Assembly (NCBI GenBank): GCA_020351995.1
Contig: CP070674.1
Coordinates: 3,100,664 to 3,141,888 of the forward strand
Origin: Candidatus Zixiibacteriota bacterium
GTDB taxonomy: Bacteria > Zixibacteria > MSB-5A5 > GN15 > FEB-12
Direction of reading: 5' to 3'
Length of the DNA: 41,225 bases
The notes under the pieces were generated by a model, which was given only the letters and a program-made list of their open reading frames with translations, was not told the DNA's origin and did not search any database. This document shows positions 1 to 41,225 of this stretch, piece after piece; position 1 is the stretch's first letter; every line of letters starts with the position of its first letter. The translations under genes and the position numbers were made by a program.

Positions 1-485
1 GGATGAAGATCAGCTACTAAAGACATTATCGCGCTGATTATATTAGGTATCTGGTCACCGACTTCCTTTGATAAAGACGTCCCGGCGGCGATTGTTTTTG
101 GCTCGACACCAATTATGGATACCCGCGGAGTTTTAGCTCCCAGCATACGACCCACCTTGAGTGCTTCCAGGAGGCTCATCTGGTGCAGGGATATTTTCTG
201 TGAGGGTGGTTCGGACACGTCGTCGGGAGAAAACTGATAGATAGTCCCCGGCGGTTGCCCCCCCTTTACCGCATCGACAATTATCAGGTGGTCGACGTTT
301 TCCACCAGGGCCAAAGCATCGAGGGTTGCCGTACCGGCATCGATTATCTCGATACCGTCGGGCAACCCCTCTTTATCTCTCAGGACCTCGATGACGCGAA
401 CACCAATGCCATCATCGCCCATGAGGACGTTTCCGGCACCCATAATAGCCGTTCGTGGCCTGTTGGTCGTCTCCCCATCTGACAT
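1..485 (-). CDS. NiFe hydrogenase maturation protease (M52 family), 3' end cut by window edge
   Basis: Reading minus from ATG at 485 gives 161 codons running off the window without a stop; the usual family length is about 150-170 residues, so little is missing. The N-terminus has the family glycine-rich/acidic motif (GAGNVLMGDDGIG), then IIDAGTATLDAL, LIIVDAVKGG and SLHQMSL, which supply the Glu/Asp/His positions expected to bind nickel. The role known for this family is to read nickel insertion in the hydrogenase large subunit and cut off its C-terminal tail in the cytoplasm. It starts 2 bp after the stop of the large-subunit gene, whose product has just such a tail, so the substrate is almost certainly that neighbour. 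HycI/HyaD/HoxW-type proteins cannot be told apart here. Confidence 0.93.
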   Translation of the reverse strand, partial: MSDGETTNRPRTAIMGAGNVLMGDDGIGVRVIEVLRDKEGLPDGIEIIDAGTATLDALALVENVDHLIIVDAVKGGQPPGTIYQFSPDDVSEPPSQKISLHQMSLLEALKVGRMLGAKTPRVSIIGVEPKTIAAGTSLSKEVGDQIPNIISAIMSLVADLH

Positions 486-487
486 CT

Positions 488-2047
488 TCACACCACCCTG
501 AATGTTGCCAACCGTTGTTTATCCGGCGTAACCACGTGCACAGCGCAGGCGATGCAGGGATCAAACGACCGGACGACGCGGCCAGCCTCGATCGGATTTT
601 CGATATCGGCTATCGGAGTGCCAATCAATGCCTGTTCCATAGGGCCCTTACATCCCTTATCATCGCAGGGGCTTCCATTCCATGTAGTGGGCACGACGCA
701 CTGGTAGCGGTTAATCTTCTTATCCTTGATGCTGATCCAGTGTCCCAGAGCGCCCCTGGGTGCCTCGGTCAGACCGATGCCTTCTCCCTGCTGGGGTATG
801 CTGAACGGAGTGTGAGCCGGTTTGCCGGGCTGAAGTTGAGTGACCCACTGGGCGCAGCGGTCGGCGACGACCTTGGCCTCAAGTGCCCTTGCGGCATGAC
901 GGCCCAGAACGGAGAAAAGGGCTCCCACCGGGGCATTGAATCGGGCCAGGGTATCAGTGACCATTTTCGAGACCGTTTCGCTGGCTCCCGTTAGATGCGC
1001 CACACCTATTCGGGACAGTGGTCCGACCTCGACCACTTCGCCATCGTAACGCGGCGCCTTAAGCCATGAATAGGCTCCTTCTTTGTACAGGTCCGGCGTG
1101 GTCTCGCCCTTTGAAGGATGATTACCTGATGCCGACGAGTAGCGTGAATACTTCACGTACTCTGAGAGTTTCTTCTCCGAGAAGGCGCGAACTTCGCCGT
1201 TGACAAAGGTTCCCGCTGGCAGAAGTTTGGCGTCGCCGTTATTGTCTTCTTCGAAGACACCGTACGAAAGCAGATTTCCGCAGCCCTTGCCGATTTCGAA
1301 GTATTTCGGGTAGAGACTTGCCACCGCGAGTACATCGGGTATGTAGACGTTCTCGACGAAGTCCGAAATCTCTCTCAGCCGTGAGGAAAAGGCGGCGATC
1401 TTATTTACCGTAACTGTCTCAGATGATCCCCCGGGCATGATGGTGACATTATGAGGCATGCGGCCACCAAAAATCGACAGCATTTCCTGGGCCTTGCGAC
1501 GTATCTCAAGGGCTTTCAGATAATGCGTGATAGCGGCGATATTGATATCCGTGTCAGCGATATAATCGCCCTCGTACCGGGGAAGGAAAGGGGCCACCGG
1601 GTTGGCTTTGCCGCTGTCAAGTTCAGCCTGTGCCCAGGCCTTCACGCGGTTCAATTCCGGATCATTACCTTTGTATTTAAGGATGGCGGTGATATCGACA
1701 TAATCGAGCGCCGCCAGATGATAGAAGTGGAGCACATGTGACTGAAGGTAGTTTGAGCCCAGCACAAGATTGCGGATGAGCCGTCCGTTATCAGGCGGCG
1801 TGACGCCAAGGGCCCTGTCGAGCGTGAGGCTCGATGCCTGGGCGTGACTCGCCGGACAGACTCCGCAGATGCGCTGGGTAATCTGATTAGCGTCAACCGG
1901 ATTTCGTCCGTGAAGTATCTGCTCGATACCACGGAACATTTCACCACAACAGCGGGCATCGCTAACCTTTCCGTCTTCAACCTCTATCTCTATCTTGAGA
2001 TGACCCTCAATTCTTGTCATCGGGTCGATTGTAATCGTTTTACTCAT
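488..2047 (-). CDS. NiFe hydrogenase large subunit (uptake type), unprocessed precursor
   Basis: 519 residues, normal for membrane-associated or periplasmic uptake hydrogenases. The N-terminal nickel motif RICGVCPASH (C61, C64) and the C-terminal DPCIACAVH (C498, C501) supply the four Cys ligands of the Ni-Fe site. A 15-residue tail follows His504 and should be removed by the protease encoded just downstream. The protein should fold in the cytoplasm and be exported as a complex with the Tat-signal-bearing small subunit encoded 26 bp upstream. No cytochrome b or other membrane electron acceptor gene is seen within the window; it may lie beyond the left edge. Assignment to group 1 rests on motif style and the Tat partner, not on a phylogeny. 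Confidence 0.97.
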   Translation of the reverse strand: MSKTITIDPMTRIEGHLKIEIEVEDGKVSDARCCGEMFRGIEQILHGRNPVDANQITQRICGVCPASHAQASSLTLDRALGVTPPDNGRLIRNLVLGSNYLQSHVLHFYHLAALDYVDITAILKYKGNDPELNRVKAWAQAELDSGKANPVAPFLPRYEGDYIADTDINIAAITHYLKALEIRRKAQEMLSIFGGRMPHNVTIMPGGSSETVTVNKIAAFSSRLREISDFVENVYIPDVLAVASLYPKYFEIGKGCGNLLSYGVFEEDNNGDAKLLPAGTFVNGEVRAFSEKKLSEYVKYSRYSSASGNHPSKGETTPDLYKEGAYSWLKAPRYDGEVVEVGPLSRIGVAHLTGASETVSKMVTDTLARFNAPVGALFSVLGRHAARALEAKVVADRCAQWVTQLQPGKPAHTPFSIPQQGEGIGLTEAPRGALGHWISIKDKKINRYQCVVPTTWNGSPCDDKGCKGPMEQALIGTPIADIENPIEAGRVVRSFDPCIACAVHVVTPDKQRLATFRVV

Positions 2048-2073
2048 CTTATTCTCCTTTCAGACCCGCTGCG

Positions 2074-3066
2074 CTAGCCCGTGGTAACTTTACGGGGCGC
2101 GTGAGGACCCGACCAGTCAATGCCGTATGTTTTCTCTATTGGTAGTTTGGAATAAAGGCCGGTGTTTGAGAAATCCGGAAATCCCGGTTCGGTACAGCCG
2201 ATACACGGCGAACCGCTCCTGATACACCAGTTCACATTATTGTTCCAACCGCGAATGCAGGCGTCACAGTGGGCTTCCGGTCCTTTGCAGCCCAGATCGT
2301 AGAGACATCCCGGCTGACCGAAATCTTCGGCCACCCGACCTTCCTCGAAGTCGGCCCGTCGTTCGCACTGTTCATGAACGACTTTTCCGAAGAACATTTT
2401 GGGACGCTTATGTTCATCAAGTTCCGGTAAGCCGTATAGAATTACGTGCGCAATAGTACCCACGACCCAATCCGGGTGCGAAGGACAACCGGGAATGTTT
2501 ATAATGGTGGCCTTGGGGATTATGTCCTGCACGCCTCTGGCGCCGGTGAGATTGCCCTTGGCTGCCGGTATTCCGCCGAAGGAGGCGCAGGTACCGATAG
2601 CCACGACGGCTTTAGCGGCTTCGCCCAAGCGCTGCACCCATTGCTGGGCAGTCACCGGGTGGTGATTGCTTTCGCCACTCTGGCAGTAGGCACCACCTTC
2701 GCTGGTGGAAATCGAACCCTCTACGACCAGGACAAACTCGCCCTGTTGTTCGGTGAGCGCTCGTTCAAGTACCTCCACAGCGACGTCACCCGTGCCCCCC
2801 ATTACATTCGGGTGAAACTGCAGGCTGATGGTTTCGGTAAGCACCTCGGCTATATCCGGATGAACCGTGTTCAGGGTAGATACGGAACATCCGGCGCACG
2901 ATTGACCCTGTATCCAGATCACCGGCAACTGGCTGGTTTGGAGTTCCTCGGCGAGGGCTTGTTTGACGGGTTCGGGGATCCCGGCAGAATGCAGAATGCA
3001 GGGAATCACCGCCACTGAAGCAGTGCAACCCATCAGTTCGAGGAATTCTCTTCGGCTTAGACTCAT
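2074..3066 (-). CDS. NiFe hydrogenase small subunit with Tat signal
   Basis: Start chosen at ATG 3066 (GGGAG about 7 bases upstream) rather than TTG 3108; this gives MSLSRREFLELMG followed by a hydrophobic stretch, a classic twin-arginine signal. 330 residues. Fe-S ligands are visible in order: CAGCS near the mature N-terminus, GTCASFGG and GCPSHPDW (proximal cluster); a His/Cys-containing stretch HEQC with CLYDLGC (distal); and CDAC...WCIRSGSPCIGC (medial type). It passes electrons from the Ni-Fe site outward. First gene of the hydrogenase operon, then large subunit and protease. A TATACT box lies on the minus strand at 3130-3125, but no convincing -35 is seen, so the promoter is uncertain. 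Confidence 0.96.
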   Translation of the reverse strand: MSLSRREFLELMGCTASVAVIPCILHSAGIPEPVKQALAEELQTSQLPVIWIQGQSCAGCSVSTLNTVHPDIAEVLTETISLQFHPNVMGGTGDVAVEVLERALTEQQGEFVLVVEGSISTSEGGAYCQSGESNHHPVTAQQWVQRLGEAAKAVVAIGTCASFGGIPAAKGNLTGARGVQDIIPKATIINIPGCPSHPDWVVGTIAHVILYGLPELDEHKRPKMFFGKVVHEQCERRADFEEGRVAEDFGQPGCLYDLGCKGPEAHCDACIRGWNNNVNWCIRSGSPCIGCTEPGFPDFSNTGLYSKLPIEKTYGIDWSGPHAPRKVTTG

Positions 3067-3409
3067 AGCGATACTCCCATGCGCACTTACGGCGCTTTGT
3101 TTATTCAAGTTGTGTTATTGAAAGAGTATAAGCTTTTTGGGTCCTTTCATTCCCGGTCGCGCTCGGGTTGGACTGAAGCGGCGCAGTGTCCGCGACCGAA
3201 TCTTGCCCAGGTAGCCTTGATCTCAGGGGCAATTGGGAATCAGGTCAGCCAAAAATGCTACTTTTCTCAAGAGCACAATCGATATATCTATCTTTGCTGG
3301 ATTATCGGTTGATTCAATGAAAACCTTTACCGGCAGGCAGGTTAGCCCCCAAGGAGAGCCGTTCTCGTCTCTTTAGACAAACAGGCTGATAACGGGAAGT
3401 GATTGACTA
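3067..3409. other. Intergenic region upstream of the hydrogenase operon
   Basis: No gene is supported here. It must hold the minus-strand promoter of the hydrogenase operon and the 3' end of the upstream minus-strand operon. Only a TATACT hexamer (3130-3125, minus) stands out, and no strong terminator hairpin is visible. Without a clear terminator, read-through from the radical SAM operon into the hydrogenase genes is possible. Confidence 0.4.
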
Positions 3410-4357
3410 TCATTGCGATGGCAACGATTCGACAGAGGCGTAGGCCCCGGAGATCTTTTCTTCTGCCCGCAGATGGTTCAAAACGAGCTGCCCGCAGTTG
3501 CTGCCCAGTCGGTTCTCATCGACTTCACCGATGCTGAGGATTACTTCAAAACCGGCCTGCCTGAGCCTTTCGACTAACCCGGCTGCCTGAGAAGGTTGTA
3601 GCGGATCAATAAACGAGTGGTATTCGTTGAGAGCGACGCTGTAGGTTGGGTTCAGCGGTGTAATCTTGATAATGAACCTTGCCGGGTCAAAGTACTGTGT
3701 CAGAACTTCGGGGTCAATCGCAGCGTTTTTTTCCAGCGCAAAATTGAGGGCGATTTTCTTACCGCCGTTTTGATAGAATCGTTCACCATATCGAGCGATT
3801 TCGGCATATGTCCATTTGGGTACGGGCATTATGCGATCCCGGAGCACTTCATCGGTGGTGTGTATGGAAAACTGCAATTGGAAACGGTCGGTGTACAGCC
3901 GCGTCTTTATATCAAGCAATCTTTCGAAGAACGCATCCGTTTTGCGCGGCGCGATAGTCGGCAGGCACGGCAACAGGCCGGGAGCGTCGTACCGAACAGG
4001 CAGTTCTTCGAGAACATCCAGAACACTTTCATTCAAACTGGGATCACCCATGCGGGCAAACTGAATCTTGAACTTTTCAACCTCGATTCTTCGACAAGGG
4101 TATCTTCTGTCGACCAGATAGTCAATCTGAGAGAGAATCTCTTCTTTGCTCAGTTTTCCCCTGTAGAAATATCCCGCGTCACAGATAGTGCATTTGACCG
4201 GACAACCGAACAGTGTCGACACAATAAGCACCCATTTCTTCTCCCTCGGAAGCGGCGGCTGGAGTGCTTCTACGAACTCCAGGGCGTTGCCGTCCGGTGT
4301 CTCGGCTATATAAACAAGCGCCAGATCCTCGCGTCCGCTCTGTCCGATCACTTTCAT
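3410..4357 (-). CDS. RlmN/Cfr-family radical SAM protein, short variant lacking the resolving Cys
   Basis: 315 residues, against about 350-380 for RlmN. The radical SAM motif is C52-x3-C56-x2-C59. RlmN-like landmarks follow: RMGDPSLN (RlmN GMGEPxxN), SIHTTDEVLRDRIMP, ITPLNPT, and LGSNCGQL with C288 at the place of the methyl-carrying cysteine (E. coli C355). The position seven residues before the first cluster Cys is Ile45; in E. coli RlmN this is C118, which resolves the protein-RNA crosslink. The N-terminal extension of RlmN is also missing. Seen: the motifs and the loss. Inferred: not a normal 23S/tRNA A-methyltransferase. Its start overlaps the flavoprotein gene stop by 4 bp, so the two are translationally coupled. 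Confidence 0.85.
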   Translation of the reverse strand: MKVIGQSGREDLALVYIAETPDGNALEFVEALQPPLPREKKWVLIVSTLFGCPVKCTICDAGYFYRGKLSKEEILSQIDYLVDRRYPCRRIEVEKFKIQFARMGDPSLNESVLDVLEELPVRYDAPGLLPCLPTIAPRKTDAFFERLLDIKTRLYTDRFQLQFSIHTTDEVLRDRIMPVPKWTYAEIARYGERFYQNGGKKIALNFALEKNAAIDPEVLTQYFDPARFIIKITPLNPTYSVALNEYHSFIDPLQPSQAAGLVERLRQAGFEVILSIGEVDENRLGSNCGQLVLNHLRAEEKISGAYASVESLPSQ

Positions 4358-5241
4358 TTTGTCTCTCTCAATCTCCGGGCTATGTTCATGGCGGCCATGA
4401 TCCCTTCACCAACGGCGATGCCGGTCTGACGGAAATCACCGTTTTTGACATCGCCCACGAGGAACAATCTACCGGAGTCTTCCAGGGTCCCAATGTCTTT
4501 CGCGGTACGTTCGGTTAAGAAGTCAAGTTGCGCTCTGCGGCCGATGGCTATCAAAATATAATCCGCGGTAAAACTGAAGTCGTCGCACGGGCCTTTACAC
4601 TTTACAATCACCTTAGCGCCTTTTTCCTCGCAGGGTGGGACAACATTCACGTTTTCATAGTAACTGATAGATTCAGAAGCCGATGCCTTTTCCCACAGAT
4701 GTGGGGCGCAGCGAACCTCGTTTTTGCGGTTGAGAATAATTACATCGTTCTTCTGTGAAAGGGTCAGAGCATAATCGAAAGCCGCGTCACCGGCCCCGAT
4801 TATGACTACTTTCTTTCCCTCTACGTCACGAATAGGATAAACCTCATGATGGACACGCTCATTACCTGACTCACTCGACACTATATTCTCGATTGTGTCA
4901 GGCTCTGTTCCCGAAGCAACAACGACGTACGAAGCGCTGATTGTACCATCAGGTGTTTCGACGCCGAACGTACCACTGGCGTGATCCAATCGTTTTACCT
5001 TAGAATGCACAACTCGTATGTTCCTCTGCTCGAGTTGTTGACGGAAGTTTTCAGCCAAAGCCAGACCATCAATACCTTGAGGAAAACCGGGGTAATTATC
5101 CACCCGGTTAGCATTTACCAGAAGGCCACCGAGTCTTTCCTTCTCGTAAATGACCGGGTCGTATCCCTGTCTCTGAAGTTCCAACGCTGCGGCTATTCCG
5201 GCCGGTCCGCCGCCTACAATTACAATCTGTTCATCTGCCAT
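4354..5241 (-). CDS. Thioredoxin-reductase-like FAD/NAD(P) oxidoreductase without the CxxC
   Basis: 295 residues. FAD motif IVGGGPAG near residue 8, family motif VDNYPGF, second dinucleotide motif IIGAGDAA near 147, and the closing RLFLVGDVKNGDFRQ-type FAD motif. Where thioredoxin reductases carry CATC just before the NAD(P) motif, this protein has VHHEVYPIRD (about 130-139), so no redox-active disulfide. It may use the flavin directly on another acceptor, as ferredoxin-NADP reductases of the same fold do. The TrxR NADPH-phosphate HRR motif is replaced by NRKNEVR, so cofactor preference is open. It overlaps the hydrolase gene upstream by 11 bp and the radical SAM gene downstream by 4 bp; electron supply to the radical SAM partner is a reasonable guess. 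Confidence 0.88.
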   Translation of the reverse strand: MADEQIVIVGGGPAGIAAALELQRQGYDPVIYEKERLGGLLVNANRVDNYPGFPQGIDGLALAENFRQQLEQRNIRVVHSKVKRLDHASGTFGVETPDGTISASYVVVASGTEPDTIENIVSSESGNERVHHEVYPIRDVEGKKVVIIGAGDAAFDYALTLSQKNDVIILNRKNEVRCAPHLWEKASASESISYYENVNVVPPCEEKGAKVIVKCKGPCDDFSFTADYILIAIGRRAQLDFLTERTAKDIGTLEDSGRLFLVGDVKNGDFRQTGIAVGEGIMAAMNIARRLRETK

Positions 5242-5905
5242 CGTTTTTCTTCAATGCTCTCAGGAGTTCATTTATCAACACCAATTCAGCGAATCCGTGA
5301 GAAAGATTCAGTAGCGACGCTTTGTGAAATTCCTCGTTATATGTCGCCGTGCCGTCAACCGGAAAGAACACTTCAAATCCCCTCATGAATGCCGAGCGAG
5401 CCGTCGTTTCACAGCACAGATGTGCCATTACACCGCAAACTACAACCTGCGTGACATTATTCTCTCTGAGTTGCGCTTCGACGGCAGTATTGTGGAAGGC
5501 ATCGTACTGGGATTTCTCTACCACGACATCCCCAGCCGCCTTAAAGCGATCGTCAATCTCGCTGAGCGGATTATCTTTTGTAATAAGTTCCTGCCACCAC
5601 CTGTCCATCATCCCCGCGTTACTGCCATCGTTGAGATGTCGAGTTAATATGACCGGTAGGCTTCTCCCCCGATAGGCATCCATAAGGTCGATCAGGCCCG
5701 GGACGATGACCGGAGCGCTGGGAATGTAGGCGTGGGACTTTTCTTCGAGAAAATATCGTTGCATGTCCAATACCATCAGGGCGGATTTGACCGGCAGGTA
5801 CTCGCAGCGGCGATCGGGCTCCCTCGCGGTCAAGCGTCTGAATTCCTGTGACTTAGCCGCTATGTTATGGGTATTTAGGTACTCTTCCTTCATCAACCTG
5901 CTCAT
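5231..5905 (-). CDS. Isochorismatase-family cysteine hydrolase
   Basis: 224 residues from ATG 5905 (TTG 5917 and ATG 5893 are alternatives). The catalytic triad of the family is visible: D47 in MVLDMQ, K131 in VVEKSQYDAF, and C164 in CGVMAHLCCETTARSAF. The family includes nicotinamidase, isochorismatase, N-carbamoylsarcosine amidase and biuret hydrolase; substrate cannot be assigned. About 40 residues precede the core fold. First gene of a three-gene overlapping operon with a TrxR-like flavoprotein and an RlmN-like radical SAM protein, an unusual set for a plain salvage amidase. A promoter reads TTGCCA (5953-5948), 17 bp, TATATA (5930-5925), leaving a leader of about 13 bases or none. Confidence 0.9.
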   Translation of the reverse strand: MSRLMKEEYLNTHNIAAKSQEFRRLTAREPDRRCEYLPVKSALMVLDMQRYFLEEKSHAYIPSAPVIVPGLIDLMDAYRGRSLPVILTRHLNDGSNAGMMDRWWQELITKDNPLSEIDDRFKAAGDVVVEKSQYDAFHNTAVEAQLRENNVTQVVVCGVMAHLCCETTARSAFMRGFEVFFPVDGTATYNEEFHKASLLNLSHGFAELVLINELLRALKKNDGR

Positions 5906-5924
5906 AATGCTTGGCAAAGACGGA

Positions 5925-5953
5925 TATATAATTCAAAGTCTCCGTTATGGCAA
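5925..5953 (-). promoter_or_regulatory. Sigma-70-type promoter of the hydrolase/flavoprotein/radical SAM operon
   Basis: Minus strand TTGCCA at 5953-5948 (5/6 to TTGACA), 17-bp spacer, TATATA at 5930-5925. Predicted start point near 5918, about 13 bases ahead of ATG 5905 and right at TTG 5917. The leader is too short for a normal Shine-Dalgarno. Confidence 0.5.
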
Positions 5954-5988
5954 GCGATTCCGTCTGGATGTGCCACTCGAAGCAAGCA

Positions 5989-6017
5989 TTGACGGGAAGA
6001 AGACTCGGAGGTATATT
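5989..6017 (+). promoter_or_regulatory. Sigma-70-type promoter of the LRR lipoprotein gene
   Basis: TTGACG (5989-5994), 17 bp, TATATT (6012-6017), both 5/6 to consensus. Start point predicted near 6024, giving a leader of about 43 bases that contains GGGAGG (6053-6058). This rules out the upstream in-frame ATG at 5947 as the start. The same TTGACG-17-TATATT pair occurs at the DMT transporter promoter (35389-35361). Confidence 0.65.
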
Positions 6018-6066
6018 ATGGCCAGATAGGAAACGCAGGTATATCACTTCCCGGGAGGGAAATCTC

Positions 6067-6822
6067 GTGTCGAAGAACTGTCGATTCACACTCTTTGCCA
6101 CACTGCTGTTGTCGATATTGATAGCCAATTGCGGGAAAGACCCTTTGGGGCCTGAAACAGAAATTTCATTTCCCGACACCGTACTGGGAACAGTTGTTTG
6201 TGCCGCACTTGAACGCGACTATGGGCCAGTCACTTTGGCTGAACTGCTGACCCTTGACACACTTCACTATTATGGCGGAGGGGTGAAAAATTTGCAGGGC
6301 TTGCAGTACTGCACGAATCTGACAAGCTTGCAACTGCCATGGGGTTCCATTGAGGATATCACACCTCTGTTTACACTACGTAAACTGGAGAAGCTGAATC
6401 TCTGGGATAATCGAATCTCCAGCGTGAAGCCCCTCATGCTTCTGATGAGACTTCGCCACTTAGACCTGGGTGAAAACGAAATTCGTGATATATCGGGCAT
6501 AAATGCTGCACTTAGCCTGGAGTGGCTAAATCTTTCGGCCAATCCCGTCAGTGATATTAGGACACTGGGAAACATGACCAGGCTAAGAGACTTGCACCTG
6601 AATCTCTGCAACATTGTCAATATCGACCCGCTGTCTAAACTGACCAATGTCAGATTCCTTGCTCTCGAAAGCAACTCTGTGGCTGATCTCAGACCGCTGG
6701 TAGATAATCTGGGACTCAATGACGGTGATACTGTGCATCTCCATTTCAATCCATTGTCAGAGGAGTCGATTAGCGTATATATTCCTGAGCTTCAGGCCCG
6801 CGGGGTATACGTAACGTATTAG
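6067..6822 (+). CDS. Leucine-rich-repeat lipoprotein (internalin/SDS22-like repeats)
   Basis: Start set at GTG 6067, with GGGAGG 8 bases upstream; 251 residues. The N-terminus is a short basic/hydrophobic signal (VSKNCRFTLF...) ending LLSILIANC, a lipobox-like site at Cys22, although Asn at -1 is unusual. After CGKDPLGPE comes an internalin-like cap (FPDTVLGTVVCAAL) and about seven 22-residue LRRs of the LxxLxLxxNxIxDIxPL type up to about residue 225, then a capping segment to YVTY. Such domains bind proteins; no catalytic domain is present. Monocistronic, divergent from the hydrolase operon, with a hairpin at its 3' end. Ligand unknown. Confidence 0.85.
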   Translation: MSKNCRFTLFATLLLSILIANCGKDPLGPETEISFPDTVLGTVVCAALERDYGPVTLAELLTLDTLHYYGGGVKNLQGLQYCTNLTSLQLPWGSIEDITPLFTLRKLEKLNLWDNRISSVKPLMLLMRLRHLDLGENEIRDISGINAALSLEWLNLSANPVSDIRTLGNMTRLRDLHLNLCNIVNIDPLSKLTNVRFLALESNSVADLRPLVDNLGLNDGDTVHLHFNPLSEESISVYIPELQARGVYVTY

Positions 6823-6850
6823 AAGAGATATCTGACAGGTAAATAATCGA

Positions 6851-6877
6851 GGGCCGGCATGCGTAGCATGTCGGCCC
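6851..6877. terminator. Hairpin between convergent genes
   Basis: GGGCCGGCATGC (6851-6862), GTA loop, GCATGTCGGCCC (6866-6877): 12-bp stem with one G-T pair. It sits between the LRR gene (+) and nfnB-like gene (-). No U-run follows on either strand, so it is either a weak bidirectional terminator or an mRNA 3'-end stabiliser. Confidence 0.45.
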
Positions 6878-6899
6878 ATTATCGTATGCTAAAGAGCTG

Positions 6900-8309
6900 T
6901 TATTGCGAAATCAAATACTCATGCATCGACCGGGCGGCCTTGCGCCCTGCCCCCATAGCCAGAATCACCGTGGCTGCCCCGGTGACAACGTCACCGCCGG
7001 CCCAGATCTTGGCCCGCGAGGTCTTACCGGTCTCTTCATCGGCAACGATATTACCTTTCTTGCCGATCTCAAGGCCGGGCGTGGTGGACGCGATAAGAGG
7101 ATTGGGGCTGTTGCCAATAGCGCAGACAACGGCGTCAACCGGGAAGATTTCCTCCGAACCCTCGATCGGCACCGGGCGGCGCCGTCCGGACGAATCCGGC
7201 TCGCCCAGTTGCATCTTCTGAATCTCGATCTCCTTCACCCAGCCGTTCTCGTCACCGATGTAGCGTAATGGCAGCGTGAGGAAATTGAAGATGACGCCCT
7301 CCTCTTCAGCGTTCTCGATTTCTTCTAATCGCGCCGGAAGCTCTTCTCTCGAACGCCGGTAGATAATCCGCGACTCGGCCCCCAGCCTGAGGGCGCTCCG
7401 GGCGCAATCCATAGCCACGTTACCACCTCCCACCACAGCGACTCGCTTATGGCTCTTGACCGGTGTGTGGTACTCGGGAAAGAGAAATCCTTTCATCAGG
7501 TTCAGGCGAGTCAGGTACTCGTTAGCCGAGTAGACACCGTTGAGGTTCTCGCCGGGGATTTCCATGAACCACGGCAGACCCGCGCCGGATCCGACGAAGA
7601 CGGCATCGAATTCCTCAAGGATAGAATCGACGGTTCTGGTCTTACCAACGACGAAATCCGTAACAATCTCAACTCCCAGTTTATTGAGGTAGTCAACCTC
7701 GCGGTCGACAATGCTCTTGGGCAGCCTGAATTCCGGGATACCGTATACCAGCACCCCGCCCATTTTATGCAGGGCCTCGAAGATTGTCACCTCGTGACCG
7801 AGCTGGATAAGGTCGCCGGCTACGGTCAGTCCCGCCGGACCGCCGCCCACGATGGCCACTTTCTTCCTGGTCTTCTCAGGGATGTGGGGCATTTCGATTT
7901 TCCCCTGGGCGGCTTCCCAATCCGCCAGGAACCGTTCCAGGCGCCCAATGGCAATCTGCCCGCTTTTCTTGACCAGCACACAGGTTTCTTCGCACTGTTC
8001 TTCCTGTGGACAGACCCGACCGCAGATAGCCGGGAGACAGTTCTTCTCCTTGAGAATCTGGATGCCGCTTTTGAAATCCCGTTCAGCTATAGCCTTGATG
8101 AAGCCCGGGATGTTGATTTCGACGGGGCAGTTATCAACACATTTCGGCTTGGGACATTGAATGCACCGGTTGGCTTCCGCCACGGCCAGTTCCGCCGTAT
8201 AGCCCAGGGCGACTTCGTTGAAATTGTGGGAACGGATCTCCGGCGGCTGCTTGGGCATATCCCGTCTATTTAAATCCAGTGGTTTCTTTTTCTTTTTCGG
8301 ATCAGCCAT
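6900..8309 (-). CDS. nfnB: NfnB/GltD-like FAD- and NADP-binding iron-sulfur oxidoreductase
   Basis: Start set at ATG 8309 (GGAAGG upstream, 8-bp overlap with nfnA); upstream codons are only the other frame of nfnA. 469 residues. N-terminal dihydroprymidine-dehydrogenase/GltD cluster domain: C-x2-C-x4-C-x3-CP (CIQCPKPKCVDNCP) and CLPAICGRVCPQEEQC near residues 45-110; FAD motif VAIVGGGPAGL; MGGVLVYGIPEFRLP; NAD(P) motif VAVVGGGNVAMDCAR; closing GGDVVTGAATVILAMGAG. The same fold serves as glutamate synthase small subunit, SudA and NfnB; the neighbouring NfnA makes NfnB the best call. In NfnAB this subunit bifurcates electrons from NADPH to ferredoxin and NAD+. Last gene of the nine-gene operon. 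Whether bifurcation is kept cannot be told from motifs alone. Confidence 0.9.
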   Translation of the reverse strand: MADPKKKKKPLDLNRRDMPKQPPEIRSHNFNEVALGYTAELAVAEANRCIQCPKPKCVDNCPVEINIPGFIKAIAERDFKSGIQILKEKNCLPAICGRVCPQEEQCEETCVLVKKSGQIAIGRLERFLADWEAAQGKIEMPHIPEKTRKKVAIVGGGPAGLTVAGDLIQLGHEVTIFEALHKMGGVLVYGIPEFRLPKSIVDREVDYLNKLGVEIVTDFVVGKTRTVDSILEEFDAVFVGSGAGLPWFMEIPGENLNGVYSANEYLTRLNLMKGFLFPEYHTPVKSHKRVAVVGGGNVAMDCARSALRLGAESRIIYRRSREELPARLEEIENAEEEGVIFNFLTLPLRYIGDENGWVKEIEIQKMQLGEPDSSGRRRPVPIEGSEEIFPVDAVVCAIGNSPNPLIASTTPGLEIGKKGNIVADEETGKTSRAKIWAGGDVVTGAATVILAMGAGRKAARSMHEYLISQ

Positions 8310-9165
8310 GACAACCTTCCCTGTGCTGATGAGGATGCTCTTCACTCTTGCTCGTCCTGAGAGGCACCACTTCTTCGGGCATATAGGTTTTACGCCGCTG
8401 AAGCAGTTCTTCCCAGTTGACCTGATGACCGTCAAAATCGGGGCCGTGTACACAGGCGAATCGAGTCTCGCCCCCGACCGACACGCGACACACGCCGCAC
8501 ATGCCGGTGCCATCGATCATAATCGGATTCAGGCTTACCCAGGTTGGAATTTCCATCGGCCGGGTGGCGTCCGAAACTCGCTTGAGACAGTAGGTACAAC
8601 CGTTGACGATAACCCGGTCCACCGGCGTATCCAGGCTTTTGATGATTTCCGGGAGCCGGTCCACGTGGCCCTTGTACCCCTTGGTGCCGTCGCGGGTGAT
8701 CTGAACAAACTTATCCGCTATCGCCTTGTAACGGTCTTCCCAGTAAAACAGGTATGAGCTTCGGCCTTCGATCAGGACAACGATTTTGTTACCGGCTTCT
8801 TTCAGCGCCCGGGCAATCGGAAAGATACTTCCGATTCCATAGCATCCGCCGACCAGAAGCACGGTACCGTACTTTTCGATGTCGGTAGCGTTGCCTAACG
8901 GACCCACCACCGTCGGTATCTCCTGACCTTCCACCAGCGAGGCCAGCCGGTCAGTGGTGCGCCCGACATTCATATACACGATCGTGATTGTTCCCATCTG
9001 TTCGTCCCAGTCCGAGATCGACAGAGGTATTCGCTCGCCTTCTTCTTCCGCCCGGATAATAACGAACTGACCCGGTTTCGCTTCGCGGGCTACCGCGGGA
9101 GCTTCCAGCGTCAAGAGGTGCATGTTCGGAACAATCATCCGGCTTGTAACAACTTTAAACATCAC
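8302..9165 (-). CDS. nfnA: NfnA/SudB-like NAD(H) ferredoxin reductase subunit
   Basis: 287 residues, ferredoxin-NADP reductase (PyrK-like) fold. FAD site RIPLSISDW, nucleotide site VLLVGGCYGIGSIFP, CTYCLK, and the [2Fe-2S] loop DGTGMCGVCRVSVGG...FACVHGPDFDGHQVNW typical of NfnA/SudB. A His-rich tail (EEHPHQHREGCHG) is unusual. The GTG start at 9165 (or ATG 9162) overlaps the stop of the NuoG-like gene, and the 3' end overlaps nfnB by 8 bp, so the subunits are made together. In T. maritima-type Nfn it holds FAD and a 2Fe-2S cluster and exchanges electrons with NAD(H). Confidence 0.92.
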   Translation of the reverse strand: MMFKVVTSRMIVPNMHLLTLEAPAVAREAKPGQFVIIRAEEEGERIPLSISDWDEQMGTITIVYMNVGRTTDRLASLVEGQEIPTVVGPLGNATDIEKYGTVLLVGGCYGIGSIFPIARALKEAGNKIVVLIEGRSSYLFYWEDRYKAIADKFVQITRDGTKGYKGHVDRLPEIIKSLDTPVDRVIVNGCTYCLKRVSDATRPMEIPTWVSLNPIMIDGTGMCGVCRVSVGGETRFACVHGPDFDGHQVNWEELLQRRKTYMPEEVVPLRTSKSEEHPHQHREGCHG

Positions 9166-11663
9166 TTCTTCCTCATTTTCACTGGATGCGGGTTAGGGTT
9201 TACGGCCTCAGCCTCAGTCTTGGTCAGCTGAAGCGTGCCGGGGGGTTGTTCTAACCTGATTCGGACAGGCACGGTTTTCTTGAATCCGTTGGAGCTTATC
9301 ACAACTTCGTCACCGTCAGTCAGTTTTGCCTTCCGGGCGTCTTCAGGATTAACGGCGACCCTTCCCTCGCAGAACAGGGACCTGGTGCCGTCAACCCAGG
9401 ACGAAAGTGGGAAGCCCCGGTGGGTGTGTTCGGAGATAGAAGTACTCAGGACGAAAGGATGACCCTTCCCGGTCTTCACCCCAGGTGCCCGTTTGGGCTT
9501 AATGACCTTCATCTCTGTCTTTACGTTCAGTGACCGGGCCTCGCGTTTCGGCTTGCTGAAACTGCCGAAGTCCTCGACCAGCCCGGCTATTTCCTTGTGG
9601 ATGTCAGCCGCTTTTTTATAAGCGAAGCCATCGATACCCAGTTTTTGTGCTATTTTCGACAGAATCATCCAGTCCGGCATCGCTTTCCCGGGAGGCTCCA
9701 CGGCCTTCCGGATCCGCTGTAATCTGCCTTCGCCGTTAATGAACGTGCCATCAGCCTCGGTAAAGGCCGCTGCCGGCAACATCAAATCCGTCTCGAAGAG
9801 TGAATCCGTCGGATAAATATTCTGGGATATGATATAGTCGGCCGGTTTGTCCGCGTTGCTCAAAAGCGATTCACCAATCAAATAAAGAACTTTCAGTTTT
9901 TTACCGGCGGTCGGGTTCGCGGCGTTCCATTTGGAATGGAAGCTCGGGATACTGCTCTTCCAGGCTCTCTTGAGCTGGGCCAGGCGCGCCGGGTTCGTCG
10001 ATGATTGGCCCCCCGGCAGAAGTTCCGGGTAGCTGCCCATGATGAGCGAGCCGTAGAGATTATTCTGAGCCGGGAGCGGCATCACTCCCGCTCTAATATT
10101 CTTCGCCAGTTGGTCCACTGCCGCCAGTATATCGGGACTGGCATCGTACTGAAGGAACTCTGAGCCCAAAAGGATCACAGTTGATTTGGACTCTGACAGT
10201 ATTCGGGCCACCGCCGCGACATCATCATCTTTCTTGGTGCCGGCGGCAGTCGTCTTCTCGCCTGTCGATTTTACCAGTGACTTCAAGAAGTCGATTTCAG
10301 TTCCCGGAACGGGCTGGACCCACCGCTCCGATATCATGGCCAGGCTATGCTGACGCGGATTGACACTGACAATCTTCGCCCCTTTCCGAAACGCCCGGCG
10401 CAACTCCACCCCGACCACCGACCGCCCAAAGCGAATATCCAGTCCGATGCAGAGCACCGCCGACGCCTTACGTATTTCGGACAGCGGTACACTTCGCTTC
10501 ATCAGGTTGAGATACTCGTTAAATCCGGGACCGTAGAATGCTCTCGCCGATGTATCGACATTGTGCGAGCGCATAACCGTCCGGGTGAACTTCTGCGCTA
10601 CATAAAGGTCTTCGTTCGTGCAATTGGGAGAAACCAGCATCGCGAACTCATCCGGCTTGCATGCGGCCAGTTTCTCGGCCGCCGCGTCAATAGCCTGCTC
10701 CCATGTGATTTCAGCAGGGGTTCCCGCATAGGTCCGGAAGGGATGTTTGGCCCGCTTTGGTCCGCTGACCAACTCGGTGATACAGAAGCGCCCTTTAACA
10801 CAAAGCTGCCCATTGTTTACCTTGTCATCCTGCTCCGGCAGACTGCCGATTATGCGGTCACCTTTTACCAGAAGCCGCATCTGGCAGCCAACCCCGCAGA
10901 ACGTGCACGTGGTTATCTCTTCACGGTCAGGCTTGCCTTCGTAGGCGCGAGCCTTTTCCGTCAGCGAACCGGTGGGACACACCGACACACAGGCGCCGCA
11001 AAATTCGCAGCCGGCTTCAAGATGGGTCCGTTCATAGGCCGGGCCGATAACCGTTTCGCGTCCACGATGGTTAAAGGCCAGGACATGCGCGACCCGGACC
11101 TCCTGACACATCCGTACGCACCGTCCACAGAGGACACACAGATTGTAGTCCCTGTCGTAGAACGGGTCTTCCTTTTCGACCCGAAGATTTCGGTAATAGA
11201 TGGGATACTTGATATCCTTGATCTCCATCTTCTCGACCACGTCCTGAAGTTCACACTGGCCATCATTGGAGCAATACCGGCATCCCGTGGTCACGCCCGC
11301 CTTGCGGATGGTGCCCATATATTCCCGGCATTGGTCTTTTTCCTCGCAGATAAGACAGCTTGAAGTGTGTTCACTCAAGAACAACTGCAGAATCTCTGTC
11401 CGCATCGACTGAACCTGCGCCGTGTTCGTCCTTATCACCATGCCATCGGCTATCGGCGTGGTGCAGGCCGTGGGAAGGTTTCGCATTCCTTCGACCTCGA
11501 CAATACACATGCGGCAGCCGCCATAGGGAGTAAGTTCCTCGTGGGCGCAGAGAGTCGGTATGTAAATGCCGTTTTGTTCGGCTGCCTCGAGGATGGATAT
11601 TCCTCCGGGTACCGTGTACGGCTTATTGTCTATCGTTACCGTTACGGTTGCATCTTTCTTCAT
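9162..11663 (-). CDS. NuoG-like Fe-S subunit with inactive molybdopterin-oxidoreductase fold
   Basis: 833 residues. 1-90: [2Fe-2S] ferredoxin (C39, C50, C53, C67). 99-140: H99-C103-C106-C112 plus a second CRYCSNDGQCELQ segment, an extended version of the NuoG His/Cys cluster region. 175-235: two [4Fe-4S] motifs (CVLCGRCVRMC, CEFCGACVSVCP). From 250: MopB domain with CTFCGVGC and C288. At the position where formate dehydrogenases carry the molybdenum-binding Cys/Sec followed by His (ARxC/U-H), this protein reads ARAFYGP (F376, Y377), so it should not bind an active Mo/W site. C-terminal MopB cap present. Likely an electron-wiring subunit, as in NuoG, StnC or SfrA. Overlaps both neighbours by 4 bp. 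Confidence 0.9.
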   Translation of the reverse strand: MKKDATVTVTIDNKPYTVPGGISILEAAEQNGIYIPTLCAHEELTPYGGCRMCIVEVEGMRNLPTACTTPIADGMVIRTNTAQVQSMRTEILQLFLSEHTSSCLICEEKDQCREYMGTIRKAGVTTGCRYCSNDGQCELQDVVEKMEIKDIKYPIYYRNLRVEKEDPFYDRDYNLCVLCGRCVRMCQEVRVAHVLAFNHRGRETVIGPAYERTHLEAGCEFCGACVSVCPTGSLTEKARAYEGKPDREEITTCTFCGVGCQMRLLVKGDRIIGSLPEQDDKVNNGQLCVKGRFCITELVSGPKRAKHPFRTYAGTPAEITWEQAIDAAAEKLAACKPDEFAMLVSPNCTNEDLYVAQKFTRTVMRSHNVDTSARAFYGPGFNEYLNLMKRSVPLSEIRKASAVLCIGLDIRFGRSVVGVELRRAFRKGAKIVSVNPRQHSLAMISERWVQPVPGTEIDFLKSLVKSTGEKTTAAGTKKDDDVAAVARILSESKSTVILLGSEFLQYDASPDILAAVDQLAKNIRAGVMPLPAQNNLYGSLIMGSYPELLPGGQSSTNPARLAQLKRAWKSSIPSFHSKWNAANPTAGKKLKVLYLIGESLLSNADKPADYIISQNIYPTDSLFETDLMLPAAAFTEADGTFINGEGRLQRIRKAVEPPGKAMPDWMILSKIAQKLGIDGFAYKKAADIHKEIAGLVEDFGSFSKPKREARSLNVKTEMKVIKPKRAPGVKTGKGHPFVLSTSISEHTHRGFPLSSWVDGTRSLFCEGRVAVNPEDARKAKLTDGDEVVISSNGFKKTVPVRIRLEQPPGTLQLTKTEAEAVNPNPHPVKMRKK

Positions 11664-13549
11664 GACACTCTCCGGTTGGACTTTATCTCGATGGCGTTAC
11701 CGGCTAAAGGATCGTAGCGACAGATTTCATAACAGGCCTTGCATTTGATGCACCGCAATTGGTCGATAGAGTGCAGCTCCGACCTGGCACCGGTGATGGC
11801 CTGGGTCGGACAGATATCGACGCACTTCTGACAACCGTTGCACTTGTCCGCGTCGATTACATATTCCACCAGCTCGCGGCAAACAGCAGCGCCGCAGAAT
11901 TTGTCCTGCACGTGGGCCAGGTATTCGTTGCGGAAATGACGCAGGGTGGTCAGGACGGGATTGGGAGCCGCTTGCCCCAGACCACAGAGCGAAGCCCGGG
12001 CCACAGTCTCAGCCAGCGTCTGCAGCTTTGCCAGGTCATCGGCCTCACTTTGCCCCCTGGCGATTCTATCAAGAATCGTAACCATGTGCCATGTCCCTAC
12101 GCGGCAGGGAGAGCACTTGCCACAGGATTCTTTCTGGGTAAAATTCAAGAAATACAGAGCCAGGTCCACCACGCAGCTGTCTTCGTCCATCACAATCATA
12201 CCACCGGACCCCATTATGGAACCTGCCGACTGCATCGACTCGTACTCGACCGGGATGTCGAGATATTCATCAGATAAAAATCCGCCCGATGGTCCCCCGG
12301 TCTGTACACCCTTAAACGCTTTCCAGGAGCCGCCACCAATATCGTAAATGATTTCCCTGAGTCTGGTGCCAAGCGGAACTTCAATAAGACCTCCGCGGCG
12401 GATCGAACCGACCAGGGAGAAGGTCTTGGTGCCGTAGTTCCCTTTGACACCATACTGCTTGTACCACTGGGCGCCGTTGCGGAGAATATTGGGCAGCGTT
12501 CCCAGCGTCTCTACGTTGTTGATGATGGTTGGTTTTCCGAACAGACCCTCGACGGCCGGGAATGGTGGACGCGAACGCGGCATGCCGCGGCGTCCCTCGA
12601 CCGACCCGATGAGCGCCGTTTCCTCTCCACAAACAAAAGCGCCGGCGCCCTCTTTAATGGTCAATTCGAAATCAAACTTGGAGCCAAGGATGTTTTTACC
12701 CAGAAGGCCATACTCTCGCATTTGTTCCGCCGCCCGGCGTAAACGGGCTATGGCCAGGTGGTAATCCGAGTTTATGTAAATATAACCGTGCGAGGCGCCG
12801 ATGGCGTAGGAGGCTATCATCAAGCCTTCCAGCACACAATGGGGATCGCCTTCAATAAGGGCCCGATTCATAAAAGCGCCCGGGTCTCCTTCGGACACGT
12901 TACATATCATGTACTTTTGATCTCCCGGCACGCTTCGACATATCGTCCACTTCCTGGCGGCCGGGAACCCTGCCCCACCTCGTCCACGCAATCCGGCTTC
13001 ACCGACTTCTTCGATAACCTCCTCGGGCGTCTTACACAAAGCGCTATTCAATCCGGCATAGCCGTCTTTGGCCAGATAGTGATCTATATTTTCCGGGTCG
13101 ATAAAACCGCAGTTCCTCAGCACCAGCCTGACCTGCGGCTTGAGCATGGGGATTTCGAAAAACCTCGGGATGCCCTCCGTTACCGGGTAACCGTTCTGGC
13201 CGAAGTGGCCCGCGGCCATTTCCGGGAGGGGATTCCCTTTGATGAGGTAATTCTCAATAATGTTCCGCGCCCTTTCAGGATTCAAATTGGCGTAGCAGAT
13301 CCGTGGATTGCCCGGCACCTGGATATCCATCAACGGTTCCATGTAGCAGGGGCCAATACATCCAACTTTCACCAGCCTGGCCTTCAGCTTGTGTTCCTTG
13401 AGGATCTCCTGTACGGCCTCGAATACTTTCGTGGCGCCGGCCGACTGACCACAGGTAGCCATACCAAAGTAGATGACGGGAATCTCCGAGTTCTGGAGCT
13501 CCTCCCATTCCTGGCGTGCCCGCTGTTGTCTCGCTTTGAAACTAATCAT
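11660..13549 (-). CDS. NuoF/HydB-like FMN, NAD(H) and Fe-S subunit
   Basis: 629 residues, HydB-type architecture. 1-110: thioredoxin-like [2Fe-2S] domain (C33, C64, C68). About 185-300: FMN/NAD site (GLRGRGGAGFPAARKW, CNVSEGDPGAFMNR). About 330-450: GAGAFVCGEETALIGSVEG and SLBB region. Then ESCGKCSPCRVGT for [4Fe-4S], and a C-terminal two-cluster ferredoxin (CNGCQKCVDICP, CIKCKACYEIC). In HydABC and Stn enzymes the HydBC pair is the bifurcating core that oxidises NADH with FMN. Overlaps the NuoE-like gene by 8 bp and the NuoG-like gene by 4 bp. No HydA with a complete H-cluster is nearby, so the partner electron acceptor is not H+. Confidence 0.94.
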   Translation of the reverse strand: MISFKARQQRARQEWEELQNSEIPVIYFGMATCGQSAGATKVFEAVQEILKEHKLKARLVKVGCIGPCYMEPLMDIQVPGNPRICYANLNPERARNIIENYLIKGNPLPEMAAGHFGQNGYPVTEGIPRFFEIPMLKPQVRLVLRNCGFIDPENIDHYLAKDGYAGLNSALCKTPEEVIEEVGEAGLRGRGGAGFPAARKWTICRSVPGDQKYMICNVSEGDPGAFMNRALIEGDPHCVLEGLMIASYAIGASHGYIYINSDYHLAIARLRRAAEQMREYGLLGKNILGSKFDFELTIKEGAGAFVCGEETALIGSVEGRRGMPRSRPPFPAVEGLFGKPTIINNVETLGTLPNILRNGAQWYKQYGVKGNYGTKTFSLVGSIRRGGLIEVPLGTRLREIIYDIGGGSWKAFKGVQTGGPSGGFLSDEYLDIPVEYESMQSAGSIMGSGGMIVMDEDSCVVDLALYFLNFTQKESCGKCSPCRVGTWHMVTILDRIARGQSEADDLAKLQTLAETVARASLCGLGQAAPNPVLTTLRHFRNEYLAHVQDKFCGAAVCRELVEYVIDADKCNGCQKCVDICPTQAITGARSELHSIDQLRCIKCKACYEICRYDPLAGNAIEIKSNRRVS

Positions 13550-13994
13550 CTTTCTCCAGTATCTCCTTCAGTCGCGTGACCGACATCCGACTGTGAACGT
13601 GCTCATTTATCTTCACGACCGGGGCCAGGGTGCAACATCCCAGGCAACCCGCTCTCTGAAAATCGAAGCGCTTATCCTCGGTCGTCTGACCTATGCCTAT
13701 TCCGAGCTTCCATCCCACGGCTTCCGAAAGGAACAAACCACCTCGTACGTGGCAAGCGGTGCCCATGCAAACTTTGATAGATTTCTTGCCGGGTTCGGTG
13801 AAACGGAACTTGGGATAAAAAGATGCTACTCCATAAATCTGATTCTGCGACATCTTCAGAAACTCCGAGACATACCTGATGGCTTCTTCAGAGAGATATC
13901 CGGCCTTGTCCTGAATCCTGACCAGAATCGGAATGAGATCCGTTTGGAGTCCTTTGAATTTCGAAAAGATGTCGTGATAGTCCTTTTCTTTCAC
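13542..13994 (-). CDS. NuoE/HydC-like thioredoxin-fold [2Fe-2S] subunit
   Basis: 150 residues from GTG 13994, with GGGAG upstream. Helical N-terminus (GYLSEEAIRYVSEFLKMSQNQIYGVASFYPKF) followed by the thioredoxin-like [2Fe-2S] domain: VCMGTACHVRGG and AGCLGCCTLAPVVKINEHVH supply the Cys ligands. Standard 24-kDa-type subunit that pairs with NuoF/HydB. Overlaps the NuoF-like gene by 8 bp; 39 bp separate it from the [FeFe]-hydrogenase-like gene upstream, the largest gap within the distal half of the operon, so a second promoter there is not excluded. Confidence 0.94.
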   Translation of the reverse strand: MKEKDYHDIFSKFKGLQTDLIPILVRIQDKAGYLSEEAIRYVSEFLKMSQNQIYGVASFYPKFRFTEPGKKSIKVCMGTACHVRGGLFLSEAVGWKLGIGIGQTTEDKRFDFQRAGCLGCCTLAPVVKINEHVHSRMSVTRLKEILEKDD

Positions 13995-14033
13995 TCAGCT
14001 ATCTCCCGTAGACAAATGTAATTTTTAAACACG

Positions 14034-15305
14034 CTAATCTTCATCACTTCTTTTTTTGGACAGATGGATACAATCTGTGAGTTTGACTTCCCCTCGTACA
14101 AAATCTTCAGCGAAAGCCATGCAGGTAGGTGATCCGCAGCAGCCGCAATCGATCTGTTTCAGCTTGTGATACACCCGCTCCCTTTCCTTCATGCGCTTGA
14201 TCGATGTGGCCAGGTCGGTATCGAAGAAGGCTGTCGGGCGCGGGAGAATTCTGTGCTCGAGGAAGTAGTAGCCCGAGTCCAACTTCTTTTCGATATCACT
14301 GTCATCGAGTTGAATGCGTGATTCATATCTCTCATGCTGTCGCATCGTATTGGTACGCGCCACGTAAGGGTTCTCGACGTTATACGGGCCACCGATACAA
14401 CCCAGCATATGAGCCAGAGCTTCCACAAAGGTTATGTTGCGTAACCGGGAATTCTCGATGTCGTCAAGAATCTGCATCACGTGGTCAAGTCCGGAAACTG
14501 CCAGCCAGTTCTCTGTCCGGGCCGCTCGCGTAATACTTCCGGTGGTGATCCAGCCGGTATGGAAGAAGAACTCTTCCGGTACCTGGCTTTCTTCGAACTC
14601 TTCCCTGATTGCCACCACCTGTGGCAGGAGGACCGAGTAAGCGTCCCTGATCGATACGACACCGTCAAACCAGGATCGGGCTTTTTCGGCTGGCTGCTTA
14701 ATGGACACGATTTTTGCCGGGCAGGTCGCCAGGTAGAAGATACCTATCTCCTCGGGCTTCAAGCCCAGTTCAGCGGGCAGGGTTTTGCGGATTTGCCGGG
14801 CCGTAACCTCCCGGGGAACATCAAGAGGCACCACCAGCTCGGCGAGATCGGGATATTTCACCTGGATGAGGCGAACTATCGACGGACAGAACGATGAAAT
14901 CAGGGGGCGTCGACCACGATAGTTCTTCATATACTTCACCAGCGCTCTGGCCATAGCCGCCGATGAGGTGGTCAGGTCCACGACCCGGTCAAAACCCAAG
15001 CGCTTAAGGGCCAGATGAATGATATAGGGATGAGTGGTCCACTCAAACTGCGAATACAGAACCGGGGAAGGAACCACCACCCGGTATTTGAAGCCGGAAA
15101 TTTCATTGACGGGGTCGGCAATAGGCGTTATGGCCTGTTCCGGACAGACAGAGAGGCACTGACCACAATCAACGCACAACTCCTCGTTTATCTCTGCCTT
15201 GCCGCTCCGCACCCGGATAGCCTGAGTGGGACAGTGACGCATACAGGTCATGTGTCCCCGGCATTTATCCACATCGACACTGTGAGCATGAAAATACTGC
15301 GTCAT
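14034..15305 (-). CDS. [FeFe]-hydrogenase-like protein with degenerate H-cluster site
   Basis: Start at ATG 15305 (GAGGGT upstream) rather than TTG 15317; 423 residues. N-terminal two-cluster ferredoxin (CRGHMTCMRHCP, CVDCGQCLSVCP), then an Fe-hydrogenase large-subunit domain. H-cluster loops: L1 SSFCPSI (F139 replaces the proton-transfer Cys, C140 kept), L2 LATCPAK (C195 kept), L3 VEALAHMLGCIGG (H299 where a cluster Cys is expected, C303 kept). C-terminus: CGCCGSPTC...C (387-412), the PF04060-type [4Fe-4S] motif. Three of four 4Fe-4S ligands remain, so a cluster could bind, but H2 turnover is unlikely. Such proteins are thought to be redox sensors; the DRTGG/HATPase genes next to it fit that. 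Confidence 0.88.
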   Translation of the reverse strand: MTQYFHAHSVDVDKCRGHMTCMRHCPTQAIRVRSGKAEINEELCVDCGQCLSVCPEQAITPIADPVNEISGFKYRVVVPSPVLYSQFEWTTHPYIIHLALKRLGFDRVVDLTTSSAAMARALVKYMKNYRGRRPLISSFCPSIVRLIQVKYPDLAELVVPLDVPREVTARQIRKTLPAELGLKPEEIGIFYLATCPAKIVSIKQPAEKARSWFDGVVSIRDAYSVLLPQVVAIREEFEESQVPEEFFFHTGWITTGSITRAARTENWLAVSGLDHVMQILDDIENSRLRNITFVEALAHMLGCIGGPYNVENPYVARTNTMRQHERYESRIQLDDSDIEKKLDSGYYFLEHRILPRPTAFFDTDLATSIKRMKERERVYHKLKQIDCGCCGSPTCMAFAEDFVRGEVKLTDCIHLSKKRSDED

Positions 15306-15334
15306 TGTTACCCTCAACAGTTAAACGAGTTTCA

Positions 15335-16132
15335 TCAAATGTTGAACCTGATCTGTAACCTTGTACCCTTTCCAACCTCGCTGGTGACCTGTAAATCATC
15401 CGAGTTTTTCTTGATATTGGGAAGGCCCATGCCGGAGCCGAAACCCATGGCTCTCATTTCCTCGGTAGCGGTCGTGAATCCTTCCTGCATGGCCTGCTCA
15501 ACATCGGGAATACCTTTTCCCTCGTCATCAATGACAACCTCGATCATTTTCGGTGTTACTCTGAGGTCGACCTCCGCCCGCCTGGCATGCATGACCACGT
15601 TCATTTCGCCTTCGTATGTGGAGATCGCCACTCGTCTGACCAGTTTGGGGTCGAACCCGATCTTCTTGAGAACCGATTTAATCTCGGTAGAAACCATGCC
15701 GGCCTTGGCGAAGTCACTTCCCTCAATGGTAAAATGATTACTAAAGAGTATTTCTTCTGACTTTGGTACAGACTGGCCGGATCCGGGTACGGTAATCTCA
15801 CGACTTTCCCGGGACGCGATTTTGATGCAGGCATCGTACATGTCTAACTCGGTTGTCAGCAGCACCATATGATTGTCACGGGCGAACTTCTCGGCACCGT
15901 CTTTGGGGCGTTTGCCCCTTATTAATACTACGCCCTTAAACTCGGCCATGTGAGCGGATATAATAGCCTGCTGCGTGGCCAGACCGGTGAGGAGTATCGA
16001 GTCGGGCTTACCGAAAGCAAGAACGTCGCTCATCAGGTCGGACGCATAGACGTGATCGACCGAAAGCTCAAGCTTGTCACCACCCTCGATTACTTCAGCC
16101 GCCAGGGCATCTTTGATAGTTTCAATTTTCAC
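15335..16132 (-). CDS. DRTGG-domain and HATPase (RsbW-like kinase) fusion protein
   Basis: Start set at GTG 16132 (AGG about 6 bases upstream), where the DRTGG domain begins as MKIETIKDALAAEVIEGG; TTG 16186 has no ribosome site. 265 residues. Residues 1-110: DRTGG domain (VYASDLMSDVL, GVVLIRGKRP). Residues 125-265: GHKL ATPase with N-box EGEMN, G1 box DEGKGIP, G2 box GFGSGMGLPNI, closing VGKGTRLQIRF. RsbW/SpoIIAB-type proteins are Ser/Thr kinases or anti-sigma factors; no sigma factor or STAS partner is in this operon. Placed between a stand-alone DRTGG protein and the [FeFe]-hydrogenase-like sensor, so likely the output of a redox-sensing module. Confidence 0.85.
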   Translation of the reverse strand: MKIETIKDALAAEVIEGGDKLELSVDHVYASDLMSDVLAFGKPDSILLTGLATQQAIISAHMAEFKGVVLIRGKRPKDGAEKFARDNHMVLLTTELDMYDACIKIASRESREITVPGSGQSVPKSEEILFSNHFTIEGSDFAKAGMVSTEIKSVLKKIGFDPKLVRRVAISTYEGEMNVVMHARRAEVDLRVTPKMIEVVIDDEGKGIPDVEQAMQEGFTTATEEMRAMGFGSGMGLPNIKKNSDDLQVTSEVGKGTRLQIRFNI

Positions 16133-16230
16133 GGTACCTGCCGTTTTCCCTTTGCTGTGGAAGGCAAATGTGATGGTCCTGGTCAACCGGGTCGCGGACG
16201 CGGAGTCGCGCTGCTCCCGGTCACCCTGTA

Positions 16231-16566
16231 CTAACTGGACACCAACCCGAGACCATACAGTTTGCCCACCAACTCGAAACTGGGCAGGTCAGTGGACAGA
16301 ATGGCAATGTTATGCTGGTTAGCCAGATCTATTGTTTCTTGGGGGACTTTCTTTCCGCTCGTAATGATAACGGCAGAAACATCCACCAGGTTGGCGGCGG
16401 GAACAATGCTCTTGTGAGTCTGAACCGTAACCCATAGATTGCCGGACTTTGCCCCGGCCATCACATCGCTGAGCATGTCCGAAACGAATACGCCCTGTAC
16501 CTCCCGGTGTTCGAATTTGCTCAGGCTTTTCAATCCAACCTTCTCAATGACATCTTTCGTGGTCAT
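16231..16566 (-). CDS. Stand-alone DRTGG-domain protein
   Basis: About 111 residues from ATG 16566 (GAGGAG 7 bases upstream). The whole protein is one DRTGG domain: REVQGVFVSDMLSDVMAGAKSGNLWVTVQ at 22-50, AVIITSGKKVP, IAILSTDLPSFELVGKLYGLG. The domain is named from pyruvate kinase/phosphate acetyltransferase relatives and is often beside CBS or HATPase domains; ligand unknown. It resembles the N-terminal half of the DRTGG-HATPase gene downstream, suggesting a duplication and possible hetero-oligomer. In the same operon as the bifurcating-type redox complex. Confidence 0.88.
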   Translation of the reverse strand: MTTKDVIEKVGLKSLSKFEHREVQGVFVSDMLSDVMAGAKSGNLWVTVQTHKSIVPAANLVDVSAVIITSGKKVPQETIDLANQHNIAILSTDLPSFELVGKLYGLGLVSS

Positions 16567-16608
16567 CAATATACTCCTCAGAAATTGCGTCTTTCATCGT
16601 TACTCTCT

Positions 16609-17151
16609 TCACAGTAGTCGTTTTCTCTCCTCCGGTTCTTGTGAAAGCATACCCACGTCATGAATGAACTCACCCCGGCAGCGCGAGAGGTAATCTCCTA
16701 TCATATTGAAGGAAACGATCTTGATTTTCGACCGCGACGTATCCCGGCGCTGGTTGAAATAATCCGTCAGTATGTCGAGCTTTCGTTGTGGTATGGGTTT
16801 CGTCTTCGCCTGTGGGAGAAATCCGAAAGCGACCAGAACGAAGATCTTTTCCGTCTCGCTAGTCTTCCTAAGAATCTCAACTTCACAGTCGGCCTGGCAG
16901 GAGGTGCAGTACAGAAGGCCCATCAGATCCTCGAACGTTTCCTGGCGGTTACAGTCGCGGCACTTGAGGTCGAACCTGAAGGTCTGGGCGTTCTCGACGA
17001 TACTCCACTGACAACCATCTTCCCGATATTCGTCCCAGGTATCTTCCAGAGAGAAGTATGTTCTCAGTTCGTTACAGTGGGAACATCTCTCGAAAACGAC
17101 AAAGCCGAACTGGATATTCGCCATCTCCCACCGATGCCGACATTCCGTCAT
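16609..17151 (-). CDS. Cys-rich (zinc-ribbon-like) protein of unknown function, first gene of the redox operon
   Basis: 180 residues from ATG 17151, with AGGAG 8 bases upstream. Not recognised. The N-terminal half has paired cysteines CSHC (about 23-26), CRDC (about 64-67) and CTSC (about 82-85), plus an early C-x-H, enough for one or two zinc ribbons. The C-terminal half is charged and helical with no motif. It is 42 bp upstream of the DRTGG gene and co-directional with it, so it heads the nine-gene operon. A metal- or redox-responsive adaptor is possible, but this is only a guess from position. The opposite-strand reading frame here shows no protein-like features. Confidence 0.7.
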   Translation of the reverse strand: MTECRHRWEMANIQFGFVVFERCSHCNELRTYFSLEDTWDEYREDGCQWSIVENAQTFRFDLKCRDCNRQETFEDLMGLLYCTSCQADCEVEILRKTSETEKIFVLVAFGFLPQAKTKPIPQRKLDILTDYFNQRRDTSRSKIKIVSFNMIGDYLSRCRGEFIHDVGMLSQEPEERKRLL

Positions 17152-17654
17152 ATGAATTAACTCCTAAAATCAAGCTGTTTAACAGCGACACCATTTGACC
17201 GAACCACGTCAGAAGGCCGGCAGGCGGTTTGGTCCCGCATGTCGCAGCCACGAGTTCAGTTTCGAGGAAATCACGTCGCATCATATCAAAACGGCCAAAA
17301 CAGAGACTAATAGCGGGCTTTGAGGGCCACCGATATCTCCGCAGTTGAGCACTCAACCAATACCTGCGGAATATAAATGCCTGTGAAAATAATAACAAGC
17401 GAAATCTTGGTGACCCGGTTTTTGCGGCCAAAAGCACGGCACCAAAACTCTATGGGGGAGGCTAACATCGGCTCGGTTAGCCGGGTCTGGCAGGCAGTTT
17501 CCATTTGGAATAAGGGGTGGCATCTGTTATACTTGTTTCCATTAAGGTTGACAGCCGGCTGAGGACCGCGAGGAATTTGTACTAACTCGCGCAGTCCGGA
17601 TGCCCGAGGCAACCGGTTGTGACGTGGATTTTTTTTGCCGACCAGGAGGATACC
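17152..17654. other. Divergent intergenic region
   Basis: No gene is supported in about 500 bp between the redox operon (-) and the ferritin-like gene (+). It holds the ferritin promoter (17505-17533), a GGCTAAC/GTTAGCC inverted repeat with 9-base spacing (17460-17466/17476-17482) just upstream of that promoter, and a possible minus-strand TATGAT (-10-like) at 17285-17280 for the redox operon. Confidence 0.4.
17505..17533 (+). promoter_or_regulatory. Promoter of the ferritin-like gene
   Basis: TTGGAA (17505-17510), 17 bp, TATACT (17528-17533). Predicted start near 17540, leaving a leader of about 115 bases, long for a single small gene. The GGCTAAC/GTTAGCC inverted repeat lies 23 bp upstream of the -35. 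Confidence 0.5.
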
Positions 17655-18107
17655 ATGAATTTTAAGTCCGCAAATGACATACTTGATTTCGCCATCCAGA
17701 AGGAAGAAGAAGCGGCCGAACTTTACCGAGACCTCGCCAGCACCCTGACGCGAACCGATATGAAAGCTGTTTTCGAAGGCTTTGCCAAAGAGGAGATGCA
17801 ACACCGGGCCAAGCTTATCGAAGTTAAAGAAGGCAACCGCATTATCTCAGCCGAAAAGAAGATTTTTGACCTGAAGATCGCGGAAAGCCTGGTCGACACC
17901 AAGCCGTCACCCAATATGGATTACCAGCACGCCCTGATCTTCGCCATGAAAGCGGAGAAGGCGGCCTTCAAGCTCTACTCCGATCTTGCGGCGGCGACCG
18001 ATGACCAGAACCTGAAGAACCTTTTTCTGGGCCTGGCTCAAGAAGAGGCCAAGCACAAACTCCGCTTCGAAATCGAATACGACGACCAGATTCTCACCGA
18101 GAATTAG
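17655..18107 (+). CDS. Rubrerythrin-type ferritin-like diiron protein without rubredoxin domain
   Basis: 150 residues from ATG 17655, with AGGAGG at 17646-17651. A four-helix ferritin-like domain with two internal halves: FAIQKEEEAAELYRDLA ... FAKEEMQHRAKL and FAMKAEKAAFKLYSDLA ... LAQEEAKHKLRFE. The two E..(about 30)..EExxH pairs give the diiron ligands. No C-terminal rubredoxin zinc-ribbon (CxxC) is present, unlike classical rubrerythrin, so it would need an external electron donor. Likely peroxide reduction or iron handling in an anaerobe. Monocistronic, with a hairpin directly downstream. Confidence 0.9.
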   Translation: MNFKSANDILDFAIQKEEEAAELYRDLASTLTRTDMKAVFEGFAKEEMQHRAKLIEVKEGNRIISAEKKIFDLKIAESLVDTKPSPNMDYQHALIFAMKAEKAAFKLYSDLAAATDDQNLKNLFLGLAQEEAKHKLRFEIEYDDQILTEN

Positions 18108-18118
18108 CCAAAAAGAAA

Positions 18119-18163
18119 CGCAGCCGCGCGGCCCCATCGGGTCGCTCTCGGCTGCGCGTCCTT
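18119..18163 (+). terminator. Probable terminator after ferritin-like gene
   Basis: CGCAGCC (18119-18125) pairs with GGCTGCG (18150-18156), with an inner self-complementary GCCGCGCGGC; then CGTCCTTTAT, a weak U-run. Lies between convergent genes. Confidence 0.5.
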
Positions 18164-18226
18164 TATAGTAACCAAAATCCAGTCTGCCCCAGGGTCGGAC
18201 CGGAGTTTCGGGAACCTAAGTCTCTA

Positions 18227-19396
18227 TCACAATTCTCTCCAGGCCACGACAACGTAGCGGCCGGTTTCACCCTTCTCAATGGCCGAGAGAGCGCGGTCGT
18301 AATGAAAACACGTGTTGTTACGGAAATCAATTGTCTCGGCCACGACTGAGCCGTAGAAATCGGTATAGTTGTCAATTATAAACTCGGCGTTAGGGCCGTA
18401 GAAGGCGGCTGTTAATACCGTGTTCTGACCAAGTGACAAGAGGTCGCCGGTAGAGAATATTATGAACTGCGACGGAGTGCCATCGGTGTTCACCGCAGAG
18501 GTGTTACGCAGAACAAAGTCGCCGGTCATGTAGATGATTACGTTGGCCCCGGGTTGCACTTCGATGACACCATTTTGCTCGACCAGGATATCGGAGAAGT
18601 AATAGACGCCGCTTGTAAGTACCGCTGTCTCCTTGGCCCCCACATTGAACACAAACGTTTCCGGATCATACGTAAAGCCTCCCGTGATGCCTGTATCCGC
18701 GATACTGTTTTCGCGCGCCCAGTCGAACTCCGAGCTGTCAACAATGTCGACCGGTACAGGCTCAATGCCGGTAATAGTATCGCCCCTAACCACTGCCATA
18801 TTGTCAATGACAACACCGCCCTCAATTGCGCTTACGGCATCGCCGCCTATTGAAGCGATGTTATCCAGTATGAGCGAGTCGTTCGAGCCAACATCGGCCA
18901 GTTCGTGGCCCAGTGTCGATCCGTATGAACCGGAATCGGAGTTATACGAGTCAGTACATGACGAGTTACTCATGGTCACAATAGTGTCGCCGAAAAGGGC
19001 ATATTCAAACGGGTGATACTTCTCGGGCACCAGCCAGGCTTCGATCCTTGCATTCGATCCATCGACACTGCCGGTGGCGTGCAAGATAACGGTATCCATC
19101 AGTGCCGGGATGTCATCAAGGTCTGTCACCGTCACCGAATAGAAGCCGCGCCCGAGCGGTTGGTTCGCGAAACCCGAATCCCAGGTACGGTCCTCATTCA
19201 ACACCGCTATGGCTCTCTCTATCCCGGCCTCGGCTGTATAAAATGCCTGATCTGCATGAAGCTGATTGTAAGACAGGTCAACGTCGGTAGTGGATCGGTC
19301 TAATGCCATAATCGCTATAACTGAGAGCATCGCCATAATCGCCAATGTAATCATCAGCGCGCCGCCTCGATTGTTAATAACTGATTTCATGAGCAT
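18227..19396 (-). CDS. PilX-like type IV pilus/pseudopilus assembly protein
   Basis: 389 residues. Short basic head then a hydrophobic helix (GGALMITLAIMAMLSVIAIMAL, about residues 11-32) and YNQLHADQAFYTAEAGIERAIAVLN, the PilX/PilN-type N-terminal signature (no canonical GFxxxE cleavage site, as is usual for PilX). Residues about 125-389 form a beta-rich Ser/Thr/Asn/Asp domain with GVYYFSDILVEQNGVIEVQPGA and TAAFYGPNAEF, resembling the DUF7305-like beta-solenoid regions of PilX-type proteins. It is 14 bp after pilW. ATG 19390 is an alternative start. Probably exported to the cell surface as a pilus-priming component. Confidence 0.8.
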   Translation of the reverse strand: MLMKSVINNRGGALMITLAIMAMLSVIAIMALDRSTTDVDLSYNQLHADQAFYTAEAGIERAIAVLNEDRTWDSGFANQPLGRGFYSVTVTDLDDIPALMDTVILHATGSVDGSNARIEAWLVPEKYHPFEYALFGDTIVTMSNSSCTDSYNSDSGSYGSTLGHELADVGSNDSLILDNIASIGGDAVSAIEGGVVIDNMAVVRGDTITGIEPVPVDIVDSSEFDWARENSIADTGITGGFTYDPETFVFNVGAKETAVLTSGVYYFSDILVEQNGVIEVQPGANVIIYMTGDFVLRNTSAVNTDGTPSQFIIFSTGDLLSLGQNTVLTAAFYGPNAEFIIDNYTDFYGSVVAETIDFRNNTCFHYDRALSAIEKGETGRYVVVAWREL

Positions 19397-19410
19397 AGTC
19401 CTTCCCTTTC

Positions 19411-20001
19411 CTATAAAATGACGTTTCGCAGAGAAACCTGTTCTTCCAAAGTCCAGGTGCGAAAACCATTGTTTTCGTCGTAGGTCTCATCCTTTTTTGA
19501 TGTTTGGGCGGTGATGGTGATCCGCATGCTTTTGCTATCAGTCGACTTTTCAAAGTTCACGTCGACTATGAAATCCGTAAAAGGCTCAATGGGTTGACTG
19601 TTCCGCTGCCTTACTAACCTGAATAACTTGTGCCCGTATTGCAGGTCGGGCCAACGCACGTATTCCCAGTCAGCGAATGGCTGCAGAAAGTAAAGCACGG
19701 TGTCAACCGGTTGCGTCTCACTGAAATAGATGGCGAGACTGTCACCGTTAATTTCAACGGCCGGGTGAGCCACAAGCTTGAAGCCCGCCAGGCGAAGGGT
19801 TTTCTTTATCTCGTGAACGCTGGCGCGGCACTGATGCTGCAATTCCGATACCTCATACTGGGCCTCGGTCTGATTGTGCATGGAAGTATAAAAGCGAAAA
19901 CTCGCCGTCGCCAGAATTCCCGTTATAAGAGCCGCGATGATCACTTCGAGAATAGTGAAACCCCGACTACATCTTATTCTATTTGATTTTAGTCGTACCA
20001 T
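19411..20001 (-). CDS. PilW-like minor pilin
   Basis: 196 residues, AAGGAT upstream. Prepilin signal CSRGFTILEVIIAALITGIL: cleavage before Phe by prepilin peptidase, with Glu+5 and a hydrophobic helix. The body has the ELQHQCRASVHEIKKTLRLAGF segment typical of PilW/PulJ (a conserved early region with LRxAGF). Sits 6 bp after pilV and 14 bp before pilX, the standard V-W-X order. Role: minor pilin/tip complex initiating pilus or pseudopilus assembly. Confidence 0.87.
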   Translation of the reverse strand: MVRLKSNRIRCSRGFTILEVIIAALITGILATASFRFYTSMHNQTEAQYEVSELQHQCRASVHEIKKTLRLAGFKLVAHPAVEINGDSLAIYFSETQPVDTVLYFLQPFADWEYVRWPDLQYGHKLFRLVRQRNSQPIEPFTDFIVDVNFEKSTDSKSMRITITAQTSKKDETYDENNGFRTWTLEEQVSLRNVIL

Positions 20002-20007
20002 ATCGCT

Positions 20008-20388
20008 TTATCCTTTCATCAGCAGAGTGGAATAAGTAGTCGAGCGGTCAACACCCTGTTTATCGGTCCATGAAATTGTCACATCGATCTGGCAAACTCC
20101 GTCGGGTATAGTAGGGTCTGTGGTGTTATCTTCGATAGTCGTAACCCTGGTATAGCTGCCCTCGAGGTTAGACTCGGTCTCGGTATACGGCACGGCCGGC
20201 AAGGTTTCCAGAGATTCATAGTACTCAAGTTTTTCAGCTGCCAGACTGGAAACCACCAGTACGTCGCGGGACATATTGTTGCCTTCGATAGACATGACCA
20301 CCATCGGGGCCAGGCCGAGAATACCCAGACTGAGGATGATCATTGCCACCAGAACCTCAAGCAAACTAAGTCCTTTGTCGTTATTCAT
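20008..20388 (-). CDS. PilV-like minor pilin
   Basis: Start set at ATG 20388 (GATGAGG upstream), giving a short leader MNNDKG before the cleavage site; ATG 20430 would add 14 residues. 126 residues. Prepilin site KGLSLLEVLVAMIILSLGILGLAP, with Leu instead of Phe at +1, common in PilV/GspI. The rest matches the PilV/GspI plan (SLAAEKLEYYESL, then a small beta domain). First gene of the minor pilin operon. No FimU/GspH-like gene is found in the 300 bp upstream. Confidence 0.85.
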   Translation of the reverse strand: MNNDKGLSLLEVLVAMIILSLGILGLAPMVVMSIEGNNMSRDVLVVSSLAAEKLEYYESLETLPAVPYTETESNLEGSYTRVTTIEDNTTDPTIPDGVCQIDVTISWTDKQGVDRSTTYSTLLMKG

Positions 20389-20716
20389 ATTATCCTCATC
20401 CTTTTTGTGCATTCCCTTACTCCGCTTCATATCTCGGCAATTGCTGTGCCTGATTTTCCCCGAAGTTCGGTCTCGACCTTAAGTTGTTTTACGATAGGAC
20501 ATTATGGCGGAGAGTGTTCGGGAAAAGACCGCTTTTGGCCAATCACGCTATGGGGAAAATCCCATACTCTGTTGACTCTATCGTTTAGTCTCTCCGAGCC
20601 TTACGTGGCCGACATTCGCTATGCGAGCGGGGGCGGGTAGACAGTCCGAAAAAGACTGGAAGATGCCTGCATGACAGGCTTTTGGGGACATGGCAGACGC
20701 GCCGTTTGGCCCAATG
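20389..20716. other. Intergenic region upstream of the minor pilin operon
   Basis: No gene seen. A 6-bp inverted repeat TATGGG-GAAAAT-CCCATA (20549-20566) lies here and could be a regulator site for the pilin operon. A CATAAT box occurs on the minus strand near 20500, without a clear -35. Confidence 0.35.
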
Positions 20717-20744
20717 AAAAAGGGGTTGGCCGGTCACCAACCCC
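20717..20744 (-). terminator. Rho-independent terminator of the RRM gene
   Basis: On the minus strand GGGGTTGG (20744-20737), 7-base loop, CCAACCCC (20729-20722), then TTTTT (20721-20717). Strong, about 50 bp beyond the TAA that ends the readthrough frame (20798-20796). Confidence 0.85.
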
Positions 20745-20795
20745 GTGTCTGAAACGATCAGACTACACTTATAAAAATAATGGCTATTCTTCTAT

Positions 20796-20837
20796 TTAAT
20801 TGCCTTCGCGATGTCCGCCGCCAAAGCCACCTCCCCC
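20796..20837 (-). pseudogene. Detached glycine-rich tail of the RRM gene (after in-frame TGA)
   Basis: Codons after the TGA read GGGGFGGGHREGN then TAA, in the same frame as the RRM and of the composition normally found at the C-terminus of such proteins. One base change (TGA to GGA or CGA) would fuse it to the RRM. Confidence 0.7.
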
Positions 20838-21104
20838 TCAACGATCCGAATCTCCACGGTCCTGCTTCGGCCTGGCCTCATTCACATTGAGCTTACGCCC
20901 ATGTAGTTCCTGACCATTGAGTCCTGTGATGGCAGCCTCACCCTCCTCTTTTGTGGCCATTTCAACGAATCCGAATCCCCGTGATCGGCCGCTGTACTTG
21001 TCCGTTATAATGTTCACGCTGGACACCTGGCCGAAATTCTCGAAAGCCTGGCGAAGATCCTCTTCTGCCGTGTCATACGACAGATTACCGACATAGATAT
21101 TCAT
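20838..21104 (-). CDS. RRM RNA-binding protein (glycine-rich type), stopped before its tail
   Basis: 88 residues, GGAGTG upstream of ATG 21104. One complete RNA recognition motif: RNP2 IYVGNL at residues 3-8, RNP1 RGFGFVEM at about 43-50, ending ELHGRKLNVNEARPK. Bacterial RRM proteins of this kind usually end in an Arg/Gly-rich tail. Here the frame hits TGA at 20840-20838 right after DRGDSDR, and the same frame continues with GGGGFGGGHREGN to a TAA at 20798-20796. So the encoded protein is either shortened by a point change in the stop-codon position or made partly by readthrough. Cold-stress or RNA-chaperone function is the usual inference for the family. Confidence 0.92.
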   Translation of the reverse strand: MNIYVGNLSYDTAEEDLRQAFENFGQVSSVNIITDKYSGRSRGFGFVEMATKEEGEAAITGLNGQELHGRKLNVNEARPKQDRGDSDR

Positions 21105-21408
21105 TGTACACTCCGCATTTGTTCACCATCGCACGCTTTCCCGGAAGGTGGAATCTCGATGCTTTCGGTAAACGATCAACCGCGCACCATTGCGCTAATT
21201 TTAGTGATTTATTTTCGCAAGAATAGAATAATATTGAAAAACCCTGAATACTGCTTGAAGGACTACTGTTAAATTACCTAAACATAGCGACATCGGATGG
21301 TTTAGTCAACAGTTTTTTGGCTCTGGCCGCTCACACATCGATCGCGGCACTCTGGTTCAGTGTCGCCCGCAGGCAAATGTTAAGGAATGACTGACACACA
21401 GCTAATTA
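21105..21408. other. Intergenic region, likely long 5' leader of the RRM gene
   Basis: About 300 bp with no gene. AT-rich stretch at 21196-21240 may hold the minus-strand promoter, but no clean -35/-10 pair is seen. A leader of roughly 100 bases or more before the RRM start is typical of cold-regulated genes; whether it folds as a thermosensor is not visible by eye. Confidence 0.3.
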
Positions 21409-22287
21409 TTATTCGCTGAGAATCTCCACATATTTCATGACCACGCTCGATGAATTATCGGCCGCCACCCTGAGAAACTCGTTAAGCTCGGCCCGTGCTG
21501 TCTCCGAACCGGAACCACCCGCCAGGTCCGAAGCGGCGCGAAAAGCAATGAAGGGGACATCATTGACGGCGCAGACCTGCGCCACTGCCGCCGATTCCAT
21601 GTCGGTGATCAGGGCCGCGAATCGATCACTGAGCCACAGCCGTTTCTCTTCACTATCGATGAAAGCATTTCCGCTAACTCCCACGCCGCGCACACGAATC
21701 TGCGGAGCGCGATCAGCTACACCGCTGAGGCTCAGGCTCGCTACATCAATGGCTTCAACCACGTGTATCAGCGCGCTGTCAACATCGAACCCCTCAACCG
21801 TCGACAGACTATCACTTCCGGGCAAGACGACCTCTATACCATAGGGTATAAAACCATCGCGGCCGACATAGCCGTAGTCATGGACAATCCAGCTGTCGCA
21901 GACAACGATATCCCCGATATGCACCGACGTGTCGATTGACCCGGCGATACCGCTGACAATCACCGCCTTCGGCCGATAGACATCAAGCATCTTCTGAGCC
22001 GTCATGGCAGCGTTGTTCATACCAATGCCCAGCTCGGCCAGAACGATATCCTTTCCCGACAGCCGACCCCGCGCTACTTCCCGTCCGAGGAGCTGTTCGG
22101 CGGTTATCGATGACATGTTATCACGGATAAGCTCTCCCTCTTCCTCGAAGGCATAAAGAATCAAGTACGGCTGGGAAGAATCGGCAGATGTAGCGCACCC
22201 CGAGAAGACAAGGGCGAGTAAAACGAACGGCGCGCCTAATGCGATCCAGAAGCCTGCCGGCTTACTTTTCAATTGACGACCAATCAT
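21409..22287 (-). CDS. Lipoprotein nucleoside phosphorylase/MTA-SAH-nucleosidase family protein
   Basis: 292 residues. Residues 1-31: signal peptide ending LALVFSGC, a good lipobox (Cys31). The rest is a PNP_UDP_1 fold: ELGIGMNNAAMTAQKMLD, VIVSGIAGSIDTSVHIGDIVV, then ITDMESAAVAQVCAVNDVPFIAFRAASDLAGG, which has the Met-Glu substrate motif and the catalytic Asp (SD). Members such as MTAN cleave N-glycosidic bonds of adenine nucleosides in the cytoplasm; a lipid-anchored exported copy points to scavenging of extracellular nucleosides. Located 10 bp after the transglutaminase-like gene, same strand, so probably co-transcribed. Confidence 0.87.
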   Translation of the reverse strand: MIGRQLKSKPAGFWIALGAPFVLLALVFSGCATSADSSQPYLILYAFEEEGELIRDNMSSITAEQLLGREVARGRLSGKDIVLAELGIGMNNAAMTAQKMLDVYRPKAVIVSGIAGSIDTSVHIGDIVVCDSWIVHDYGYVGRDGFIPYGIEVVLPGSDSLSTVEGFDVDSALIHVVEAIDVASLSLSGVADRAPQIRVRGVGVSGNAFIDSEEKRLWLSDRFAALITDMESAAVAQVCAVNDVPFIAFRAASDLAGGSGSETARAELNEFLRVAADNSSSVVMKYVEILSE

Positions 22288-22297
22288 ATCTTATCAT

Positions 22298-23923
22298 CTA
22301 CTGGTCGGTGGTTTCTGACGATGAGACTACCGGGCTCCATTCAGCGAAATTCTCCACGACGACTTTGGTACGACCTTCCGATGTCCACCGCTCATTGTCA
22401 TTATAGCCCCACTCCAGATACTCGGAACCGCCGCCACCCCCGGTGGTAATAAGCAGCCGGTTGCTGATATGGCCGAAACTGTCCGCTCTTTCGGCGGGCC
22501 ACTCGGAATCGCCTCGCGATGGATCGGCCGGTATCCAGCCATAATTAGGCAGGTAGATTTCGGCCCAGCGATGAAACACATCATCCCACGAAGCGTCGTC
22601 ACCTCGAATGGCCAGAGAACCTACATACCTGGCGGGTAGCCCGGCCGCCCGGCACATAGCGATGAATACGAAGGTGAATTCAGAGCAGGAACCGGTCCCG
22701 CGCGACAGCACCGTGGGAGCGATATCCCAGCCGCCCGCCAGCTCATAGCGCACATGCTTCATGACGTATTCGTAAATGTTCCGACCTATCCAGTACGCGT
22801 TGGTTTCTTCGCCAACGGCCTCTTTGACACCTTTCTGAATAGCCTCATTGCTCAACGAGAACTTGGCGTCGTCAACCAGATATTTCTCGCGAATTTCCCG
22901 CGGAATATCACTGAGACTACCGACGTTCTCCGGGAAGATGTAATATCGTGTATCGTAAAGTTTCGCCTCGATATGCAGACTTACATCCACGAACCGGGTG
23001 GCACTAAGATTGTCGAACTGGAAATGAGCAACTTTCTGACCCCACTTATCGGTGAGATAATCAGTCGGCTCGGGTGTGAAGACAACGTCACCTACTATGT
23101 CCTGGTTATTCAGATTCTCCGGAACGGCCAGATACACATCGAGTTCCTTGACCGGTCCCGGGCCGTAATTGCGAACCTGATGAAGAAACTCGACCTTTTC
23201 GTGTTTCGCATTCCGACGGGTGAATTTTGTCCCGTCATCGACGACCAGCTTGTAGATCAAATCGGTTTCGTAGTCAACATTCCACAGGTTCGCCCCGTCG
23301 TAGGCCAGTCCGCAGCTATGCGGCCCGGGTGCCTCAAAGTAAATTATCACGTCTCCCCTATCAGGAGTGAGCATATAGATCATGTTTTTATAACGATCCG
23401 ACACCCAGAGATACTTCCCGTCAAAAGTCAGTCCGCCGGGATGCGTGGTGGGTGCGGCCATCGATTGAATCGTCGTGCCATCTTCGGGGCTAATCCGGGA
23501 GAGCTTATCCTCGCTGTCATCAGCGATCCATAAGTACTCTCCGTCCCAGGTCAGCCCGAAAGGTTTAGATACGGGACAGTATATAGTCTTTTCGACTATG
23601 CGTGTCTTTGGATTTATGCCGAAAATCAGTCCTTCCTCGGCATCAATCACCCATAGCCGTTGACCGTCCCAGGTGAGGCCGCGAGGAACATACCCGGGGG
23701 AGGGCAAGGAATCGACGACTTCCCCGGCCTGCGGGTTTATCTTGTAGATCATGTCACTTTTTCTATCGACGTTCCACAGGTACTCCCCATCATAGGTGAG
23801 CCCCTGCGGGCACGTGTAGGGTATCGCGATTGACTTCACCGTATCTCCCGGCGCGGCCGAAAGTGATCCAGAAGCGACAGCTATAAACACCGCGATAAGC
23901 AGAACCGCAAATGCCTTTCGCAT
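22298..23923 (-). CDS. Secreted beta-propeller/transglutaminase-like protein
   Basis: Start at the ATG at 23923 (AGGAGG 5 bases upstream). 541 residues. Signal peptide of about 23 residues (MRKAFAVLLIAVFIAVASGSLSA). Residues 30-230: five propeller-like repeats of about 43 residues with GLTYDGEYLWNVD / GLTWDGQRLWVID wording. Residues 235-350: beta domain. Residues 370-520: transglutaminase-like core with Cys in GTGSCSEFTFVF, His in FHRWAEIYLPNYGW and Asp in PADPSRGD, so the Cys-His-Asp triad is intact. Bacterial members act as proteases or amidases or crosslinkers outside the cytoplasm; substrate unknown. Pairs with the lipoprotein nucleosidase. Confidence 0.87.
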   Translation of the reverse strand: MRKAFAVLLIAVFIAVASGSLSAAPGDTVKSIAIPYTCPQGLTYDGEYLWNVDRKSDMIYKINPQAGEVVDSLPSPGYVPRGLTWDGQRLWVIDAEEGLIFGINPKTRIVEKTIYCPVSKPFGLTWDGEYLWIADDSEDKLSRISPEDGTTIQSMAAPTTHPGGLTFDGKYLWVSDRYKNMIYMLTPDRGDVIIYFEAPGPHSCGLAYDGANLWNVDYETDLIYKLVVDDGTKFTRRNAKHEKVEFLHQVRNYGPGPVKELDVYLAVPENLNNQDIVGDVVFTPEPTDYLTDKWGQKVAHFQFDNLSATRFVDVSLHIEAKLYDTRYYIFPENVGSLSDIPREIREKYLVDDAKFSLSNEAIQKGVKEAVGEETNAYWIGRNIYEYVMKHVRYELAGGWDIAPTVLSRGTGSCSEFTFVFIAMCRAAGLPARYVGSLAIRGDDASWDDVFHRWAEIYLPNYGWIPADPSRGDSEWPAERADSFGHISNRLLITTGGGGGSEYLEWGYNDNERWTSEGRTKVVVENFAEWSPVVSSSETTDQ

Positions 23924-24487
23924 CATAACCTCCTCAATCATGGTTGTGTTCGAAGTTAATCAGGTTGCCGCTCACAACATTTGAGCGTTCTTCGTCAGAT
24001 TCATATGGGCTTAAGTTACGAAAACCCGTCCGGTGATGTCAAGCAAGGTAGTAGTGGTCTAAGGGGCGGATGCGATGATGGGAGCATCTATTTTGAGTCC
24101 ATGCAACAAGCGGCCCGCTCCAGAACCGAGGCTCCAGCGCGGGCCTCCCTCCCATTCAGTGAAGTATATTTGCCTCCCAGCCGCAGGCAAGCAAGGTGCT
24201 GACGGCATCAAAATCGAAAGCGCTACAATATTGTTTAAATCCTGTGCGAGTGAAATCGCACAGGATTTACCTAGAACTCTAAAGGTGGCGAGAAGGGTAT
24301 TATGAGGCTTGGAGTACTAAGCACTCACCATAAAGTATATAACAATATCCACTTCTTGTCAAGCGAAATCGTTGAGCCCCAACCGGCCCCAGAAAACTTG
24401 TTGATTTATCGAGGTCAAAATTTACCTTGTTAACAACGATTTTCGCAGAATATCTTGCTACACAAATAGATTCGAAAGGAGTCGAGA
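23924..24487. other. Divergent intergenic region with hairpins
   Basis: About 560 bp without a supported gene between the transglutaminase-like gene (-) and the symporter (+). Contains a perfect 13-bp hairpin (24237-24268), a GGCCCGC/GCGGGCC inverted repeat (24112-24118/24139-24145), a TTGTTAACAA palindrome (24427-24436), and a weak promoter candidate TTGTTA (24427-24432), 18 bp, TATCTT (24451-24456) for the symporter. Confidence 0.4.
24237..24268. repeat. Perfect 13-bp inverted repeat (hairpin)
   Basis: AAATCCTGTGCGA (24237-24249), GTGAAA loop, TCGCACAGGATTT (24256-24268). A-rich 5' and T-rich 3' edges fit a bidirectional terminator-like hairpin, but it stands upstream of both flanking genes. 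Confidence 0.7.
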
Positions 24488-25942
24488 GTGGACTCGAGCG
24501 TTGTTCTGGCAATTTCATTTATCTTTTATAGTGCGGGCATCATAGCCTTTGGTCTCTACTCGACCAAACTGCGTAAAAAAACCACCGATGATTTCGTGCT
24601 GGCCAACCGCGAGCTTGGCCCCTGGGCCTCGGCGCTGTCAGCGTCGGCATCGGCCGAATCCGGCTGGGTTATGCTGGGGCTGGTTGGTGAGGCCTACTTG
24701 TATGGCGCGGCGGCCTTCTGGATTGTGCCCGGCATTGCCGCCGGATACATCTTCAACTGGTTCGTTGTCGCGGAACGGTTGCGAAAAGCCACCCTGGACG
24801 GCCAGGCCGTCACCCTGCCCCAATATATTATGCACCGGTTCGGACCAGGTTCGCCCGCGCTGCGTAATACGGCGGTGATTATTATTACCCTGGCCATGCT
24901 CGGTTATGTGGCGGCACAGATGAATGCCGCCGGAAAGGCTTTCGACGCGGTCTTCTCCCTTCCTTACGAGTTGGGCGTACTTGCCGGGGCTGTCATCATT
25001 CTCACTTATACCGTGACCGGTGGTTTTCGGGCCATTTGCTGGACCGATATTATTCAAGCTTCGTTCATGTTCGTCGCCCTTATTGTTATGCCCTTCGTGG
25101 TTTTATTTAAACTCGGCGGTTATTCCGGATTTCTCTCACAAATCAGGTTGATTGACCCGGAAACACTGAGTTTCACCTACGGTACAGTCGGTTTTGCAAT
25201 GCTCGGCTTCGTCATCGGCCTGCTGGGCATCGGACTCGGTTACCCCGGTCAGCCGCACATCCTATCGCGCTTTATGGCCACTAAAGACGCCGAATCGGTC
25301 AGGAAGGGCGCGGGTATCGCTCTAACCTGGATGGTCCTGGTGTATCTCGGTGCTGTTTTCTTTGGGCTTTTTGCCAAAGCTTATTTTGGGGTCCTCGATG
25401 ACCCGGAACAGGCCCTGCCGCTTGCGGTAGGGGAGTTTCTGCCACCGGTACTCGGCGGTTTCGTTATTGCCGCGATCGTGTCAGCCATCTGCTCAACCGC
25501 CGACTCCCAGTTGATAGTGGTCTCAACTACAATCTCGCGCGATGTCATTCCCTATATAAGAAAGAAAGCCGGAAATACTGGTTTGGCCGATGTTGCCAGA
25601 GTACAAAGATTGGATAGATGGGTGCTAGTCATACTGGCGATCATCTCAATCGCGTTCGCGTTATCGGAAAACAGGGTGATATTCACTTTCGTTCTCTATG
25701 CCTGGTCGGCGCTTGGGGCGGCATTTGGACCCGTAGTTGTCCTTGGGTTACTTTGGAAAAAAACCAACAAGGCCGGGGCCCTCGCAGGCATGATTACCGG
25801 GGCCGTCGTTACCGTGATATGGAAGAACATAGCCGTTCTGAAGGCCGCTGTGTATGAATTGGTGCCGGCCTTTGTGCTCGCATTCATTGCGGTCATTCTA
25901 TTCAGCCTGGCCACGTCAAAAAAACATAACCTGGCCGAGTGA
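24488..25942 (+). CDS. Sodium/solute symporter (SSS family, PutP-like)
   Basis: 484 residues from GTG 24488, with AAGGAG 5 bases upstream. About 13 hydrophobic helices. SSS signatures: YSTKLRKKTTDDFVLANRELGPWASALSASASAESGWVMLGLVG after the first helix, TGGFRAICWTDIIQ, GLGYPGQPHILSRFMA, and the sodium-site helix AAIVSAICSTADSQLIVVS. Closest in layout to Na+/proline symporters; the substrate may be proline or another amino acid. Followed after 10 bp by a penicillin-acylase-family gene, which suggests uptake of an amino acid released from amides by that enzyme. Confidence 0.92.
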   Translation: MDSSVVLAISFIFYSAGIIAFGLYSTKLRKKTTDDFVLANRELGPWASALSASASAESGWVMLGLVGEAYLYGAAAFWIVPGIAAGYIFNWFVVAERLRKATLDGQAVTLPQYIMHRFGPGSPALRNTAVIIITLAMLGYVAAQMNAAGKAFDAVFSLPYELGVLAGAVIILTYTVTGGFRAICWTDIIQASFMFVALIVMPFVVLFKLGGYSGFLSQIRLIDPETLSFTYGTVGFAMLGFVIGLLGIGLGYPGQPHILSRFMATKDAESVRKGAGIALTWMVLVYLGAVFFGLFAKAYFGVLDDPEQALPLAVGEFLPPVLGGFVIAAIVSAICSTADSQLIVVSTTISRDVIPYIRKKAGNTGLADVARVQRLDRWVLVILAIISIAFALSENRVIFTFVLYAWSALGAAFGPVVVLGLLWKKTNKAGALAGMITGAVVTVIWKNIAVLKAAVYELVPAFVLAFIAVILFSLATSKKHNLAE

Positions 25943-25952
25943 GCGAGGCAAC

Positions 25953-28406
25953 ATGCTCGGAATTAAGGCGAAGAAAGTCCTCACATTCGCGATTATCTCA
26001 TTAGTGGGGCTGAGCCTCGGCGCGGCGATATCTTTCTATATCATGTTGAGCTTATCAGCGCCAGTCACCAGCGGTCAACTGCGGCTTCCCCACATCAACC
26101 ATCAGGTCGAGATCACCTTTGACAGCATGGGCGTTTGCCAGATATGGGCCGAAATCGAAAACGACGCATGGTTCGCCCTGGGCTACCAGCATGCAGCCGA
26201 TCGCCTGTTCCAGATGGATTTGTCACGCAGATTAGCGGGTGGAAGACTTTCGGAGATGTTAGGAGATATCACGCGCGACCTTGATATCGAGCAACGCCGC
26301 ATTGGCCATCATCGCCTCGCCCAGAAAGCTCTGGAAACATTGTCTGAGGAAAACCGGCAACGTCTTCAGACCTACGCCGATGGTGTCAACGCGTACAAGA
26401 ACAGTTGCCGGGCACTGCCGTTCGAGTACCGTTTTATTCCGATCACATTCGATGACTGGACAGTACTGGACTGCCTGACCCTCTTAAGTTTCCAGACATG
26501 GTTTTCCAATGCCCTGATGGACCGTGATGACTTTTACATGGATCTTGTCGACAAAGTCGGACTCGAGAGAGCGAGCTCGCTTGTCATCCCCTATCCGGAT
26601 TGGGCGCCGACCACCGTACCGTCAACTGATGCGCTCGGAAATCTTCCCGTGAAAGCTCTGCCTGAGGGCCCTCACGTGTCGCGACTAACTACTGGACTTG
26701 TTCCTGAATCGGCAGGTTCCATCTATCAGCATTTTCAGAAGGAAGCTGCCAAAAATCTCTTTAACCGCTCCCGCATTCCGTTGACAATGACTCAATCGTC
26801 GAATGGATGGGTTGTCGCGCCGCACAGAAGCACCAGTGGCGCGGCCATGCTCGGGTCGGACCCGCACCTTGAGGTCACCCGGCTGCCGCAATTCTGGTAT
26901 GCCGCCGCGGTCCATGTCAAGCAGGATTCAATTGACGTCCTTGGTATCACCGCACCCGGACTGCCGACTTTCATCATGGGGCATAACGGTAAAGCTGCCT
27001 GGGCGTTCACATCGGGCGGGGTCGATGTTACCGACTTCTACCTCGAAGAGATTAATCCCAATGACACCAATCAGTACCTGACGGCCGACGGCTGGCGTGA
27101 TTTTGATATCATCCACGATTCTATTTATATCTCAAATTTCGATAGCTCTGTTCATGTCAGCTTTCGGGAAACCATACACGGCCCGGTTGTCGAAGACGCC
27201 GATAAGAAAGACCGCATTTACAGTTTTCACTGGGCCGGTTTCGACATCGTCATGGATCGTTCTGTAACTGCTGCTTTCGAGCTGCATCGGGTGCAATCTT
27301 TTGAGCAGTTCAGAAACGTCGTTACGGGTCTTGGCGCTCTGGATGCCAACATGCTCTATGCCGATATCAATGGAAACATTGGCTACCAGTTGAGCACACC
27401 TGTTCGCGCTGAAGCCGATAAGCAGGCTCCGTTCGCCGCCAGCGGAGAGGACACACCGGGCAGCATGCCGCGCTTTTTGCCGTTGTCGGAGACACCGCAT
27501 GTGGAGAACCCGTCCTGCGGGTGGATTGCCAGCGCCAACAATCTTCCCCAGCGTTCCGATCATATGCAAGGGCATTTTTTCAGTAATCGCATTATCAGCA
27601 TAACGCAACTTCTGGAAAGCAAAGAAAAGTTCTCACCGAATGATATGCATCAGTTCCAGATGGACCAGCATGACCGGTACTACCTTCGCTTCCGGGACGA
27701 ATTCGTACGGACGCTGGAGACACTCGAGCAGAATGAGTGGGCCGAGCGAGTAAGGAACTGGGACGGTTCGATGGACACCTCGTCGCAGGAAGGGGCGTTG
27801 ATCGAGATTTACCTCTCGCGGCTGACCGAACTAACGTTCGAGGATGAATTAGAAGAGCTTTACCATCGAGTACCTTCCAAATGGATCGAGGCCCTCGACC
27901 AGGTTGCCGAGGCCGGGTGGTTCAACGACGTAGCCACGCCCGGAGTGGTGGAAACCTATGAGGATGTATCGGTAAACGCCATGGAAGAAGCCCTGGCCGC
28001 TGTCAACGGCGCGTCGTGGGGTGATATCCACAGTCTAAGTATGCAGCATCCGCTGGGCCAGATTCCTATTATCAGTGGGCTTTTGAACCTTACCAGTGGG
28101 CCTACTGCCTGGGGTGGCAGCGCGGGAACGCTCAACGCGGCGTTTAGCCGGGAGACGGGCGATGGTCGGTACGAATGCATGGCCGGACCGAGTTGGCGGT
28201 TTGTCATTGATTTTGGAGATGTTGACGCGGCTACAATGGTTTTGCCGGCGGGTAACTCGGGCAACCCGATGAGTGACCACTTTTTCGATTTCCACGAGAT
28301 GTGGAAAGAAGGGCGGTACTGGACAGTGCCTTTCCATTATGAGAAGGTGAAGGAAAAGGCGGCAAGTATATTGTATCTCCTGCCTGACAGCGTCACGCAC
28401 CCATAG
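25953..28406 (+). CDS. Penicillin-acylase-family N-terminal nucleophile hydrolase
   Basis: Start set at ATG 25953 (GAGCGAGG upstream); 817 residues. Residues 10-35 form a membrane helix or signal anchor. Alpha-chain region DAWFALGYQHAADRLFQMDLSRRLAGGRLSE. Nucleophile Ser283 in QSSNGWVVAPHRSTSGAAMLGSDPHLE, the place where the precursor normally cuts itself to expose the beta-chain Ser. Downstream family motifs: AWAFTSGGVDVTDFYLE, ANMLYADINGNIGYQ, IASANNLPQ. Family substrates include penicillins, acyl-homoserine lactones and N-acyl amino acids. With a PutP-like symporter 10 bp upstream, hydrolysis of N-acyl amino acids in the periplasm is the simplest reading. Confidence 0.92.
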   Translation: MLGIKAKKVLTFAIISLVGLSLGAAISFYIMLSLSAPVTSGQLRLPHINHQVEITFDSMGVCQIWAEIENDAWFALGYQHAADRLFQMDLSRRLAGGRLSEMLGDITRDLDIEQRRIGHHRLAQKALETLSEENRQRLQTYADGVNAYKNSCRALPFEYRFIPITFDDWTVLDCLTLLSFQTWFSNALMDRDDFYMDLVDKVGLERASSLVIPYPDWAPTTVPSTDALGNLPVKALPEGPHVSRLTTGLVPESAGSIYQHFQKEAAKNLFNRSRIPLTMTQSSNGWVVAPHRSTSGAAMLGSDPHLEVTRLPQFWYAAAVHVKQDSIDVLGITAPGLPTFIMGHNGKAAWAFTSGGVDVTDFYLEEINPNDTNQYLTADGWRDFDIIHDSIYISNFDSSVHVSFRETIHGPVVEDADKKDRIYSFHWAGFDIVMDRSVTAAFELHRVQSFEQFRNVVTGLGALDANMLYADINGNIGYQLSTPVRAEADKQAPFAASGEDTPGSMPRFLPLSETPHVENPSCGWIASANNLPQRSDHMQGHFFSNRIISITQLLESKEKFSPNDMHQFQMDQHDRYYLRFRDEFVRTLETLEQNEWAERVRNWDGSMDTSSQEGALIEIYLSRLTELTFEDELEELYHRVPSKWIEALDQVAEAGWFNDVATPGVVETYEDVSVNAMEEALAAVNGASWGDIHSLSMQHPLGQIPIISGLLNLTSGPTAWGGSAGTLNAAFSRETGDGRYECMAGPSWRFVIDFGDVDAATMVLPAGNSGNPMSDHFFDFHEMWKEGRYWTVPFHYEKVKEKAASILYLLPDSVTHP

Positions 28407-28475
28407 GATGCCGACAGGATTGCGAGGATTCCCCTGCGGTGGCCAGCGGCATCCAACAGCTCGCGCAAGAATGGG

Positions 28476-28853
28476 TCAGCTCTCAGATTCCCTTTTCCAA
28501 CAAAGAAATTCCTGATTCCCCATACACATGGAGGAGCTAATTACGGCATCATTGTCGAATCCGGGAAGTTGTTGGAGCCGCTCAAGCAGCTTCGCTTCGC
28601 CAGTGGCACCCTGGGGGACCACACAGCCCGACTTCTTACCAACCAGAATCCAGAACACATCTGGTTCAACCGGCCCTTGGTCGGTGTTGCGAAGCAGGAC
28701 GAAGTACAGATCGCACCACTCCACTTCTGCAACAGTTCCGTCGGGATTTTGGCAACGCACCGCTCTTTCGTCCCATGATACGATGTATGATCTTTCTGGT
28801 TGAGAACTAGAGTCCTCCTTGCGGCGCAACCCCAACCATTCGACTATTCCCAT
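28476..28853 (-). CDS. Conserved protein of unknown function
   Basis: 125 residues; GGAGAG about 10 bases before ATG 28853. No signal or membrane helix. Reads as a small soluble protein: YIVSWDERAVRCQNPDGTVAEVEWCDLYFVLLRNTDQGPVEPDVFWILV then LPGFDNDAVI and FLCWKRE at the end. From memory, a family with these words (RTTDQGP..PDVW, LPGFDN, WER) is common in proteobacteria and unstudied. 30 bp after the nucleotidyltransferase gene on the same strand, so probably its operon partner. Confidence 0.75.
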   Translation of the reverse strand: MGIVEWLGLRRKEDSSSQPERSYIVSWDERAVRCQNPDGTVAEVEWCDLYFVLLRNTDQGPVEPDVFWILVGKKSGCVVPQGATGEAKLLERLQQLPGFDNDAVISSSMCMGNQEFLCWKRESES

Positions 28854-28883
28854 GTTATATCTTCTCTCCGAGCCCTTTTGTGC

Positions 28884-29588
28884 TTATGACTCCATTAACC
28901 CGGGATGATTTTGCAGATCCTCCTTCGCCTGCTCGTAGTCGTCGGGGCGGCCGATGTCCATCCAGTAGCCATCGTAAGGATAAGTACTGATTGGTTCTTT
29001 CTCCTCCAACAGCATGTACATCAGGCCGTCAAAGCCGAACGGTTTTTTGTCTGGGACCAGATCCAGCACACGCCGGGAAAAGACATAGATACCCATGGAG
29101 ACAGTGAAATCGTAAACCGGCTTTTCCCTGAAACCCGTTACATGCCCCTCCCCGTCGGTCTCGAGGACACCGTAGTCGATTTGGTTTAGGCGGCGATGGG
29201 TGGCAACTGTCAGGGCGGCTTTGCTGTCCGTATGATGTTTATAAAGCCGGGCAAAGTCGAGGTCGGTGAGGATATCACCGTTGGCGACGATAAAGTTGTC
29301 GTCCAAGCCATCGAGCAGTTTTAGAGGCGCTACCGTCGACAGCGGGGTGTCTTCGAGCGAATATTTTATCTTCAAACCGAGCCGGGTACCATCGTCCAGA
29401 ACGGCCGCTATCAGGTGGGCCAGGTGATTGACACATATGAAGGCTTCATCGACGCCGTGCTTTTTCAGGCACGTGAGGAGAATCTCAATAATCGGTTTTC
29501 CGGCCAGTGGGACGAGCGGCTTGGGGATCTCTGTGGTAAAAGGTTCGAGCCGGGTGCCCTTTCCTCCCGCTAAGATAACTGCTTGCAT
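28884..29588 (-). CDS. Sugar-phosphate nucleotidyltransferase
   Basis: 234 residues. Nucleotide-binding signature AVILAGGKGTRLEPFT at the N-terminus, EIPKPLVPLAGKP with the substrate Lys, ANGDILTDLD (metal Asp), GFREKP, and a YWMDIGRPDDYEQA ending. Compact single-domain type without a left-handed beta-helix, closest to mannose-1-phosphate or heptose-1-phosphate guanylyltransferases. Makes an NDP-sugar for surface glycan or LPS. 17 bp after the epimerase gene, so the two likely act in one sugar nucleotide pathway. Confidence 0.9.
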   Translation of the reverse strand: MQAVILAGGKGTRLEPFTTEIPKPLVPLAGKPIIEILLTCLKKHGVDEAFICVNHLAHLIAAVLDDGTRLGLKIKYSLEDTPLSTVAPLKLLDGLDDNFIVANGDILTDLDFARLYKHHTDSKAALTVATHRRLNQIDYGVLETDGEGHVTGFREKPVYDFTVSMGIYVFSRRVLDLVPDKKPFGFDGLMYMLLEEKEPISTYPYDGYWMDIGRPDDYEQAKEDLQNHPGLMES

Positions 29589-29605
29589 GTGATGTCGAGC
29601 TTTCT

Positions 29606-30595
29606 CTAAATGTTGCTGTACTGGTTGCTTTCCGGGTCCTCTATAATCCCGTTTCTGATGGCGTCGATGTACTCCCGGACACCGTCAATGACTTTCATTT
29701 TAGCGTCGAAACCAAGATTGTTCTTGATCTTGCTGAAGTCAACCCGATAATCCCGCGGGTCTTCGGTGCGCTCGACATAGTGGACCTTCTCGCGCATCTC
29801 GGGCAATTCGCCCAGAATTATCTCGACCAGTGTTCCCTTCTTGTAGTTTTCTTCGGTACTTCCCACGTTGAAAGCCTGATAGGCGACGATATCGTTATCG
29901 GCCTCCATAGCCATTATGATGGCGCGAGAAAGGTCTTGCGTGTGGCAGTAGGGTCGCCAGAATTGTTCGCCATATATTTCAAGTCGTTTCCCCAATACCA
30001 GGTCGCGGGTGAACTCATTGACAGTCAGGTCAAAGCGCGGCCTGGGTGACATTCCATGGGCGGTGGCAAAACGCAGACACACGGATGTCATGTTGTCATG
30101 CCTGGTAGCCAGCAGGTGTTGCTCAAAATCGACCTTCAATTCCGCATACAGCGACACGGGAGCGAGCGGGCTGGTCTCATCGACGTAACCATCCGGATCG
30201 GGCATCTTGCCGTAGTTGCTGCAGGTCGAGGCAAAGATGAATCGCCTCACCTTCTGTTCAAGGGCCATCAGATACAGAAGCTCCGAGCCCTCCTTGTTGG
30301 TCCGAACGGCGGCTTCGGGATACTTCTTACAAGCCGGGTCCCCGACAATGGCGGCCAAGTGTACGACGGAATCGACGCCGTTCAGGGCCGGGGCGAGGGA
30401 GTCGGAACTAGTTATGTCTCCCTTGATAAACTCAAAACCCGGAATGCCAACATATCCGCGCAGTCCCCGGTCACCGAATTTGAGACTATCGATCACCCTG
30501 ACCAGATAACCTCGGTCGAGCAGTTGGTCGACCAAAACCGAGCCGATATAACCGGCCCCGCCGGTGACCAGTATTGTTTTTTGGAGAGTGTTCAC
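29606..30595 (-). CDS. NAD-dependent sugar-nucleotide epimerase/dehydratase (extended SDR)
   Basis: 329 residues from GTG 30595. NAD motif TGGAGYIGS, VVHLAAIVGDPAC, catalytic Ser in FASTCSNYG and Tyr/Lys in SLYAELK (YxxxK), then RFATAHGMSPRPRFDLTVNEF. Family: GalE/RfbB-like NDP-sugar epimerases; the exact sugar is not readable. First gene of a three-gene operon (epimerase, nucleotidyltransferase, small unknown protein), divergent from lptB with 107 bp between start codons. Confidence 0.9.
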   Translation of the reverse strand: MNTLQKTILVTGGAGYIGSVLVDQLLDRGYLVRVIDSLKFGDRGLRGYVGIPGFEFIKGDITSSDSLAPALNGVDSVVHLAAIVGDPACKKYPEAAVRTNKEGSELLYLMALEQKVRRFIFASTCSNYGKMPDPDGYVDETSPLAPVSLYAELKVDFEQHLLATRHDNMTSVCLRFATAHGMSPRPRFDLTVNEFTRDLVLGKRLEIYGEQFWRPYCHTQDLSRAIIMAMEADNDIVAYQAFNVGSTEENYKKGTLVEIILGELPEMREKVHYVERTEDPRDYRVDFSKIKNNLGFDAKMKVIDGVREYIDAIRNGIIEDPESNQYSNI

Positions 30596-30667
30596 GGGAG
30601 GGTCCTGAGCCTCAGAGAAAATTCTTGTTGAACTACAGCAAAATACATGCTAACCATATGAAAAAGA

Positions 30668-30696
30668 TTGAATAAGACCGCCAATTGGCGTATAAT
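30668..30696 (+). promoter_or_regulatory. Promoter of lptB, leaderless
   Basis: TTGAAT (30668-30673), 17 bp, TATAAT (30691-30696, perfect). The ATG at 30703 starts 7 bases after the -10, so transcription should begin at or within a base of the start codon. No Shine-Dalgarno is possible. The upstream in-frame ATG at 30685 lies inside the promoter and is not the start. Confidence 0.8.
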
Positions 30697-30702
30697 ATAT
30701 AT

Positions 30703-31428
30703 ATGACCACACTTAAGTCCAAGAATCTTCGCAAATTCTATCGGAGGAGGGCAGTTGTCGACGAGGTTTCCATCGTCGTCGAACCCGGCGAAGTTGTTGG
30801 ATTGCTTGGACCTAACGGGGCCGGAAAGACGACTACGTTCTACATGATCATCGGTTTTATTCGACCCGACGGCGGTGACGTTTTTCTGGGCGACCGCAGC
30901 GTGAGGAGATTGCCAATGTACAAGCGGGCCCGTTTCGGAATAGGTTATCTGGCGCAGGAGGCGTCGGTCTTCAGAAAGATGACGGTGGAAGAAAACATCA
31001 TGTCGATTCTGCAGTTTCGCAGGATGAGTCGCAAAGAACGAAGAGAGCGCCTCGACGAACTTCTCAACGAACTGGACATCTCTCACCTGCGCAAGAACAA
31101 AGCCTTTACTCTTTCCGGCGGCGAGCGGCGACGGGTCGAAATCACCCGGGCGCTGGTGAACGACCCCAAGTTCATCCTGCTTGATGAACCATTCGCGGGC
31201 ATCGACCCAATAGCCGTTGAGGACATTCAGAAAATAATCGCCCGTCTGGTTGCGCGGGGACTCGGAGTACTTATCACCGACCACAATGTGAGAGAGACCC
31301 TGTCGATCTGTAACCGGGCCTATATAATGTGCGACGGTAAGATTCTCAAGTCGGGTGATTCAGAGTTTCTGGCCAACGACCCCGAGGCGAGGAAGATATA
31401 CCTGGGAGAAAAGTTCCGGCTGAACTAA
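30703..31428 (+). CDS. lptB: LPS export ABC transporter ATPase LptB
   Basis: 241 residues from ATG 30703. Walker [11 protein letters not shown]-loop [18 protein letters not shown] (LptB-typical wording), signature [11 protein letters not shown], Walker [17 protein letters not shown], switch His in [10 protein letters not shown]. LptB powers LPS transport from the inner membrane with LptF/G and LptC. The lptB-rpoN-hpf order is widely conserved in Gram-negative bacteria and holds here, with 134 bp to rpoN. Its promoter places the transcript start on the ATG. Confidence 0.96.
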
Positions 31429-31562
31429 GCGACGCAACTGTTTAATAAATGAACGAAGTTACTGGGAGATATAAACCTACCCGGTTTTTACTCCGATATT
31501 CAGGGTAACGAAGGGTAGCTTCGTGAGTTTTTGGGATAACTTGACTTTCCGCGAGACCGACG

Positions 31563-32987
31563 ATGAAATTAGGACTACAGCTAAGGCTTAAACAGACCCT
31601 CGCTCCTCAACTGATTCAGTCACTTAAGATGCTCCAGATGCCTATTCTGAAACTGGAGCAAACCATCCGGCACGAACTGGCCACCAACCCACTCCTGGAA
31701 GAGATCGAAGAACTGGAGCAGGAACAGGAGAAAACAGAGGAGCAGGAAGCGGAATTCGAGGTCACGGATGCCGAAAAAGACGACGACACCAAAGAGAAGA
31801 TAGAGTGGGAAGAATACTTCTTCGATGACGATGAAGGATACAAAGTCCGCGAGCCGCGGGAGGAACGCGAGGAGCGTTATGAAGGCGCCTCGGCTCCCGA
31901 AGTCAGTCTCTACTCCCATCTCGCCGAGCAGCTTTCTTTCCTGAAGCTGTCCGAAGAAGAGCATCTCATCGGGGAGTACATCATCGGCAATATCTCTCCG
32001 GAAGGTTACCTCACCATCAGCGTTCCGGAGATGGCAGCTGAACTGGAGATAGAGAGTTCTAAAATAGAGACGGTGCTGAAGATCATCCAGCGTTTTGACC
32101 CGATTGGGGTCGGCTCGAGGGATCTGAAGGAATCACTGCTTACCCAGTTAAGAGAAAGGGGGCAGGAGAACAGCCTGGCCTATCGCATCGTCGAGGAGCA
32201 CATTCACGAACTTGACCGTAAATCCATTCTTCAGATTGCCAAGCTTATGAACGTGACCGAGGAGAAAGCTCAGCAGGCGATGAACGTAATAAAGGGATTG
32301 TCGCCCACCCCGACACACGGTCGTTTCGATGCCGGTGCTTTCCCGGTGATTCCCGATCTGATTGTGGAACGCTACGGTGCTGAATACGTCGTCTTTCACA
32401 ATGACACTTATATGCCCCGGCTGAGAATAAACTCGGGTTACAAAGAACTGATTCGGCGCGGTAGCAAGTCGTCGCCGGACACCAAACAGTATATCAAACA
32501 AAAGCTGGAGCAGGCGCGCTGGCTTTTAAATTCCATCAATCAGCGCCGGACGACCATGATCAATGTTATGGAGGCTATCATCGAGGAGCAGAAGGATTTC
32601 TTCGAGCAAGGCCCCGCTTTCCTCAAACCTCTGATTATGGAGCAGATCGCCCAGAAAGTCAGCATGAATGTGGCCACTATCAGCCGGGTCTCCAACGGCA
32701 AGTATGTCCAGACACCATTTGGTGTTTACGAAATAAAATACTTCTTCAACTCCGGAATCTCCAAGACCGATGGTGAGGACATGTCCAAGCGCTCGGTCAA
32801 ACAGCGGATCGAGGAGATAATTAAAGCGGAGACGCCGGACAAGCCGCTTTCGGACCAGGAGATTTACCGGATGCTCAATGCCGAGGGCATTAAGCTGGCC
32901 AGACGCACCGTAACCAAGTACCGTGAGGAACTTAAAATACAGCCCGCGCGTTTAAGAAAAAGGGTAACGCCCGCAGGGGGCAAATGA
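31563..32987 (+). CDS. rpoN: RNA polymerase sigma-54 factor
   Basis: 474 residues. Region I: LQLRLKQTLAPQLIQSLKMLQMP, the Gln/Leu-rich activator-contact segment. Region II (about 45-110) is very acidic. Region III: core-binding domain, ISPEGYLTISVPEMA and FDPIGVGSRDLKESL. Then the HTH IAQKVSMNVATISRVSNGKY and the C-terminal RpoN box ARRTVTKYREEL, which reads the -24 element. Needs AAA+ activators, none of which is in the window. In the lptB-rpoN-hpf block. No clean Shine-Dalgarno precedes ATG 31563. Confidence 0.97.
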   Translation: MKLGLQLRLKQTLAPQLIQSLKMLQMPILKLEQTIRHELATNPLLEEIEELEQEQEKTEEQEAEFEVTDAEKDDDTKEKIEWEEYFFDDDEGYKVREPREEREERYEGASAPEVSLYSHLAEQLSFLKLSEEEHLIGEYIIGNISPEGYLTISVPEMAAELEIESSKIETVLKIIQRFDPIGVGSRDLKESLLTQLRERGQENSLAYRIVEEHIHELDRKSILQIAKLMNVTEEKAQQAMNVIKGLSPTPTHGRFDAGAFPVIPDLIVERYGAEYVVFHNDTYMPRLRINSGYKELIRRGSKSSPDTKQYIKQKLEQARWLLNSINQRRTTMINVMEAIIEEQKDFFEQGPAFLKPLIMEQIAQKVSMNVATISRVSNGKYVQTPFGVYEIKYFFNSGISKTDGEDMSKRSVKQRIEEIIKAETPDKPLSDQEIYRMLNAEGIKLARRTVTKYREELKIQPARLRKRVTPAGGK

Positions 32988-33267
32988 GGGGGGATCACCG
33001 CAGATCGCTATGCCATTGGACGGTGCTACAGTATGATTCGAGACGATAGAACAGATGGTGTTCTTCGGACGGTATCGCTGGTTTCTGTCTATTGTCGCCG
33101 GGCAACCGAAGGGATCGCCCGCCTCCGACGGCTTTCAGTAGCAGGTAGATTCAGGACCACTGATGTTTGAAGGAATTGGATTTAGAATGCCGGCTTTATC
33201 AATAGCCGCAAGTGACTGCTTTGAGGGTAAACCACAATACTAACGTTGCATGGAAAGGAGAAACGCC
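32988..33267. other. Intergenic region rpoN-hpf
   Basis: 280 bp, no gene seen and no strong terminator. hpf may have its own promoter here (expected for a stress-induced gene), but no convincing -35/-10 pair was found. Confidence 0.3.
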
Positions 33268-33627
33268 ATGCTGAAAAAAATATCTGCTCGTCATTTTGAT
33301 CTTACCGATGAAATGAAGTCAGCGGCGGAAAGCGAAATGGAGGGGCTCACCCGCTATTTCGAGAATATCATCTCCGCCGAAATGGTTCTCGACACTGAAC
33401 GGCATAGGCGCAAAGCAGAACTGAAAGTAAAAGTTTACAATAATGTTTTGACCGGCACCGGCGATACCGATGACATGTACACTTCAATTGCCCAGGCTGT
33501 CGACAAAGTAAAAGGACAGCTCAAGAAGTATAAAGGCAAGCTCAAACACAAGAACCCCGAGCAGATAACCGAGGTCAAAGACGCCCTTACAAAGCCGACT
33601 ACGGATATAGACGAAGTCGACGTATAA
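33268..33627 (+). CDS. hpf: Ribosome hibernation promoting factor (short form)
   Basis: 119 residues from ATG 33268; AAAGGAG (33254-33260) is 7 bases upstream, and ATG 33250 has none. Sigma-54 modulation/S30Ae fold: SARHFDLTDEMKSAAESEMEGLTRYF, AEMVLDTERHRRKAELKVKV, DDMYTSIAQAVDKVKGQLKKYKGKLK. Lacks the C-terminal dimerisation domain of long HPF, so it is of the short HPF/YfiA type. Binds the 30S decoding region when growth stops. Ends in a strong terminator, closing the lptB-rpoN-hpf block. Confidence 0.95.
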   Translation: MLKKISARHFDLTDEMKSAAESEMEGLTRYFENIISAEMVLDTERHRRKAELKVKVYNNVLTGTGDTDDMYTSIAQAVDKVKGQLKKYKGKLKHKNPEQITEVKDALTKPTTDIDEVDV

Positions 33628-33658
33628 CACTTTCCGAGTTTGTTCTCCCTCTCAAACA

Positions 33659-33690
33659 GGCCCGCTAAGGATAGCGGGCCTTTTTATTTT
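33659..33690 (+). terminator. Rho-independent terminator after hpf
   Basis: GGCCCGCTA (33659-33667), AGGA loop, TAGCGGGCC (33672-33680), then TTTTTATTTT. Perfect 9-bp stem and strong U-run. Confidence 0.92.
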
Positions 33691-33899
33691 CCTCAGAAAA
33701 ACGTGCAATCTGTTGCCTAATTATAAGCCTGATAAATCACATCCGGAATCGCCTTTGCGGACGATATGCTCCCCTAAGCTACTGCCTGACAATGCCTTTC
33801 TCCGATTACCGGAAGATCCGGCCGCATTTGGCACGGCGCTTTCTTTATGGTAGTGCAGAAAGCTTCTAAGATACGCTAATTAATCTGAGGTAAACAGAT

Positions 33900-34370
33900 A
33901 TGGAACGTACAATTGACTTAATGCTGAGCAGCCCATCATTCTTCCTGCTCACCGGACTTCTGGCGACCGCCCTCTTTTTTCTGATGGTAGCCATCAGAGA
34001 TCTGATGAACGACCATTACGAGGGCTTTATGTACCTGCCGCTGGCCATGTTTTTCGGTGCCGCCCATGGTTTCTACCTCTGGCAACTGCCCATCGATAGT
34101 ACAATATCGATATTGCTGGCTGACCTGAATGTGTGGACCTGGATGGTTTACGTGCTGGCTCCCACGCTGGTGTTACTTTTTGTGCTCCTGGGAGCATTCA
34201 ACCTGATTCGCATCAATGTAACCGCGGCAATGGTGAAGATATTTTTCGGCGTGACCCTTGTATGCTACCTGTTCATGCTGGGCACCAACTGGCCGACGGA
34301 TGTCAAAGGCATCATCACCGTTATCTACTGTCTCACCTGGTTCCACCTTGAATTTGAGACAGCCCAGTAA
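33900..34370 (+). CDS. Small integral membrane protein, unknown function
   Basis: 156 residues from ATG 33900, TGAGGT upstream. About four to five membrane helices: 14-32, 43-62, 82-105, 110-128, 135-152. Between the first two is AIRDLMNDHYEGFMYLPLAM. No known family recognised. The LMNDHYE word also occurs, as LLNEHYE, after the matching helix of the membrane protein at 39693-40295, so the two may be distant paralogs. Monocistronic, bounded by terminators at 33659-33690 and 34399-34430. Confidence 0.8.
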   Translation: MERTIDLMLSSPSFFLLTGLLATALFFLMVAIRDLMNDHYEGFMYLPLAMFFGAAHGFYLWQLPIDSTISILLADLNVWTWMVYVLAPTLVLLFVLLGAFNLIRINVTAAMVKIFFGVTLVCYLFMLGTNWPTDVKGIITVIYCLTWFHLEFETAQ

Positions 34371-34398
34371 CAGTTGATCAATATAGAATGAAGGCAAG

Positions 34399-34430
34399 GC
34401 GGGTCCATCACGGGACCCGCTTTCATTTTC
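34399..34430 (+). terminator. Rho-independent terminator between convergent genes
   Basis: GCGGGTCC (34399-34406), 6-base loop, GGACCCGC (34413-34420), then TTTCATTTTC. Serves the membrane protein gene (+) and touches the 3' end of the DMT transporter gene (-). Confidence 0.85.
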
Positions 34431-35352
34431 AACTAACCATCAGCAGGGCGACTCCCGCCACCGCTACAATAGCTCCCAATAATGCCCTTATGGAGACTTT
34501 TTCTTTGTAGATGATTATCACAAGAGGAATGATCCAGATCGGTGTTGTCGCGTTCAAAGTCGCGGCGATGCCGGCCTCGATATACTTAACCGCAACTAGC
34601 GACATCCACACCCCCAGAAACGGACCAGTAATAGCCCCACTAAGACTCAGCCCCAGGGCTTTGAGATTTCTTGCGGCGGCGATTGTCTCCGGGGCCTTCC
34701 CGCAAAAGACCGTATAGGCCCAGATACAAATCATCGATACTGCCATCCGGATAAACGAGGCCGGCATGGGCTCCACCGGCGCGCCAACGTTAAGCATGCC
34801 GTACTTCGCGACCACCAACCCCGCCGCCTGTCCGAAGGCTCCCAGCAGGGCGAGAGCGACTCCCTTCGCCAGTGAACCAGCATCCGGATGACCATGGGCA
34901 ACGTAATTGTTGGCCCGGTATCTTCGTTCGGCCACAACCCAGCTTATACCGGTGACCGTGATAGATATGCCGAGGACGTCGATCACACTGAGCACCTCGC
35001 GCAGAAATATCCACGCAATAATGGTCGCCATGACCGGCGCGCTGGAATGAAGCAACATCGCCAGCCGGGGGCCTATCATAACCTGGGACTTGAAAAGAGC
35101 GCTGTCGCCAATTACCAGCCCGACCACGCCGGAAAGGCCCAGCCAGAAGATATGCTGAACGGTGATATCATCGGGCAGAATCTGCCCGGTGGTGGCGAGC
35201 AGGGCCACGCAGTAGATACTTACCGCGAATATGAGGCGGATGTTGTTGACCTTGAACGACCCGATCAGCCGACCGGCCTGGGTGAAGAACATCGAGGTAA
35301 ACGACCAGCACAGGGCGGTTGTCAGGGCGGCTAATTCACCGGTGAACTCCAT
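34429..35352 (-). CDS. DMT-superfamily (EamA) transporter
   Basis: 307 residues, about ten membrane helices in two EamA repeats (1-140 and 165-307): ALTTALCWSFTSMFFTQAG opens repeat one, GVALALLGAFGQAAGLVVAKYGML opens repeat two, and the end GALLGAIVAVAGVALLM is typical. Members export amino acids, nucleotides or drugs; substrate unknown. Monocistronic. The ATG at 35352 comes 8 bases after a good -10 and has no Shine-Dalgarno, so the mRNA is probably leaderless. Confidence 0.92.
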   Translation of the reverse strand: MEFTGELAALTTALCWSFTSMFFTQAGRLIGSFKVNNIRLIFAVSIYCVALLATTGQILPDDITVQHIFWLGLSGVVGLVIGDSALFKSQVMIGPRLAMLLHSSAPVMATIIAWIFLREVLSVIDVLGISITVTGISWVVAERRYRANNYVAHGHPDAGSLAKGVALALLGAFGQAAGLVVAKYGMLNVGAPVEPMPASFIRMAVSMICIWAYTVFCGKAPETIAAARNLKALGLSLSGAITGPFLGVWMSLVAVKYIEAGIAATLNATTPIWIIPLVIIIYKEKVSIRALLGAIVAVAGVALLMVS

Positions 35353-35360
35353 TGGGGCGG

Positions 35361-35389
35361 AATATACTCCTAATCGCGGCGGGCGTCAA
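35361..35389 (-). promoter_or_regulatory. Promoter of the DMT transporter gene, leaderless
   Basis: On the minus strand TTGACG (35389-35384), 17 bp, TATATT (35366-35361); the ATG begins at 35352. Predicted transcript start 35354-35353, leader about 2 bases. Same hexamers and spacing as the LRR gene promoter. Confidence 0.75.
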
Positions 35390-35595
35390 TTGTCATGACC
35401 GGAGGGCCATTGAAGCTAATGTACGCCTTATGTCCTGGAAAGTTTCAGTGCGGATCCAGTTATCGCGTTTGTTCCTCCCATAAATCATCCGAAACCCGGC
35501 CTACTCTGGTTTCGTCTTGTGGCTCCATTCCATGTTATAGTCTAATCTGCTACCTCCCCTACTTCAAACATTCTCTATGGTTTTTCAGACTTCTT

Positions 35596-36207
35596 TCATA
35601 ATGGCGCCCAAGTTCTCACTGCCTTCCGACCCGCCCGGTAAGCCCGTGACATCACGTCCGGTCGATTCTTCACGTCGCCTGGAGCCAAGACGCCGGCTGC
35701 AAGTACGATCTCAGTCACGGTTACACCCAAGTACTCCAGCGTCTCCTGAAGCATGCCTGTCGTGAAACGCGAAGTGGCCCTTTCTGTACTCTCAAAAGGT
35801 ATTACCAGTGCGGCTCTTTTTTTCTTGAAATCAACCATGTATTTGCCGCCGTGCCAACGGTCAACGAAGCACTTGAACCAGCCAGAGGGACCCCAAAAAT
35901 AGATCGGCGTACCCAACACCCAAATATCGGCGGTATCCATTTGGGCCAGGATGGGGAACATGTCGTCCTGTATGACGCACTCTTTTGTGGTGGCACAAGC
36001 CTCACAGCCACGGCAAGAGGAGATTTCTACCTCTCCGAGATGTACCTTTACGGTTAGCCCCCCTTCTGCCCGTGCGCCGGCCAACACCTCGTCAACAAGT
36101 AGATCGGTGTTTCCTCCAATCCGAGGGCTGCCGACCACACCAAGCACGCTTGGACCAACGCCAGCCGTTTCTCTTCTCATTTCTCGGGAGCTTCGTCTCG
36201 TTCTCAT
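35596..36207 (-). CDS. NAD(P)H-dependent flavodoxin-fold reductase with Cys motif
   Basis: 203 residues (AAAGG 5 bases before ATG 36207). FMN-binding loop GVVGSPRIGGNTDLLVDEVLAGA near residue 22-44, then CRGCEACATTKECVIQDDM and WVLGTPIYFWGPSGWFKCFVDRW, the pattern of the iron-sulfur flavoprotein/NADPH-dependent FMN reductase family. The CxxCxxC-x5-C spacing could hold a [4Fe-4S] cluster as in archaeal Isf. Likely a soluble electron carrier or quinone/nitro reductase. Monocistronic, not linked to a clear pathway. Confidence 0.88.
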   Translation of the reverse strand: MRTRRSSREMRRETAGVGPSVLGVVGSPRIGGNTDLLVDEVLAGARAEGGLTVKVHLGEVEISSCRGCEACATTKECVIQDDMFPILAQMDTADIWVLGTPIYFWGPSGWFKCFVDRWHGGKYMVDFKKKRAALVIPFESTERATSRFTTGMLQETLEYLGVTVTEIVLAAGVLAPGDVKNRPDVMSRAYRAGRKAVRTWAPL

Positions 36208-36400
36208 GTCCGCCTTTCAAGCATCCTGCCAACGAAGTATAATTTCTATGGCGAGTGATTGGGGGTTGGCAAAGAAAGTCGCACCGGGGTGACGTGTTTC
36301 CGGTCCGCACCGTCTAATTATGACATACATTTCCAGCGCGTGTGATCTAGCCTGAAAACCGCATCTGTTCATATCTCTCTTCTACCATACTTTGTTCCAT

Positions 36401-38815
36401 TCACTCATACCTTAGCACCTCCACCGGATTGGCGCATGCCGCCTTAAAGGTTAGTGTGGTCACCGTAGCTACCGCGATTGCCAAGGTAGCCAGCCCGGCA
36501 AGAATAAATACACCCCAGCTAACCTCGACCCTATAGGCGAAATGCTCAAGCCAGCGAGCGACCGCGTAGTATGCGGTTGGCCAAGCTACAATGTTCGCTA
36601 GCGCCACCAGCACCACAAACTCTCTCAACAACAGAGCAGTAACAGCCGGAATAGATGCACCCAATACCTTGCGAATACCTACCTCCTTTGTCCGTCGTTT
36701 GACCGCCAGTGAAGCTAAACCGACCAATCCAAGGCAGGCGATCAGAACGCCAAGTCCAGCAAAGAAACCTACTATCGTGGCTGCGGTGGCGTCGCCCCGG
36801 TACAGGCGCTCGAGTTCGTCGTCAAGGAATCGGAATTCGCACGGCCGGTCGGGCACAAACGAATCCCAGACAGCGACAATGTGGTTGAGTGCCTCGTCCG
36901 CATCCGCAGGATGGATTCTAACAAGCACCCTATCACTCCAGCCGAGCGCGACAGATAACACCAGTGGGCCGATGAATTCGTTCATCGGGGCGTAGTGGAA
37001 GTCTTTCACGACTCCAATGACTGTACCGCGATTCGGCAGCCCCCACCATCCAAACGGTCTGCCAACAGGGTCGTCCCAACCGAACATCGCTACTGCGGTC
37101 TCATTGAGGATGTAGGCCCCCCCTCCATTCTGTGCCAAAGTATCGGTCGGCATCTCTGGCGAGAAATTGCGGCCCTGCAGCAACGGGATATCCAATGTCG
37201 GCAGAAAATCCCAGTCGACAAAGAAACCGGGTAAGTCAATCCGCGTATCGCTATCATCAGCCACGTATGGATTGACCAGGTGGTGCACCCCCGGACTGGA
37301 GGATGCCAGGCAGACGTTTGAGATGTTTGGATTGGCCAGCAGTTCCTGTCTGAATGCGCCGATTTGAGGACGCAATCCTGTCCCGCGCAGTGGCAACTGG
37401 ACAATGAAATCCCTGTCAAAACCCAGATCCTTGCTCTCCATAAAGCTTACCTGATGTCGCACGGACAGCATGCCAATGATAAGACCAATCGATACTGTAA
37501 ACTGTGCGACTATAAGAACTCGCCGCAGGACTATCCCTCCACCTGTACCAGACGACCACCCTTTAAGGGCCTCAGACGGCCGGAACTTGGATGCCAGAAC
37601 AGCCGGATAACTGCCCGCGGCAATGCCGCCGGCCAGTACAGCTACCACCATCCAGACCACCAAATCCCAATCTCCAATCAGGCTGAACGATGTTTCCCAA
37701 CCAAAGACTCTACCTATGGGCGCGATGGCCAGCTCAACCGTTAGTAGAGCGACCAGAGCTGCTATCATACTGATAGTCACCGATTCGGCCAGTAACTGAA
37801 TGGTCAAATGTCCCTGAAGGGCACCACAGACCTTACGAACGCCCACCTCTTTGGCGCGTTCGCTGGCTCTTGCCGTAGCCAGGTTTATGTAGTTGGCGAA
37901 AGCAGTCAGCAACGTAAGCACCGCGATCACCGAGAACACCCGTACGTACCTGATGTCCCCGTTGTCCTCCAACTCACCCTCCAACTGAGAGTGCAGGTGT
38001 ATGTCGGTCAGGGGCTGGGCATCCATAACGGCGCGATCCTTCAGATAATCCGGGTAAGTTTGGGCGACGAACCCGGGCAACGACGCGCGGAAAGATTCTA
38101 TCCGCTCACCTTCCGCAAGGAGTAGGTACGTATGACACGCCGTCCAGTACCAGTTTTCCAGCCAGGCCTCGGGTAGCCCGGTAAGTTCAAAGACCTCGGG
38201 CAGGCTAGCGATGTTAGCCAAGAAGTCAAAATGCATGTGGCTGGTCGGAGGCAGGTCTCGAATAATACCTGTCACCTGGTAGTCGAGACCATTTTCAAAT
38301 GTAATCACCTTACCGATGGCATTATCGCCCCCAAAGTAACGGTAGGCAGTCTTCTCGGTCAGCAGGATACTAAAAGGATCGTCCAACACGGATGAAGGAT
38401 CACCAGCCGCCAAAGGGAATGAAAACACCTCAAAGATCGTTGAATCGACGAAAAAGAATCTCTCTTCGTAGAATTTCTTGTCCTTGTGCTCCACCAAGGG
38501 AGTGCGCCCGAAGAGTTGAAAGAAACGTACAGTCTTGATGTGCGGCCAATCGGCTGCGATGGCCCTGGCGGTTGGCAATGGAACTTTGGCAAACGTGGCT
38601 CCGGGTGTGCCGTCTTCGGCCTTGAGGCTCCTCGTGACTCGCACAATCCTGTCCGCGTTCTCGTGAAACTTGTCAAAGCTCAATTCCTCCCTCACCCAAA
38701 TCATAATTAGCAGGAAGGCGGACACGCCAAGCACCAATCCCACTACACTCACTGAGGTGTGCACCTTGTGTCTCGCCAGGTTCCTTAGTGCGACTTTCAG
38801 ATAATTACCAAACAC
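36401..38815 (-). CDS. MacB/FtsX-type ABC transporter permease, lone
   Basis: 804 residues from GTG 38815 with GAGGAG 7 bases upstream. Two copies of the MacB_PCD plus FtsX layout: N-terminal helix (about 20-40), periplasmic domain, then three helices around residues 290-420; a second periplasmic domain and three helices near 685-790. Ends in NPVEVLRYE, typical of the family. The FxxYLKVALRNLARHKVHTSVSVVGL start is the style common in Bacteroidota and relatives. The cognate ATPase is not next to it. Role probably lipoprotein/peptide/antibiotic export or envelope stress signalling; not assignable. Confidence 0.93.
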   Translation of the reverse strand: MFGNYLKVALRNLARHKVHTSVSVVGLVLGVSAFLLIMIWVREELSFDKFHENADRIVRVTRSLKAEDGTPGATFAKVPLPTARAIAADWPHIKTVRFFQLFGRTPLVEHKDKKFYEERFFFVDSTIFEVFSFPLAAGDPSSVLDDPFSILLTEKTAYRYFGGDNAIGKVITFENGLDYQVTGIIRDLPPTSHMHFDFLANIASLPEVFELTGLPEAWLENWYWTACHTYLLLAEGERIESFRASLPGFVAQTYPDYLKDRAVMDAQPLTDIHLHSQLEGELEDNGDIRYVRVFSVIAVLTLLTAFANYINLATARASERAKEVGVRKVCGALQGHLTIQLLAESVTISMIAALVALLTVELAIAPIGRVFGWETSFSLIGDWDLVVWMVVAVLAGGIAAGSYPAVLASKFRPSEALKGWSSGTGGGIVLRRVLIVAQFTVSIGLIIGMLSVRHQVSFMESKDLGFDRDFIVQLPLRGTGLRPQIGAFRQELLANPNISNVCLASSSPGVHHLVNPYVADDSDTRIDLPGFFVDWDFLPTLDIPLLQGRNFSPEMPTDTLAQNGGGAYILNETAVAMFGWDDPVGRPFGWWGLPNRGTVIGVVKDFHYAPMNEFIGPLVLSVALGWSDRVLVRIHPADADEALNHIVAVWDSFVPDRPCEFRFLDDELERLYRGDATAATIVGFFAGLGVLIACLGLVGLASLAVKRRTKEVGIRKVLGASIPAVTALLLREFVVLVALANIVAWPTAYYAVARWLEHFAYRVEVSWGVFILAGLATLAIAVATVTTLTFKAACANPVEVLRYE

Positions 38816-39369
38816 TCTATTAGCTCCTCTGAGCGATGTCCCTCGCCTGCGCGTCTTCCAGCGGGGTTAAACCAGTATGTAATTGAGGCCCCTTTCACAT
38901 CTTCTACTCCAGCATGCAAATTGAACGCCAAAAACTCAATGCCTTCGTGCACAGCGAATTAGGACTGCGGCAATCGCATTGGGTGTCCGCTATCGTTACA
39001 CAGGTATCCACATGCGAACAGTTACATCTAGTCGGTCGAGTTCCGGCATGGATGCCCAGACGCGACTGAAGGGAAACATAGCAGGGAAAACAACAGTAGT
39101 ATCTTACTCAGACTTCGCTAAGCCGGTAACTCACACCTCAACTGGTTTTCCTAAATATTGCGCAACGCCGCGGTATGGGCAACCCTCCACCTGCGTTCGG
39201 ATTCCTTCGTATTGACAGTCATCCCGATATTCAATTTCGCCAGGTGGTCCACCATTCACGGCACGATTCCAGTAAGCATGATGACCACACGAGCAGCCCA
39301 GACCAAAGCACGAGCCGCCGGTCGTAAAGGATCGGCCTAACTTATTGAGTTTTATAATAATTAACAAAA

Positions 39370-39390
39370 ATTTATCGAAATTCGACAAAT
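39370..39390. promoter_or_regulatory. Operator-like palindrome upstream of the HTH gene
   Basis: ATTTATCGAA-A-TTCGACAAAT: 10-bp arms around a central A, one mismatch. It ends 5 bases before the -35, as expected for an autoregulatory site of a small dimeric HTH protein. Confidence 0.5.
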
Positions 39391-39395
39391 ATTTG

Positions 39396-39424
39396 TTGCC
39401 TTTTTTAAAATTGTCCCGTATACT
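39396..39424 (+). promoter_or_regulatory. Promoter of the HTH gene, leaderless
   Basis: TTGCCT (39396-39401), 17 bp, TATACT (39419-39424). The ATG at 39430 follows 5 bases later, so the start point should fall on it; no Shine-Dalgarno is present. Confidence 0.7.
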
Positions 39425-39429
39425 AAAAC

Positions 39430-39642
39430 ATGGCTATTCAGATTAACATAGATGTCATGTTGGCGAAGAGAAAGATGTCCCTGACCGATTTGGCCGAGCG
39501 AATCGGAATCACCCTGACCAATCTCTCCCTTTTGAAAACCGGTAAGGTAAAGGGCGTCAAATTCTCTACTCTGGATATCATCTGTCGTGAGCTCGACTGT
39601 CAGCCCGGTGATATTCTGGAGTACATCCCCGACTATGTATAG
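39430..39642 (+). CDS. Small Cro/C1-type HTH regulator (YozG-like)
   Basis: 70 residues, a single helix-turn-helix domain: INIDVMLAKRKMSLTDLAERIGITLTNLSLLKTGKVKGVKFSTLDIICRELDCQPGDILEYI. This compact form (HTH_26/YozG-like) typically sits next to a membrane protein gene and represses its own operon; here the membrane protein starts 50 bp downstream. A palindrome 40 bp upstream is the likely operator. Probably translated from a leaderless message. Confidence 0.92.
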   Translation: MAIQINIDVMLAKRKMSLTDLAERIGITLTNLSLLKTGKVKGVKFSTLDIICRELDCQPGDILEYIPDYV

Positions 39643-39692
39643 CGCGTCTATACGGATTGGCAGATAACGTATGAGATAGAAGAGGTGTAGTT

Positions 39693-40295
39693 ATGGAATC
39701 TAACAAGTTTGCCTTTGCTGGTTGGCTGGCGGTGGTCCAAGCGATAATATTCCCGATTGCTTTCGTTATGGCGATTATCGAGCAGGGTATCGCGGCGGGA
39801 TTGCTCAAAATCGATCGGCCGTTCTTCGGTCCGTCGGATGTCCTGATGCTGATATTCACCGCCATCGCGATTTATGTCTTACTGATGTTCAAGAGACTTC
39901 TCAACGAGCATTATGAATATCATGATTTGAATCTGCTCATATACATTTCCATATGGTGGGCGATAATGTTTCAGGTGATAGGACTCGGGCTGGGATACCT
40001 CATGATCGTTCTCTGGCCGGTGGACAAAGTCTTGTTCGCGGTCCTGTACCTGGTGTTCTTCGCAGGGGCGATGGTAGCGATTGGCATTGTCGACATTCTG
40101 ATCGCGATAAAACTGCTGAAGATCAAAGAACATTTCAGCGAGTTGATCCGGGCCTTTGCCTACATATCGATGGGAGCGGGCATTTGTGAGGTATCAGTGC
40201 TGTTATCGCCCCTGTCGCTGGTTCTGGTTCCGGTGTCGGCTATCGTTCTGGCGATGATTTTCTTCCGCGACCGGCACCAGGTTGAATATGTATAG
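39693..40295 (+). CDS. Integral membrane protein paired with the HTH regulator
   Basis: 200 residues, GAGGTG upstream of ATG 39693. About six membrane helices (roughly 8-28, 45-68, 82-102, 108-135, 150-172, 175-192). Family not recognised. After the second helix comes MFKRLLNEHYEYHDLN, close to AIRDLMNDHYEGFMYL in the membrane protein at 33900-34370. Context (YozG-like HTH plus membrane protein) resembles the small regulator/membrane-protein pairs common in bacteria whose function is mostly unknown. Ends 13 bp before a repeat-filled segment. Confidence 0.82.
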   Translation: MESNKFAFAGWLAVVQAIIFPIAFVMAIIEQGIAAGLLKIDRPFFGPSDVLMLIFTAIAIYVLLMFKRLLNEHYEYHDLNLLIYISIWWAIMFQVIGLGLGYLMIVLWPVDKVLFAVLYLVFFAGAMVAIGIVDILIAIKLLKIKEHFSELIRAFAYISMGAGICEVSVLLSPLSLVLVPVSAIVLAMIFFRDRHQVEYV

Positions 40296-40298
40296 TCG

Positions 40299-40317
40299 GT
40301 GAGGAAGTATGTCAAAG
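40299..40317 (+). repeat. Direct repeat, left copy (ribosome site plus start codon)
   Basis: GTGAGGAAGTATGTCAAAG; the right copy at 40530-40548 differs at 2 of 19 positions. It duplicates the Shine-Dalgarno, ATG and first codons (Met-Ser-Lys) of the small membrane protein gene. Confidence 0.75.
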
Positions 40318-40529
40318 ACTCGTAGGTTGGAATCCCGGACCCGTCAGGGTCCCCCGATGCTCGGGGGAGGTTTCGACATCACAGCTACGGGTGCCCCACC
40401 GCTTGCGGTGGGATTAGATTCTTTCGGTGTCATCCCTGCCCCCTTAGTCATTCCCGCGAAAGCAGGAATCCAGCAACACAGACGAACCGAAGGTAAGTCA
40501 TTCCTGCGAAAGCAGGAATCCAGTAGAAT
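40318..40529. repeat. Hairpin-rich intergenic element with two REP-like units
   Basis: Contains, in order: CCCCCGA-TGC-TCGGGGG hairpin (about 40352-40368); CCCACCGC-TT-GCGGTGGG hairpin (about 40394-40411); and two 28-bp units AGTCATTCC(C/T)GCGAAAG... at 40446-40473 and 40496-40523, 50 bp apart. Each unit folds into an 8-bp stem capped by a GAAA tetraloop (perfect in unit 2; one C-A mismatch in unit 1). Translating through them gives VIPAKAGIQ and FLRKQESS, the well-known false peptides of this widespread repeat type. Any ORF starting at ATG 40309 is therefore spurious. Confidence 0.75.
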
Positions 40530-40548
40530 GTGAGGAAACATGTCAAAG
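40530..40548 (+). repeat. Direct repeat, right copy (functional ribosome site and start)
   Basis: GTGAGGAAACATGTCAAAG; contains GAGGAA and the ATG (40540) of the small membrane protein gene. Pair of 40299-40317. Confidence 0.75.
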
Positions 40549-40758
40549 TACATTAACAAATTCTGGGTGACGTTCACGATCGTTCTCTTTACGATCCTGT
40601 CTATTATCCTCCTCCCGATGCTTGTGAACAAGTACGGCTTGCTGGGGGCATTGCTCTGGTCGCCACTTTTGATTGTCGCCGCGATATTAGCATACATCAG
40701 GGGGTATTGGGTATCGCGCTGGATGTCCGGAGGGAAGGATAACTGCGAAGGGAAGTAG
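40540..40758 (+). CDS. Small two-helix membrane protein
   Basis: 72 residues, GAGGAA a few bases before ATG 40540. Two hydrophobic helices: FWVTFTIVLFTILSIILLPML (about 8-28) and LLGALLWSPLLIVAAILAYI (about 34-53), then a basic/charged tail. No family recognised. Follows the HTH/membrane protein pair on the same strand and may have belonged to that operon before the repeat element came between them. Confidence 0.65.
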   Translation: MSKYINKFWVTFTIVLFTILSIILLPMLVNKYGLLGALLWSPLLIVAAILAYIRGYWVSRWMSGGKDNCEGK

Positions 40759-40760
40759 GG

Positions 40761-40793
40761 TAGTGGCAGGATTCGAAGACGGATCCTGCCCTA
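40761..40793. terminator. Hairpin between convergent genes
   Basis: GGCAGGAT (40765-40772) pairs with ATCCTGCC (40783-40790), extended outward by GTAG/CTAC-like bases with one bulge; loop TCGAAGACGG. No long U-run, so a weak terminator or another dispersed hairpin. Confidence 0.5.
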
Positions 40794-40802
40794 CTTGATT
40801 CC

Positions 40803-41225
40803 TTAATGTAGAAGTCGCAATCTATTATTCTTTGCTTTATATTCCTTAACCTGACCCTTTTGTACCAACACACCAACGTTCCGTTTTACCCTTTTCTCCA
40901 GTTCCAGACGTGGATTTCCGCGGGTGATGATACCAAGCTCCTTTAGTACACGCTTAGTTATGGACTTCGTAGTGCACGAATTATTCGGACACTTTCTAAG
41001 CGCTGATATGATTCCATTTTGTATCGAATTAGCGGATATGCTTTTGGCGCGTGATTTATTCAATGCTTTACCAGATTGGGAAAATAGGTCGGGATCATCA
41101 CTCTGGTTCGCGCCGTCTTGATCATCCTTCTGTTGGTACGTACCAGCGCCTAAATCTGTGCTATCTGGCGGTTCAATCTCTTCACCTTTGGGAACCAGTT
41201 CTTTTCTGCGTTTCACTTCCTCCCA
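40803..41225 (-). CDS. C-terminal part of a protein with winged-helix-like end, cut by window edge
   Basis: The frame is open to the window edge (WEEVKRRKELVPKGEE...), and the GTG at 41216 has only a 2-base spacing from GGAGG, so this is more likely the 3' end of a longer gene. At least 140 residues. The first half is an acidic, low-complexity linker (IEPPDSTDLG, DDQDGANQSDDPD). The last 75 residues look like a small helical DNA-binding domain: NSIQNGIISALRKCPNNSCTTKSITKRVLKELGI then LEKRVKRNVGVLVQKGQVKEYK. Function of the whole protein cannot be told. Confidence 0.65.
   Translation of the reverse strand, partial: WEEVKRRKELVPKGEEIEPPDSTDLGAGTYQQKDDQDGANQSDDPDLFSQSGKALNKSRAKSISANSIQNGIISALRKCPNNSCTTKSITKRVLKELGIITRGNPRLELEKRVKRNVGVLVQKGQVKEYKAKNNRLRLLH

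Follow-up and report, generated by a model that had tools for sequence, protein, structure and literature searches.

Three overlapping genes on the minus strand

ORF calling in the window, i.e., the whole stretch of 41,225 nt that was analysed, revealed three overlapping ORFs on the minus strand, in the gene order ISOC-FLAV-RSAM. The first (ISOC; 5231..5917) encodes an isochorismatase-like cysteine hydrolase, the second (FLAV; 4354..5241) a thioredoxin-reductase-like FAD/NAD(P)H flavoprotein of 295 aa without a CxxC motif, and the third (RSAM; 3410..4357) a one-cysteine RlmN-fold radical SAM enzyme of 315 aa. A preliminary description of this locus had proposed a three-gene operon with 11- and 4-bp overlaps, and the ORF coordinates confirm both the ISOC/FLAV overlap (11 bp; 5231..5241) and the FLAV/RSAM overlap (4 bp, ATGA; 4354..4357). 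Overlaps or very short gaps between ISOC and FLAV recur in other phyla, and the same 4-bp overlap joins FLAV and RSAM in many homologous loci. Since homologues in the alignment begin there, the ISOC start is probably the ATG at 5893 rather than the listed TTG at 5917 or the ATG at 5905 used in the preliminary description.

Inspection by eye placed [NiFe]-hydrogenase subunits downstream of the trio (window positions 488-3108) and glutamate-synthase/NuoF/NuoG-like redox genes upstream of it (6900-13549). An LRR gene on the opposite strand separates ISOC from the GltA-type gene in the window, and in a relative from the same genus (G027) a GltA-type gene directly precedes ISOC. No Rfam RNA was found near the trio, promoter and terminator scans of its surroundings gave results close to chance, and no PADLOC match relevant to a defence role was obtained.

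Family searches placed FLAV closest to thioredoxin-disulfide reductase (142 bits, cut-off 343). Like TrxR, it has two domains for nucleotide binding and, close to the C terminus, the GDxxxxxxRQ region, and the conserved G10/G12/G15 and G149/G151 indicate that both the FAD and the NAD(P)H Rossmann GxGxxG regions are kept. However, the redox-active CxxC is absent where a solved TrxR has it in the alignment, and no such cysteine columns occur in the FLAV family. ISOC scored well above the threshold of Pfam Isochorismatase PF00857 (141 bits, cut-off 27) and shares its sequence family and Asp-Lys-Cys triad with isochorismatase-like hydrolases (EntB 2fq1, cysteine hydrolase 3irv, RutB). The triad residues D51, K135, and C168 (TTG numbering) are invariant or nearly so, with the catalytic C168 (5414..5416; motif CCETTAR) being invariant in the alignment. 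The CCET motif is common to ISOC and 3irv, whereas EntB carries a Gly at the site of the catalytic Cys.

Conservation of the trio across bacteria and archaea

The same gene order, often with overlaps, was encountered from Zixibacteria to Thermotogota and the archaeal Thermoplasmata. FLAV adjoins RSAM in 94, and ISOC adjoins FLAV in 72, of the 102 fetched loci (which include some contigs twice), and several of the exceptions are contig ends. Since the same genes stand in the same order in dozens of genomes from many phyla, this arrangement is far above chance. A single query protein, scanned against 84,980 species genomes, yielded 42 loci, distributed over Cloacimonadota, WOR-3, Latescibacterota, Ignavibacteria, Aminicenantes, Krumholzibacteriota, Eisenbacteria, Chloroflexi, Planctomycetes-type, Thermotogota, Thermoplasmata, and others. 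With the RSAM profile, 45/103 Thermotogota and 41/243 Thermoplasmatota genomes were positive. Within the Zixibacteria-like host phylum the RSAM family was found in 25 of 132 genomes (i.e., 27 matches minus one distant phage-type relative and one true RlmN). Confinement to this genome, which the preliminary description had named as counting against its proposal, can thus be dismissed.

ISOC, FLAV, and RSAM also co-diverge, with pairwise tree distances of the three proteins correlating at r 0.65, 0.73, and 0.77 over 64 loci, compared to a permutation maximum of 0.26. Moreover, all three are present even when unlinked, as in a Syntrophaceae genome (G132) in which RSAM and the ISOC-FLAV pair reside on different contigs. 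One further locus (G208), beyond the 72 with ISOC beside FLAV, has an inverted ISOC adjoining RSAM, and in several Zixibacteria only FLAV and RSAM are paired and a sister-type ISOC lies elsewhere in the genome. A few RSAM genomes, most of them incomplete, are without an ISOC match; like the Zixibacteria with only a FLAV-RSAM pair, these speak against a three-gene module. In the host phylum, ISOC-type genes occur in 22/25 RSAM genomes vs. 32/107 RSAM-free genomes (Fisher p 1e-7, uncorrected for kinship). Conserved order, co-divergence, and joint presence make it very probable that the products work together, as had been proposed from the overlaps. The trio is a self-contained three-enzyme module that is inherited as a unit. 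A fourth conserved neighbour, also considered in the preliminary description, did not emerge: the neighbourhoods of the fetched loci contain no fixed partner, i.e., no fourth gene recurring across lineages and no recurrent transporter, regulator, or export gene.

A number of individual loci deserve mention. In Thermotoga-type genomes L229 and L230, a TnpB-like ORF (IS605-type by eye, clear in L230) sits between the retained FLAV and RSAM. The same-genus genome G026 has only an ISOC fragment beside FLAV (L082 5913-6188), and carries an intact ISOC elsewhere, beside a GltA-type gene (L169 1375-2106). Apparent ISOC-FLAV fusions in L259 and L266 were rejected, since the long ORFs run through the ISOC region in a different frame. 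An ISOC sister family exists in many RSAM-free genomes of the host phylum and adjoins a small cupin-like gene in L170, L172, and L180; beyond this neighbour in three loci, the sister hydrolases of RSAM-free genomes showed no shared pathway. A link of the trio with oxygen was likewise discarded: COX1 is only weakly rarer in RSAM genomes (10/25 vs. 67/107, p 0.045, uncorrected for kinship), and the window genome itself has COX1.

A one-cysteine variant of the RlmN fold

The best family matches of RSAM are RlmN and Cfr, albeit at scores far below the cut-offs (30 bits vs. a cut-off of 290 for the RlmN family TIGR00048, with other RlmN/Cfr NCBIfam models also far below theirs). Its AF2 model (pLDDT 88) has RlmN 5hr6 as best PDB match (Z 25, 2.8 A over 265 residues). 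With class A RlmN/Cfr enzymes, RSAM shares the fold, the CxxxCxxC motif, and the carrier cysteine in a CGQ motif, but it differs from them by an Arg before MG[E/D]P and by the loss of two elements. Firstly, since residue 1 of the model aligns with RlmN residue 80 in the structure alignment, the N-terminal RNA-binding helical domain is absent; the beta extension is kept as in RlmN. Secondly, an equivalent of RlmN C118 is missing. In 58 homologues, C52, C56, and C59 of the [4Fe-4S] motif (4181..4204) and C288 (3494..3496; motif GSNCGQ) are the only invariant cysteines, and in the alignment C288 is the counterpart of C355, the methyl carrier of RlmN. The position of C118 is held by I45 (4223..4225), with Ile in all trio rows of a 33-protein alignment and no Cys column among the 58 homologues.

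Neither cysteine is dispensable in RlmN or Cfr; C118 is believed to serve as a base, and RlmN chemistry without it stalls, with the enzyme staying covalently linked to the RNA (PMC9692996). Judged by its sequence, the C118-less RSAM breaks this two-cysteine rule of the RlmN/Cfr family, which is the most unusual point and was absent from the preliminary description. That description had taken all three proteins to be altered relatives of known enzymes, which is borne out here. Its further claim that RSAM is no ordinary m2A2503 methylase holds as well, given that the host genome carries a separate true RlmN (L002) and that RSAM has neither the N-terminal RNA-binding domain nor a C118 equivalent.

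A midpoint-rooted tree of the 33 proteins splits the fold in two (support 96/91), with RlmN and phage RlmN-like proteins with C118 on one side, and the trio RSAM and two phage types without C118 on the other. In every C118-less sequence examined, the residue two positions ahead of the conserved G in the MG[E/D] motif (or in the corresponding motif) is an Arg. RSAM is a member of an RlmN-fold clade that lacks C118. In principle, its RlmN/Cfr best matches could also be explained by RSAM being an ordinary drifted RlmN paralogue among unrelated passenger genes. This is very improbable, as it is contradicted by the conservation of the trio across bacteria and archaea, and as RSAM has strictly invariant motifs and a clade of its own.

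The C118-less phage RlmN-like enzymes (phrog_24834; crAss-like and Moorella phage type) share with RSAM the clade, the C118 loss, and the Arg before MG[E/D], but have no FLAV or ISOC annotated beside them, and in the crAss-like type the enzyme is divided over two genes. In a widespread C118-less phage family, the ~260-aa core ends short of the last helix, and a separate ORF of ~40-50 aa, usually immediately downstream of the core, encodes the carrier-cysteine segment (...GYDYAVAIATxxEIxxGAACGQL...). Such an ORF was found near 31 of 46 viral contigs from IMG/VR (L102-L147), and is exemplified by Kehishuvirus tikkala (L077 3130-3261) and Moorella phage MTATph1 (L071 5805-5927). In Yersinia phage P778 (L075) and Pectobacterium phage Wc4 (L078), which are of the same phage type, the ORF just downstream contains no CGQ piece, and the carrier segment may be located elsewhere or lost. 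Stenotrophomonas phage ANB28 has a C118-bearing RlmN-like gene among tRNA genes (L072 4884-5843), with an N terminus shorter than that of RlmN. Searching IMG/VR with the trio profile confirmed no relative.

Tentatively, RSAM and its phage relatives might constitute a new radical SAM class, in which the carrier cysteine is kept, the resolving cysteine is gone, and the Cys-bound carbon is not used for plain methylation. The trio would then represent a cellular pathway built on this chemistry (likely on purines), and the phage protein of ~40 residues could be an exchangeable or consumed carrier.

Possible substrates of the module

The kept RlmN fold, carrier cysteine, and beta extension of RSAM might indicate RNA modification, in which RSAM would modify a tRNA or rRNA adenosine like RlmN does, FLAV would be the reductant, and ISOC would make or remove a side group. 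The location of MiaA just ahead of an ISOC-FLAV pair in one genome and the existence of phage relatives of the fold, one C118-bearing copy of which lies among tRNA genes, are in line with this. We nevertheless consider it unlikely, in view of the missing RNA-binding domain, the absence of C118 throughout the RSAM family, the RlmN already present in the host, and the lack of an obvious place for a hydrolase of small amides. The neighbouring genes lean towards nucleobase or cofactor metabolism over RNA modification.

Our preferred reading, to which we assign a probability of roughly 40%, is that the trio is a small-molecule pathway combining RSAM radical chemistry with FLAV as redox partner and ISOC as hydrolase, its substrate being most likely of the purine type. 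A purine-type substrate is the preferred guess because characterised RlmN/Cfr members of the fold act on adenine, at C2/C8 (PMC9692996). Genes for purine metabolism neighbour the trio in three lineages. In Thermotogota (L238), family matches named an 8-oxoguanine deaminase, encoded divergently to the trio, and, on its downstream side, YgeY, a carbamoyltransferase, and a hydantoinase; the gene order in L242 and L244 is the same as judged by sequence. In Aminicenantes (L055), RdgB overlaps ISOC, and Apt (adenine phosphoribosyltransferase) follows RSAM. In Syntrophaceae (L148), adenine deaminase comes after FLAV and MiaA before ISOC. The Thermotogota trios of L238, L242, and L244 thereby lie among genes of the kinds found in the reductive uric acid degradation cluster, i.e., YgeY, carbamoyltransferase, hydantoinase, and PreA/UacX-like genes (the latter by eye). 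However, genes of the types that mark this pathway (SsnA, HyuA, YgeW, YgeY, YgeX) were seen only beside some Thermotogota trios, most trios being located elsewhere, and the paper on this cluster makes no mention of a radical SAM enzyme or an isochorismatase (PMC12507026). Since the neighbours of most trios are unrelated, the purine link could be due to chance; those of the window trio are hydrogenase-type redox genes, not purine genes.

What follows is our inferred scheme for the type of substrate, the electron flow, and the step order of this purine-type pathway. SAM would methylate C288 of RSAM, or C288 would serve as hydrogen donor. A second SAM would give rise to a 5'-deoxyadenosyl radical, upon which carbon or hydrogen from C288 would be transferred to an sp2 carbon in the ring of a small molecule, for which a base or nucleotide of the purine type is most likely. 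As dedicated redox partner, FLAV would pass NAD(P)H electrons to the [4Fe-4S] cluster, to C288, or to the ring. Reduction of the RSAM cluster by FLAV, suggested in the preliminary description along with an action of ISOC on substrate or product, is a plausible prediction; NAD(P)H may be too weak an electron donor for a [4Fe-4S] cluster. Finally, the Asp-Lys-Cys triad of ISOC would hydrolyse an amide or ureido-like bond that the pathway creates or exposes. Precedents for such partners are RutB, which is isochorismatase-like and acts in pyrimidine breakdown, and the Pyr_redox_2 flavoenzyme YgfK, which acts in reductive urate breakdown (PMC12507026). The main gap of this scheme is RSAM turnover and product release without C118, which is problematic because known RlmN chemistry lacking this residue halts as a covalent adduct (PMC9692996).

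The pairing of a flavoprotein gene with a radical SAM gene recalls LipT, the proposed reductase of LipS1/S2. With LipT as precedent (PMC10332631), FLAV could be a LipT-like reductase in a module that makes, repairs, or recycles lipoyl groups. In support of this, LipS2 overlaps or abuts ISOC in Thermosipho-type genomes, the trio of Thermoplasmata L252 and L259 has LipS2 and an LplA-like ligase on its upstream side, and a LipA gene overlaps FLAV in Zixibacterium L087. LipS2 is also commoner in Thermoplasmatota genomes with RSAM (20/41 vs. 27/202, p 2e-6, uncorrected for kinship), but not in those of Thermotogota (38/45 vs. 43/58, p 0.23, uncorrected for kinship). Adjacency to LipS2 or LipA is limited to three or so lineages, LipA is near universal in the host phylum where the trio is patchy, and the short stretches fetched around other LipS2 genes contain no FLAV-type gene, so that a lipoate function seems quite improbable.

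A specialised metabolite or cofactor pathway apart from purines, yielding for example a thioether-containing or C-methylated product, would agree with the self-contained nature and patchy distribution of the module and with its varied neighbours (e.g., an MttB-type methyltransferase, an aldolase, and a ketol-acid reductoisomerase). On the other hand, such a pathway would comprise only three enzymes with no recurring transporter, regulator, or export gene, and the fact that small genomes of thermophiles and archaea carry the module suggests a primary role, which makes this explanation possible but doubtful.

No description of the ISOC-FLAV-RSAM trio was found in the literature searched, in line with its not having been recognised as a described system in the preliminary description. 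A selenium review was set aside, as it mentions only in passing an isochorismatase-like gene linked to an uncharacterised SelD trait. The preservation of the trio from Thermotogota to archaea, together with the violation of the two-cysteine rule, points to an undescribed radical reaction, and the trio probably carries out an undescribed metabolic step, perhaps of purines. In the debate on what C118 does in RlmN, RSAM moreover provides a clean natural point of comparison. The trio is directly testable, given that genera carrying it (Thermosipho, Fervidobacterium) include cultured members. In Fervidobacterium, NrdG and NrdD flank the trio (L053 688-5055; L228), which provides a competing lead towards a link with anaerobic ribonucleotide reductase.
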